Source: Prochlorococcus sp. AG-402-M23 (GTDB lineage: Bacteria > Cyanobacteriota > Cyanobacteriia > PCC-6307 > Cyanobiaceae). From it: a DNA stretch of 56,666 nucleotides. Of the stretch, positions 1 to 56,666 are shown one piece after another. The notes beneath the pieces were generated by a model. The model did no database searches. It was not told the origin of the DNA and saw nothing but the letters and a program-made list of their open reading frames with translations. The stretch's first letter is position 1. Each line of letters starts with the position of its first letter. The stretch lies in NCBI GenBank assembly GCA_003216575.1, contig QCIR01000010.1:1-56666 (forward strand). Reading direction: 5' to 3'. The translations under genes and the position numbers were made by a program.

Positions 1-2
1 AT

Positions 3-377
3 TTAATATACAACTTAGGAGAAGAAAAACGTTCTAGGCGTATTGCAAGAAAAATCAAAGCTGATCTTGCAGAAAATGGAGCATACAGTGGAACTCAAGC
101 TCTTTCTTATGCAATTGCTGGTTGTTTTCCACCCAAGCAAAGACATGGCAGAATTCATCCTTCAACTAGAACTTTTCAGGCTTTAAGGATAGCTGTTAAT
201 AATGAATTGGAATCGCTAGATAGCTTATTAGAAAAAGGTCCAAACTGGTTGTTAGATGATGGACTATTTATAGTAATGAGTTTTCATTCACTAGAAGATA
301 GAAGAGTCAAATCGAGCTTTAAAACTGACAATAGATTAAAAGTACTATCTAAAAAACCCTTGAGAGCAAGCGATTAA
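3..377 (+). pseudogene. rsmH: 16S rRNA (cytosine-1402-N4)-methyltransferase, 3' part, C-terminally truncated and cut by the window edge
   Basis: RsmH (MraW) methylates C1402 of 16S rRNA. The frame is open from base 3 and encodes 124 residues of the C-terminal half. It includes the conserved end-of-methyltransferase motif [11 protein letters not shown] and the following [12 protein letters not shown] stretch. In intact RsmH proteins this stretch continues with an acidic segment and a conserved Arg/Ser-rich tail (NPRSRSAKLR-type). Here a TAA at 375-377 follows ASD immediately, and that tail is not found downstream in any frame. Instead the DNA becomes ndhH sequence. The gene therefore looks truncated by a deletion junction at about 361-377. 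The 5' part lies outside the window, so overall integrity cannot be judged. Confidence 0.85.
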
Positions 378-912
378 CTGGAGTCTTTCTGGTCCAATGC
401 TTCGGGCAGCTGGTGTCCCATGGGACTTGAGAAAGGTAGACCATTATGAATGTTATGACGATTTTGAATGGGATATTGCATGGGAGAAAGAGGGGGATTG
501 TTATGCGAGGTATAGAGTTCGTATTGAAGAAATGAGACAGTCATTAAAAATTTTACGACAAGCTTGTGAGATGATACCTGGGGGGGCAACAGAAAATCTT
601 GAGGCAATAAGGACAGTTGAAGGAAAAAAAGGTGATATGTCTGGCTTTGAGTATCAATATGTAGCTAAGAAAGTTGCACCTACTTTTAAGATTCCTAATG
701 GTGAGTTATATACACGCCTTGAGTCTGGGAAAGGAGAGATAGGAGTATTTATTCAAGGTAATAATGATGTAACTCCTTGGCGGTTTAAAATTAGAGCAGC
801 TGATTCAAATAATTTGCAGATACTTCCTCACATACTCAAGGGAGCGAAGGTCGCTGACATAATGGCTATCTTAGGTTCTATTGATGTGATTATGGGTTCT
901 GTGGATAGATAG
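364..912 (+). pseudogene. ndhH: NAD(P)H-quinone oxidoreductase subunit H, C-terminal fragment (N-terminal half missing)
   Basis: NdhH is the 49-kDa-type subunit of cyanobacterial NDH-1 and forms part of the quinone-reduction site next to NdhK. The frame is open from base 364, after a TGA at 361-363. It begins [15 protein letters not shown], which matches the middle of NdhH, and runs through [18 protein letters not shown] to the family C-terminus DVIMGSVDR. About 180 residues remain of a usual length near 395, so the N-terminal half with the quinone-site residues is gone. The first ATG is at 397, 20 bp after the rsmH stop, and could only yield a non-functional fragment of 171 residues. A DHNA-CoA thioesterase gene follows after 5 bp. 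The identification is very strong. Whether the loss is biological or an artefact is open. Confidence 0.9.
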
Positions 913-917
913 GTTTT

Positions 918-1373
918 TTGGAAAAGCGTAATCCTAGAGAATGGTTATGTTTGAAGCGAACAGTTCGTTTTGGTGAGACAGATTCTGCTGGTGTGGTGCA
1001 TTTTCTTGAATTATTCAGATGGTGTCATGAAACTTGGGAAGAAAGTTTAGAAAAATATGGAATAGTTTTACAAGAAATTTTTCCTACAAATCAAATCAAT
1101 ACAAGCCAACTGGATGTAGCTTTACCAGTTGTTCATTGTGAAGCAAATTATTTTCAACCACTTTATGTTGGAGATACTATCAATATTGAACTCAATCCAG
1201 AGAAGATAAATGAGTTTTCATTTGTACTTCGATTTAAATTTAAAAAGAATGGTGAGAAAATCGGCACGACAAATATAAAACATGTATCGATAAATCCGAT
1301 TACAAGAAAAAAATGTTCATTATCTAAGCAAATAAATTTGTGGCTTCATGAATCATGTTTGAATTTTAGTTGA
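918..1373 (+). CDS. 1,4-dihydroxy-2-naphthoyl-CoA thioesterase (4HBT hotdog family)
   Basis: A 151-residue hotdog-fold acyl-CoA thioesterase. The N-terminal segment RTVRFGETDSAGVVHF carries the 4HBT catalytic Asp motif (D in ETDSAG). This is the pattern of cyanobacterial Slr0204-type enzymes, which hydrolyse DHNA-CoA in phylloquinone synthesis. The context agrees: menE, menC, menA and menF are the next genes. The start is TTG at 918, five bases after the ndhH stop; a second TTG at 951 (LKRTVRF) is possible, and no ATG lies in frame near the N-terminus. The 3' end overlaps the convergent menE by 8 bp. The substrate is inferred from family and neighbourhood. Confidence 0.82.
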   Translation: MEKRNPREWLCLKRTVRFGETDSAGVVHFLELFRWCHETWEESLEKYGIVLQEIFPTNQINTSQLDVALPVVHCEANYFQPLYVGDTINIELNPEKINEFSFVLRFKFKKNGEKIGTTNIKHVSINPITRKKCSLSKQINLWLHESCLNFS

Positions 1374-2601
1374 TAGGTCTATTCAAGGCTATCCAATCTT
1401 GCCATTTTTTTATTTCCCATTTTTTATTGGTATTTCTTGAAAGTTTTGGACAATCGTACCAGTTCATAGGTTTTTTGGATGGTTGCCAGTCTTCAATGAA
1501 ATCAGTCAGAAGTGAGATGATTGGATATCTGTTGATTCCTTTCTCTTTGAATTTAGTTAAGGCAACTAAACGTTGTCCCCATTTTTTATCACTAACTCCT
1601 AGTACAAAAATGTCTTTAATTGGGATTTGATTTTTCGAGATTATTTTCATTAATTCCATTTCGATTTCTTCTGGGAAAATCGTTTCACCACCCGAATTTA
1701 TAGCTGAATCTCTTCTGCCTAGGATTTGTATTGCTTTTTTATTGTCGAGATTTATGTATTGTGCTAAATCGCCTGCTTCCCACCATCCATTTGTATCTGT
1801 AATTGACTCGAATTTATTGTTCTTCCATTTTGAAGTTGCAATCCTACTAGTTTTAATCTTAAGTGAATTTCTTTTGTTGATTTCTATCTCAACATCTTCG
1901 AGAGGAAACCCAACACTATTACTTCCATTTAAAAAATCTTTGGGACTCAGGCAAGTTACCATTGCTACAGTTTCGGTGGCCCCATAACAAGGAGCTAAAT
2001 TAATAGAATTGCTTCGTGCTTTGTTGGCAAGATCTGTGGGGATCAAAGCCCCTCCAACCCAGATTATAGCTAGAGATTGAAGCCATTTTAAACCGTCAGG
2101 GTTATCAATCATAGATAATAATTGAGTTGGTACTAGGGATGTAATTAATGGACGTCTATATTTATTAGTTAATCCTTCACTCAACTGTTTAAGTTGAAGT
2201 GGTTTATGCATTAAAGAAGGTGATATCCAGTGATACTCTGATCGCCACGTGTGATGTCTCCACCAAGGCATGAACCCACTTATATGGTGTAAAGGTAGTG
2301 AATTGAGAATGATGCACTCATTTGGTTCAAGGCCATGATTCTTTAACCACTTTCCGGTTGCTAAAGCCGAATTAGTTAGGTTTTTAATTGATTGTAAACA
2401 AAGATTTGTTCCTCCAATGCTGCCTCCACTTGAAATGATTATTCCTTCTCCTTCAGGTAAAGTTGATGATGTGGAAATTTTCGCTTGATCTTTTGGAGGT
2501 GCTAGATATACCCAGTTATGGTTTTCAAAATTCTTCAAAATTTCTTTTGAACATTCCAGGTTTTTTTCAGGAATGCATTTCACAACTGCAAGTTTGCTCA
2601 T
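1366..2601 (-). CDS. menE: 2-succinylbenzoate--CoA ligase
   Basis: An adenylate-forming (ANL) enzyme that activates o-succinylbenzoate to its CoA ester in phylloquinone synthesis. Recognisable parts are the divergent phosphate-binding loop SSGGSIGGTN in the first 70 residues, YGATETVAM, GWWEAGDLA, and GRRDSAINSGGETIFPEE near the C-terminus. The protein is about 411 residues, shorter than typical bacterial MenE, as often seen in picocyanobacteria. I prefer the ATG at 2601 because it overlaps the upstream menC stop as ATGA; an in-frame ATG 12 bp upstream also exists. It is the last gene of a minus-strand menA-menC-menE run and converges on the thioesterase gene. The phosphate-binding loop lacks the usual TTG-x-PK pattern. 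Confidence 0.88.
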   Translation of the reverse strand: MSKLAVVKCIPEKNLECSKEILKNFENHNWVYLAPPKDQAKISTSSTLPEGEGIIISSGGSIGGTNLCLQSIKNLTNSALATGKWLKNHGLEPNECIILNSLPLHHISGFMPWWRHHTWRSEYHWISPSLMHKPLQLKQLSEGLTNKYRRPLITSLVPTQLLSMIDNPDGLKWLQSLAIIWVGGALIPTDLANKARSNSINLAPCYGATETVAMVTCLSPKDFLNGSNSVGFPLEDVEIEINKRNSLKIKTSRIATSKWKNNKFESITDTNGWWEAGDLAQYINLDNKKAIQILGRRDSAINSGGETIFPEEIEMELMKIISKNQIPIKDIFVLGVSDKKWGQRLVALTKFKEKGINRYPIISLLTDFIEDWQPSKKPMNWYDCPKLSRNTNKKWEIKKWQDWIALNRPIN

Positions 2602-3575
2602 GCGGCTTCCCATACTAATTTTGGATTGTTGCTAAAGAGTGGGCTTTTGGGGCACCATCCAGGTGCAAGTCCAGGTGCACAGGGATTTTTCCCTTTCACT
2701 TGCCTGGCAGCGAGGTGATTAATCCACCTTCTCCCAATGCCAGTTTCAAAAGCTGTGCTTATGACTGTTTGACTATCTTCTTGTTCTATTTCTTTTAAAA
2801 GTAATCGAGGATCACCATCTAATGCAGGGCGACGTATTTGCCAACTTTTCCATATTTTTCGTAAATATGGAAATTCAACCAAAGATTCATCTAGTGCGAT
2901 TGGAATTTGATTGGCTAATGAAAATAAACCTTCAATATCTTTTGATGGAAGCGGCTGTTCAATCCATTCTAAACGAGGTTCGTTTTTGAGTTCGCTACTC
3001 CATTCTTGTGCTTTTTGACGACTCCATCCTCCATTGGGATCAATTCTAATTTTAAAATTTTTCGGGAGAATATCTAAGATTTTTTGTAATATTTTCTCTT
3101 CCTTAAAGTTATTTTCTTGGTTAGATACTTTCCATTTTATTGTACATGAACCATTCTTTTCATTTAATCTATCTATATAGTTAAATATTGACTCTAAAGG
3201 ATCTATATCTGTAGGTAAAAGATAAGCTGATTTTGTAATATCAAATCCTTCAAAATCTAGCTTTCTTATAGTTAAATTCTCTAAATCGGCTAGGGAGGCT
3301 CCTAATCCGAAAGTAAGTGCTCCTAGTCCTTGTAATTCACATAAATAATTTTCTATTGAATCTTTTGTAGTTTGTCTTCCAATAAAATCAAGACTTTCGA
3401 TACTTTTTTTTAATTCATTTTTCTCAATAGGTGATACTTCACCCCATCCGCAATTCCCATCTGAGTCTTTTATTTGCAACAATAGACCTACCTTGTTATG
3501 AATAATTCCTTTCGAGGTGATTAATTGTCTTGTTAGTTGAAATGAAAATGGCTTGAAATTAATTATTAATTTCAT
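2598..3575 (-). CDS. menC: o-succinylbenzoate synthase
   Basis: An enolase-superfamily dehydratase that converts SHCHC to o-succinylbenzoate in phylloquinone synthesis. The 325 residues contain the catalytic lysine pair in IKWKV (K147/K149). The metal ligands are in RIDPNGGW (D179), WIEQPLP (E206) and ALDES (D229), and TAFETGIG lies near the C-terminus, all in the expected order. The ATG start is at 3575. The stop overlaps the menE start by 4 bp (ATGA), implying translational coupling. menA lies 19 bp upstream on the same strand. Confidence 0.92.
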   Translation of the reverse strand: MKLIINFKPFSFQLTRQLITSKGIIHNKVGLLLQIKDSDGNCGWGEVSPIEKNELKKSIESLDFIGRQTTKDSIENYLCELQGLGALTFGLGASLADLENLTIRKLDFEGFDITKSAYLLPTDIDPLESIFNYIDRLNEKNGSCTIKWKVSNQENNFKEEKILQKILDILPKNFKIRIDPNGGWSRQKAQEWSSELKNEPRLEWIEQPLPSKDIEGLFSLANQIPIALDESLVEFPYLRKIWKSWQIRRPALDGDPRLLLKEIEQEDSQTVISTAFETGIGRRWINHLAARQVKGKNPCAPGLAPGWCPKSPLFSNNPKLVWEAA

Positions 3576-3594
3576 GATTCAACAAAACCAAAAA

Positions 3595-4524
3595 TTAATT
3601 ATAAAAAAATGAGGATATAGCAAAACCTATACTCAAGCATAAACCATTAATTGTTTGAAAGCGTAAAGCTAAAAACTTACTGTTTTTAATAAGCTTTGGT
3701 TGATTGTGATGTCTTTTAATTAATTTGATAAGATCTACACCTGAAGGAAGGCTAATTAAACATATAAGAGTCGTTACTGGCCATATTCCACTCATTACCG
3801 GCAATAATTCTAAAATAAAAATTAGACCAACCAACCACGGTAAAAATTCTGATGCTCGATGAGTGCCTAAAACAACTAAGGGTGAATTCTTACCGACAGC
3901 AGCATCTTGGTTGATTTGATGAAAATGCGAACAGAAGAGAACCAAAGTGGTTGCCGTCGCCGGACCGGCTCCGATCATCAGTGCTGTTCCCCAGGGGATG
4001 GCATGAATATTAGATTCTGGAGAAATAACAATTAGTGCTGCAGCTGTCGCTAGAGGGCCAAAGGCAATCCAGCATAGGGGCTCTCCCAATCCCTTATACC
4101 CCAGTCTAAAGGGTGGCCCTTGATATAAATAGCCAAGGAAACAACAAATTAAGACCAAGAAAAGTACTGTAATTTTACTTTTTAGAGCAAGGATAAATAT
4201 GATAAATAAACCTAATAAAAGAGAAAAATAGGCAACTCGCTTTACAGTGGTTTTATTACCTGTTAGAGCGACTACCGAGTGGAATTTGTATTTGTCAACG
4301 CCAGTTTCATCGTCAAAAAGATCATTGGTAAGGTTTTCCCAAAGCAAAATCAAGATAGAGGCGATTAGAAAACCGATGAATTGTCCTAGACGAATATTGC
4401 CATTATTTCCTAGCTCCCATCCTGCAGATAAAATTACAGGCATTATTGCGACTGAATACAATGGCCACTTAATTGCCGCTTGCCAAAGATGTTTCCTTTC
4501 GGTTGTAGAAGTCTTCACTGACAA
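3595..4524 (-). CDS. menA: 1,4-dihydroxy-2-naphthoate phytyltransferase (UbiA family)
   Basis: A membrane prenyltransferase that attaches the phytyl chain to DHNA in phylloquinone (photosystem I A1 cofactor) synthesis. The 309-residue protein has many hydrophobic helices and the first Asp-rich UbiA motif NDLFDDETGVD (residues 67-77). A second polar motif (HFHQINQDAAVGKNS) lies near residue 205. It heads the minus-strand menA-menC-menE run and diverges from menF. The start appears to be TTG at 4524, with GTG at 4518 as the alternative; no ATG lies near the expected N-terminus. Confidence 0.9.
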   Translation of the reverse strand: MSVKTSTTERKHLWQAAIKWPLYSVAIMPVILSAGWELGNNGNIRLGQFIGFLIASILILLWENLTNDLFDDETGVDKYKFHSVVALTGNKTTVKRVAYFSLLLGLFIIFILALKSKITVLFLVLICCFLGYLYQGPPFRLGYKGLGEPLCWIAFGPLATAAALIVISPESNIHAIPWGTALMIGAGPATATTLVLFCSHFHQINQDAAVGKNSPLVVLGTHRASEFLPWLVGLIFILELLPVMSGIWPVTTLICLISLPSGVDLIKLIKRHHNQPKLIKNSKFLALRFQTINGLCLSIGFAISSFFYN

Positions 4525-4617
4525 AATAACCTGCTCTGTTTGTTTCTTAGTTCCTTTCTTAAGACTAGGCAGCTGTTCATGTATTGGTTTATTTATGTTT
4601 AAAGGCTCTAATTGGTT

Positions 4618-6018
4618 ATGAATTTAGAACCTGTCTTTAGTGAGGTTTTAGTTAGTTCACTTCGCAAATGGAGTGAAAGAAAAGTTGATGAATGTATCTT
4701 GAGTATTTCTGTCCCTGTAAATCAAGCAGATCCTTTAACGACATTACCTTTAATTGCTGAAAAACATCAGTTTAGATTTCTTTGGGATCTCTATCCCGGA
4801 TTGTGCATTTCTGCTGGAGGACATTGTCAATCTTTGGATTTATCTGGGCCAAAGAGGTTTGAGAATGCACAAAGGTTTAGTGATGAGATTTTTACTCGAT
4901 TGATAGATACTTCTCCAAGTCCAGCATTTTCAGCGTCAAGGATTTTATTTTCATTTTCATTCTTTGATCAAATTAAAAATAATGAAAAATTAATTGATGA
5001 TAAATTTTCCTTGCAGGCTGTTTTGCCTAAGTGGCAATTAACTGCAAAAGATGGATTGACATGGTTACGTTTAAATTCAGTTGCTCAAAATCCTTCAGAT
5101 GTTCGTGAAGCCATAGAAAGATTATGGTCAATTAGAGAAAAGATAAATAGATCACCAGTCCGAATTGTCAATAATGTAAAAGAAAACTTTATAGTCGACA
5201 ATTTCTCTGATGATTGGAAATCTCAATATCGTGATGCGTTGGCTAAAGGGATCGAATTGATAAATGCAGGTGATTTGGATAAACTTGTATTGGCTACGAG
5301 ACAACGTCTTGCACTAAGAAAACCATTAGATCCACTGAACTTACTTTCTCGCTTAAGAGTTCAGCAAACTAATAGTTGTCGATTCCTATGGCAAAAAAAT
5401 CATGACGAGTCATTTTTTGGTGCATCGCCTGAGAGATTAATAAGTCTCAATCAAAATCAGTTGTTAATCGATGCTTTGGCTGGTACTGCAAAAAAAGGTG
5501 ATGATGGGAAAGAATTGCTTGCTTCTTCTAAAGATTTAAGAGAACACCATTTTGTAGTTAATTCTATTGTCGAACAACTTTTAAGAAAAGGTATTAAAGC
5601 AAGTCATCCATCTCAACCAAAATTAATTACTCAAGGCCATTTAATTCATTTGCATACTCTTATACAATCTTTTGTTAAAGAGAAATCTCCTCTTGATTTA
5701 GTTGAAGCACTTCATCCAACTCCTGCTGTCGCGGGATTACCTCTGAGTAAAGCTTTGAGTTGGTTGAGAGCTTTAGAACCATTTGACCGTAAAACATATG
5801 CTTCTCCAATTGGGTGGATAGATAAAAATCAAAATTCAGAATTTAGGGTTGCCATACGTTATGGACATGTGAGAGGTGATGAACTTAAATTGTTTGCTGG
5901 AGCTGGTTTAGTAAAAGGTTCAACTGTTGAGGGGGAAATGCAAGAAGTAGCATTGAAATTTGAAGTTTTAAGAAATCAATTAAACTTAGATAGAGTTAAT
6001 TTTTTAAATGATCTATAA
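4618..6018 (+). CDS. menF: isochorismate synthase
   Basis: A chorismate-utilising enzyme that makes isochorismate, the entry step to phylloquinone. The family motifs of the chorismate-binding domain are present in order in the C-terminal two thirds: [49 protein letters not shown] and PIGWID followed by FRVAIRYG. The start is placed at ATG 4618 ([10 protein letters not shown]); a TTG two codons upstream is possible. It is divergent from menA across about 90 bp, which should hold both promoters. Its last 23 bp overlap the convergent gshB. The phylloquinone neighbourhood favours menF over a salicylate or anthranilate role. Confidence 0.9.
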
Positions 6019-6925
6019 GGTAATCAATTATTCGATCTGCTAATGGAATATTCATTAGATTTTCTACTTCTCTAATACCAGTTGGACTCGTCACATTAAT
6101 CTCACTTAGCATTCCTCCGATAACATCTATTCCAACAAAAAAGAGCCCCTCCTCTTGTAAAGCAGGCTTTATTTGATTACATATCTCTATTTCTTTAGGA
6201 GTTAATTCAGTTATCTCAGCTTTTCCACCTAAAGCCAGGTTGCTTCTGAAGTCTCCTTCCTTTGGACGTCTATTAATTGCACCTAATGGCTCTCCATTAA
6301 CCAAAAGGATTCTTTTATCGCCATTGATTACTTCTGGTAGAAATTGTTGCATCATCACTGGCAAATGTTCTTGTGAAGTAACCAGTTCGAGCAATGCTTC
6401 TAAACCTGGAGCATCCTTTGCAATGCGTATGACTCCTTGCCCACCTTTCCCTCCAAGTGGCTTCAAAACAACTTCTCCGTACTCTTTCGCAAATGTAATT
6501 AATTGTTCCACTCGACTGGCGACAAGAGTGGGAGCCATTAAATCACTAAATCTTAAAGCTCCTAACTTTTCATTCCAAGCTCTAAGTGATGCAGGCTTAT
6601 TAATTACATTGACACCATCTCGTTCTGCAACTTCTAATAAATGAGTTGCGTATAAAAAAGCCTCGTCAACAGGTGGATCTTTGCGCATCCAAATGCATGA
6701 GAAATCTTTTAAAGGAATGCTTTGGGATGACTGGACATTGATCCATGGTTCGCAAATGACTTTATTGGAGACCACCCATGCATCGTCTCCTCGGGCTTGT
6801 AGGTCCGAGGGAGTACAGATCCAAACATCTATATTCGCCCTAGATGCGGCTTGCATAAGTGCTGCAGATGAATCCTTATTGGGATTAATATTTTCAATTG
6901 GATCTAGGACAAATAGTTGCTTCAT
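5996..6925 (-). CDS. gshB: glutathione synthetase (ATP-grasp)
   Basis: Ligates gamma-glutamylcysteine and glycine with ATP. The 309 residues show the prokaryotic GshB pattern: an N-terminal domain starting [19 protein letters not shown], then an ATP-grasp domain. This has [14 protein letters not shown] as the nucleotide-binding loop, [23 protein letters not shown], and FVGIDVIGG followed by EINVTSPTG for the metal ligands. The glutaredoxin gene lies 3 bp upstream on the same strand, so the two thiol-redox genes probably form an operon. The 3' end overlaps menF by 23 bp in convergent orientation. Confidence 0.94.
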
Positions 6926-6928
6926 AAA

Positions 6929-7219
6929 TTAATTTTTAATTCCAAGAAGTTCATTTAATTCGTTAGTTTTCTCAAGTTCGTAGAGCTCGTCGCAACCTCC
7001 AATACTTTTTCCATTGATAAAAATTTGTGGAACAGTTCTGAGACCTCCTGCTCTTTCAGACATTTTTGTTCTTGCATCATTGTCTCCATCAATAGAATAT
7101 TCAGTGAATTGGACTCCTTTTTCATTGAGTAGTGCTTTTGCACGTAGACAAAATGGGCAAAACCTCCAAGTGTATATTTCCACTGTAGTAATGCTTGAAT
7201 CGTGAATTGATCTATTCAT
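6929..7219 (-). CDS. grxC: glutaredoxin (dithiol, CPFC active site)
   Basis: A 96-residue thioredoxin-fold protein that reduces disulfides with glutathione. The active site is C21-P-F-C24 in WRFCPFCLRAK. The cis-proline motif TVPQIFI and the glutathione-binding GGCDEL follow in the expected positions. It sits 3 bp upstream of gshB on the same strand, coupling glutathione synthesis to its user. The N-terminus is about 10 residues longer than the minimal fold; the ATG at 7219 is the only good start. Divergent from prfB. Confidence 0.92.
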   Translation of the reverse strand: MNRSIHDSSITTVEIYTWRFCPFCLRAKALLNEKGVQFTEYSIDGDNDARTKMSERAGGLRTVPQIFINGKSIGGCDELYELEKTNELNELLGIKN

Positions 7220-7277
7220 TTATAGTTTTTGGGTGGATATGCTGATAGCTTTTAATGTATTAATTCTATTACTTCGT

Positions 7278-8388
7278 TTGCAAGACCTGACTGATTTTAA
7301 AAGAGACCTTTCTTTATTGACTGCTCGCCTGGTTACAACCCAGGATTGTCTTTGACGAACCTGCATTACTCGCTAGAAAAAGTGATTTAGAGCAAGTTGC
7401 ATCGCAACCTGAGTTCTGGAACGATCCCAAAAATGCTCAGAAACAGATGCGACAACTTGATGAGGTTAAAGCAGAGTTAGAAAAATTAATTTCATGGAGG
7501 GGCGCTATTGAGGACGCCAATCTTTCGTTAGAGCTCTATGAATTAGACCCTGATGAAGAAATGCTTTCGGAGGCTCATCAGGGGCTAGAGAAATTAAAAC
7601 AAGAACTTGAACGTTGGGAGATAGAGCGCCTTTTAAGTGGCACCTATGATAAGGAGGGTGCAGTTCTCTCAATTAATGCTGGTGCAGGTGGAACTGATGC
7701 CCAAGATTGGGCCCAAATGCTTCTAAGGATGTATACACGTTGGGCTGAAAATAATGGAATGAAAGTAGTTATTGATGAACTTTCTGAGGGAGAGGAAGCG
7801 GGAATAAAAAGTGCCACTATCGAAATAGAAGGTGTATACGCATATGGTTTTTTGCAAAATGAAAAGGGGACTCATCGTTTAGTCAGAATTTCCCCTTTTA
7901 ATGCAAATGGAAAGCGGCAAACTAGTTTTGCTGGAGTTGAAGTTATGCCAAAACTTGATGAAGAGGTTGAACTTGATATTCCTGAAAAGGATTTAGAAAT
8001 TACCACAAGTCGCTCAGGTGGAGCAGGTGGACAAAATGTAAATAAAGTTGAGACTGCGGTTCGTATTCTTCATGTGCCAACGGGTATTGCAGTGAGATGT
8101 ACACAAGAAAGATCTCAGCTTCAAAATAAAGACAAAGCAATGGCACTACTAAAATCAAAACTAATGGTGATAGCAGTAGAGCAAAGGGCTGCAGAAATTG
8201 CTGATATTCGAGGTGATATTGTTGAGGCTGCATGGGGAAATCAAATTAGAAATTATGTTTTTCACCCGTACCAGATGGTAAAAGATTTACGTACTGAAGA
8301 AGAGACAACAGATGTAGATTCTGTTATGAATGGAGAAATAGATATTTTTATTCAGTCTCTTTTAAGGCAAAATATTGAAGAATCATAA
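7278..8388 (+). CDS. prfB: peptide chain release factor 2, expressed through a programmed +1 frameshift
   Basis: RF2 recognises UGA and UAA stop codons. The main frame covers SPF (anticodon-like tripeptide, in [12 protein letters not shown]) and the catalytic GGQ (in [11 protein letters not shown]). A short first frame from about 7278 reads [14 protein letters not shown] and so on to CTT TGA at 7350-7355. Shifting +1 at that point continues as [22 protein letters not shown] in the main frame, exactly as in other RF2 genes. The start is probably TTG 7278; an ATG at 7239 is in frame but would add an unusual hydrophobic leader. The in-frame ATG at 7447 is internal. The gene is intact: low RF2 slows UGA decoding and promotes the shift, giving autoregulation. 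Confidence 0.93.
7341..7356 (+). promoter_or_regulatory. prfB programmed +1 frameshift site (CTT TGA C)
   Basis: The slippery heptamer CTTTGAC lies at 7350-7356 and includes an in-frame TGA after about 25 codons. An upstream AGGA (7342-7345) sits four bases before the CTT and can act as the internal Shine-Dalgarno element known to stimulate the shift. Reading frame and protein homology both change exactly here. Confidence 0.9.
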
Positions 8389-8400
8389 AATTTACTGGAT

Positions 8401-8592
8401 ATGAGTAATAAAATTATTTCCGATGAAATCGCGCAGAAAGCATCCCCCCCTCCTAGTTTTGTCAAGCTTGCGATGAAAAATATGGTTCGGAAAGGTAGTC
8501 AAAGTCTTTCTCATTTTGGTTTAACAGCGCTGGGTTTTCTTGGATTTATTCTTTTAGTTGCTGTGATTGGAAAACCTCATATTCCTCAATAA
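8401..8592 (+). CDS. small cyanobacterial single-pass membrane protein (DUF3285-like)
   Basis: A 63-residue protein with a polar N-terminal half containing PPPSFVKLAMKNMVRKGSQS. One C-terminal membrane segment follows at roughly residues 38-57 (FGLTALGFLGFILLVAVIG). The PPPS-VKLAM-NMVRK signature is one I associate with the cyanobacterial family DUF3285, whose function is unknown. ATG start. It lies 12 bp after prfB and just before ybeY, so it probably belongs to one plus-strand transcript from prfB to dgkA. Recognition is from memory; a profile search would confirm it. Confidence 0.7.
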   Translation: MSNKIISDEIAQKASPPPSFVKLAMKNMVRKGSQSLSHFGLTALGFLGFILLVAVIGKPHIPQ

Positions 8593-8596
8593 CTTT

Positions 8597-9151
8597 ATGG
8601 AGAATTATTCGACTAGTTCGTATAAATTAGATGTAGACCTTTCTTTTACAGCCTTTCCCGTTCAAGATTTAGATACCTTCCTTAATTCTGAGACCCTAGA
8701 ACTGATGAGTAGTTCCACTCAATGGAATAAGGAGATAGCTAGCTGGATTAGATTTATACAAATTAATGAACAATTGATTTGTCCGGGAATAGTACGAAAT
8801 GCATCTCAACTTAGCTTGGGTCTGGAATTAACAAATGATCAGAAAATTCTTGATTTGAATTATGCCTGGCTCGGTCAATCAAAAAGTACAGATGTGCTTT
8901 CATTTCCAATAATTGATGAGACATCTTTTGGTATAAGTAATGAATCTATTGAATTGGGGGACATTGTTATCTCAGTTCCGACTGCAATTAGACAAGCCAA
9001 GCAAAATAATGTTGATTTATTGGTAGAACTTAGATGGCTTGCATCTCATGGCCTTTTACATCTTTTGGGTTGGGATCATAGTGACGAAGAAAGTCTTAAT
9101 AATATGCTTCTCATTCAAGAGCAACTTATTGATTTAAGAGGTATTCTTTAA
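8597..9151 (+). CDS. ybeY: endoribonuclease YbeY (rRNA maturation/quality control)
   Basis: A zinc-dependent single-strand endoribonuclease for 16S rRNA 3' processing and ribosome quality control. The zinc signature HGLLHLLGWDH near the C-terminus supplies H151, H155 and H161. ADVLSFP-like text appears as STDVLSFPI upstream. I start at ATG 8597, four bases after the preceding stop. About 184 residues, slightly longer than average because of an N-terminal extension of about 40 residues. Confidence 0.92.
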   Translation: MENYSTSSYKLDVDLSFTAFPVQDLDTFLNSETLELMSSSTQWNKEIASWIRFIQINEQLICPGIVRNASQLSLGLELTNDQKILDLNYAWLGQSKSTDVLSFPIIDETSFGISNESIELGDIVISVPTAIRQAKQNNVDLLVELRWLASHGLLHLLGWDHSDEESLNNMLLIQEQLIDLRGIL

Positions 9152-9175
9152 AATGGAGAATGAAGATTAACAAAT

Positions 9176-9634
9176 ATGGCTCCTGAGATTTTCAAAGATT
9201 CTGCAAGAAATGTTTGGGACAAGTCTAAAACTCTTCAAAGACCCAATAAAAGGTCATCCTGGAAGATAGCTAAAGATCTCCCAACTAGCTTTATATATGC
9301 AGGTAAAGGCTTAGGATATGCTTTCTCAACTCAGAGGAATTTTCGGATTCATGTTGTCTTTGCATTTGGAGCGTTTGTATTAGGATTTTTATTAGGCCTT
9401 AATAAAAGTGATTTAGCAATAATGGCGCTTACAGCTACTAGTGTGCTAGTAGTTGAGTTGCTTAATACAGCCATTGAATCAGTTGTTGATTTGGCCATTG
9501 GGAAAAGATTTCATCCTCTCGCACAAATTGCTAAAGATTGTTCTGCTGGGGCTGTTTTAGTAGCTTCTATTAGTTCAATACTGATTGCTGTCTTATTATT
9601 ATTTCCTCCATTGGTTACAAAGTTAGGAATTTAA
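9176..9634 (+). CDS. dgkA: diacylglycerol kinase-type membrane protein
   Basis: A small integral membrane lipid kinase (152 residues) that recycles diacylglycerol or phosphorylates undecaprenol in related bacteria. A polar N-terminus of about 50 residues is followed by three hydrophobic helices. The diagnostic motif VVELLNTAIESVVDLAIG contains the catalytic Glu. RNFRIHVVFAFGAF before the first helix is also typical. Placed between ybeY and the glutamine amidotransferase, a common order in this lineage. Substrate preference cannot be told from sequence. Confidence 0.87.
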   Translation: MAPEIFKDSARNVWDKSKTLQRPNKRSSWKIAKDLPTSFIYAGKGLGYAFSTQRNFRIHVVFAFGAFVLGFLLGLNKSDLAIMALTATSVLVVELLNTAIESVVDLAIGKRFHPLAQIAKDCSAGAVLVASISSILIAVLLLFPPLVTKLGI

Positions 9635-9646
9635 TGGCTTAAAATT

Positions 9647-10237
9647 ATGTTTTTGGTAATCGACAATTATGACAGTTTCACTTATAACCTCGTTCAATAT
9701 TTGGGCGAACTAGCGTCACAGCATCCTATCGCTTCTGAAGTGAGAGTAGAACGTAATGATTCTATTTCGATTAGTGAGATTAAAGATTTAAAACCTGATG
9801 CAATTTTGTTATCTCCTGGCCCAGGAGATCCTAATCAATCTGGGGTTTGTTTAGATATTTTATCTCAGTTATCAATTGAAATACCAACACTTGGTGTGTG
9901 CCTTGGTCATCAAGCTATTACTCAAGCTTTTGGCGGGAAAATAGTTAGGGCTAAAGAACTAATGCATGGCAAAACCTCTAATGTTTTGCATCGAGGTTCA
10001 GGAATATTTAAAGATTTGCCTAATCCTTTATTAGCTACCAGATATCATAGCTTGATTGCGGAGAGAGAGAGTTTTCCAGAATGCTTAGAGGTTATAGCTT
10101 GGCTAGAGGATGAGACAATTATGGGCATAACTCATAAAGATTATCCGCACATATTTGGGGTCCAGTTTCATCCTGAAAGCGTTTTGACCGAATCTGGGCA
10201 TCAATTACTTTCTAATTTCTTGGATCTTGTAGAATAA
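9647..10237 (+). CDS. trpG: anthranilate / aminodeoxychorismate synthase glutaminase subunit
   Basis: A class I glutamine amidotransferase that supplies ammonia to a chorismate-using partner (TrpE for tryptophan, PabB for folate). 196 residues with DNYDSFTYNLVQYLG at the N-terminus and the oxyanion motif LLSPGPGDP. The nucleophile C85 is in GVCLGHQAI, HGKTS follows, and the triad partners H175/E177 are in FHPES. ATG 9647 lies 12 bp after dgkA. Neither partner subunit is nearby; in small genomes one subunit usually serves both enzymes, so trpG and pabA are equally valid names. Confidence 0.92.
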   Translation: MFLVIDNYDSFTYNLVQYLGELASQHPIASEVRVERNDSISISEIKDLKPDAILLSPGPGDPNQSGVCLDILSQLSIEIPTLGVCLGHQAITQAFGGKIVRAKELMHGKTSNVLHRGSGIFKDLPNPLLATRYHSLIAERESFPECLEVIAWLEDETIMGITHKDYPHIFGVQFHPESVLTESGHQLLSNFLDLVE

Positions 10238-10267
10238 ACTCATATTGTCTCTGATTTTATAGATGTA

Positions 10268-11389
10268 TTAAATTAATTTTTTATCGATAGTCTTGAAAAC
10301 TGACCAGAATCTTTTCATCTGCTCAATTGTTCCAATACTTACTCTGAGAGCACCTTTTAAATTTTGTTTCTTGTCCATATTCCTAATTAGAATTCCAGAT
10401 GACTTTAATTTTTGCTCAACAAGTTGTGGACCTAATTTTGGCCAAAGTAGACAATAGTTTCCTCCATCAACATGATACTTGACGCCATGTTTTTCAAATA
10501 TAGTTCTTAACCACTCACGTGCTCTAAGTACTTCTCTCACATAAGAATCAATATAAGATTGATCTTTGAGTGCAGCAAATGCGGCAATCACGGCAAAGCT
10601 ATTGACGTCATAAGGACCAGTTACTCTATTAATTATATTAATTACTTTAGAATTACCAATCGCAAAACCAATTCTTAAACCTGCCAAACCAGCAGTTTTA
10701 GAAAGTGATCTAAGTACCACAAGATTAGGTGTTTTCTGTAAATTCACAAACGGTAGAACACTATCACCTGTAAATGCCTCATAAAGCTCATCGATGACAA
10801 CTAGTGTTTTAGATGAAAGTTTGGTAATTTCTACAATTTTTTCTGGACTTAATCTTGTTCCAGTGGGGTTGTTTGGGTTGCAAATGAGTACAATTTTAGG
10901 ATTATTTCGTTCGATGAATTCGCAAATCTTTTTAAATGGATATTGAAAATTTTTACCTTCATAGGGTATAGAGTTAATTATCATTCCTCGCATTTGAGCA
11001 CACGGTGTATAATATCCAAAAGTAGGCGATGTGGTTAGCATTACATCATTAGAGTTGCCATATGCGTGAAAAATTGCATTAATTGCTGCGTCAACGCCAT
11101 TAAAAATACCAACTTCAGACGAGGTGGTTTTTATACTTGAATTTTGTTTGATTAGAGTTTCTACTACTTTTTCCTTTAAACCTGAATATTCTGGATAAAT
11201 TGAGACTTCATCTCTGCTTATTTCTTTGAGGGCTTGAATTACTTGTGGGCTAGGTCCAATAGTATTTTCATTAAAGTCTAGTCTCAGTAAATTTCGTCGA
11301 CCTTCTAGTGGTGCTATATAAGGACTTAAAGCTTCGATCTCTTTCCTAGGATTTGGTAGATCTAAAAAAGAATTTTCTGTGCTTTCCAT
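10268..11389 (-). CDS. hisC: histidinol-phosphate aminotransferase-like PLP enzyme
   Basis: A fold-type I PLP aminotransferase of 373 residues. The N-terminal segment RRNLLRLDFNENTIGPSP, the CNPNNPTG motif, VIDELY and the PLP-lysine segment LRSLSKTAGLAGLRIGFA match the HisC subfamily, which acts in histidine synthesis. The start shares one base with the argS stop (TAATG), indicating coupling downstream of argS. Its 3' end faces trpG with 30 bp between. Other HisC-fold members act on aromatic or phosphoserine-like substrates, so the exact substrate is inferred. Confidence 0.82.
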   Translation of the reverse strand: MESTENSFLDLPNPRKEIEALSPYIAPLEGRRNLLRLDFNENTIGPSPQVIQALKEISRDEVSIYPEYSGLKEKVVETLIKQNSSIKTTSSEVGIFNGVDAAINAIFHAYGNSNDVMLTTSPTFGYYTPCAQMRGMIINSIPYEGKNFQYPFKKICEFIERNNPKIVLICNPNNPTGTRLSPEKIVEITKLSSKTLVVIDELYEAFTGDSVLPFVNLQKTPNLVVLRSLSKTAGLAGLRIGFAIGNSKVINIINRVTGPYDVNSFAVIAAFAALKDQSYIDSYVREVLRAREWLRTIFEKHGVKYHVDGGNYCLLWPKLGPQLVEQKLKSSGILIRNMDKKQNLKGALRVSIGTIEQMKRFWSVFKTIDKKLI

Positions 11390-13209
11390 TACATTCTATC
11401 CAGGGTGGGGATACCTAATAAAGTCATCCCAAGTTTAAGAGTATCCGCAGTTACTGAACATAAAGCAAGCCTACTGCTCCTAGACGGTTCATGTGCTTTT
11501 AAAATTGGAATTTGATCATAGAATCTATTAAATGTCTGACTTAATTCAAACAAATATCCGCATAGACGGTTAGGGAGAAGTTCTTTTTCAACTTCCGCAA
11601 TGACACAATCAAGTTGCAATAGCTTGCGAATCAAGCTCCATTCTTGTGGTTCATTGAATTGTATATTTTGACTTGATACGTTTAAATCTCCTCCTTTGCG
11701 AGATATCCCAGCTATTCGAACTAATGCATACAGTAAATATGGAGCTGTATTTCCTTGTAAAGAGAGCATTTTGTCAAAGCTAAATTGGTAATTAGAAACT
11801 CTATTTTGACTTAGATCTGCATACTTGATAGCTGCAATCCCAACAGTAGTAGAAACTTTATCTATAAAACTTTCACTCTCGGATCTGGTTTCCATTTTGA
11901 GACGATCTTTAAGATCTTTTTTTGCTCGTTGAATTGCTTCATCTAACAGGTCTACTAATCTAATTGTTTCTCCTGAACGAGTTTTTAATTTCTTACCATC
12001 TTCTCCTTGAACAAGACCGAAAGGTACGTGTTCGACTTGATAATCTTTAGGAATCCATTTTGCAAGCTTTGCAATTTGAAAAACCCCAAAAAAATGTGAT
12101 GCTTGACCAGCATCTGTGACGTAAACCAATCTGAATGCTCCATCTCCAAGAGGGGGGTTGCTAAATCTATATTTAATAGCTGCTAGATCCGTTGTCGCAT
12201 AATTAAAACCTCCATCGCTTTTTTGAATAATTATTGGTTGAGGTTTGCCATCTTTCCCTACTAATCCATCAAGGAAAATACATTGAGCTCCTTGATCATT
12301 TACTAGTAAATCTTTGCTTTTTAAATCATTAATAACATCTTCTAAGAATTTGTTATAAAAAGATTCACCTCTTTCAATTAATTTAATACCAAGTCGATCA
12401 TAGATTTTTTGAAACTCTTTTCTAGATTGATTACAAAGTAATTGCCATGCCGTTAGACTTTCTTGATCACCTCCTTGCAGTTTGACAACCTCACTTCTAG
12501 ATTTATTTTGAAAGGCTTGGTCCTCATCAAATCTTTTTTTGGCTTGACGATAAAAATTGACTAGATCCCTTATTTCCACTACATCTTTTTTATGGAGTGC
12601 TTCTGGTACAACTTCTTTCAGATGAGTGATTAGCATGCCAAATTGAGTACCCCAATCTCCCACATGATTGATTCGTAAGACTTCGTAACCGCAGAATTCA
12701 AGAACCCGTGCAAGAGAATCTCCGATAATTGTTGACCGTAAATGTCCAACATGCATTTCTTTGGCAATATTTGGACTTGAAAAATCAATGATCACACGGT
12801 TATTTTCTTTTTCTTCTTTTTTTGTTTTACTGAATTCTTTTAAGGGCACTCCCAATCTTTTATTATTAAGACGAAGATGGATTTGAGATATTAGTGTTTT
12901 TGAATTAATAGACAAGTTTATAAAACCTGGACCAGCAATAATTGGTGCCTTGCATATTTTTAAAAATTCATTGTCTTTTTGTAGTTGATCTACTATTAGT
13001 TGTGCAATGTCACGAGGGGGCTGTTTGATTTCCTTCGCTAGTGCTAAAGCACAATTTATTTGAAAATCTCCAAACTCTGGCTTAGATGCTGGTACTAAAT
13101 AAGAACTTGTAAGTATGGATGAGGTTTTTGGACTTCGATTTTTTTTTGGAAATACCTTAATGAAAGCTCGATTGAGAGCTTCTTCTAATTTGGCGGATAT
13201 TTCAAGCAT
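11389..13209 (-). CDS. argS: arginyl-tRNA synthetase
   Basis: A class I aminoacyl-tRNA synthetase that charges tRNA-Arg. 606 residues: N-terminal additional domain, the HIGH box as HVGH in [18 protein letters not shown], and a catalytic domain with [11 protein letters not shown] and [24 protein letters not shown] replaces a canonical KMSKS, as is normal for ArgS. A DALR-type anticodon domain is at the C-terminus. Complete length for the family. Followed with a 1-bp overlap by the hisC-like gene. Confidence 0.95.
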
Positions 13210-13286
13210 GATGTTTATGGTTAGATAGATACTGTTAAGATTTTTGGGTCTGTTTGATGTTGTAAGAAACCTCTGTATGCATTGTT

Positions 13287-14150
13287 TTAGTCAAAACGCA
13301 TGCTGAAATCTATCCATTTACTTTTAGTCATTGGTGCACTAGTGGAGATTAGATCAATACCTGTAAAAATATAATTTGACAAATTATTTGGATTGATTCC
13401 AGAGACTTCAATAACAATATTTTGTGAGACGTATTTAGACTTACTGGTTTTTGAAAGTTGACGTAGTTCTGGGACTAATTTTTCAATAGTATGAATAGAC
13501 ATCTCATCAAGTAAAACTCCATCTGCTCCAGCCTCTACTGCTTCTTTTGCTTGGCTAGGAGTTTCAGCCTCGACAATGATTTTCTTTGTCCATGGGATAG
13601 TTCTTTTTAAGATTTTAATACTCTCCCTAATCCCCTTAGACCACTCAATATGATTCTCTTTCAACATTGCAGCATCATCTAACCCAAGTCTGTGATTAAT
13701 ACCGCCACCGCAATGAAAAGCATATTTTTCGAATATCCTCAGCCCCGGAGTCGTTTTGCGGGTGTCTGCCAACTGCACATTGGATTCAGATAGTTTAGTG
13801 ACAAGTAAAGCTGTAGATGTTGCGATACCAGAAAGATGCATTGCCACATTAAGAGTTACTCGCTCTCCTGCCACTAATGATGTAGATGGACCTTGTAATT
13901 CTAATAGGCGTTGATTCTTCTTAAACTTTTGCCCATCTTTGAGTAGTAGTTGAATATTAACTTGGGGATCAATTTTCTCAAATATAAGTTTGACTAACTC
14001 TCCACCACAAAAAGTTCCATCTTCTTTTGCAATCCAATGGGCTGATGCGTTTCTATTATTGAGGACAAATCTAGTAAGATCTCCATCACCGAGATCTTCT
14101 GCTATCCAGGTCTCCAATATTTTGTGTAGCTTTGGTGATCGAAGATCCAC
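13287..14150 (-). CDS. nadC: nicotinate-nucleotide pyrophosphorylase (quinolinate phosphoribosyltransferase)
   Basis: Converts quinolinate and PRPP to nicotinate mononucleotide in de novo NAD synthesis. 287 residues. Diagnostic segments are [69 protein letters not shown] and DGVLLDEM. The start is GTG at 14150. It is in the minus-strand series mnmE, nadC, argS, hisC with about 300 bp separating it from mnmE. Confidence 0.94.
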
Positions 14151-14452
14151 AATTCAACAAATACATTAATTACTATACCAACCTTAAAACCATTTATAAA
14201 AGATATCTTTTCTAATATTTGTATTTTTCTATTTATATGTTTTGTAATCATTTTTATTCAGCTTGAAATTTCTTCTATTTCTTTGAGATGTGTAAGTAAT
14301 ATGCTTTAATTGAGTGAACACTGCATGTTTAGATCTGGTGGACGTTGTTCATAGTGTAAATATTATGGTTGCCATATTAATTGGGGGAGTTTGCTATTAC
14401 TTGTACTATATTTTTACCATCGACAAAAAAAATTAGATTTAAAAATAATTGA
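14151..14452. other. 302-bp AT-rich intergenic region between nadC and mnmE
   Basis: Likely holds the promoter for the minus-strand nadC-argS-hisC series and the 3' end of the mnmE transcript. I see no tRNA-like structure and no clear terminator. The only coding hint is a short hydrophobic plus-strand frame, listed separately. Confidence 0.5.
14314..14436 (+). CDS. possible small single-pass membrane protein (tentative)
   Basis: A plus-strand frame of 40 codons if started at GTG 14314, or 23 codons from ATG 14365. The core MVAILIGGVCYYLYYIF would form one membrane helix, preceded by a short LDLVDVVHSVN segment and ended by a polar tail. It lies opposite to the flanking minus-strand genes. 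There is no clear Shine-Dalgarno sequence and I do not recognise it. Very small membrane proteins are common in picocyanobacteria and often missed, but this could also be chance in AT-rich DNA. Confidence 0.25.
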   Translation: MNTACLDLVDVVHSVNIMVAILIGGVCYYLYYIFTIDKKN

Positions 14453-15847
14453 TTATTTACCAATACAAAATTTTGAAAATATATTGTCAAGTAAGCTTTC
14501 TGTTAAATCATCTCCTGTTAGCTCTCCTAAATGATTAATAGCTTGTCGTAAATCAATAGTCCAGAAATCCCAAGGTAGTTTTTCATTAAAAACCTTGTCA
14601 ATATTTTCTAGAGATTCCTGCGCTGACTTTGCAAGATCAAGTTGCCTTTCATTTAAAGCAATTTCTAATCCATGAATTTGAGAAGAACCGCATAATTCTA
14701 AGAGATAATTAATTAGATCGTTCTCTCCTTGACCAGTTTTTGCACTAATTATCACTAGATTTTCTTTGTCTAAGATATTGTTTTTCTCATTCTCAAAAGA
14801 ATGATTACTTTTTAAATCAGATTTATTGCCAACAATTAAGAGTGGATTAATTGTTGGTATTTGTTTAAGTATTGCCTCATCCTCTTTGGTCCATCCTTTT
14901 GAATAATCAAAAATTAGAATAATAAGATCAGCTTGATTTAGAGCCTGTTGAGTTCTTGAAATACCAATTTGTTCGATGATATTTTCAGTTTCTCTTATAC
15001 CTGCAGTATCAATGAAAGTTACTGGTATACCCTCTAAAACAATCTCACTTTCTAATAGATCTCTAGTTGTGCCAGGTAGATCTGTCACAATGGCTTTTTC
15101 TTTTTTGGACAGCCTATTCATTAATGAGCTTTTTCCTACATTTGGCTTACCTGTTAGTGCAACTTTTAAGCCGGAACGAACCCATGTTCCTTTTTTAGCA
15201 TTATCTATAAGCTTGCTTATATCTTTTCTAATTGCGCTAATTTCATTCTTTACATTTTTTTCTTCTAAATTTGGAAGATCTTCTTCAAAATCTATTCTTG
15301 CTTCAATTTCAGTTAGTTGATCTAGCAAGCGTTGCCTTATCGATTGAATCGTAGTTTGAATATTTCCTTCAATTCCATTCATAGCAAGTTCTGCTGCTTT
15401 TCTACTTCTTGCTGAAATTAGTTCACTAATTGACTCCGCTTGAGTCAGGCTTAAACGACCATTAAGAACTGCTCTTTGACTAAATTCACCAGGCTCTGCT
15501 CTTCTGACATTTGGGCTTTCTAGTATTCTTTCAAGGATCTTCTGGACTGAAATGATTCCGCCATGGCAATGAATTTCTACTACATCTTCACCTGTAAAGC
15601 TTCTAGGTCCTTTCATTATTAGGATTAAAACTTCATCTATATTTTTTTGTTGACTTGCTTCCGTTACATGTCCGTAAAGCACTTTGTGAGTGTCCCAATG
15701 ATGCATTCCGGGAATATGAACAACATTTTTACTTATTTCAATTGCAGAAGAGCCAGAGATTCTAATGACAGCGATACTTCCTTGGCCGGGAGAAACGGCA
15801 GTTGCAATTGCCGCAATAGTGTCTTCAGTAGGGAAAAACGAATTCAT
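14453..15847 (-). CDS. mnmE: tRNA modification GTPase MnmE
   Basis: Works with MnmG to install the carboxymethylaminomethyl group on U34 of certain tRNAs. About 464 residues. It has the N-terminal tetrahydrofolate-binding domain (DTIAAIATAVSPGQGSIAVI), a GTPase domain with GKPNVGKSSLMN, DLPGTTRD, DTAGIR and NKSD, and the C-terminal CIGK whose Cys is the catalytic residue. I place the start at ATG 15847, six codons inside the longest frame, because DTIAAIATA normally lies near the N-terminus. Divergent from the DUF2062 gene. Confidence 0.94.
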   Translation of the reverse strand: MNSFFPTEDTIAAIATAVSPGQGSIAVIRISGSSAIEISKNVVHIPGMHHWDTHKVLYGHVTEASQQKNIDEVLILIMKGPRSFTGEDVVEIHCHGGIISVQKILERILESPNVRRAEPGEFSQRAVLNGRLSLTQAESISELISARSRKAAELAMNGIEGNIQTTIQSIRQRLLDQLTEIEARIDFEEDLPNLEEKNVKNEISAIRKDISKLIDNAKKGTWVRSGLKVALTGKPNVGKSSLMNRLSKKEKAIVTDLPGTTRDLLESEIVLEGIPVTFIDTAGIRETENIIEQIGISRTQQALNQADLIILIFDYSKGWTKEDEAILKQIPTINPLLIVGNKSDLKSNHSFENEKNNILDKENLVIISAKTGQGENDLINYLLELCGSSQIHGLEIALNERQLDLAKSAQESLENIDKVFNEKLPWDFWTIDLRQAINHLGELTGDDLTESLLDNIFSKFCIGK

Positions 15848-15919
15848 CAACCAATACTTACGCAATCTTCATTAAAATCAAATGTAGTTTTCCTTTTATA
15901 AACAAGATTTTTTAAAAAA

Positions 15920-16375
15920 ATGATAAAAATCTTCCTCAATTTAATAAAAAGAATTCGTAAATCTATCTCTTGGTTTTGGAAGCAGAAGGGTTCGCCCTCC
16001 CAAAGAGCATTAGGTCTAGGAGTAGGAATATTTTGTGGGTGCTTCCCATTCTTTGGTTTACAAACGTTGATGGGTGTATTTCTAGCAAAGATTGTCAAGG
16101 CTAATAGTATACTCGCGGCTGTAGGAACCTGGATTAGTAATCCATTTACCTATGTCCCTCTTTATTTTTTTAATTATAGAGTAGGCTCATTATTGCTTAA
16201 TAAAGATAAGATGTTAGTCGATTTTAGTCATATAACTACTAACGAGTTATGGTCTCAAGGTTGGTACTTAAGTTCTCGACTGTTAATGGGCTCGATATGT
16301 GTGGGTCTTTTTGCTGGCATTGTTGGCGGACTTTTATTATATTTTTCACTTAAGAAATTTTTTCATACAATCTAA
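15920..16375 (+). CDS. DUF2062 family membrane protein
   Basis: A 151-residue membrane protein with the DUF2062 signature: GSPSQRALGLGVGIFCGCFPFFGLQT, then a helix with GVFLAKIVKANSI, then GTWISNPFTYVPLYFFNYRVG. A last hydrophobic helix is near the C-terminus. The family's function is not established, though it occurs beside glycosyltransferases and lipid genes in some bacteria. ATG 15920 is divergent from mnmE, with 72 bp between the start codons. Confidence 0.82.
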   Translation: MIKIFLNLIKRIRKSISWFWKQKGSPSQRALGLGVGIFCGCFPFFGLQTLMGVFLAKIVKANSILAAVGTWISNPFTYVPLYFFNYRVGSLLLNKDKMLVDFSHITTNELWSQGWYLSSRLLMGSICVGLFAGIVGGLLLYFSLKKFFHTI

Positions 16376-16493
16376 ATCTAATATGAATGATTTATTGCAA
16401 ATGAATGAGCAATGATATGGTTTTTATTTCATCTTGAAATCATTTTGTGCAAATTCCTTAAAATAATTTCAATTACAATTTTCTTATTTAGAA

Positions 16494-18836
16494 TTAATTT
16501 ATTCCTGTTCTTGCGATATCTAAAACATCCGCCATAGAACGTATTTGATTGATAGTAATTTCTAATTGATTAACACTTTCTAACTCAACTCTAAGATCTA
16601 TGCATGCAGGCTTTCCATGTGCAGTTTTAACTCTTGCGTCTATCACATTAATACCTCTATCTGAGAGCCTCATTAAGATGTCTTTAAGTACTCCAACTCG
16701 ATCAATTACTTCAATCCTTAATTGAACAGGAAATGTTTCTTCTTTGATGTGTGAGTTATTATTCCACTTGACTGACAATTTTCTATTATTAGGTACTGAT
16801 TGTACATTGACACAATTAGTGCGATGTATAGTGATACCGTGATTACCAAGTGCAACAGTTCCAAGTATTGCTTCTCCTGGTAAAGGGCTGCAACAACCTC
16901 CCAGTCGATAGTCAAGTCCTTCTAGACCAACTATAGTTGAATATTTTGTTTGAGATGTCTTGGATTTATTCGCAACCAGATTTGCCTGTGATCCAATTTG
17001 ATTTGCTAATTCAAGATCACTTGCTTCAGTATCTGGTAGTTGATTTTGGATTTTCATCTCTTCTCTAAATCTATTTATTACTTGATTTAAGGTTAAGGCT
17101 CCAAATCCAAGTGCAGCCAATAAATCCTCAGTCGTTTTAAGATTACATCTTTCAGCAACTTTTGATATTGCTTCACCTTTGATTAAAGAATCAATTCCTT
17201 TTCGACCAAATTCTTGTTCCAGTAGCTCCTTCCCTCTTGAGATAGTTTCCTGACGATGACTTTTCTTATACCATTGTCTTATGCGATTTCTAGCTGTGGG
17301 TGTAGCCACATAATTCAACCAATCTAAGCTTGGATGGGAGTTTTTGTGGGTGAGAATTTCTACGAAATCTCCATTCTCAAGAGGTGTGGAAAGCACACAG
17401 ATTCGATCATTAATCCTAGCGCCATTGCAATGATTACCTACTTCAGAGTGAATACGATAAGCGAAATCGATTGCAGTGGAGCCATTTCTTAGTCCTAAAA
17501 CATCTCCTTTTGGGGTAAAGACAAAGACTTCTTCATCAAATAAATCTTCTTTGATTGATGCAAGGTAGTCATTATGATCATTAACTCCATCTTCTTGTTG
17601 CCATTCAACTAATTGACGCAACCAATTAAATTTTTCTGAATCAGGGTTTGCAGGAGATCCTCCTTCTTTATACTTCCAATGAGCTGCAATTCCAAACTCT
17701 GAAACTCGATGCATTTCTGGAGTTCTGATTTGTACTTCAATAGGTCTATGCCTACCAATTACCGCTGTATGTAATGACTGATATCCATTAGCCTTTGGGA
17801 GTCCAATATAATCTTTAAAACGCCCAGGTATCGGCCTAAATGTGTCATGGACAACAGCCAGAGCTCTGTAGCATGTCTCGACATCTGAGACAAGTATTCT
17901 TAGTGCGGCAACATCAAAAATTTCATGAAATTCTTTTTGTTGTCTTTGCATTTTGCTCCAAATACCATATAAATGCTTTGGCCTTCCACTGACTTCACAG
18001 GTATTAAGTCCTGCTGAGTTCAAGCGATCTTTTAGTAATTGAACAGTTATATTTAATCTCTCTTCTCTCTCACTACGTTTACTAGCTATTTGTTGTTGAA
18101 TTTCTCGAAATGGATCTGGTTCTAAAAGCTTAAATGCTAAGTCCTCTAGTTCCCATTTAAAACGTCCTATTCCTAGACGGTTTGCAAGTGGTGCATAAAT
18201 TTCTCTTGTTTCTTTAGCTATTCGAGTTTGTTTCTCTTTCCCGAGATAACTAATAGTACGCATATTGTGAAGCCTATCTGCAAGTTTGACTAATACAACT
18301 CGAATATCGCTAGCCATAGCTAGAAACATTTTACGTAGGTTCTCTGCTTGAGCTTCTGTTCGATTATTGAAATGGATTCCGCCTAATTTAGTAACACCTT
18401 CTACTAGATATCTAACTTCACTCCCAAAATACCCCTCGAGTTGTTCGGGTGTTATGTCTGTATCTTCGACGACGTCATGTAAAAAACCTGCTGCAATTAC
18501 GCTAGCGCTTGCACCTATTTCTCTAAGTAAGTCTGCTACTGCAACTGGGTGGGTTATGTAAGGCTCCCCACTTTTTCTGAATTGCCCTTTATGCAATTGA
18601 AATGCGAGATCAAAAGCTGCAACTAATAACGCTTCAGAATCTCTTGGACAACTTGCTCCTATTCCTGGAGGAATATTTCTAATGCAATTTTTTAACCACT
18701 CTGGCAAAATAATTTCATAATCATCAATATTTTTAATCTGCTGAGTTCTGAGTTGCGGCTGGCCATCAAAAAATTCATCACAGACAATATTGGTCTGGTT
18801 TGAATTTTGTGCAGAGGTGACCTTATGCATCAGCAC
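16494..18836 (-). CDS. spoT: bifunctional (p)ppGpp synthetase/hydrolase (Rel/SpoT homologue)
   Basis: The long RSH enzyme controlling the stringent response. 780 residues: an HD hydrolase domain (HKGQFRKSGEPYITHPVAVA, FLHDVVEDTD), a synthetase domain (RPKHLYGIWSKMQRQ, GLPKANGYQSLHTAV), a TGS domain with VFTPKGDVLGLRNGSTAIDFAY, a conserved Cys region (GGCCSPLPGEAI) and a C-terminal ACT domain. The RFKD tetrapeptide before the synthetase G-loop is the RXKD type found in bifunctional enzymes, and the intact HD motif agrees. It is divergent from an ABC ATPase gene with only 49 bp between. Probably the only long RSH in a genome this compact. Confidence 0.93.
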   Translation of the reverse strand: MLMHKVTSAQNSNQTNIVCDEFFDGQPQLRTQQIKNIDDYEIILPEWLKNCIRNIPPGIGASCPRDSEALLVAAFDLAFQLHKGQFRKSGEPYITHPVAVADLLREIGASASVIAAGFLHDVVEDTDITPEQLEGYFGSEVRYLVEGVTKLGGIHFNNRTEAQAENLRKMFLAMASDIRVVLVKLADRLHNMRTISYLGKEKQTRIAKETREIYAPLANRLGIGRFKWELEDLAFKLLEPDPFREIQQQIASKRSEREERLNITVQLLKDRLNSAGLNTCEVSGRPKHLYGIWSKMQRQQKEFHEIFDVAALRILVSDVETCYRALAVVHDTFRPIPGRFKDYIGLPKANGYQSLHTAVIGRHRPIEVQIRTPEMHRVSEFGIAAHWKYKEGGSPANPDSEKFNWLRQLVEWQQEDGVNDHNDYLASIKEDLFDEEVFVFTPKGDVLGLRNGSTAIDFAYRIHSEVGNHCNGARINDRICVLSTPLENGDFVEILTHKNSHPSLDWLNYVATPTARNRIRQWYKKSHRQETISRGKELLEQEFGRKGIDSLIKGEAISKVAERCNLKTTEDLLAALGFGALTLNQVINRFREEMKIQNQLPDTEASDLELANQIGSQANLVANKSKTSQTKYSTIVGLEGLDYRLGGCCSPLPGEAILGTVALGNHGITIHRTNCVNVQSVPNNRKLSVKWNNNSHIKEETFPVQLRIEVIDRVGVLKDILMRLSDRGINVIDARVKTAHGKPACIDLRVELESVNQLEITINQIRSMADVLDIARTGIN

Positions 18837-18885
18837 CGGCGCTTAATTTATCTTATTCAAACTCAACATTTCTTGCTACCTTTTT

Positions 18886-20490
18886 ATGAATAATTCATCA
18901 AAAGAAGTTTTAAAGATAAATAAACTGAATGCTATTTATTCAAATAGTCCTACGTACATATTAAATGGCTTAGATCTGAGCATTAATCGTGGCGATAGGC
19001 TTGCATTAGTTGGAAGTTCAGGATGTGGTAAAAGTACTGTTGCGAAGGCTGTAATGCAGATTCTTCCTAATGGATGTTCTTGTCAGGGTGAGATTTTGAT
19101 AAATGGAAAAAATGTATTGGATTTAGACAAGGATTGTATGCAAACAATTCGAGGGAAAGAGGTTGGATTAATATTTCAGGATCCAATGTCACGTTTAAAC
19201 CCACTAATGACTGTAGGTGATCATTTGGTGGATACTTTTAGAGCTCATGATAATTCTGTACCAATTAATTATTTAGTAGAAAAAGCTAAAATTTTATTTG
19301 AAAAAGTTGGAATTGACCCTTTAAGATTTAATTCTTTTCCACATGAATTTAGTGGTGGGATGCAACAGCGTGTAGCAATTGCTTTGGCAATTTCTTTAAG
19401 ACCATCTTTGATAATTGCTGATGAACCTACAACTAGTTTGGATTCAATAGTCGCTGATCAAATTATGAGTGAACTGAGTTTTCTTTGTGACGAGATTGGG
19501 ACTGCTTTGCTATTAATTAGTCATGATTTATCTATGGCATATAAATGGTGTAATAAAATTGCAATTGTTGATTGTGGTCAAATAGTAGAATCTGGCAATA
19601 TTAAAGAGATAGTTTGTAATCCAAAAACTGATATTGCACAAAGATTAGTGAACTCAGGAAAAATTTTAGCTGGTTCTCAGAGAGAAATAATGAAAAAAAA
19701 GACTGAGTTATTGAGAGTCAATAGCTTACGTTGCTGGCATAACATAGGGTTTTGGCCTTTTAATTCTTTGTGGCTGAAAGCTGTTAATGACGTTACATTT
19801 TCTCTTTATCAAGGTGAAACTCTTGGTATCGTGGGTCCATCAGGATGTGGTAAGAGCACTTTATGTAGAGCTTTGATTGGTTTATTACCTACAAGAGGAG
19901 GAAGTATTTTTTTCCTTGGAAAGAATATTTCCACTATCAATGGGAAATCTTTAAAACAATTACGTAAATATATTCAGATTATTTTTCAAGATCCTTGTGC
20001 TTGTTTGAATCCTAAGATGTCAGTAATGGATGCGATTATTGATCCAATTCTTATCCATCAGTTATTAAGTCGATCTCAGGCTAGAGAAAAAGCTCGTAAT
20101 CTTTTGAGACTTGTTGGTTTAACACCAACAGCAATGTATGAAAAACGTTTACCTGCTCAACTTTCAGGGGGTCAACAGCAAAGAGTAGTAATTGCAAGAG
20201 CATTGGCACTTAATCCTAAAATTCTTATCTGTGATGAAAGTGTCAGTATGTTAGATGCAGAAATCCAAGCAGAAGTTTTGGAGTTACTACGGTCTTTGCA
20301 AGAAAAACTTAAATTGTCTTTGTTATTTATAACTCATGACTTATCGGTTGCAGCAGGTTTTTGTCACAGGGTACTAGTTTTTGATAAGGGGAAAATTATT
20401 GAAGAGAATTCTGGTGAAAATTTGTTAGATAATCCTCAGAAATGCCTAACAAAAAAGATGGTTATGTCTTGTCCTAGATTGCCGAAATAA
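18886..20490 (+). CDS. ABC transporter ATP-binding protein, two fused nucleotide-binding domains (oligopeptide/nickel type)
   Basis: A single 534-residue protein with two ABC ATPase domains. NBD1: Walker A GSSGCGKST, signature EFSGGMQQR, Walker B LIIADEPT. NBD2: Walker A GPSGCGKST, signature LSGGQQQR, Walker B ILICDESVS. The pattern is that of fused DppD-DppF (YejF-like) importer ATPases for peptides or related solutes. No permease or binding protein lies nearby, so the partner genes must be elsewhere. NBD2 Walker B reads DESVS where DEPTS is usual; this variant also occurs in DppF-type proteins. The 3' end overlaps the convergent rluD-like gene by 17 bp. Confidence 0.87.
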   Translation: MNNSSKEVLKINKLNAIYSNSPTYILNGLDLSINRGDRLALVGSSGCGKSTVAKAVMQILPNGCSCQGEILINGKNVLDLDKDCMQTIRGKEVGLIFQDPMSRLNPLMTVGDHLVDTFRAHDNSVPINYLVEKAKILFEKVGIDPLRFNSFPHEFSGGMQQRVAIALAISLRPSLIIADEPTTSLDSIVADQIMSELSFLCDEIGTALLLISHDLSMAYKWCNKIAIVDCGQIVESGNIKEIVCNPKTDIAQRLVNSGKILAGSQREIMKKKTELLRVNSLRCWHNIGFWPFNSLWLKAVNDVTFSLYQGETLGIVGPSGCGKSTLCRALIGLLPTRGGSIFFLGKNISTINGKSLKQLRKYIQIIFQDPCACLNPKMSVMDAIIDPILIHQLLSRSQAREKARNLLRLVGLTPTAMYEKRLPAQLSGGQQQRVVIARALALNPKILICDESVSMLDAEIQAEVLELLRSLQEKLKLSLLFITHDLSVAAGFCHRVLVFDKGKIIEENSGENLLDNPQKCLTKKMVMSCPRLPK

Positions 20491-21454
20491 TATGATCTTT
20501 TGAATGTAATACTTTTAAAAGTCGTTGAAAATCTTTAGGCAATGGAGCTGTGAATTTCATTTTCTTTAATGTTATTGGGTGTATTAAACCCAATTCAATT
20601 GCATGTAATGCTTGGCCACCAAGTTTAATTGGTAATTTTTTACACCTGCTGTAAGTTTGATCTCCAATAATTGGATGACCTATGTGTGCACTATGAACAC
20701 GAATTTGATGCGTTCTACCCGTATCGAGTTTGAATTTAAGAAGAGAAAAATTTCCTAGATTTTCAATTAATTTCCAATGTGTACAAGCATATCTACCAGA
20801 TTCCTCATCGACCACAGCATATTTTTTTCTATCTTTTGGATGTCGACCGATACATCCGACAATCATACCTTCATTATCTTTAATAGCGCCATGGACAACA
20901 GCAATATAATTTCTTGAAGCTACTCTTTTTTGAATTTGAATTTGAATTTTCACTAAGGCTTCCTGAGTCTTTGCGATGACTATGCATCCAGTTGTGTCTT
21001 TATCTAGGCGATGAACTATTCCAGGTCTTAATTTACCTCCGATGCCAGGTAAATCTGGACAATGATTGATTAATCCATTGACTAAAGTTCCTGATTTATT
21101 CCCTGGTGCAGGATGAACTGCTATTCCTGCTGTTTTATTAATGACTATTAAATGATCATCTTCATATAAAATATCTAAATCAATTTCTTCTGGTTTTAAG
21201 TAAGGAAGTGGTTCAGGTGGCGGAACCCAAAGTTGAATTATATCGCCTGGTCTAATGGGAGTTTTCGCTTTTCCAGTTTTACCGTTCACTCTTGCGAGTC
21301 CCGCTTCGATGAATTTCTGAATATGAGCTCTACTCTGTTCGGATCGTTGACTGACCAGCCATCTGTCAAGCCTCATAGGCAAAGGTTTTTTGTATTCACT
21401 CTCAAATAATTCACCTGGGCCTTTTCCAAATTCATGCTTGATTTCTTTATCCAT
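20474..21454 (-). CDS. rluD: RluD-family 23S rRNA/tRNA pseudouridine synthase
   Basis: Isomerises specific uridines to pseudouridine. 326 residues: an N-terminal S4 RNA-binding domain (RLDRWLVSQRSEQSRAHIQKFI) followed by the RluA-type catalytic domain. That domain has the diagnostic motif GIVHRLDKDTTG, in which the Asp is catalytic, and later GRTHQIRVH. The start shares one base with the ylqF stop, so the two ribosome-biogenesis genes are coupled. Target positions are inferred from the family. Confidence 0.9.
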   Translation of the reverse strand: MDKEIKHEFGKGPGELFESEYKKPLPMRLDRWLVSQRSEQSRAHIQKFIEAGLARVNGKTGKAKTPIRPGDIIQLWVPPPEPLPYLKPEEIDLDILYEDDHLIVINKTAGIAVHPAPGNKSGTLVNGLINHCPDLPGIGGKLRPGIVHRLDKDTTGCIVIAKTQEALVKIQIQIQKRVASRNYIAVVHGAIKDNEGMIVGCIGRHPKDRKKYAVVDEESGRYACTHWKLIENLGNFSLLKFKLDTGRTHQIRVHSAHIGHPIIGDQTYSRCKKLPIKLGGQALHAIELGLIHPITLKKMKFTAPLPKDFQRLLKVLHSKDHIISAI

Positions 21455-22317
21455 TAGGGAAGTTCAAGAGAGATATTGCCTAATAAATTTTTGCGAAAAT
21501 CATCAAGTAATCTTTGAGACATTCTTCGAGTATCTCCCGAAGTATGACGTTCAGCTGCTGAAAGTAGCCATAAAGATTTATCTTTAATACTTTCATTTAT
21601 AAATATTCCATATCTATTTTGTAGACACATTGATTTTATTCCCGCTTCTTTGTTGTTTTCTAATATCTCAAGAAGCTTCATAAATTTAATGGCTACCTCT
21701 TCAGTATCGTATGCAGCTTGACCAATATCATCACAGATAGCAAGTTTTAACGCGGCATTTTGATCGTCAAATCTGGGCGGTAAAACTCCAGGAGCATCTA
21801 AGAGATCCAGATCTTGGCCTAATCTTACCCATCTTAAGCTTCTCGTCACTCCAGGTTTTCTTGAGCTTGAAACTACTTTTTTTTTAACTAGCCTATTAAT
21901 AAGAGCAGATTTCCCAACATTTGGGAAACCAAGAGTTAGGACTCTGATAGCGCGATTTTTCATACCTCGATCAAGACGTCTTTGATTTAACTCTTCCCCA
22001 GCTTGAATAGCTGCCTGTTTCAGTTGGAGAACCCCTGTTCCAGCTTTGGCATCACACCACCATGGCACTTTCCCTTCTGACCTGAATTTTTTATCCCATG
22101 CTTGATGGGCATCGTTATTGATCATGTCTTTTCTATTAATAACTAAAATTTGTTTCTTTCCTCTTAGCCATTTTTGGAGATATGGATGAGATGTAGCAAG
22201 TGGTATGCGTGCATCGCGCACTTCGAAAACAAGATCAACTTTATGCAGATGTTCTTTTAATTGTTTTTCTGCTTTAGCAATATGCCCTGGATACCACTGT
22301 ATTAGTTGCTTGTTCAC
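21454..22317 (-). CDS. ylqF: ribosome biogenesis GTPase YlqF/RbgA
   Basis: A circularly permuted GTPase needed for late 50S subunit assembly. 287 residues with motifs in the permuted order: G4 as NRKD near residue 60, then G1 GFPNVGKSALIN, the switch region SSRKPGVTRS and G3 DAPGVLPP. The N-terminal IQWYPGHIAKAEKQL is diagnostic. The start is GTG 22317. It is the first gene of a two-gene unit with the pseudouridine synthase, transcribed away from a 473-bp intergenic region. Confidence 0.93.
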   Translation of the reverse strand: MNKQLIQWYPGHIAKAEKQLKEHLHKVDLVFEVRDARIPLATSHPYLQKWLRGKKQILVINRKDMINNDAHQAWDKKFRSEGKVPWWCDAKAGTGVLQLKQAAIQAGEELNQRRLDRGMKNRAIRVLTLGFPNVGKSALINRLVKKKVVSSSRKPGVTRSLRWVRLGQDLDLLDAPGVLPPRFDDQNAALKLAICDDIGQAAYDTEEVAIKFMKLLEILENNKEAGIKSMCLQNRYGIFINESIKDKSLWLLSAAERHTSGDTRRMSQRLLDDFRKNLLGNISLELP

Positions 22318-22790
22318 GGAATTTTAAAAAGAATTAGTTGAAATTGATTGATCTGAAAATTGTAAATTTAATTTTTTATTTTGGGAGAGCAGTTTGGAAA
22401 TTCTAAGTTCAACTTATCATCTGAAAAGATTGAAAAAGTTAATATTATGAATTAAATGATTCAGAATATGCTGACGTGAGTTGAAGAATATTGATCAATT
22501 TAGATTGATGGAATTACAATATTTAATAACTTACCCATGACAAAATGTTTCTAGAAATATAAGATCAGAAGAATTCCAAATTCTAATACTAATTTTTAAG
22601 TTTCTTTTTTCTAGTAATTGCAGTTCTTTGAGAGATATTTAATTATTTTAATTACAGGCTGATAATTCTTGAAAAACCTTTTTATGGCTCTTCAAGGATG
22701 AAGTTGATTTTTTCTATGTCTTAGTAATTACCCATTTGGTGCCTTTCAAGAGCTATGGTCACTCAGTTTCCTTTCTGAATCCCAAACATT
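22318..22790. other. 473-bp AT-rich divergent intergenic region upstream of ylqF and pgk
   Basis: The longest gene-free stretch of the window. It must contain the promoters of ylqF (minus) and pgk (plus). I found no tRNA fold, no coding frame with a recognisable product and no perfect long inverted repeat. A short imperfect repeat, CTTGAAAAACC / TCTTCAAGG, lies around 22670-22700. Its length is unusual for such a compact genome, so a small RNA is possible but unsupported. Confidence 0.5.
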
Positions 22791-23996
22791 ATGTCTAAGC
22801 GTTCCCTGTCAAGTCTCGGCGCTGAAGACTTATGCGGCAAACGTGTTTTGGTGAGAGTTGATTTTAATGTCCCATTAGGAGATCAGGGTCAAATAACTGA
22901 TGACACAAGAATTCGTGCTGCTTTACCAACTATTAATGACCTTCTAGAAAAGAGTGCAAGAGTTATTCTTTCTGCTCATTTTGGGAGACCAAAGGGAAAG
23001 GTTAATGAAACAATGCGTTTGACGGCTGTTGCTCAAAGACTAAGTGAATTACTTGGTAAAACAGTTGTAAAAACAGAAAGTTGTATAGGAGCTGAAGCTA
23101 AGTCAAAAGTAGATTCTATGTCCAATGGTGATGTAGTTCTTTTGGAAAATGTTCGATTTATTGCTGGTGAAGAAAAAAACGACATAGAATTTGCAAAGGA
23201 ATTAGCTTCTTTGGCAGAAGTTTATGTCAATGATGCTTTTGGCGCTGCGCACCGAGCTCATGCATCAACTGAAGGAGTGACCAAGTTCTTAAGTCCTTGT
23301 GTCGCGGGCTATTTAATGGAAAAAGAACTGAAGTACCTTCAAGGAGCTATTGATGAGCCTCAAAGGCCTTTGGCTGCAATAGTTGGTGGTTCAAAAGTAA
23401 GCAGTAAGATTGGTGTTTTGGAATCCTTGATTGATAAATGCGACAAAATAATTGTTGGAGGTGGAATGATATTTACTTTTTACAAAGCCAGAGGTTTGTC
23501 TGTGGGTAATAGTCTTGTTGAGGAAGATAAGCTTCAATTAGCTACTGCTTTGGAGAAGAAAGCAAAAGATAAAGGCGTTGAGTTCCTTTTGCCAAGTGAT
23601 GTTGTTTTGGCTGATAATTTCTCTCCAGATGCAAATAGTCAAGTTTCCAAAGTAGAGGCTATTAATAAAGGTTGGATGGGATTGGATATTGGCTCAGAAT
23701 CAATCGAACTCTTTCAGAATGCACTGAAAAGTTGCAAAACGGTTATTTGGAATGGACCAATGGGTGTCTTTGAATTTGACAAATTTGCAAATGGAACAAA
23801 CGCAATAGCAAATACGTTGGCTGAATTAAGTGCTCAAGGATGTTGCACAATTATTGGTGGTGGAGATTCAGTGGCAGCAGTTGAAAAAGCAGGTTTAGCG
23901 AAAAGCATGTCTCATATTTCGACTGGGGGTGGTGCTAGTCTTGAACTTTTGGAAGGGAAAGTTCTTCCTGGAGTATCTGCTTTAGATGATGCTTGA
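22791..23996 (+). CDS. pgk: phosphoglycerate kinase
   Basis: Interconverts 1,3-bisphosphoglycerate and 3-phosphoglycerate in the Calvin cycle and glycolysis. 401 residues, full length. Motifs include the N-terminal [77 protein letters not shown] and [14 protein letters not shown]. It is followed by a convincing hairpin and T-run terminator at 24026-24060. Confidence 0.97.
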
Positions 23997-24025
23997 TATT
24001 TTCAACCTAATTCTTTAATTGTTAT

Positions 24026-24060
24026 AAAGTAGGTTTTATAAGCCTACTTTAATTTTTTTT
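24026..24060 (+). terminator. Rho-independent terminator after pgk
   Basis: An inverted repeat, AAAGTAGG (24026-24033) and CCTACTTT (24043-24050), extended by a few inner pairs, is followed by AATTTTTTTTG. It sits about 30 bp past the pgk stop and overlaps the last codons of the convergent minus-strand gene. Confidence 0.8.
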
Positions 24061-24770
24061 GTAATCGAATATATCCCTTTTGGATGAGTAATTATTGCTG
24101 ATATAGTTTGAGAACCAGGTTCTATGGGTGCTTGGATGAATTTAAATAAACCACCTGACTGATTAGGCTTAATAGTAAATGGATTGTTCGATATAATCAT
24201 ATTCTCTTGATTTTTAAGAACAATCATTCCACTAGCAATTAATGAATTATCTAATGGTTTTTCAATAATTAAATTGAATTCATATCGCTCACCAGTAAGA
24301 ACTTTGTCTGGAGACAATATTTTTACTATTAGTGGTGAATCTAGACTATTAAGAACTGATTCTTCATGAATAACTTTATACTTTTTAATTTTATTTTTGT
24401 GAGTTTCTAATTTAACACTTTGCTTGGTATGTAGATTATAAACTTGATCGCCAATTTCTCTTTTAGATGTAATTTTTATATCCAGAAATGATTTATTTGG
24501 AGAACTGCTTATTGTTTTGATTGACCATTTTGCATCTTTATATTTTCTTCTGAAATCTAGATGATGTTTGATGAATTGATTGAATGTTTTCTGGTGAAAT
24601 AAGTCTTTAAGTAAATCATGCTTCCCTTGGTTTAGATTCTCCTTCAATTGATTAATTATTATCTGATTATCTACATTTTTACTTAAAGCAGAATTGATTA
24701 ATAGAGGATATAGCAATAAAAAACCTATTAATTTGATTGTAAGTGAATTTCTCACGCCTACCTTTTTCAC
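24036..24770 (-). CDS. hypothetical exported protein
   Basis: 244 residues, not recognised as a characterised family. The N-terminus (KKVGVRNSLTIKLIG then FLLLYPLLINSALS) looks like a signal peptide with possible cleavage around residue 30. The rest is polar. The last 100 residues (VKILSPDKVLTGERYEFNLIIEKPL and onward) look like a beta-sandwich of immunoglobulin-like strands. The start is GTG 24770. It is transcribed towards pgk and divergent from murG with 40 bp between starts. Probably a conserved picocyanobacterial periplasmic protein; no function proposed. Confidence 0.7.
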   Translation of the reverse strand: MKKVGVRNSLTIKLIGFLLLYPLLINSALSKNVDNQIIINQLKENLNQGKHDLLKDLFHQKTFNQFIKHHLDFRRKYKDAKWSIKTISSSPNKSFLDIKITSKREIGDQVYNLHTKQSVKLETHKNKIKKYKVIHEESVLNSLDSPLIVKILSPDKVLTGERYEFNLIIEKPLDNSLIASGMIVLKNQENMIISNNPFTIKPNQSGGLFKFIQAPIEPGSQTISAIITHPKGIYSITKKIKVGL

Positions 24771-24810
24771 TCAATATAACTTAGCCTCTAAGCATAAGGT
24801 ATTCTAATTT

Positions 24811-25869
24811 ATGCCTCGTCTTTTAATCGCTGCTAGTGGAACGGGTGGGCATATTTATCCTGCATTGTCCTTCGCTGATTCACTTTCAAATTCTTGGGAA
24901 ATTGAGTGGTTAGGGGTGCCAAATAGGTTAGAGGTCGAACTAGTACCAAAAAAATACAATTTAATAAAGCTAAAAGTTGGAGGATTACAGGGAAATATTT
25001 TAAAAAAAATTTTTGATTTTTGTAAATTACTCATTGCTTCGATTCAAGTTTCTATCTTATTACGTCAAAAAAATATTAACGTTATTTTTACCACTGGTGG
25101 GTATATATCTGCTCCTAGCATATTAGGCGCGAAAATAACTGGTATCCCGATTTTGCTGCATGAATCTAATGCAATCCCTGGCAAAGTAACTAGGTTATTG
25201 GGTAGATTTTGTGATCATGTAGCGCTAGGTATCCCATCCTCATCTGAGTTTTTGCCAGCATGTAGAACAACTTTTACTGGAACGCCTGTAAGGTCAGAAT
25301 TTTTTTTAGAACAGTCTCTTCCAAGCTGGGTCCCTTCAGGCGAGGGCCTATTGATCGTGGTTATGGGAGGTAGTCAAGGAGCAATTAAAATGAATGAGAT
25401 GGTAAGGAATATCTTGCCTTGGTTGTTGGAGAAGGGGTGTAGGGTTGTTCACTTGACTGGTGAAAACGATTGTTTTTATCGAAATCTATCTAAAGTTAAA
25501 AGCCACTCTAATTTAGTTGTAAGACATTTCAGTAATGAGATACCGGCCTTGCTTCAAAATGCTGATCTTGCAATAAGCAGAGCAGGAGCTGGTGCAATTT
25601 GTGAATTAATGGTAACTAAAACCCCATCAATCTTAATACCTTTTCCAAAATCTACTGATCAACATCAAGATTTCAATGCTGCTTATATGGCGAGTTTTGG
25701 AGGGGCTATAATAGTTAATCAACATGATCCAAAGAAAAATATATTAAAGAATATTATATCTAATTTGATTGATTCTAATTCTCTAAGCCAAATGAAATCA
25801 AATATGAATAATCTTGATTTATTATATCCTGAAAATAAGATTTTTGAGATTATAAAATCGATTAGTTAA
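24811..25869 (+). CDS. murG: UDP-N-acetylglucosamine--undecaprenyl-pyrophosphoryl-MurNAc-pentapeptide transferase
   Basis: The membrane-associated GT28 glycosyltransferase that makes lipid II from lipid I in peptidoglycan synthesis. 352 residues. The first glycine loop is ASGTGGHIYPAL, FTTGGYIS and LLHESNAIPGKVTR follow, the second loop is VMGGSQGA, and the UDP-binding SRAGAGAICELMVTKTPSI includes the key Glu. The 3' end overlaps the convergent CobD-like gene by 8 bp. It is isolated from the division-cell-wall cluster. Confidence 0.95.
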   Translation: MPRLLIAASGTGGHIYPALSFADSLSNSWEIEWLGVPNRLEVELVPKKYNLIKLKVGGLQGNILKKIFDFCKLLIASIQVSILLRQKNINVIFTTGGYISAPSILGAKITGIPILLHESNAIPGKVTRLLGRFCDHVALGIPSSSEFLPACRTTFTGTPVRSEFFLEQSLPSWVPSGEGLLIVVMGGSQGAIKMNEMVRNILPWLLEKGCRVVHLTGENDCFYRNLSKVKSHSNLVVRHFSNEIPALLQNADLAISRAGAGAICELMVTKTPSILIPFPKSTDQHQDFNAAYMASFGGAIIVNQHDPKKNILKNIISNLIDSNSLSQMKSNMNNLDLLYPENKIFEIIKSIS

Positions 25870-27022
25870 TGTAATCTTTTAATGTATTAATAATTTGAAT
25901 ATTTTGCTTTCTTTTTTGGAGACTTACTCTGATCCAGTTTTTATCTAGGTTTATAAATGATCTACAGTCTCTTAATAAAATCCCTCTTTTTTTTAAATTC
26001 TCAATAAGATTTAATATAGAACAATCAATTTTAATTAATTGAAAGTTTGTAGTTGATGGCAGAGCCTTAATGCTAGAAAAATTCGATAAATTTTGATGCA
26101 ACCATTTTCCTTCTTCTTCTACCCATCTATGGACTTTGTTTAATCTTTTTTTATGCATCTTAGAATCTTTCATGATCATATTCGTTACATTAATTGCTAA
26201 TGTATTTACAGGCCATGGATCTCTAATCTCTTTCCATTTTAATAATCTATCTGAGTTTGTTATGGCGTATCCAATCCTTAATCCAGCAATACCTAGGAAC
26301 TTAGTTAAGCTCCTTATTACTATTAGGTTCGTATAGCTTTTGGTTAAATCTATTATTGATTGATTTTCACCTCTGGGTGTAAGAGAAATAAATGCTTCAT
26401 CGCAAATTACCAGTTTATAATTATCTAATAAACTTTTTATTGAAGACCGACTCCATAATTGACCGGTTGGATTATGTGGGTTTGTAATCCACAAGACATC
26501 AGTTTTTGGTTTGATTGGAAATGTTTGAGGATTGCTATTACTCCAAGATAGGGGCAAAGGTGTATGTATATAAGGAGCATTCCAACATTTTAAAGCTCTT
26601 TGATAGTCTCCAAAACAAGGTGAGGGCAAAGAACTTATACCATTTAAACTTGCATCTCTTGCTGCCCAAGTAAATAATTCAGAGGCTCCATTACCAGGTA
26701 AAATCATTGAGGGATCAATATTATGCCATGCAGAAATAGCATTTTTGACTTCAAAATAACTTCTATCGGGATAAAATTTTATGGACTCATTTTTGATACT
26801 ATTGATTAGGTAACTAGTTAATTTCTTAGGTAATTTAAAAGGGACAATTGATGCACTTGCATCAATTATATCTTCTGTAAATAAGCCTAAATTTCTTGCT
26901 TCTTTTTCAATATTACCTCCATGAGTATCAAAGTCTTCTTTCATTATATTTGAAAAATATTTTACTAAGTTTAAAACATAATCATAAAAACTTTTTAAGT
27001 TAATTTCTTTTTTTATTTCCAT
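25862..27022 (-). CDS. cobD: L-threonine-O-3-phosphate decarboxylase-like PLP enzyme
   Basis: A fold-type I PLP enzyme of 386 residues. The stretch [16 protein letters not shown], followed by DASASIVPF, is typical of CobD/CobC enzymes. These make aminopropanol phosphate for the nucleotide loop of cobamides. Other motifs are NPHNPTGQ and the PLP-lysine segment [18 protein letters not shown]. Its first 10 bp overlap the end of pyrD. An internal start at the Met 27 residues in ([11 protein letters not shown]) would also fit the family. A HisC-type aminotransferase is the alternative reading. Confidence 0.75.
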
Positions 27023-28170
27023 GGTTCTTCTGAACCAATTACTTCTTTAATATTTCGGAATCCGTGTTTTTCCATTTGCAGAATTAATCCATCTAAAATA
27101 TCAGGTACTAAATTTGGTCCTTCAAATATCCAGCCAGTATATATTTGTACTAGTGATGCCCCAGCTGCAATTCTTTCCCATGCTGTTCTTGCGGAACTAA
27201 TTCCACCCACGCCAATAAGAGGAAAATCATTATTGGTGCTACTTCTTAGTTTTCTAATAACCTCTAGTCCTCTTTTTTGTAAGGGGAGCCCACTTAATCC
27301 TCCATTTTCTTGTTCAAGAGTATTTCCAGTTTTGATTTTTAGTTTTTTTAGATTAAATCTATTTAAACTTGTATTGATTGCAATGATTCCATCGATACCA
27401 TTTTCTATTGCAACTCTAGCAATTTCATCAATTGCTTCATTTGAAAGATCTGGAGCAATTTTTATAAGTAAAGGAGGACACTTGGATACATCTTTAAGCG
27501 TTCTTATTAATTTTGTTATTTGTTTTGTTCCTTGTAATGAACGAAGGCCTGGAGTATTGGGTGAACTAACGTTTATTACTGCATAGTCTGATAACGGAGC
27601 CAATAATCTAAGCGATAAAGAATAGTCTTCATGGGCTTTATCGAGAGGAGTGATTTTTGACTTTCCTAAATTTATTCCTAGGACACAAGGTCTATCTCCT
27701 GGCATCGGGATTTGTTGCTTTTTTATGGTTTTTAAAAATTCTTCTGCCCCTTCGTTATTGAATCCCATTCGATTCAGTGCAGCTTTCTCTTTTGCAATTC
27801 TGAAAAGTCTGGGTTTTGGATTACCTTTTTGGGCATGCCAAGTAATAGTTCCTAATTCGGCGAAACCAAATCCAAAATAATTCCAAAGGCCTGCTCCTAC
27901 TCCATTCTTATCAAATCCAGCGGCCAGTCCTAAAGGGTTTTTAAAGTGAGAGCCAAAAACATTTTGATTTAAGCTTGAATTGTTTCTTTGAAAATCACTT
28001 GACGCTTTTAAAAGAATACTAGAAATTATTGGAAAATTTCTATTTAGTGATGCGAATTTAATTGCATTAAGTGCTGAATTAGTAAGTATTTCTGCATCAA
28101 TACCCTCGTCTTGAGAAAGAAGTCTGCCCAAGAGAATCTTGTATAAGTCCTTTTTTCTATGTGTTGACAA
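27013..28170 (-). CDS. pyrD: dihydroorotate dehydrogenase (quinone), class 2
   Basis: A membrane-associated flavoenzyme that oxidises dihydroorotate to orotate with quinone in pyrimidine synthesis. 385 residues. Class 2 features: a long N-terminal membrane-association segment, then [42 protein letters not shown] (with the catalytic Ser), LIKIAPDLS and the FMN-phosphate site [16 protein letters not shown]. The start is TTG 28170, overlapping the rnhA stop by 14 bp. Its 3' end overlaps the CobD-like gene by 10 bp, making a tight rnhA-pyrD-cobD run. Confidence 0.94.
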
Positions 28171-28642
28171 AATCTTTTAGTTTTATTTTTCTTCCTTTAG
28201 AGAAAGCTACCGCTATTGCATCAACTCTATCATTATCTTTCTCTCCGCTATGACCTTTGACATATTGAAGTTTTATTTTTGGTAGCCCAGGCTGGTCAAG
28301 AGCTTTCCACAAATCTTGATTGAGAACTGGTTTGCCTGAGGCGGTTTTCCAGCCTTTCTTTTTCCAATTAGACATCCATTTTTCCATTCCATCAATTAAA
28401 TATTTACTATCAGTTTTAATAGTTAGAGAAGGGACAAATTTTATTGTTTTTAATTTTTCTAGAACAAATAATGCAGCCTTTAATTCCATGCGATTATTTG
28501 TTGTTTCAGGGCTGAAGCCACCGAATTCAATTTCGCTTCCATCTTGGAATCTAATTAATGCTCCCCAGCCGCCAGGACCTGGATTACCGCTACATGCACC
28601 ATCAGTTGCTGCAGCAATTGCAAATTTTTCTTCTTTAGACAT
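28157..28642 (-). CDS. rnhA: ribonuclease HI
   Basis: Degrades the RNA strand of RNA-DNA hybrids. 161 residues with the catalytic acidic residues in [16 protein letters not shown] (Asp), [10 protein letters not shown] (Glu), [14 protein letters not shown] (Asp) and [16 protein letters not shown] (Asp). The ATG at 28640-28642 is directly adjacent to the T-run of the strong rplL terminator, leaving no room for a separate leader or Shine-Dalgarno site. It may be translated leaderlessly or from read-through RNA. It overlaps pyrD downstream. Confidence 0.93.
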
Positions 28643-28672
28643 AAAAAACCGGTCTGATCAGACCGGTTTTAT
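28643..28672 (-). terminator. Rho-independent terminator of the rplJ-rplL transcript
   Basis: A perfect 26-bp palindrome at 28645-28670, each arm AAAACCGGTCTGA or its complement, is followed on the minus strand by a run of T that ends at the rnhA start codon. It lies 38 bp beyond the rplL stop. As RNA it folds to a long GC-containing stem with a small loop. It is the strongest hairpin in the window. Confidence 0.88.
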
Positions 28673-28708
28673 ATAAGCAGAAAACAGGTGTTTTTCCAGT
28701 AACGATAT

Positions 28709-29104
28709 TTATTTTAAAGTTACTTTTCCTCCAACAGCCTCGATTGCTTTCTTTAAAGCTTCAGCATCTTCTTTTGTTGCTCCTTCTTTGATTGTTTTTG
28801 GAGCAGCTTCAACTAAGGCTTTTGCTTCGCCAAGGCCTAAACCTGTGGCATTTCGAACTTCTTTAAGGACTTTGATTTTAGATGCGGCGTCAAAGCTTTC
28901 TAAAACGACCTCAAATTCAGTTTTTTCTTCGGCCGCTTCAGCACCATCGCCACCAGCAGCAGCTCCTGGAGCTGCCATGACAACGCCGGCAGATGCGGCA
29001 GCAGATACACCAAAAGCTTCTTCTATTTGCTTAACAAGCTCCGAAGCTTCAAGCAAAGATAGGCTTTTTAATGAATCTAAGATTTCATCGGTTTTTGCAG
29101 ACAT
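28709..29104 (-). CDS. rplL: 50S ribosomal protein L7/L12
   Basis: The multi-copy stalk protein that recruits translation factors. 131 residues: an N-terminal dimerisation helix region ([22 protein letters not shown]), an Ala/Gly-rich hinge, and a C-terminal factor-binding domain with [24 protein letters not shown] and [12 protein letters not shown]. It lies 52 bp downstream of rplJ and ends the ribosomal block before a strong terminator. Confidence 0.97.
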
Positions 29105-29156
29105 GGTTTAAATCAGCAACTAAGTAAGTAGAAAACAAATTGTTAAAAAAGGAGGC

Positions 29157-29684
29157 TTAACTCTCGGCACTCTCAGCATGTTGTTTAAGAGATCTTGCAA
29201 GTCCAGAAGGAACCTCATTGATACCAATAGCGATTTTGCTTGTTATGGAATTCATTGCACCAGCAATTTGTGCCATAAGTGCTTCCTTGCTAGGAAGTTT
29301 TGCAATCGCTTTGATTTCATCCTGAGATAATAGTTTGCCTTCGAAAAGACCTCCTTTAGTCTCAGACTTTTGAGTTTCCTTTTGAAATGCTTGTACAGCT
29401 TTAACAGCACTGCCAACATCTCCTTTGATTAAAACAAAGGCGTTAGTTCCAGTGAGCAATGAATCCAAACCAGTCCAGGAATCTTTTCCTTTTATGGCTT
29501 GACGCATCAAGGTGTTTTTAGTCACCTTGCATACCCCATCGCTTTTTTGCAATCTTGAGCGCAAGTCGGACATCTCTTTAGTGGATAAGCCCTTGTAATC
29601 AAGAACTAATGCCATTTCGGAGTTGTCTAGTAGATCCTCTAATTTTTCGACGATCTGTTTTTTGCTTTCCAGCGTGCGGCCCAT
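29157..29684 (-). CDS. rplJ: 50S ribosomal protein L10
   Basis: The base of the ribosomal stalk; it binds L7/L12 dimers and 23S rRNA. I choose ATG 29684 ([15 protein letters not shown]), giving 175 residues. The longer frame from 29735 would add a non-conserved [10 protein letters not shown] leader lying in the mRNA leader hairpin. Conserved parts are [29 protein letters not shown] and the C-terminal helix that carries L12. Preceded by an L10-leader element, so the L10-L12 complex probably represses its own synthesis. Confidence 0.95.
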
Positions 29685-29719
29685 AATAATTGGATCGAAT
29701 CGGGGGAAGAACTGGACAT

Positions 29720-29752
29720 GCGGCCATATTCCCATGTGGGAATCGAGGCCGC
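29720..29752 (-). promoter_or_regulatory. leader hairpin just upstream of rplJ
   Basis: GCGGCC at 29720-29725 pairs with GGCCGC at 29747-29752. Inside it, ATTCCCA pairs with TGGGAAT (29728-29743). The stem ends 36 bp before the rplJ ATG and has no following T-run, so it may affect ribosome access or mRNA stability rather than terminate transcription. Confidence 0.6.
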
Positions 29753-29782
29753 TAACGATTCAATCCAAAAGATAAATCCTGC

Positions 29783-29862
29783 GTATTCCTCGGCTGGGTT
29801 TAAAGATTCTATTAAATGGAAGTTTAATAGATCAGACCTGCTGTCTTTGGCTGGGCGCATGC
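29783..29862 (-). promoter_or_regulatory. ribosomal protein L10 leader (autoregulatory RNA)
   Basis: The minus-strand RNA contains the conserved strand CCAAAGACAGCAGGT and, after a 9-bp hairpin (29808-29831, TCTATTAAA arms), the partner strand CCAGCCGAGG. These are the hallmark L10-leader segments known from other bacteria, where the L10(L12)4 complex binds and represses rplJ-rplL. It sits in the 219-bp gap between rplA and rplJ, the expected location. Confidence 0.8.
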
Positions 29863-29903
29863 CCTTGTGGCTATGCCACTCAGCTAATTTACAATATTGA
29901 GGG

Positions 29904-30611
29904 TCACTTTTCTTTCTGCAAGTCTTGTAATTCGTTGATATCTACTTCTACTGATGGTCCCATGGTGGATGTAATAAAGAAGCTTTTCCAAAATTTACCT
30001 TTTGCGCCACTTGGTTTGTTCTTTTCAATTGTTACTTGCAATGTTTTCAGATTTTCAAGAAGTGCATCTTCTGAAAAACTTGCTTTACCAAATCGAACAT
30101 GAACAATACCTGCTTTGTCTGCTCTAAATTCAAGCTTTCCTGCTTTAAATTCTTTAATAGCTCCAACTAGATCGGTTGTAACTGTTCCTGCTTTTGGATT
30201 AGGCATAAGCCCTCTAGGCCCAAGCACTCTTCCAAGCTTGGCAACCTTAGGCATCATATCTGGAGTTGAAATTAGAAGATCGAAGTTCATTTCTCCTTTG
30301 TTGATTGAATCAACTAAATCTTCCTCTCCAGCCAGATCAGCACCTGCTTTAGTTGCCTCAGATACTTTTTCACCGCGGGTAACTACAGCTATTCGTATTT
30401 TTTGACCGGTCCCACTTGGTAAGGCAACTGTTGTCCTGAGTTGCTGATCAGTATATTTTGGGTCAATACCGAGTCTGATATGAGCTTCAATAGTCTCATC
30501 AAATTTTGCATTGGCATTCTCCTTTACTAGCTTTATCGCTTCAATTGGAGAATATGAACGTTCTTCCACTTTGGAAAGTAACGTTGTCATTCTTTTGGAA
30601 AATTTTTTCAT
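29904..30611 (-). CDS. rplA: 50S ribosomal protein L1
   Basis: Forms the L1 stalk near the E site and can repress its own mRNA. 235 residues, full length. Conserved segments are [57 protein letters not shown] and the C-terminal [15 protein letters not shown]. It follows rplK by 70 bp on the same strand. Confidence 0.97.
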
Positions 30612-30681
30612 AATAATGTGGGGTGCATTCGACTTGTGGTCTCCCCCAGGTAATAGAAAGTTTAATGATTTTACGATTTAA

Positions 30682-31107
30682 TTAGTCCTTTATGGAAACA
30701 CCCATATTTTTGGCAGTACCCTCAATCACTTTCATCGCTGATTCGATGCTACTGCAATTAAGATCTGGGAGCTTTGTTTTAGCAATTTCTTCAAGTTGAC
30801 TTTTACTGATAGAACCAGCATTTCCTTTTGCGGATTCTCCAGAACCTTTTGCAATGCCAGCTGCTTTAGTTATCAAAACCGAGGCAGGAGGAGTTTTTGT
30901 TATGAAAGTAAAACTTCTGTCCTCGAAAACTGAAATTTCTACAGGTATTACAAAACCAGCTTTGTCTTGTGTTCGCGAATTGTATTCCTTACAAAACGCC
31001 ATTATGTTGACCCCGTGTTGTCCTAGCGCTGGCCCAACGGGAGGTGCTGGGTTGGCTTTACCAGCCTGTAAGGCCAATTTGATCAGGGCTACTACTTTCT
31101 TTGCCAT
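30682..31107 (-). CDS. rplK: 50S ribosomal protein L11
   Basis: Part of the GTPase-associated centre of the 50S subunit. 141 residues. The N-terminal domain has [20 protein letters not shown] and FCKEYNSRT; the rRNA-binding C-terminal domain ends with [20 protein letters not shown]. It lies between nusG and rplA in the usual secE-nusG-rplK-rplA-rplJ-rplL order. Confidence 0.97.
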
Positions 31108-31211
31108 CGGCTAAAAATTGAACTAATGCGGAAAATCTGAGATTAATCAGATTAAATTCTCTAATAAACTTAACTCCTAGACTGACCAGACAGCAAAAGG
31201 AAATCAAAAAA

Positions 31212-31880
31212 TCAATTTTGTTTGGTGATTTGAGAAAATTCAAGTTCAACAGGAGTTTCTCTACCGAAAATCGATAAAAGTGCCTTCAATTTATTTCTTT
31301 CTCCTGAAACTTCAATGACTTCTCCTTGGAAATCTTTGAAAGGACCAGATGTCACAACGATTTGATCACCTTCTTCAACATCCAATTTAACAACAGTTTT
31401 CTTTTCAGCTGCACGTTTGAAAATCCTATTTACCTCTTGCCTGCTTAGAGGACGAGGTTTTATGTGACCTCGGGCTTTACCTGTTGCTCTTCGATCTTCA
31501 GCACCAACAAAATTAATTACATTTGGAGTACTTCTAACAGCCATCATTGTGTCTTCATCTAAAACCATACGAACTAGTACATAGCCAGGAAAAACCTTTT
31601 CTTCTGTGGTTTGCCTACTGCCATCTTTCTTTAGTTTTACTGCTGGTGTTTGAGGAATTTCGATCTCAATAATTCTGTTACTAACACCAAGAGTTATAGC
31701 TCTTTGTTCAAGTGTCGCTTTTACCTTCTTTTCACAACTTGATGCAACTTGAATAGCGTACCAACGTGCAATATTTGTCTTTACTGTTTGGGTTTCGAAA
31801 TGGGATTGATCATCCTCAATTGTTTCTGATCTATCAATTATTTTTGAATCTTCAGTAGGGGTGGTTTCAATCTCAGACAC
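31212..31880 (-). CDS. nusG: transcription termination/antitermination protein NusG
   Basis: Binds RNA polymerase and modulates pausing, Rho action and transcription-translation coupling. 222 residues: an acidic cyanobacterial extension of about 35 residues, the NGN domain starting ARWYAIQVASSCEKKVKATLE, and a C-terminal KOW domain (EGDQIVVTSGPFKDFQGEV). ATG 31880. It lies 42 bp downstream of secE. Confidence 0.95.
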   Translation of the reverse strand: MSEIETTPTEDSKIIDRSETIEDDQSHFETQTVKTNIARWYAIQVASSCEKKVKATLEQRAITLGVSNRIIEIEIPQTPAVKLKKDGSRQTTEEKVFPGYVLVRMVLDEDTMMAVRSTPNVINFVGAEDRRATGKARGHIKPRPLSRQEVNRIFKRAAEKKTVVKLDVEEGDQIVVTSGPFKDFQGEVIEVSGERNKLKALLSIFGRETPVELEFSQITKQN

Positions 31881-31922
31881 TGGAAAAAATTGTGAGTGGT
31901 TAAAAAAATTTGGTTAGTCAAC

Positions 31923-32165
31923 TCAGCGGAATATCTGAGTAGATGCCCATCCATAAAAACGGCTTACAGCTGCGATTGATATTGCTGATAAAGTGACCAT
32001 TAAAATCACAGCAATAGATTCGCTGAAAAGTTGCTGACGTGAAGGCCATACAACTAGTTGCATTTCATCAATTGTAGAGGATAAAAAACTCTTTTTTAAG
32101 GTGGTTTTTTCCTTTTGTGTAGGAATTACCTTTTCTTGATCCTCTTTAGAGGTTGGACTTGTCAC
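31923..32165 (-). CDS. secE: preprotein translocase subunit SecE
   Basis: The small essential subunit of the SecYEG channel. 80 residues: a polar N-terminus, an amphipathic helix with TIDEMQLVVWPSRQQLFSES, and one C-terminal membrane helix (IAVILMVTLSAISIAAVSRFYG). The VVWPSRQQL motif and position before nusG are diagnostic. Confidence 0.93.
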   Translation of the reverse strand: MTSPTSKEDQEKVIPTQKEKTTLKKSFLSSTIDEMQLVVWPSRQQLFSESIAVILMVTLSAISIAAVSRFYGWASTQIFR

Positions 32166-32236
32166 TTTGGGAAGACTAAAAGGAAGGTACTTTTAAAAAG
32201 AATGTGTATAAACTAGATTAACTTATGTTTGATAGA

Positions 32237-35032
32237 TTAGTTATCTATTAAAAAAAGAAGTTTTTTAGACTCATCGTTTTTAGTCTCAACCCTTATTGAT
32301 TTTGCATCTTCAAACGTCTCTTCTAAAATTTGTGTAGCTAGTGGGTTTTCTAATCTTCTTCGAATCACTCTTCTTAGCGGTCTGGCCCCGTATTCAGGTT
32401 CATAGCCTTCATCAGCAAGAGTTGTAATGGTGTTTTCGTCAACGTATAGATCTAAACCTTGGTGCTTTAGAAGTTTCTTTAATTCATCAAGTTGAAGTCG
32501 CACTATTTGTTTCAAACTTTCAGGTTTTAGCGGGCTAAACCTTATTACTTCATCAATGCGGTTCAGAAACTCTGGTCGAAAATGTTTTGTGAGAGATTCG
32601 TTGATTTTTTCATCTAATTCTTGTGCAAGAATATTTTTATTTGAATTTTCGCTTTGAACTTGAAGTGAATTTTTTAAGATTGCTTTACTAGCAAGATTGC
32701 TGGTCATAACAATGACTGTATTTCTAAAATCTACTGTCCGACCTTGAGAATCGGTAAGCCTTCCATCATCTAATACCTGTAAAAGAATGTTGAAAACTTC
32801 TGGATGAGCTTTCTCAATCTCATCCAGAAGTAAAACTGCATAGGGTCTTTTTCTAATTGCCTCTGTTAATTGTCCACCTTCTTCATAGCCCACGTATCCA
32901 GGCGGGGCTCCTAAGAGTCTTGAAACAGCATTTCTCTCCATGTATTCACTCATATCAAGTCTCAATAAAGCGTCCTCTTCATCAAATAAAGAACTTGCTA
33001 GTGATTTAGCCAGTTCAGTTTTACCAACACCTGTAGGGCCTAGGAAAAGAAAGGATCCTATAGGCCTTCTTATGTCCTGCATTCCAGCTCTCGCTCTACG
33101 AATTGCTGCTGAGACTGCTTGAACAGCATTTAATTGACCGATAACTTTTTTTTCTAAGTCTTGTTCCAAATTTAAAAGTTTTTGCCTTTCACCTGATAAA
33201 ACTTTGCTAACAGGAATTCCTGTCCACCTTGAGACAACATCAGCTATATCTTCTGGATTAACTTGGTCTATTAATAAGGAATTACCATACTCATTGTCTT
33301 CTTTAATAGAAGTTTCTATCTCTTTCATTCTTTCTTGGATTTGATAAAGTTTTTCATATTTAAGTCTTTCTACTTCTTGTACATCCTGAGAGATTTCAGC
33401 TTCTCTTATTAAATTGTTTAATTCTTCAACTCTTATTTTTAGTTCTTTTAATTCAGCTGATTTATCAATCTGATCGTGCCATCTTTGTTTGATCTGAGCT
33501 AGCTCAAAGAGTAGCAATTCTTTTTTTTCTTCAAGATTATTTATCGTCTCTAATGTCGTCTCTTTGTTTGCATTTAGAATTGATGACTCTAAATGATCAA
33601 TCTGAGATTCTTTCTCTTCTATTATTTTTGGTTTTGATGCGGATTCGATTTTTACTTGAGCTGAAGCCTCGTCAATTAAGTCAATAGCTTTATCGGGTAG
33701 GCATCTATCACTTATATATCTATGAGCCAAGCGATTTGCTGTGATGAGTGCTTCTTCGGTAATTGTAACACCGTGGTGAAGCTCATAATTTTCTTTGAGT
33801 CCTTTTAAGATTTCCAAGCTTAAATTTAAGCTGGGTTCTTTGATTGAAACTTGCTGAAATCGTCTATCTAGAGCCAGATCTTTTTCGATGGTACGTCTAT
33901 AATTATCGGGAGTTGTCGCACCAATACAACGTAAGTCTCCACTGGCTAATAATGGTTTTAATAGACTACCAGCATCAGTGTTTGATCTATCTTTGTTTGC
34001 AATTGTGTGTAACTCGTCTATGAATAGGATTATTCCTTGTTCGCTATTGCTGATTTCACTTAACAATGATCTAAATCTCTCTTCAAATTGCCCTCGGAAT
34101 TTGGCTCCAGCTATTAATGCACCGATATCAAGTGAAATTAGTCTACAACCTTGCAGAAAATCAGGAAGTTCGTTGGCTATGATTTTTTGAGCTAATAATT
34201 CAGCAACGGCTGTTTTCCCAACACCTGGAGCACCAATTAGTACTGGATTATTTTTACCTCTTCGAGATAAAACTTTTGTAATTGCTTTTATTTCAGATTC
34301 TCTGCCAATCACAGGGTCTAATTTCCCGTTTTCAGCTTCGCTCGTAAGGTCTTTACAATATAAATCCAATGCACTTGGCGTTTCATTAAGATTTAAAGGT
34401 TGTTGTTTTGATGTGATCTCTTCATTAGTGACAGGAGTAAGTGGCTCGGGGTCAGAATTTGTTGAAGTGTTTTTTGTAGATAAAAAAGATCTTGAATCTT
34501 TTTGTTGTCTATCTTCTTTGTGTTCACTTGTAATTCTTTTTGATTGTTTAAATGATTTAGGTACTGGTAGTCGTCTCAATTCTGCTTCAAGAATTTCACT
34601 AGGGAGACCTGCTTGATAAAAAAGATCTTCTCCTAAGCGATTGTCTCTACCAATTGCGATAAGGATATGCGAGATCTCTATTTGATTAGATCCCCATCGA
34701 GAGCGAAAATCATCGGCTGTTTCAAGAAGAATTTCTAAATCTTCTCCAACAAATAATTCTGATTGGTTTTTTATTGGAAGTTCAGCGATAAAGTTTTCTA
34801 AAATTTCATTTATTTCTTGATGGTTTACAGGTAGGGAATTTGCATATTTCTGAAATTTTTTATTTCTAAAAAGAACTTGAATAATATGTTCAACATCTAA
34901 ATTCTGATGCCGCCATCTTCTTGCTGATTGTTCAGCTATTAGTAAAAGACTCCAAGCCTCGTCGCTAAAAGAATCTGGTTCTGTAGTTAGACTTCCATTC
35001 ATTTTTGATCGATTTTGATTCAAAGTGGTCAT
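32237..35032 (-). CDS. clpB: ClpB-type AAA+ disaggregase (second-type ClpB with long linker)
   Basis: A Hsp100 unfoldase with two AAA+ rings, 931 residues. AAA1 carries Walker A GAPGVGKTA and Walker B ILFIDELHTI; AAA2 carries GPTGVGKTE and VLLLDEIEKAHPEV. A coiled-coil middle domain between them marks ClpB rather than ClpC or ClpA. The N-terminal Clp_N repeats (residues about 20-170) are followed by a 60-residue Ser/Thr/charged linker before AAA1 (ALDLYCKDL), which makes the protein longer than the roughly 860-residue canonical ClpB. It may be a paralogue with a specialised N-domain. It precedes secE on the same strand; ATG 35032, or 35002 as an alternative. Divergent from eno. Confidence 0.88.
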   Translation of the reverse strand: MTTLNQNRSKMNGSLTTEPDSFSDEAWSLLLIAEQSARRWRHQNLDVEHIIQVLFRNKKFQKYANSLPVNHQEINEILENFIAELPIKNQSELFVGEDLEILLETADDFRSRWGSNQIEISHILIAIGRDNRLGEDLFYQAGLPSEILEAELRRLPVPKSFKQSKRITSEHKEDRQQKDSRSFLSTKNTSTNSDPEPLTPVTNEEITSKQQPLNLNETPSALDLYCKDLTSEAENGKLDPVIGRESEIKAITKVLSRRGKNNPVLIGAPGVGKTAVAELLAQKIIANELPDFLQGCRLISLDIGALIAGAKFRGQFEERFRSLLSEISNSEQGIILFIDELHTIANKDRSNTDAGSLLKPLLASGDLRCIGATTPDNYRRTIEKDLALDRRFQQVSIKEPSLNLSLEILKGLKENYELHHGVTITEEALITANRLAHRYISDRCLPDKAIDLIDEASAQVKIESASKPKIIEEKESQIDHLESSILNANKETTLETINNLEEKKELLLFELAQIKQRWHDQIDKSAELKELKIRVEELNNLIREAEISQDVQEVERLKYEKLYQIQERMKEIETSIKEDNEYGNSLLIDQVNPEDIADVVSRWTGIPVSKVLSGERQKLLNLEQDLEKKVIGQLNAVQAVSAAIRRARAGMQDIRRPIGSFLFLGPTGVGKTELAKSLASSLFDEEDALLRLDMSEYMERNAVSRLLGAPPGYVGYEEGGQLTEAIRKRPYAVLLLDEIEKAHPEVFNILLQVLDDGRLTDSQGRTVDFRNTVIVMTSNLASKAILKNSLQVQSENSNKNILAQELDEKINESLTKHFRPEFLNRIDEVIRFSPLKPESLKQIVRLQLDELKKLLKHQGLDLYVDENTITTLADEGYEPEYGARPLRRVIRRRLENPLATQILEETFEDAKSIRVETKNDESKKLLFLIDN

Positions 35033-35159
35033 TTGCCTTCTGAATTTTGTTTGAGACCCTTTTATCGATTCGTGTATAGATTGTTAAAACAAATTTGATT
35101 GATTAGGTCTTGGAAAGCAAGCTAGATTGGCAATTCAGGAACATATAGGAATAATGTAG

Positions 35160-36491
<1,332 letters not shown>

Positions 36492-36500
36492 TTGAAACTA

Positions 36501-38510
36501 TTATTTAAAGCCTTTTCTTCCTTGGAAATTATCTAAACGACTTTCGCTTCTCATCTTGAATTTTAATTTAATCCAGCTTAGTGCTATTGGAAATCCTACA
36601 GTTACTGGTATGAGGAATAAAAAAGGTCTATTAGTAGAAGCAAGTAAAGCTGAGGATATTGCAAGCGAGCCTAGGAGAACAGAATTACCTAATGATTGCT
36701 GGGCATTAATCATTCTTCTGAGTTGTCTGTCTGATTCACCCATTCGCACTTGAAGTTGCAAGTCGCCTTGTTCCAGTCTTTCTAAATTTTCATCCAAGCG
36801 TTTAGGTAACCCAACAGCTTTACTTCCTATTTCAGTAACTTGTCTTCCTAATTCATTGAATAAGTCATTAGAGTCTGGATTCTTTGAGGTCATTAGAGGG
36901 AGAAGGAAGGGTTTTGCTATTGCTATTAAATTAAATTCTGGGTCTAAATATCTTCCAACTCCTTCAAAAGTTGAGAGTGCTCTAAAAACAAAAATCAACT
37001 CTATTGGTATTCTAAAGGGTTTTCCATAAGCCAGTTCTGATATGTCCCCAGATAACTTTTCTATAATTTGAGAATCAAATGGAGGAGTGAGAGCTTCATT
37101 TAACATTATTCTTATTAATCGTCTAACTGGACCTATTTCGATATCTTTTTCTATTAATCCAGCGATTTGAAGTTCTTTGACTAATCCACTGACATCTCTC
37201 AGGGCTGCGGCTTTGATCATTGAATTAAGTCTGCCTCTAATCCTCTCTGAGACAAAACCCATCATCCCAAAATCATAGTAAATAAGAGAACCCCCCTTGG
37301 AAACAGCTAGATTGCCGGGATGAGGGTCAGCATGGAAAAAACCATAATTAACCAATTGTTTTAAATAACTTGTGGCTCCAATCTTTGCGATTAAAGAAGT
37401 ATCAATGTCATTGCTCTTTAGAGATTTAATATCATTTATCTTGATTCCTGGTAAATACTCTAAACATAAAATTCTACTGGTGCTTAATTCCCAAAATACA
37501 CTCGGTATTAAAATATTTGAGTCATCTATAAATTGTTGTTTAAATCTTGCAGCATATTGAGCTTCAATTCGAAAATCTAGCTCTCTGAGTAATACTCTCT
37601 TAGATTCTTTTGCAATGCCTACCCAGTCATTCCCTCGGCTTAGTGATTTTATTCTTTGAACTACTTTTGCTGAACGAACTGCCAATACTCCAGAGGAAGA
37701 GCGGGGATAATCCTTAATAACTCCACAATCTCCTACAGCAAACAACTCAGGATAATTAAGGACTTGAAGAGTTTTTTTTGTTAAAATTCTCCCTTTCACA
37801 TCTATAGGCAAACCACTATCTTTTATCCAATCAAATGATTCATTACCGGTACATAATAATGTTGGATATAAAACAGATGTATTCTTTTGTGTAATCTCAA
37901 TTTTTGAAGCCTTTAAATTTCTTAATAGATTTTTATTAATTTTTCTTCCAGGTTGAACCTTTAAAAGAATAGATCTTTGAGGCCATCTTTTTCTTAAAGA
38001 AAAAGCTATTTCTATTCCAGCGAATCCACCACCAATAATTACAAATGGGTTTGCCAAAGAATCATACTTGTGTATATCCTGAGCGATAATGAATTTATAT
38101 GATTCAGAAAAAGGTTTAATTGGAACAGCTAAATCTTTTTCCCCTCTAATGAAAGATTTAGAATTTAAGTTAGTCTTTGCTCCTATATTCAAGGATAAAA
38201 AAGAATATTCAATTTCTGGACGACCTTTTAAGAGTAATTTTTTTTTCTCAAAGTTAATACCCTCAATTTCTGCCATCACGAATGAAACACTTGCTTTCGA
38301 AGCAAGGCTCCTCAAATCAATTAGAATTTCATCAATTTTGTATTTACCTGCTACGACACCTGGAAACATCCCAGAATAGATAGTTGTACTTGATTGATTG
38401 ACCAATGTAATCATTCCAGCAGGCCTCAACTTTGGATTCATCGCCCATCTGAGAAGAACAAGGGCATGAGTATGACCACCACCAGCTAGAACAAGATGAT
38501 CACTCAGCAT
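36501..38510 (-). pseudogene. chimeric frame: N-terminal FAD-dependent NADH dehydrogenase-like domain (SelD-associated type) fused to the C-terminal part of an ABC1/UbiB kinase
   Basis: 669 residues from ATG 38510. Residues 1 to about 290 are a pyridine-nucleotide-disulfide-type FAD domain (LVLAGGGHTHALVLLRWAM, FVIIGGGFAGIEIAFSL, LFAVGDCGVIKDYP). In marine picocyanobacteria this domain normally precedes a selenide,water dikinase (SelD) domain in one protein. From NDWVGIAKESKRVLLRELDF onward it is an ABC1/UbiB kinase. That part has the HADPHPGN catalytic motif, a DFG and two C-terminal membrane helices, but lacks the KxGQ and Ala-rich nucleotide loops of the kinase N-lobe. Both partners are thus incomplete, and SelD is absent. 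The switch lies near 37640-37690. The simplest reading is an in-frame deletion joining two neighbouring genes. A real fusion protein is possible but would probably lack kinase activity. Confidence 0.8.
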
Positions 38511-39428
38511 GATTTTTTGAATATTTCTGGAGCACAATCAGATGCCAATGATTTTAAACAAGCTAGATTAGGAATTATTGGGGGAAGTGGTCTATATGAA
38601 ATAGACGACTTAGAAAATATAGTCGAATTAAGCTTAGACACTCCATATGGCAAACCCTCTAACAAATTACTAATTGGCAATCTATTTGGGATAGAGATTG
38701 TTTTTCTAGCTCGCCATGGAGAAAACCATACTTTAAATCCAAGCGAAATTCCATATCAAGCAAATATCTGGGCTTTGCGCTCTCTAAATGTTAGATGGTT
38801 AATTTCAGCATCAGCAGTGGGTTCGTTAAAAGAGAGAATCAAACCTTGCGATATTGTTATACCTGATCAATTCATTGATCGTACTCATCAAAGACCATTG
38901 ACTTTCTTTACTAATGGAGTTGTAGCCCACATAAGCATGGCAAATCCTTTTTGCGAGATTGTATCTGAAATACTTGCCCAAGAAGTAGAAAAACTATTAA
39001 CCAAAGAAAAAAAATTGCACATAGGAGGAACTTACCTGGCAATGGAAGGACCAGCATTTTCAACAAGAGCAGAATCAAACTTATATCGAGATTGGGGATG
39101 TTCAATAATAGGAATGACAAACCATACTGAAGCAAGATTGGCAAAAGAAGCTGAAATAGCTTACTCAAGCCTATCTATGGTGACTGATTACGATTGTTGG
39201 AATCAAAATTGCGAAAGTGTATCCGTCGATATGGTTATTCAAAACCTTCAAGAAAATGCAAATTTTGCAAAATCAATAATCTCTGCTGCTGCTAAAAGAA
39301 TCTCAAATTCAAGGCCCTCAAGCTCTTTTCATGATGCATTAAAGGATGCACTAGTAACGTCTCAAGAGCATATTCCAGATAAAACTAAAAAGAAAATCAG
39401 CATATTTACTAGCAAGTATTGGCTTTAA
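38496..39428 (+). CDS. mtnP: S-methyl-5'-thioadenosine phosphorylase
   Basis: Phosphorolyses methylthioadenosine to adenine and methylthioribose-1-phosphate. About 300 residues of the purine nucleoside phosphorylase family. Motifs: ARLGIIGGSGLYEID, FLARHGENHTLNPSEIPYQANIWAL (phosphate site), SASAVGSL, YLAMEGPAFSTRAES and the adenine-recognising GMTNHTEARLAKEAEI. From ATG 38496 it would overlap the divergent FAD-domain gene by 15 bp; TTG 38517 (LNISGAQSD) removes the overlap and may be the true start. Followed by a shared hairpin terminator before psbJ. Confidence 0.9.
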   Translation: MITQHDFLNISGAQSDANDFKQARLGIIGGSGLYEIDDLENIVELSLDTPYGKPSNKLLIGNLFGIEIVFLARHGENHTLNPSEIPYQANIWALRSLNVRWLISASAVGSLKERIKPCDIVIPDQFIDRTHQRPLTFFTNGVVAHISMANPFCEIVSEILAQEVEKLLTKEKKLHIGGTYLAMEGPAFSTRAESNLYRDWGCSIIGMTNHTEARLAKEAEIAYSSLSMVTDYDCWNQNCESVSVDMVIQNLQENANFAKSIISAAAKRISNSRPSSSFHDALKDALVTSQEHIPDKTKKKISIFTSKYWL

Positions 39429-39433
39429 ATAAA

Positions 39434-39466
39434 AAAACCAACCGACATTATATGTCAGTTGGTTTT
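39434..39466. terminator. bidirectional hairpin terminator between mtnP and psbJ
   Basis: AAAACCAAC (39434-39442) pairs with GTTGGTTTT (39458-39466). One mismatch follows, then GACA/TGTC and a 5-base loop. A-runs on one side and T-runs on the other let it act for both converging genes. It lies 6 bp past mtnP and 38 bp past psbJ. Confidence 0.8.
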
Positions 39467-39503
39467 AATTAATGTCAAATAAATAGTATTTTTCTAGTTA
39501 AAA

Positions 39504-39701
39504 CTAACCAGCGTTACCAATACCAGTATATGAACCATAAAAGAAAATACCAAGAACAAAAATCACAGCTGTTCCACCTGCAGTAGCTACTAACCACAAA
39601 GGAAGTGCCCCTTCTGTCCACCGTCTTTCCCAGGAGATTGCAGGACGGCCATCGGGTAGACGATCTCCTACTCGTCCATCAGGTCCTTTTAATTTGCTCA
39701 T
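39504..39701 (-). CDS. psbJ: photosystem II reaction centre protein J
   Basis: A small PSII subunit next to cytochrome b559 that affects QB-site electron flow and assembly. 65 residues with an N-terminal extension typical of marine picocyanobacteria ([19 protein letters not shown]). One membrane helix follows ([20 protein letters not shown]), then YGSYTGIG at the end. It is the last gene of the psbE-psbL-psbJ run. Confidence 0.95.
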
Positions 39702-39712
39702 GATAAAGAGAT

Positions 39713-39832
39713 TTAGTTAAAGAAGTAGCTGGAAAAAAGAATTCCCATTACAAAAACAAGTAAGAGTCCAAGATAAAGACTTGTTCGGTTTAATTCAACC
39801 GGAACCTTATTTGGATTTGGATTGACTTGCAT
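39713..39832 (-). CDS. psbL: photosystem II reaction centre protein L
   Basis: A 39-residue PSII subunit near QA. The minus-strand translation from ATG 39832 begins [20 protein letters not shown]. One membrane helix ([18 protein letters not shown]) follows, ending in N and then TAA at 39713-39715. It lies 11 bp upstream of psbJ. Only 29 bp separate it from the psbE stop, where psbF would normally lie. Confidence 0.95.
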
Positions 39833-39861
39833 GGATAAAAAAGCAATCAGATGAAATTGGG

Positions 39862-40110
39862 TTATTTCAGACGTGTATCTAGTTCAGCCTTGGAATCAAA
39901 GCGCTGTACTACAACAGGAGCTTTGCTTTCTCCAGCCTGAAAATACGTATCTGGTCTAGGAGTTCCAAAAGCGTCATAGGCAAGCCCAGAAGACACAAAT
40001 AGAAATCCTGCCACGAAGATCGCAGGAAGTGCCACAGCATGGATGATCCAATAGCGGACACTAGTAATGATCTCAAAAAACGGGCGTTCCCCGGTAGAGC
40101 CGGCAGCCAT
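39862..40110 (-). CDS. psbE: cytochrome b559 alpha subunit
   Basis: The larger of the two cytochrome b559 chains of PSII. 82 residues, complete: [20 protein letters not shown] carries the haem-ligand His (H24) in its single helix, and the lumenal tail includes [14 protein letters not shown] and ends [13 protein letters not shown]. It follows ycf48 by about 107 bp. Haem binding also needs the His of PsbF, which is missing from this operon. Confidence 0.96.
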
Positions 40111-40217
40111 AGCCTCACTTAATCAGCTCAGTGATCTTATCAAGCGAAATCAAAAGAATGGATCTCTGTTGCAAGGTGGTTACACAGAGTCATGGAAATA
40201 TTCAAAAATTGATTATT

Positions 40218-41234
40218 TCAGCCCTGCCATCTCAATAAATTCCCCCTTTCTCCAAAGACAAATCCTTTAGTACTGCCAGTATTAAAATTGTCCATAAATA
40301 GAATTCTTATGAAATTTGTCGGAACAGAATCACCAACTGGGTCTTGTTTCCAAGTTTTACCAGCATCATTACTTACTAATAAAGTTCCATTGCCTCCAGC
40401 TGCCCAAATTGACTCAGCAGGGCCCCAAACAAGATCTTGATAGTTATATCCGTTTACGATTGGGATTATGGGCTTAGACCAAGAGTCGATATCTTTAGAA
40501 TCTGCGTTAAATCGAATCTCTGCTCCCCTTGAAAGCATCCACAAATCACCATTTGGTTGCTCACCCACACTTTGGACTCTCTTGCTGCTTGCTCTTTGAT
40601 GAGGGATCCAAGTCTCCTGATCAGGATTTAGAACAGAGAAAAAATTACCAAGACTGCTAACACTTATATATCCTCCATTATTTGTACGTCTCAATTCTCT
40701 TATGCCTCCTGATCCAGAAGTATCAACTACTAATGCTTCCCAATTTATTCCGCCATCTGTTGTTTTATAAATTGCTCCTGCAGTAGTGGCTAATTCAGCA
40801 GAATCGGAGTCAATTGTTGTTATCAAATATGGATCTCCAGGCAACTTATTTCCAAGATCAAGACGAATCCAGTTTTTACCTCCATCTGTTGTATGAAGAA
40901 TCAATCCTGGTTGTCCTGCAATCCAACCTTCTTGCTCTTTAAAATCAATACTTATAAAACGAAAATTCCCCTCGCTTGGGATATCCAAATTTCTTTCATT
41001 CCAAGTAATTCCTCCATCATTTGTCTCTAAAATCAACCTATCTGTTCCAACTAGAAAACCATTTTTATCATCTACAAAATCAATATCTAATGGATTTGCT
41101 GCGGTATCTAGGTCAACCTGAGACCATGGACTTGATGTCCCCATATCAGCATTGCTAACCGTGCATCCGCTTAGAGCTACTCCAACTATTAAGACAAAGC
41201 TCAAATTAATGAGATTAGAAAACAAGCGTTTCAT
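40218..41234 (-). CDS. ycf48: photosystem II assembly/stability factor Ycf48 (HCF136)
   Basis: A lumenal beta-propeller that helps insert pD1 and assemble the PSII reaction centre. 338 residues. The N-terminus is a lipoprotein signal with lipobox ALSGC (Cys at 24). Repeated BNR-like blades contain GGITWNER, DGGKNWIRL, DGGINWEAL and DAGKTWKQD. It lies directly upstream of psbE and overlaps the rubredoxin stop by 4 bp, the conserved rubredoxin-ycf48-psbE order linked to PSII assembly. Confidence 0.95.
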   Translation of the reverse strand: MKRLFSNLINLSFVLIVGVALSGCTVSNADMGTSSPWSQVDLDTAANPLDIDFVDDKNGFLVGTDRLILETNDGGITWNERNLDIPSEGNFRFISIDFKEQEGWIAGQPGLILHTTDGGKNWIRLDLGNKLPGDPYLITTIDSDSAELATTAGAIYKTTDGGINWEALVVDTSGSGGIRELRRTNNGGYISVSSLGNFFSVLNPDQETWIPHQRASSKRVQSVGEQPNGDLWMLSRGAEIRFNADSKDIDSWSKPIIPIVNGYNYQDLVWGPAESIWAAGGNGTLLVSNDAGKTWKQDPVGDSVPTNFIRILFMDNFNTGSTKGFVFGERGNLLRWQG

Positions 41235-41680
41235 TTCAAAGAATAAAGAGAGAGAAAACAGGCAGCGGCTAAGGCCAGACTTCCAAAAATAAGTACATTT
41301 TTCTGGCCTGAAGGAAGTTTATTAAATCCAAAGCCATATGTAAGGTTTTCTTCAAATCCACTAGGCTTTGATTTAGGTCCAATATCCTTATATCCTCCAA
41401 ATCCTACTCGACAGACTGGACATCTAAACTTTTCTCTATCTATATCTAGGAATGCAGTCCCTGGTTGAATATTGAGCTTTTTTATACCCTCTTGCGGATC
41501 GTAAATAAAACCACAACCCATGCACTCGAAGCGATTTAATTTGGGATCGAATTCCTCGGTGGAATTTTTTAGTTCCAATGAAATGACTGGATTTTGTTTT
41601 TCGTCAGAATTGAAATCTTCGAAAGGATTTGATTTGTTTTTTTTGTCTTCAATCACAGTTTTCTCTTTCACACATAACAA
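41231..41680 (-). CDS. rub: membrane-anchored rubredoxin (RubA)
   Basis: 149 residues: an acidic, probably disordered N-terminus of about 50 residues, then a rubredoxin domain with the two iron-binding CxxC pairs ([11 protein letters not shown] and [12 protein letters not shown]). A linker and one C-terminal membrane helix ([16 protein letters not shown]) follow. In cyanobacteria this protein is required for PSII reaction-centre biogenesis, fitting its coupling to ycf48 (ATGA overlap) and psbE. The start is a non-ATG codon: TTG 41680 or GTG 41671. Divergent from ndhC with 60 bp between. Confidence 0.9.
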
Positions 41681-41740
41681 CTCTATGGCACTAATCTAGA
41701 AAATGACTGTCAGACTGATATTGAAATCAGTAATTCATTC

Positions 41741-42103
41741 ATGTTTTCCCTTCAGGGCTATGAGTATTTTTTAGGATTTCTTCTTATTTCTGGAGCCGTT
41801 CCTATTCTTGCTCTTACTACTAACAAACTCATAGCCCCTAAAAGCAAGGCAGGAGAAAGACAACTGACCTATGAATCAGGAATGGAGCCTATTGGGGGGG
41901 CTTGGATCCAATTCAATATTCGTTACTATATGTTTGCTCTTGTTTTCGTTATCTTTGATGTAGAAACGGTTTTCCTTTACCCATGGGCTGTTGCATTTCA
42001 CAAACTTGGATTATTAGCATTCATCGAGGCACTTGTTTTTATCACAATATTGGTTATGGCATTAGCATATGCATGGAGAAAAGGTGCACTTGAATGGAGT
42101 TAA
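41741..42103 (+). CDS. ndhC: NAD(P)H-quinone oxidoreductase subunit 3
   Basis: A membrane-arm subunit of cyanobacterial NDH-1 (NuoA homologue) near the quinone-site junction. 120 residues with three membrane helices. The conserved loop [17 protein letters not shown] and the second-helix segment [19 protein letters not shown] are diagnostic. Its end overlaps the ndhK start by 10 bp. Confidence 0.96.
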
Positions 42104-42843
42104 AACCCTTGAATAAGCCTCCCTTATCCGAAACCGTAAGAGGTCTTAGAGAGGCCACTTGCGGTCCTGTAGCTGCTCCAGCAGTAACAAATGATTTAAG
42201 CGAAAATATAATTCTCACAAGTCTCGAAGATCTTCACAACTGGGCAAGATTAAGCAGTCTATGGCCTCTTCTTTATGGGACAGCCTGTTGTTTTATTGAA
42301 TTTGCGGCTTTAATTGGATCTAGATTTGATTTTGATAGATTTGGATTAGTACCTAGAAGTTCTCCCAGGCAGGCAGACCTGCTGATTGTTGCTGGAACTG
42401 TCACCATGAAAATGGCCCCTGCTCTAGTTAGACTTTATGAGCAGATGCCAGATCCAAAATACGTAATTGCCATGGGAGCTTGCACTATTACTGGTGGTAT
42501 GTTCAGTGCAGATTCGACAACAGCAGTCAGAGGTGTTGACAAATTAATACCAGTTGATCTTTATCTACCTGGATGCCCTCCAAGACCAGAAGCCATCTTT
42601 GATGCTGTCATTAAATTAAGAAAAAAAGTTGCAAACGAATCAATATCAGAAAGGTCAAAGATTACTCAGACTCATAGGTATTTAACTATTCCTCATAAAT
42701 TGAAAAGAGTTGATTCTAAAGTTAATGGACAATATTTAAATGCAAAAACACAATTACTTGCTTTGAATCCATCCTTATCTGAAAAATTTGACCAATCAAT
42801 AAAAGAAGTTCAAAAGATATCTGAAGAACTTTCAAATAACTAA
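42094..42843 (+). CDS. ndhK: NAD(P)H-quinone oxidoreductase subunit K
   Basis: Carries the terminal N2 [4Fe-4S] cluster that passes electrons to plastoquinone (NuoB homologue). 249 residues. Cysteine ligands are in [23 protein letters not shown] and [11 protein letters not shown]. The start overlaps ndhC by 10 bp. The C-terminal tail of about 80 residues after the Cys motifs is longer than in E. coli NuoB, as usual in this lineage. Its partner subunit NdhH is broken elsewhere in this window. Confidence 0.96.
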
Positions 42844-42860
42844 AACTCATTTAAAAACAA

Positions 42861-43382
42861 ATGACCAACGAATCTGAGTTTGTATTAAAGGAAGAAAGCT
42901 CGAGCCCGATAAGCGAATGGCTTTCTAAAAATGGATTTAAAAATACACCTCTCCAAAAAGATCACTTAGGTATTGAAGTCATTAAAGTCAATCCTCAAAA
43001 TCTTTTATCAACAGTTGAAGCATTGAAAAATGCTGGTTTTAATTACCTTCAATGTCAAGGTGGATATGATGAAGGTCCTGGTTTAAATATTGTTTGTTTT
43101 TATAATTTAATAGAAATGAGTGAATTCAAAAAAGATCTTTCCCCTCGTGAAATAAGATTAAAAGTTTTCCTTAATCGAGATGGAGACTTAACTGTTCCCA
43201 GCTTATACAGCCTTTTCAGAGGGGCCGATTGGCAAGAAAGAGAAACATTCGATATGTATGGTGTGAATTTCACAGGGCATCCACATCCAAAAAGACTTTT
43301 AATGCCTGAAGATTGGAAAGGATGGCCACTTAGGAAGGATTACGTTCAGCCAGATTTTTATGAAATGCAGGATGCATATTGA
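42861..43382 (+). CDS. ndhJ: NAD(P)H-quinone oxidoreductase subunit J
   Basis: A hydrophilic-arm subunit of NDH-1 (NuoC homologue). 173 residues with [27 protein letters not shown] and the C-terminal [22 protein letters not shown] typical of the family. Third gene of the ndhC-K-J operon, 17 bp after ndhK. It directly abuts the convergent YvcK-like gene. Confidence 0.95.
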
Positions 43383-44822
43383 TTATTTGCCTCTTTTATA
43401 TCTCCTATAAAATCTCATTATTGCTAAAGCAAGACTTCTAGGATCATGTCTCAAAGTTGGAGTAGCTTTTGAGCCCTGAAGTGAAGCTTGATAAACATTA
43501 TAGCCTCTAGATAAAAGATCATCTTTATTACATACAACTGGTTCAGCTCCTTTTGATTTGTAGTAATCAACCAATGGGGAAGGTTCTAACTCATCTTGAG
43601 CAAGTATTGAATTAAATATTTTCCTAGTGATTCCTCTTGAAGCTAATTGAGCCTCAATAGCCCTAACGTGCCCAGTCACATCAAGGCCATCTGTCTCTCC
43701 TGGCTGAGTCATCAAATTACATATGTACAATTTAGGAGCTTTGCTTTTCTCGATTTCTGCAACTATTTCAGGGACTAGCAAATTTGGAAGAATAGAAGTG
43801 TATAAGCTTCCTGGCCCTATTAGAATAATTTCTGCATTCCTTATAGCCTCTAGAGCTCTTGGCAACGCTGGGGGATGAGGCGGATAGCAACCGATTCTGA
43901 TTATTGGAAGTTGAGCCTTACCAATAGCTGATTCTCCATCTATTCGGTCACCATTTTCAAGTTCAGCCCACAACCGAACATCTACATTAGTTGCAGGTAC
44001 AACTTGACCCTGAACAGCAAGGACTCGACTTGAAGCAGTAATTGCTGTCTCTAAGCTTCCTGTTATTGCAGTTAATGCAGAAAGAAAAAGGTTGCCAAAA
44101 CTATGTCCTTCAAGACCACTTCCTGAAGAGAAACGATACTGAAAAAGGCCTTTTATAAGTGGCTCTTCAGTTGCTAAAGCTGCTAGACAATTTCTTATGT
44201 CTCCTGGAGGCTGAACGCCCAGCTCTCTCCTAAGAACTCCGCTGCTTCCACCATCATCTGCAACAGTAACTACTGCTGTGATTCGACTGCTATATCTTTT
44301 TAGACCTTTTAACAAAGAAGATAAACCTGTTCCGCCTCCTATCGCAACAATATTTGGACCTCTATTTAATTTTTGTTTAGCTCTAAGTGCATCAACTAAG
44401 AAAGTATCTTTCTTTGTACCTAAAGCCTGCTTGATTGATTCAAAACTTCTTCCTTGACCCCAAATCAATAAAGATATTCCTATAAAAAAGACTATTGGAC
44501 CAGAAATATTTCTAGGTAAAAAAGTAGTTATGAATCCTAAAAACCAGAAAAGTATTTCAACAACCCAATAAATTGGTCTTAGATCAGCCCAAATAGAGGC
44601 TCCGATTAAAGCAATTAACAATCCCAATCCAGATGTCATCATCCACCTTTTTACTACTAGACCTGGCAATAGCCATCTAATAGCTCTTTTAAATCTCGAA
44701 GAAAGTTGAAAAGACAAACTCGCGAAAAAGCTTTTTCGAGAGTTTGATCTTCTTAATTTTCTTTTTCTGCTTTTTTTCAATGGATTCAAGTTAGAGAAAA
44801 TTTCTACAAAAGGACTAAACAA
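43383..44822 (-). CDS. YvcK/CofD-like nucleotide-sugar-binding regulator
   Basis: 479 residues. The N-terminal 140 residues are basic, then hydrophobic with two to three membrane helices. The rest is a CofD/YvcK fold: VAIGGGTGLSSLLKGLKRYSS, VTVADDGGSSGVLRRELGVQPPGDIRNCL, GHSFGNLFLSALT and IGPGSLYTSILPNL. YvcK (GlmR) in Bacillus binds UDP-GlcNAc and controls cell-wall precursor flux and gluconeogenic growth. Here the membrane-anchored version is typical of cyanobacteria. True CofD (F420 synthesis) is less likely because of length and motif spacing. Function inferred. Confidence 0.85.
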   Translation of the reverse strand: MFSPFVEIFSNLNPLKKSRKRKLRRSNSRKSFFASLSFQLSSRFKRAIRWLLPGLVVKRWMMTSGLGLLIALIGASIWADLRPIYWVVEILFWFLGFITTFLPRNISGPIVFFIGISLLIWGQGRSFESIKQALGTKKDTFLVDALRAKQKLNRGPNIVAIGGGTGLSSLLKGLKRYSSRITAVVTVADDGGSSGVLRRELGVQPPGDIRNCLAALATEEPLIKGLFQYRFSSGSGLEGHSFGNLFLSALTAITGSLETAITASSRVLAVQGQVVPATNVDVRLWAELENGDRIDGESAIGKAQLPIIRIGCYPPHPPALPRALEAIRNAEIILIGPGSLYTSILPNLLVPEIVAEIEKSKAPKLYICNLMTQPGETDGLDVTGHVRAIEAQLASRGITRKIFNSILAQDELEPSPLVDYYKSKGAEPVVCNKDDLLSRGYNVYQASLQGSKATPTLRHDPRSLALAIMRFYRRYKRGK

Positions 44823-44906
44823 TTAATTCATAAAAACTCTAATTAAACTTCCCAATTGAGACATCTCATACAAAATGAGATTAGTAAGCAAACATTAGGA
44901 GAGTGT

Positions 44907-45692
44907 GTGTCAAAAAAAACTCATGTCATGTGGATGAAAGATCTCAGTGTTGTTCTGGGTTCAAATAAAGTTCTCAATGAAGTAAATCTTGGAATGAATG
45001 CAGGAGAGAGGCTCGCGATCGTGGGTCCATCTGGATCAGGTAAGTCAACAATACTTCGCCTGCTGGCAGGTTTACTGTTGCCCTCTAAAGGAAGCCTGCA
45101 AATATCAGGTATTGAGCAAAAATATTTAAGACTTGATCAAAACGACCCCCCCGATGTGAGATTGGTTTTTCAAAACCCCGCCTTATTAGCATCACTAACA
45201 GTCAAACAGAATGTAGGGTTTTTGCTTGAAAAACAGAAAATCTATTCTGAGGAGATTATTCATGAAAAAGTCATAAATTGCTTGCAGCAAGTTGGCTTGT
45301 ACGATGTCGCAGAAAAATTTCCAAATCAACTTAGTGGCGGGATGCAAAAAAGAGTAAGTTTTGCTAGAGCCTTAATTAGTGACTCTAAAAAAGAAATTGG
45401 TTCAATACCTTTGCTTCTTTATGACGAACCAACTGCGGGATTAGATCCAATTGCATGTACCCGAATTGAAGATCTAATAATTAGAACAACTGATGTAGCA
45501 GAAGGCTGTTCCATAGTAGTAAGTCATGTTTCAAGTACAATTGAAAGGACAGCTAACAGAGTTATTTTGCTTTATGACGGTAAGTTTCAATGGGATGGAT
45601 CTATAGATCAATTTAAAGAAAGTGAAAATTCTTATGTAAAACAATTTCGCACAGGTAATCTTCAGGGACCTATGCAACCAGAGGACTTATAA
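44907..45692 (+). CDS. mlaF: ABC transporter ATP-binding protein, MlaF/TGD3-type lipid transport
   Basis: The ATPase of an MCE-type lipid transport system. Walker A is GPSGSGKST, signature LSGGMQKRVSFARAL, Walker B LLLYDEPTAGLDP, and the H-loop VVSHVSS. I place the start at GTG 44907 because AGGAGAG (44897-44903) lies just upstream and SKKTHVMWMKDLSVV then begins the domain; a TTG at 44856 gives a longer form. It is 4 bp upstream of the MCE-domain gene. The matching MlaE-like permease is not in this window. Plant and cyanobacterial relatives move lipids to the thylakoid or between membranes. Confidence 0.85.
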   Translation: MSKKTHVMWMKDLSVVLGSNKVLNEVNLGMNAGERLAIVGPSGSGKSTILRLLAGLLLPSKGSLQISGIEQKYLRLDQNDPPDVRLVFQNPALLASLTVKQNVGFLLEKQKIYSEEIIHEKVINCLQQVGLYDVAEKFPNQLSGGMQKRVSFARALISDSKKEIGSIPLLLYDEPTAGLDPIACTRIEDLIIRTTDVAEGCSIVVSHVSSTIERTANRVILLYDGKFQWDGSIDQFKESENSYVKQFRTGNLQGPMQPEDL

Positions 45693-45696
45693 ATTT

Positions 45697-46542
45697 ATGC
45701 GCAGAAGTTTACGTGATGCATTTGTTGGGTTTTCACTTCTAGGTGGAGTAATTATCTTTTCAGGAGCAATGCTTTGGTTGAGAGATTATCGATTAGGTTC
45801 CAAGACCTGGGAGATATCTGCAAATTTTAAGGATGCAAGTGGTCTTGCAAAAATGTCCCCCGTTACTTATCGGGGCATAATTGTAGGCTCAGTGAAAAAG
45901 ATAAATTTCACACCAAATTCTGTTGAAACTAAAATCAAATTAAACAATAATAATCTAATTTTAACAAAACCTGTAATAGCTAAAATAGTTACAAGCTCAG
46001 TACTTGGAGGAGATGCTCAATTATCCCTAATCTCTTTAGGTGAACCCTTACAAAAGAACAAACTATTTAAATTAGATAAAGATTGTCCTAGCAAAAAAAT
46101 ATTATGTAGTGGAGATCAAGTCAAAGGTGTAGAAATGGTTAGCATATCAACCTTAACAGAGGGATTAGATGGAATCATTGATCAAGCCGATAAACAAGCA
46201 ATAGTAGAAAAAGTATCAGAATCTATTAAACAATTTGATAGGACTCAAGCAAATCTTGACGAGCTTGTAATGTTATCTAAATCTGAACTTATAAGAGCAA
46301 AACCTATAATTACTGAACTTACCAAGGCTTCATTTCATTTAAGAAATATTCTTGAAAGCCTAGACAATCCAAATACCATTAAGGATTTACAAGAACTTGC
46401 ATCAACATCTAATTCTCTAACAAAGAAAATTGATCAAATGAGTTCAGAGATGGGAAACATTATGGAAGACAAAGAACTTATTAATGCCTTAAAAAGGGTA
46501 ACTATAGGTTTGAGTAAATTATTTGATGATATATATCCTTAA
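45697..46542 (+). CDS. mlaD: MCE/MlaD domain lipid-binding protein
   Basis: 281 residues: an N-terminal membrane anchor (AFVGFSLLGGVIIFSGAMLWL), then an MCE domain beginning WEISANFKDASGLAKMSPVTYRGIIVGSVKKINF. A long helical, amphipathic C-terminal region of about 120 residues could form a tunnel or coiled-coil assembly. It follows the ATPase gene by 4 bp, matching the TGD2/TGD3 arrangement of chloroplast lipid import. Substrate unknown. Confidence 0.87.
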   Translation: MRRSLRDAFVGFSLLGGVIIFSGAMLWLRDYRLGSKTWEISANFKDASGLAKMSPVTYRGIIVGSVKKINFTPNSVETKIKLNNNNLILTKPVIAKIVTSSVLGGDAQLSLISLGEPLQKNKLFKLDKDCPSKKILCSGDQVKGVEMVSISTLTEGLDGIIDQADKQAIVEKVSESIKQFDRTQANLDELVMLSKSELIRAKPIITELTKASFHLRNILESLDNPNTIKDLQELASTSNSLTKKIDQMSSEMGNIMEDKELINALKRVTIGLSKLFDDIYP

Positions 46543-46554
46543 AAAACAAAGAAT

Positions 46555-48708
46555 TCAAGTTACGCTATTTATTGCTTCCATTGCAATTGAAGCGATAGCT
46601 TGATCACTTGCTTTTGGTAATTGAACATACTTACCTCCAGACACCTCAGCTAAATCTTTACCCATACCACTCGCAATAAACTTTCTTTCTGTATCAATTA
46701 CAAGCAATTTAATACCCAGTGAGCGATAACGTGCTGCAACATCTAGAACTTCTTGCTTCAAATCTGTAGGTTCTTCTCCCTCAAGAACTGGTTGACCTAA
46801 TGAAGTGCTTAAAGGAACGTTCCCTCTACCATCAGTAATAGCTACTACAACTACCTGGCCTAAATCTCCTGTGGCCAGAGCATTTGCTCCTACTCTTGCA
46901 GCCTGAGTTAAACCATGAGCAAGTGGAGATCCACCGCCACATGGCATTGCTTCCAGTCTTCTTTTTGCAGCAGTTATTGATCTTGTAGGCGGAAGCAAAA
47001 CTTCTGCCTGATCTCCTCGGAAAGGAATAAGAGAAACTTCATCTCTGTTTTCATATGCTTCAGTTAGCAATCTAATAACAGCACCTTTTGCACTTTGCAT
47101 TCTGTTTAGAGCCATGGAACCACTTGCATCAACCAGGAAAATTACTAATGCACCTGCTTTACGTTGCAGCAATTTTGCTCGCAAATCTGCTTCCTCAACA
47201 ATAACTTTTCTATTAGGCTCTCTCTCTCTTCTAGCTTTTTGATAAGGGGCTGCAGCTCTTAAGGTTGCATCCACTGCAATTCTCCTAACAGGACCTCTTG
47301 GAAGAATTGGTTTTACGTATCTACCTCGGTTATCACTTAAAACAGCTGATCGACTTCCGCTATTACCACTCTTTGATTTAGCAGATGCAAAAAGCAATAA
47401 ATCTGGATCCACAGCACATGCTTCTGGATCAAGCATAAATTCCTCGGGGATAGGAGGAGATGATTCTTGATCTTGATCCTCTTCTTGATCCTCCTCTTGA
47501 TCCTCTTCTTGATCATTATTGTCCTCAGTGTCTTCAGGAGGAGGAGGGGGTGGCTGTTGATCTTCTGGCGCTGGAGGCTCCATATCCTCTTCCGAAGGTA
47601 TTTGCATAGCCCTAGGAGCGATTACAAGTCTTACTGCAGCCTTTAAATCTTCTGCATCGACTGAATCTCTACCGCATAAAGCAGCATGAGCCTTTGAAAC
47701 TCTTACTGCATAAAGTTCTGACCTATGGCCTTCTACACCTCCTCGAATGGCTTCTAAAACTAAGTATTCAATTTGATCCTGACTAATTTGAACATCTGGA
47801 AGCCATTGCCTTGCTAAAAGTAATTGCGTAGATAAAGATTCTGTTTCTTCTGACCATTTCTTAGAAAAAGCTTCACTAGATTGACCATGAGAAATTGCAG
47901 ATTGAGTTATTTCTACTCTTTGTTCATTTGTAATTAATTGATCAGCAGACAACACAATTGCAAATCTGTCTAAAAGATGGTCCCTTAATGCTCCCTCTTC
48001 GGGGTTGTAAGTAGCAATCAACAAAGGACGGCATGGGTGACTTAGGCTCAATCCTTCTCGCTCTACTCTATTTTCGCCTGCACCTACTGAAGCTAAAAGA
48101 AGATTGACGATACCATCATCCAGCAAATTCAATTCGTCTATGTACAAAACTCCTCTATGAGCTTCAGCTAGTAACCCTGGCTGAAATACTGGCGTTCCGC
48201 TTGATAATGAAGCAGCAACATCAACCGCACCAACAAGCCTATCCTCTGTTACTCCTAATGGAACTTGAATAAAAGGAGCAGAAACAACTTTCTTAGGGAT
48301 ATTTTCTAAGTCATCAATATTTTCCAGACATCCTATATTTTTTGCAAATAGCTTTTTAGTCACATCATCCCACTCCCCTGGGAAAGAAGGATCTAAATTT
48401 CTACCTTGTGGATAAGCAAATGAATCATCATCACCATTATAAATAGTTAATTTTTCTAAATCAATTATTTCAATCGGAGGGAGCAGGGCATGCAAGCCTC
48501 TAGCTAAAACAGATTTACCAGTACCACGACCACCAGCAATTATTACCCCTCCCAAGCCTGGATCAACTGCAGCGAGCATTAAAGCAAGCTTTAAAGTCCC
48601 ATGACCTGTAATTGCAGCCAAGGGGAAAGAACGATTAGCTCTATCCATCACAGCAGTGCCTTTTGAAGCCGAGGGCATATTGTTGTTATTCAATCCACTG
48701 GAAACCAT
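46555..48708 (-). CDS. chlD: magnesium chelatase subunit D
   Basis: Regulatory AAA+/integrin subunit of Mg-chelatase, which inserts Mg into protoporphyrin IX for chlorophyll. The N-terminal AAA+ domain has [17 protein letters not shown] and [16 protein letters not shown] linker rich in Pro and acidic residues follows (about residues 370-410), then a C-terminal von Willebrand A domain with the MIDAS motif [14 protein letters not shown]. The linker contains a 12-bp tandem repeat encoding Asp-Gln-Glu-Glu units. I use ATG 48708; a TTG seven codons upstream extends it to 48729. Divergent from folK. Confidence 0.95.
47463..47515. repeat. 12-bp tandem repeat inside chlD
   Basis: About four copies of GATCCTCTTCTT (one with CTC in place of TTC) lie in tandem within chlD and encode repeated Asp-Gln-Glu-Glu. 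In frame, so copy-number change would only lengthen or shorten the acidic linker. Confidence 0.85.
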
Positions 48709-48755
48709 AGGGTTGGATAAATCAAGCAAATTTTTTAAAGTCTTTTAATATTCGC

Positions 48756-49337
48756 ATGACTTATGCAAAACAAAAACCAGAATTGAAACTCGTTATCTCA
48801 ATAGGCGCAAATATCCCTGGCATTCTTGGAGATCCCATAAGAACAATCGCTACCATGAGGCCGGTAATAGAAAAAAGCATAATAGAGTGGAATGCTGCTT
48901 TAAATTATCCAAGAATCGACGATCAAAATATTGATAAGTCTTTATCTTTTCAATGGGCGTCTCTATTTGAGACTGAACCTTTAGGAGGGCCAACTGATCA
49001 ACCAAAATTTATTAATACCGTACTTGTTGTGGAGGGTGAAGATTTTGCCTCATTAACCCCAAATAAAAAAGCAGCTATCTGTTTAATGGAAAAATTTTTA
49101 GAATTAGAAAAAATCGCAGGTAGAGAAAGAGAAAATACTGATATTTTTTGGGGGCCAAGATCTTTTGATATCGACTTTATTTCTTGGGGAGAACTGCAGC
49201 TAAATTCAGAAACTCTTATTTTGCCTCATCCAAGATTGAGTGAAAGAAACTATGTTTTAATTCCGCTTGCAGAAGTGTTATCAAAGGCTCAAGGGGAACC
49301 TAAAAGAATAAATTCTCAAGACATTTGGCCTGAATAA
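48756..49337 (+). CDS. folK: 2-amino-4-hydroxy-6-hydroxymethyldihydropteridine pyrophosphokinase
   Basis: Transfers pyrophosphate from ATP to the pterin in folate synthesis. 193 residues. Motifs: LVISIGANIPGILGDPI, FETEPLGGPTDQPKFINTVL, REREN-TDIFWGPRSFDIDFISWG with the metal-binding Asp pair, and LPHPRLSERNYVLIPLAEV. ATG 48756 is 27 bp from the divergent chlD. Slightly longer than E. coli FolK at the N-terminus. Confidence 0.93.
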   Translation: MTYAKQKPELKLVISIGANIPGILGDPIRTIATMRPVIEKSIIEWNAALNYPRIDDQNIDKSLSFQWASLFETEPLGGPTDQPKFINTVLVVEGEDFASLTPNKKAAICLMEKFLELEKIAGRERENTDIFWGPRSFDIDFISWGELQLNSETLILPHPRLSERNYVLIPLAEVLSKAQGEPKRINSQDIWPE

Positions 49338-49406
49338 AACTCGTAACAAAAATCACCACCCTTTTCTAAAAAAATGAGTCATCCTATATGAATAGAAAAA
49401 CAATGT

Positions 49407-49967
49407 ATGTCTATTCCAGGTCCTGAACCCTCAGAGATTATTGAGACAAAATCTTGTCTTGATGCAAAAAAAATTCGCTTTGAAATTAATAAATTTCTTT
49501 TACCTAATTCAATGGAGGGTGAATTTGGGATCATTCGTCATCCAGGAGCTGCATTGGCAGTACCAATAACAAATTCTGGAGAAGTCATTATTCTTCGTCA
49601 ATACAGATTTGCTTGCTCGAGAAGAATTCTTGAGTTTCCAGCGGGAACCTTAGAAGTAGATGAGAGCCCACTTGAATCAATCAAAAGAGAAATTCAAGAA
49701 GAAAGTGGATACTCTGCAAAGAGATGGGACAAGCTTGGAGAAATGCTTCCTTGTCCAGGATATTCAGACGAAACAATTCATCTTTTTCTTGCTAGAGATA
49801 TAACTAAACTTGAACAAAAGCCTGAGGGCGATGAAGATGAAGATATTGAAGTATTAAAAATTGCCCCCGAAAAGTTAAATGAAATCATTGCAAGTGGAGC
49901 AGAATCACTTGATGGAAAAACTATTACAGCATGGTTCAGAGCATGCCAAATCATGAATATAAAATGA
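49407..49967 (+). CDS. Nudix hydrolase, ADP-ribose pyrophosphatase-like
   Basis: 186 residues with a complete Nudix box, GTLEVDESPLESIKREIQEE followed by SGY (pattern GX5EX7REUXEEXGU). The preceding VIILRQYRFACSRRILEFPAG is the arrangement of ADP-ribose pyrophosphatases (NudF type). It overlaps the photolyase start as ATGA, suggesting one transcript. Substrate inferred from family. Confidence 0.85.
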   Translation: MSIPGPEPSEIIETKSCLDAKKIRFEINKFLLPNSMEGEFGIIRHPGAALAVPITNSGEVIILRQYRFACSRRILEFPAGTLEVDESPLESIKREIQEESGYSAKRWDKLGEMLPCPGYSDETIHLFLARDITKLEQKPEGDEDEDIEVLKIAPEKLNEIIASGAESLDGKTITAWFRACQIMNIK

Positions 49968-51445
49968 CAAAGTTTCGATCAATATTTTGGCATAGAAGAG
50001 ATTTAAGAATTGAAGACAATATAGGTCTATTTGAAGCATCTAAAAGTTCAAAGAATCTTATTGGAACTTATGTCTTAGATCCCAATCTTTTAGATCTAAA
50101 TAGAACTACATCTGAAGCAAAAAATTGGTTTTTAGGAGAAAGTCTTATAGAGCTCCAAAAAAACTGGGAAGAAAGAGGAAGTCGTTTATTAATATTGAAT
50201 GGTGATCCAATTATATTAATTTCTAAATTAGTTAATTTAATTAAAGCTGAATGTATTTATTGGAACGAAAATATTGAGCCATATGAAATCAATAGAGACA
50301 AACTAATTACAGATAAACTTTCAAAGGAAAAAATAAAAGTATATACATTTCTAGATCAATTAATTGTCAACCCAAGCAACATCAAAACAAACAACAACGA
50401 ACCTTACAAAGTATATGGACCTTTTTATCGTAAATGGATTGATAGGATAAATAAGACCAACGTCTCAAATAATAATTTAATACAAATTTCAAGAACATCT
50501 GAAAAGATTAGAGGTATAGATGACAAAGAATTATCATTAATTAAAAATTCAGATTTAAACTATTGTATAACCAGAAAAAGTAAATCTATTTATGATTTAC
50601 TTTATTTAAATAGATTTAAAGATACTAATCTTTGTCCTTGCAAACCAGGAGAGTCTGAGTCAATAAAACAATTAAACTTTTTTATAACTAAAGGAGGTAT
50701 AAATTCATATTATCAAGCAAGAGATATTCCATCCTTAGAATCAACCTCTAATCTTAGTGCTGCTTTAAGTTTAGGGACAATAAGTTGCAGAGCAGTATGG
50801 AATAGCGCACAACTATCAAAAGTCATAGCAACTGAAAAATATCAAATAAATTCTATTGATGCATGGATAAAGGAACTGGCTTGGAGAGAGTTTTATCAAA
50901 ATGCTCTTATTAATTTTCCAGAGCTTGAAAAAGGTCCATATAGGGAAAAATGGTTAAATTTCCCATGGCAAAATAAACCTAATTGGTTTGAAGATTGGTG
51001 TAATGGATTCACTGGTATTCCAATAATTGATGCTGCAATGAGACAACTTAAGTATTCTGGATGGATGCATAATCGTTGCAGAATGATTGTTGCCTCTTTC
51101 CTAGTAAAAGACCTTTTAATTGATTGGCGATGGGGAGAACTTTTCTTCATGAAAAGCTTAGTAGATGGCGACTTAGCATCAAACAATGGAGGGTGGCAAT
51201 GGAGCGCTAGCAGTGGAATGGATCCAAAACCTATGAGAATATTTAATCCTTTTAGACAAGCTTCTAAATTCGACCAAGATGGTAATTATATCCGAAAATG
51301 GATTCCTGAGTTATCACACATCTCAACGGCTAATTTACTTTCAGGTGAAATACTTTCGGTAGAGAGGAATGGGTATCCAGAACCAATCATAAACCACAAA
51401 AATCAAACATTAATATTCAAAGAATTATATTCAAAAATTAAATAG
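49964..51445 (+). CDS. phrB: deoxyribodipyrimidine photolyase (class I)
   Basis: Light-driven repair of cyclobutane pyrimidine dimers, flavin-dependent. About 493 residues from ATG 49964 (MTKFRSIFWHRRDLRIEDN), which overlaps the Nudix stop. N-terminal antenna-binding alpha/beta domain, then an FAD domain with WIKELAWREFYQNAL, YSGWMHNRCRMIVASFLVKDLLIDWRWG and GDLASNNGGWQWSASSGMDP. A repair photolyase rather than a cryptochrome by these motifs. Its presence argues for a lineage exposed to light, such as high-light or low-light I Prochlorococcus. Confidence 0.92.
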   Translation: MTKFRSIFWHRRDLRIEDNIGLFEASKSSKNLIGTYVLDPNLLDLNRTTSEAKNWFLGESLIELQKNWEERGSRLLILNGDPIILISKLVNLIKAECIYWNENIEPYEINRDKLITDKLSKEKIKVYTFLDQLIVNPSNIKTNNNEPYKVYGPFYRKWIDRINKTNVSNNNLIQISRTSEKIRGIDDKELSLIKNSDLNYCITRKSKSIYDLLYLNRFKDTNLCPCKPGESESIKQLNFFITKGGINSYYQARDIPSLESTSNLSAALSLGTISCRAVWNSAQLSKVIATEKYQINSIDAWIKELAWREFYQNALINFPELEKGPYREKWLNFPWQNKPNWFEDWCNGFTGIPIIDAAMRQLKYSGWMHNRCRMIVASFLVKDLLIDWRWGELFFMKSLVDGDLASNNGGWQWSASSGMDPKPMRIFNPFRQASKFDQDGNYIRKWIPELSHISTANLLSGEILSVERNGYPEPIINHKNQTLIFKELYSKIK

Positions 51446-51446
51446 C

Positions 51447-52616
51447 TTATTTTTCATATATTTCCTTTATCTTATCAATGACATATGATTGCTGAATAGC
51501 TTTCAACTCAGGGAAAATTGGTAAACTAATTACCTCATTACATATTTTTTCAGTAATAGGAAGAGATCCTTCTTTATACCCTAAATCTTTATATGCAGGC
51601 TGAAGATGTATAGGTATAGGATAATAAATTATTGTACTTACTCCACGCCTCTGAAGTTCAGACTTAAATATATCTCTATTTTGATTATCCGAAATATCCT
51701 CTGAAGTTATTTTTATATTTTGAACAAAAGAATTATCCATTATTCTTATGACAAATTGATTCCAAGAATGACCAGAATTATTGATTAAAGTATTAGATGG
51801 CAATTTAATTCCTTCTATCATTGATAGCTTATTTATATAATTAATTGCTATTTCTTTTCTTTGCTCAATCCATTTATTTAATCGAGTTAATTTAACATTT
51901 AAGATGGCGGCTTGTAATGAATCAAGTCTACTATTATATCCAATATTTGTATGAAGATATCTCTTGGGCATACCATGAATAGACAGTTCCTTAATTGTTT
52001 TTGCTAAATCAAAATCATTAGTAGTTACAGCCCCAGCATCTCCAGCTGCGCCTAAGTTTTTAGTAGGGAAAAAACTAAAACAACCCACATTCCCGTAACT
52101 TCCTAGGGGTTTACCTCGCCAATTTGATCCAGTCGCTTGAGCACAATCTTCTATAACCTTTAGATTATTTTCTTGTGCAATTGCCATCAATTTATCCATG
52201 TCTATTGGATGACCAAACAAATGCACAGGCAAAATAGCTTTTGTTCTGGGAGTTATTGCTTTTTCTATCAACCCCAGATCCATAAGGTAATTTTCAGGAT
52301 CAATATCTACAAAAACAGGTCTAGCTCCCACGCTGGTAATTGCTTCTGCGGTGGCGAAAAAACTAAATGATGATGTGATCACTTCATCATCCTCACCAAT
52401 ATTGAGTGACCTTAAGGCAAGAATTAATGCATCAGTTCCACTATTACAACTAACTGAGTAAGAAGTTTGTATAGCTAATGCAAAAGCTTCTTCAAATGAA
52501 GCCACTTCCTCTCCTCCAATATATTTTCCACTTCTAAAAACTTTAATTAAAGCTTCTTCAATCTGATCTCCAATCTCGGAAATTTGTTCATCAAGACTAA
52601 AAGGAGGTATTTGCAT
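51447..52616 (-). CDS. DegT/DnrJ/EryC1/StrS-family sugar aminotransferase
   Basis: A PLP-dependent sugar aminotransferase of 389 residues, acting on nucleotide-linked keto-sugars for surface polysaccharides. Motifs: SVSCNSGTDALILAL, VIEDCAQATGS, the PLP-lysine segment CFSFFPTKNLGAAGDAGA, and NIGYNSRLDSLQAAIL. The C-terminal region has HSWNQFVIRI and the substrate-binding GVSTIIYYPIPIHLQPAY. The nearest relatives by pattern are WbpE/WlaK-type enzymes. It stands alone here, convergent with phrB by 1 bp, without other sugar genes nearby; the substrate is unknown. Confidence 0.88.
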   Translation of the reverse strand: MQIPPFSLDEQISEIGDQIEEALIKVFRSGKYIGGEEVASFEEAFALAIQTSYSVSCNSGTDALILALRSLNIGEDDEVITSSFSFFATAEAITSVGARPVFVDIDPENYLMDLGLIEKAITPRTKAILPVHLFGHPIDMDKLMAIAQENNLKVIEDCAQATGSNWRGKPLGSYGNVGCFSFFPTKNLGAAGDAGAVTTNDFDLAKTIKELSIHGMPKRYLHTNIGYNSRLDSLQAAILNVKLTRLNKWIEQRKEIAINYINKLSMIEGIKLPSNTLINNSGHSWNQFVIRIMDNSFVQNIKITSEDISDNQNRDIFKSELQRRGVSTIIYYPIPIHLQPAYKDLGYKEGSLPITEKICNEVISLPIFPELKAIQQSYVIDKIKEIYEK

Positions 52617-52666
52617 ATTATTTAGATTAACTTCATATGATAAAAATTAAAAAGACAATCATAAAT

Positions 52667-53287
52667 TTATCCAAACCATTCAGGTTCATTACCAGGATGC
52701 CATTTAATATTGCAACCGATAGAAGGTTTTTGATCAGGTGAAATATCTTCTCCCTTTAATAATGAGCTAAGCACTAGACGAATATCATCACCAGAAACAG
52801 GTATTTCATTTCCAGGTCGGCTCCCATCCATTTGTCCCCTATACCTCAATTTTGATACTCCATCTTGAGAAGGCCAAAAAACATAAAAATCTGGAGTGCA
52901 TGCAGCCTTTAGCGCTTTTGCGAATTTCTGATCAGAATCAAACAAATAAGGAAATTTCCATCCAAGCTTATTAGCTTGAGAAGCTAATAATGCAGGAGAG
53001 TCTTGAGGATGAGTTATCAAGCTATTACTAGAAACAGCTAAAAATTGAACATCATCTCCAAAAGAATTGAACAAATTTGTAATTCCACTTTCAACGTGTT
53101 TAACAAACGGACAATGCGCGCAAATTACCATCAAAAACAATGGTTTTTTAGTTAGATCAAAACTTCTAATATGGCTAGCACCTCTCAATGGATCCTCAGG
53201 AGAAAGCGTCAACCCTGAAACCATCTCCAATTCAAAATCAGGTAATTGCGTTCCAAGTGGAAGCATTGTTGAAGCTGTCCTAACCAT
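52667..53287 (-). CDS. thioredoxin-fold thiol peroxidase/redoxin-like protein
   Basis: 206 residues, AhpC/TSA-redoxin superfamily. A Cys pair lies at C56 and C59 in VICAHCPFVKH, followed by a PROCN-like segment with VQFLAVSSNSLITHPQDS and FPYLFDSDQKFAKALKAACTPDFYVF (a further Cys before the cis-Pro). The CxxC and the downstream ACTPDFYVF are typical of cyanobacterial redoxin-domain proteins of unproven role, probably oxidative-stress defence or thiol transfer. Divergent from fabI across 119 bp. Confidence 0.82.
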   Translation of the reverse strand: MVRTASTMLPLGTQLPDFELEMVSGLTLSPEDPLRGASHIRSFDLTKKPLFLMVICAHCPFVKHVESGITNLFNSFGDDVQFLAVSSNSLITHPQDSPALLASQANKLGWKFPYLFDSDQKFAKALKAACTPDFYVFWPSQDGVSKLRYRGQMDGSRPGNEIPVSGDDIRLVLSSLLKGEDISPDQKPSIGCNIKWHPGNEPEWFG

Positions 53288-53406
53288 GATTTTTAGTGTT
53301 TTTTGGTTAATGGATTAAAGAACTTTTAACTATATATTCATTTAACTATGAGTCTTACCCCTAAATAAGGGACAATAAAGAATACTAACCAAAAGAGTCC
53401 GACAAG

Positions 53407-54189
53407 ATGCTTCTCGATCTTAGTGGCAAAAAAATCCTAGTGACAGGGATAGCAAACAACAGATCAATTGCGTGGGGAATTGCTCAACAATTAAACGCAG
53501 CTGGAGCAGAGCTAGGAATCACATACTTACCTGATGAGAAAGGTCGATTCGAAGCAAAAGTCAAAGAACTAACTTCTCCATTAAATCCAAGCTTATTTTT
53601 ACCACTGAATGTTCAAAACTCTTCTCAAATAGAGGAAGTTTTTGAAGTAATTAAGAATCAATGGGGACAGATTGATGGATTAGTCCACTGTTTAGCCTTT
53701 GCAGGAAAAGAAGAATTAGTAGGCAATTATAGTGCGACTTCTCCGGAGGGATTCTCAAGAGCCCTAGAAATAAGCGCATATTCTCTTGCTCCATTGTGTA
53801 AATACGCCAAACCTCTCTTCAGTCAAGGTGCGGGAGTAGTTACATTGACTTACTTAGGAGCAGAGAGAGCAATTCCTAATTACAACGTAATGGGTGTTGC
53901 GAAAGCAGCTTTAGAGGCTTCAGTTAGATATCTTTCAGAGGAACTTGGTCCTGAAAATCAGGTTCGAGTTAATGCTATTAGCGCTGGACCAATAAGAACA
54001 CTAGCAAGTTCTGCTATTGGAGGGATTTTAGACATGATTCATAATGTAGAAGAAAAAGCTCCTCTTCGGAGAACCGTTACCCAAATCGAAGTAGGAAACA
54101 CAGCTGCGTTCTTGCTTAGCGATCTTTCAAGTGGTATATCAGGTCAAACTGTTTATGTTGATGCTGGGTATTGCATAAACGGAATGTGA
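53407..54189 (+). CDS. fabI: enoyl-[acyl-carrier-protein] reductase (NADH)
   Basis: The last reduction of each fatty-acid elongation round. 260 residues of the divergent SDR type: KKILVTGIANNRSIAWGIAQQL (nucleotide loop), GLVHCLAFAG, TYLGAERAIPNYNVMGVAKAALEA (catalytic Tyr and Lys in the YX6K spacing), VNAISAGPIRTLASSAI, then GQTVYVDAGY at the end. ATG 53407. hisB follows by 29 bp. Confidence 0.95.
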   Translation: MLLDLSGKKILVTGIANNRSIAWGIAQQLNAAGAELGITYLPDEKGRFEAKVKELTSPLNPSLFLPLNVQNSSQIEEVFEVIKNQWGQIDGLVHCLAFAGKEELVGNYSATSPEGFSRALEISAYSLAPLCKYAKPLFSQGAGVVTLTYLGAERAIPNYNVMGVAKAALEASVRYLSEELGPENQVRVNAISAGPIRTLASSAIGGILDMIHNVEEKAPLRRTVTQIEVGNTAAFLLSDLSSGISGQTVYVDAGYCINGM

Positions 54190-54218
54190 TTTCATTTCAA
54201 TTTAATTAATAGATAAAT

Positions 54219-54830
54219 ATGAACAGAACAAGAACAGGAGAAATCAGCAGAGTAACTAAGGAAACGGACGTTTTTGTCCAAATTGATATAGATGGATCTG
54301 GGAAGTGCGATGTAAGTACTGGTATTGGTTTTCTAGACCATATGATCCAACAATTATCTAGTCATGGATTATTCGATATAAAAGTAAGCGCAAATGGTGA
54401 TACTCATGTAGACGATCATCACACTAATGAAGATGTTGGAATCGCAATAGGACAAGCCTTATCAAAAGCACTTGGAGATCGATCTGGAATAAAGCGTTTT
54501 GGCCATTTCCTTGCTCCTCTTGATGAAGCTCTTATTCAAGTAGTAATTGATTGCTCAGGGCGACCCCATTTAAGTTTTGATTTAGAAATTCCTTCTCAAA
54601 AAGTAGGAACCTATGATACGGAGCTGGTTAAAGAATTTTTTGCTGCTGTATCAAGCAATAGTGGTTTAACCCTCCACATAAGGCAATTAGCAGGAACCAA
54701 CACACATCATATAGTTGAGGCATCTTTTAAATCTTTTGCAAGAGCCTTAAGGATGGCTACTGAAATTGATCCTCGAAGATCAGGACAAATACCAAGCAGT
54801 AAAGGAGTTCTTGAACAAGCTGGTAGTTGA
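54219..54830 (+). CDS. hisB: imidazoleglycerol-phosphate dehydratase
   Basis: Manganese enzyme of histidine synthesis. 203 residues with the two metal-binding His clusters ([38 protein letters not shown]) and [21 protein letters not shown] near the C-terminus. Stand-alone type without the phosphatase domain seen in E. coli. It lies between fabI and the carotenoid oxygenase gene. Confidence 0.95.
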
Positions 54831-54919
54831 AATGAATCTACTTGAATCCATCAATTTTCTAATAAGCTCGCAAAAGTTCTAACTTTTAGCGAAAATCAAG
54901 TTCCAATCTTATGTAAGTA

Positions 54920-56413
54920 GTGGCAATTAGCTATTTAAAAAAAGACTCATCTCATAATCAAGCGATCTTCTCACAAGAGGATTGGTCAAGTGCATATTGC
55001 AATGTTGAGAAAGAACTAAATAATGCTGAATTGAAGCTTGTAAAAGGATCGATCCCAAAGCAAATCTCAGGAACTTTCTATAGAAACGGTCCTGGTCGAT
55101 TAGAGAGAGGTGGGAGATGGGTCCATCATCCATTTGATGGAGATGGAATGATAGCAGCCTTTAAGTTTGACAATGGGAAAATAAAACTCACAAATCGTTT
55201 TGTTCGAACAAAAGAATGGAAGGAAGAGGAAAAATCCCAGAAATTCCTTTACAGAGGAGTTTTTGGTACTCAGAAAGAAGGTGGTTTATTAGCTAATGCT
55301 TTTGACGTAAGGTTGAAAAATATAGCCAATACCCACGTAATAAAACTTGGAAATGATCTCCTCGCTTTATGGGAAGCATCTAGCCCATATTCACTAAATC
55401 CCACAACTCTCGAAACAATCGGTATCTCTAATTTAAATGGAGTTTTAAAGAAAGGTGAAGCATTTAGTGCGCATCCTAGATTTGACCCTGGGCATCACCA
55501 AAAAGAGAGGTTAGTGACCTTTGGAGTCAATACAGGTCCTAAAAGCACAATAAGATTGATGGAATTTTCAAACGAAGGCGAAAAAGCTGGTTCTCTTTTA
55601 AGCGATAGGAAAGATTCTTTTAATGGTTTTGCTTTTTTGCATGATTTTGCCATAACTCCAAACTGGGCAATATTTCTACAAAATGCTATTAGTTTCAATC
55701 CTCTCCCATTCCTTCTCGGACAAAAAGGAGCGGCTCAATGTTTGGCATCAAAAGCTGATGGAAATCCACAATTTTTATTGATCCCAAGAGATTGCGGCAA
55801 ATTTGCAGGAGATCCCCCCAAAACAGTAAATGCTCCTAAGGGATTTGTTTTTCATCATCTCAATGCTTGGGAAGAAAATAAAAAAATAAATGTTGAAAGT
55901 ATTTTTTATAATGATTTTCCTAGTATTGGACCCGATGATAATTTTAGAAAAATTGACTTTGATCTTTTACCAGAAGGAATTTTAAAAAGGTGCGAAATAA
56001 ATCCCAATAAAAACACATTTAACTGTTACACATTGAGTAAACAATGTTGTGAATTTGCAATGGTTAATCCCCATTTTGAAGGGCTAAAGTCCCGTTTCAG
56101 TTGGATGGCAACCGCTGAAAATAAGGAAGGGAATGGACCTCTACAAGCTATTAAAAAATTCGATTCCTTAAAAGAGGAAGAAATAAGTTGGAGTGCCGCT
56201 CCCAGAGGTTTTGTCAGTGAGCCTATATTTATTCCTTCCAAAGAATCAAAATCTGAAGAAGACCATGGATGGGTTGTTGTATTGGTATGGAACAGTATTA
56301 GATCCGGAACTGATTTAATACTTCTTGATTCTAAAGATCTAACTGAAAGAGCAATTCTTGAAGTTCCTATCGCAATCCCCCACGGATTACACGGAAGCTG
56401 GGTAGAAAACTAA
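54920..56413 (+). CDS. carotenoid cleavage oxygenase (RPE65 family)
   Basis: A non-haem iron dioxygenase of 497 residues that cleaves carotenoids or apocarotenals, as in cyanobacterial Diox1/ACO. Family features: GTFYRNGPGRLERGGRWVHHPFDGDGMIAAF at the start, and the four iron-binding His in HPRFDP, FLHDFAIT, FHHLNAWEE and the C-terminal PHGLHGSWV. FYRNGPG and HPFDGDGM are hallmarks. The start is GTG 54920. Likely substrate is an apocarotenoid; cleavage position cannot be read from sequence. Confidence 0.92.
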   Translation: MAISYLKKDSSHNQAIFSQEDWSSAYCNVEKELNNAELKLVKGSIPKQISGTFYRNGPGRLERGGRWVHHPFDGDGMIAAFKFDNGKIKLTNRFVRTKEWKEEEKSQKFLYRGVFGTQKEGGLLANAFDVRLKNIANTHVIKLGNDLLALWEASSPYSLNPTTLETIGISNLNGVLKKGEAFSAHPRFDPGHHQKERLVTFGVNTGPKSTIRLMEFSNEGEKAGSLLSDRKDSFNGFAFLHDFAITPNWAIFLQNAISFNPLPFLLGQKGAAQCLASKADGNPQFLLIPRDCGKFAGDPPKTVNAPKGFVFHHLNAWEENKKINVESIFYNDFPSIGPDDNFRKIDFDLLPEGILKRCEINPNKNTFNCYTLSKQCCEFAMVNPHFEGLKSRFSWMATAENKEGNGPLQAIKKFDSLKEEEISWSAAPRGFVSEPIFIPSKESKSEEDHGWVVVLVWNSIRSGTDLILLDSKDLTERAILEVPIAIPHGLHGSWVEN

Positions 56414-56417
56414 ACTA

Positions 56418-56447
56418 AAAGTTTACTAAAAAAACTACTTTTTTTGA
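56418..56447. terminator. weak hairpin between the carotenoid oxygenase gene and rdgB
   Basis: A short stem, AGTTT (56420-56424) with AAACT (56432-56436), is followed by ACTTTTTTTG on the plus strand, 5 bp past the oxygenase stop and overlapping the end of rdgB. A weak stem with a good T-run; tentative. Confidence 0.35.
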
Positions 56448-56666
56448 GCAAATAGCTTTTTCAATTCTGGTTTGAGCAATTTGAATGCATTCCCCCTGTG
56501 ACTAATGTGCTTCTTTTTTTCGTAGTCCATTTCCGCAAAAGTCTTACCTAATCCAGATACTTCAAAAATTGGGTCATAACCAAACCCATTTCCCCCTTTT
56601 GGGAAAAAAGTTATTAGACCTTCACAAAAACCTGAAACTTCTATCATCACCTTTTCTCCACTGACA
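56435..56666 (-). CDS. rdgB: XTP/dITP diphosphatase (RdgB/HAM1), C-terminal part, cut by the window edge
   Basis: House-cleaning hydrolase for non-canonical purine nucleotides. The visible 77 residues include [23 protein letters not shown] (substrate-binding part of the family) and the C-terminal signature [14 protein letters not shown]. The frame continues past the right edge, so the N-terminal part with the metal site is outside. Convergent with the carotenoid oxygenase gene. Confidence 0.9.

Follow-up and report, generated by a model that had tools for sequence, protein, structure and literature searches.

A long-form PsbF homologue without the haem-ligand histidine in Prochlorococcus genomes that lack psbF

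What takes the place of the cytochrome b559 beta chain in a Prochlorococcus genome whose psb operon runs from psbE straight to psbL? The window analysed here (56,666 nucleotides) is the whole of contig C10 from G000, a draft genome of 1.68 Mb, and carries on its minus strand psbE (39862..40110; the alpha chain, TIGR01332, 118 bits against a cut-off of 93.95), psbL (39713..39832; NF001972, 96.7 bits against 74) and psbJ (39504..39701; NF002722, 96.5 bits against 57). Between psbE and psbL, at the usual position of psbF, lie exactly 29 bp (39833..39861, minus strand). Upstream of psbE is a gene that we take, from its sequence and position, to be ycf48-like (HCF136; 40218..41234, minus strand), and the convergent neighbour on the other side is presumably a methylthioadenosine phosphorylase-like gene (mtnP; 38496..39428, plus strand); both served as tree markers. 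A sequence-only reading of the window had reported the 29-bp spacer, the absence of psbF from operon and contig, and a PsbE that keeps its haem histidine, and all three hold: the coordinates agree (psbE from 40110 to 39862, psbL from 39832 to 39713), PF00283 (cytochrome b559) matches psbE alone over the whole contig and no psbF, and the PsbE histidine is present in the motif RYWIIH. A psbF hidden in the spacer can be rejected, as 29 bp offer no room for it.

The genome is an 88% complete draft in 69 contigs, and a contig of such a draft could have lost psbF through an assembly or binning error. We give this explanation almost no credence, since the same junction of 27–29 bp occurs in all 11 loci examined in genus g1 (29 bp in ten, 27 bp in one), six of them from single-contig genomes. 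Because the short spacer recurs in every one of these loci, the order psbE–psbL–psbJ without psbF is a fixed trait of g1, which we take to be Prochlorococcus low-light clade I, and not a local assembly error. A b559 profile search found canonical psbF in none of 40 g1 genomes (36 same-genus genomes, the window's own, and G147, G276 and G334), a count for which the incomplete G013 and G029, with no b559 match at all, are uninformative. The b559 model matches at most two places per g1 genome, psbE and, partially, a longer reading frame (26 of 37), and G147, G276 and G334 show the same two places. All seven g1 genomes that are at least 99% complete (the single-contig G002, G011, G019, G025, G032 and G033, together with G147) have exactly psbE and this long form.

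The distribution of psbF was mapped on a tree of 40 genomes built from six proteins encoded beside psbE, that is, from one linked region; several forks of this tree are open, and mtnP was not found in five of the 40 rows. Thirty of the genomes hold psbF inside a psbE–psbL interval of 152–188 bp. The ten that lack it comprise a clade of g1 and its sister genus g35 (support 95/88), a sub-clade of g25, presumably the high-light group of Prochlorococcus (G300, G404, G336 and G426; support 93/92), and G352 of genus g60. At minimum this distribution takes three changes of psbF state, which we assume to be losses and not gains. The psbE–psbL spacers differ, with 27–29 bp in g1 and 34 bp in G097 of g35, 103–114 bp in the four g25 genomes (L313–L316) and 2 bp in G352. 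No frame of the interval contains an FTVR motif in any of the ten psbF-less genomes, and no other psbF remnant is left there as judged by eye. The 2-bp junction, from which psbF is missing, was recorded at L173 / L326 of G352, an 84% complete draft.

The remainder of the window's genome yielded no canonical psbF and one PsbF homologue, a 97-aa protein on contig C4 (G000:C4:20607-20900), and the seven g1 genomes of at least 99% completeness likewise encode a 97-aa long form as their sole other PsbF homologue. The sequence-only reading had stated that cytochrome b559 would lack its beta chain unless psbF had been moved; the proviso was apt, whereas the cell without the chain was not borne out. 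The long form passes NF002717 (173.4 bits against 153, residues 3–97 aligned to positions 2–97 of 97), the canonical beta model TIGR01333 (64.0 bits against 61.15) and PF00283 (36.8 against 30), and the high-light form of L144 stays under the TIGR01333 cut-off (54.4 against 61.15). Its architecture is not that of canonical PsbF, a single helix of about 45 residues with its gene between psbE and psbL. The PsbF model covers C-terminal residues 59–92 of a protein with two predicted helices, for which AlphaFold2 gives a weak model (helices 3–26 and 65–93, pLDDT 62.8, pTM 0.36). Relative to canonical PsbF (TIGR01333/PF00283), the long form is homologous over about 35 residues and keeps the arginine adjoining the haem site, but differs by a change of the haem histidine to asparagine, a change of a nearby tryptophan to threonine (G291 keeps the tryptophan), a fused N-terminal helix and a position outside psbEFLJ. 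The gene family is already known by name to annotators: the window protein is a member of NF002717, which with NF002720 bears the length-based NCBIfam name ‘cytochrome b559 subunit beta, long form’, and the entry names are silent on the lost ligand and on PsbY.

The order sample lists 26 g1 genomes. Of these, 23 have the long form, which was not found in the incomplete drafts G015, G021 and G022; in G028 it is seen in part only. It was also found in the psbF-less G300 and G404, and not in the psbF-less drafts G336, G426 and G352 (77–86% complete). In genomes of five related genera (g25, g26, g27, g29 and g43) it coexists with a normal psbF. The presence of a PsbF homologue on contig C4 might be taken to mean that an ordinary psbF had merely moved to another contig, but this is highly improbable: the C4 protein has an extra helix, its 97 residues include no histidine, and the same gene is present as an additional copy where a genus has psbEFLJ intact. 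Plain relocation thus fails, as the C4 gene is a fused two-helix paralogue with asparagine for the haem histidine. Compared over 30 PsbF-domain codons with 14 other genomes, G000 shows 14–21 synonymous but 0–3 non-synonymous codon differences, an imbalance that marks the long form as a protein under constraint, not a copy in decay.

Three further observations concern the long form. A gene of 133–137 aa (MEFGFKE[IV]LFGLAGVSMIAWA...) adjoins it in divergent orientation in g1 and g35 (L002:694-1107, minus strand; L136:2165-2566, plus strand); similar genes occur in genomes of the high-light group, and the protein has no Pfam match in L002 and L136 and no NCBIfam match in the L002 copy. In G118 (two contigs, 100% complete) the long form alone was found, and psbE and psbF are absent from the b559 search, probably through a gap between the contigs. 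A phage-borne long form was considered and rejected: a scan of IMG/VR returned one locus (L298), a short chance match as judged by eye, in an unrelated phage gene that is probably structural.

Canonical PsbF of the relatives reads FTVRWLAVHALG or FTVRWLALHTLG where the long form reads FTVRTLAVNALG, with asparagine at the position of the haem-ligand histidine. All 19 aligned long forms, drawn from eight genera, have this asparagine. It also occupies the position in 80 of 80 named-record loci (TAAVN in 47, TLAVN in 32 and TAAIN in one; 76 titled Prochlorococcus and four ‘Synechococcaceae’), which are the best 80 of 242 confirmed loci, ordered by their similarity to an asparagine-bearing query; canonical PsbF may be among the other 162. 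The PsbF-domain arginine is kept in all 19 aligned long forms. On the alpha side, all 11 g1 PsbE examined, which comprise three distinct sequences, keep the haem-site residues His23, Tyr19, Arg8 and Arg18 (numbered as in T. elongatus). The sequence-only reading had checked the histidine of PsbE, and rightly found it kept; the one that is gone belongs to the beta side, beyond its view.

Where does the additional N-terminal helix come from? In profile–profile comparison with hhalign, the N-terminus of the long form matches Prochlorococcus/Synechococcus PsbY at 88.6%, compared with at most 2.3% for the control profiles PsbL, PsbJ, PsbE and NdhC, and the highest score among 100 PsbY profiles with shuffled columns was 15.1, below the 29.9 of the direct comparison. 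Searched against the PDB, the N-terminal profile has two PsbY chains as its best matches, both weak (E values of 0.02 and 0.03). An intermediate is provided by five genomes (G173, G260, G287, G329 and G345) that encode a short stand-alone protein of the type MDFRLLIVLAPIVASVAWTAFWLFRWGVF: a profile of four of the five, aligned, matches the long-form N-terminus at 99.3% and PsbY at 95.9%, and Pfam PsbY matches all four aligned modules (best 3.6e-6), at least one of them above the family cut-off (25.7 bits against 24). Single long forms are more distant, with four of 19 matching Pfam PsbY at E ≤ 10 (best E value 0.0036), none of those tested passing the PsbY family cut-off, and NF009711 scoring 15.0 and 13.4 bits against 48 on two of the three scanned. 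The helix shares with PsbY (PF06298) the start [FL]-[RK]-x-[LIV]-[LIV]-V-x-x-P-[IV], and differs in that the Asn-Ile helix end of PsbY is replaced by a WLxxW segment, present in 18 of 19 aligned long forms and read as TLxxW in the remaining one (G291). Profile comparison thus shows the N-terminal helix to be, as far as such comparison reaches, a PsbY-derived module. As a separate observation, a 61-aa stand-alone PsbY-like module with WLxxW lies 12–14 bp downstream of the long-form gene in three high-light-group genomes (L144:1678-1863, plus strand; L145:1307-1492, minus; L150:1290-1475, minus); that of L144 matches the long-form model at 2.8e-6 and no Pfam family.

A PsbF and a PsbY segment in one chain have a structural counterpart. 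Chain F of PDB 7ymi, which with 7ymm we take to be from Acaryochloris marina, matches PsbF at residues 10–47 and PsbY at about 62–80 (E value 1.6e-4), and because a single solved photosystem II chain matches both, the two seats can be joined covalently. The Acaryochloris chain resembles the long form in this union, but its order is PsbF then PsbY and it keeps the haem histidine (RWLAVHTLG), whereas the long form runs from PsbY to PsbF. PsbY crosses the membrane from the lumenal to the stromal side and PsbF in the opposite direction, and given this topology both orders of fusion are geometrically sensible. According to the part of PMC4823308 drawn on here, PsbY adjoins PsbE and PsbF in photosystem II.

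The stand-alone psbY gene is also missing from many of the genomes concerned. The Pfam PsbY model, run on 33 genomes with a match in 20, finds none in eight of eight tested g1 genomes nor in G097, G300 and G404, and is matched in all 14 of those tested that have psbF together with the long form; G291 and G176 are without a match as well. With a Prochlorococcus/Synechococcus profile at E ≤ 0.001, psbY was found in none of 12 g1 genomes, two g35 genomes, four psbF-less high-light genomes and G352, with marginal matches at 0.06 in G000, 0.07 in G031 and 0.04 in G352. This sensitive profile gives E values of at most 1e-18 in all six genomes examined with psbF and the long form, four of which contributed rows to it, and of at most 5e-11 in G312, G363, G387 and G423, none of which contributed. 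In the five genomes described below in which PsbE carries glutamine and psbF is kept, a match below 0.001 is found in G345 only and is a variant module. Losses of psbF and psbY are not strictly tied, with G176 and G409 keeping psbF while showing neither a long form nor a psbY match below 0.1. On the tree, three independent contrasts bear on joint loss; psbY follows psbF in an average of 2.4 of them and in none takes the opposite course, and these contrasts are too few for significance. In the part of PMC3091678 drawn on, psbY is among the predicted LexA targets of six Prochlorococcus strains and not of NATL1A/NATL2A; this list fits the absence of psbY and is no test of it.

We consider it likely, from sequence comparison, that the fusion takes the seat of PsbF and leaves g1 with a cytochrome b559 that has at most one histidine ligand, from PsbE. 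The long form would be a PsbY–PsbF hairpin, its PsbY part running from lumen to stroma, followed by a stromal loop of about 40 residues and a PsbF part running back from stroma to lumen, and would occupy both neighbouring seats in photosystem II. The fusion would have made stand-alone psbF and psbY dispensable, after which both may have been lost. The long form could, conversely, act elsewhere and not be a core subunit, with the PsbF seat empty or filled by PsbE as an alpha–alpha dimer. An accessory role is conceivable in the five genera that hold it beside a normal psbF, and it is encoded apart from the psb operon, yet Prochlorococcus lives by oxygenic photosynthesis and in g1 the long form is the sole PsbF homologue found. 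Its PsbF domain is nearly invariant, and genomes in which it occurs alone lack both of the genes that it resembles, psbF and psbY. We regard a non-core role as unlikely.

A reciprocal change is found in PsbE. In five genomes (G173, G260, G287, G345 and G403) the PsbE histidine is replaced by glutamine (FWVIQ; for example, L321:4257-4502, minus strand, in G173 and L324:4415-4660, plus strand, in G345), the adjoining Arg18 is lysine in four and aspartate in G345, and the operon PsbF keeps its histidine (FTVRFFAVHALG). On the tree these genomes group together, with weak support (79/88), among the family's genera and, from this placement, are taken to be Prochlorococcus. Four of the five encode the stand-alone PsbY-like protein with WLxxW; it was not found in G403, a 79% complete draft. 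An amide-substituted subunit and a WLxxW module thus co-occur in both groups, in cis in one and in trans in the other.

Whether the haem is still held in the cytochrome b559 of g1 is, from sequence, close to an even call. In the haem-retaining reading the PsbE histidine would hold it, with the other face open to asparagine or water; such a mono-histidine cytochrome would be a low-potential form and may bind small ligands. Histidine/asparagine haem ligation exists in an oxygen-binding bacterial cytochrome c. Retention is favoured because the PsbE histidine, Tyr19, the arginines near the propionates and the PsbF-domain arginine are invariant in g1, and because both lineages took amide side chains. 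The other reading, to which we assign a somewhat smaller chance, places the long form equally in the PsbF seat and makes b559 a pure scaffold without haem. One ligand is gone, the PsbE-glutamine clade also changes Arg18 beside its lost histidine, and the T. elongatus alpha-chain mutants H23A and H23M assemble active photosystem II with apo-b559, as stated in the parts drawn on of PMC9214863 and PMC4709441. Without haem, however, drift would be expected at the PsbE haem site and at the PsbF-domain arginine, which are unchanged in 11 of 11 g1 PsbE and 19 of 19 long forms, and the replacement is always an amide among the sequences examined (asparagine in PsbF, glutamine in PsbE). That asparagine does not appear in the list of the PMC4709441 passage drawn on is counted against our best explanation.

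In the parts of PMC4709441 and PMC9214863 drawn on, laboratory mutants of the b559 haem ligands in Synechocystis, Chlamydomonas and T. elongatus have one of the two histidines changed, as in the long form, but they are engineered and most are without photosynthetic growth, whereas the change in g1 is natural and genus-wide. Whether the b559 haem is needed, and for what purpose, is a long-standing open question, approached in the literature covered through engineered mutants most of which are unable to live photosynthetically, and the portion drawn on of a 2025 review finds no consensus on the redox role of cytochrome b559 (PMC12661325). The lost ligand and a PsbY–PsbF fusion in Prochlorococcus are unmentioned in the portions covered of PMC4823308, PMC5451487, PMC2663038, PMC9214863, PMC4709441, PMC12661325, PMC3091678, PMC5126843, PMC10161378 and PMC8066212. 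A search outside subscription journals and preprints gave no text on the absent ligand, on PsbY as the source of the helix, on psbF and psbY being lost together or on the PsbE-glutamine group, which is weak evidence of novelty.

Genus g1 would thus offer a natural b559 replacement that is fixed across the genus, in a phototroph of ecological dominance, and a case in which subunits fuse and genes are lost within a photosynthetic membrane complex of high conservation. The findings would also show that two residues regarded as fixed are open to replacement. In sister lineages the two versions coexist within a single genome, so the haem question is addressable in wild-type cells, and Prochlorococcus has cultured strains. 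More speculatively, and with appreciable doubt on our part, Prochlorococcus lineages may have abandoned the bis-histidine b559 more than once and by both routes, one through the PsbF histidine-to-asparagine change with loss of psbF and the other through the PsbE histidine-to-glutamine change. The WLxxW PsbY module would join in cis with the asparagine-bearing PsbF or in trans beside the glutamine-bearing PsbE, giving a histidine/amide b559 whose open, ligand-binding haem face might be a redox site for oxygen, superoxide or plastoquinol suited to dim or low-oxygen water.

As an observation apart from these lineages, G038, a cyanobacterium of another family, has a normal psbE and psbF and in addition encodes a divergent second PsbE-like protein that keeps the histidine (FSFWKLHVINIP; L343:1141-1449, minus strand, on G038:C550).
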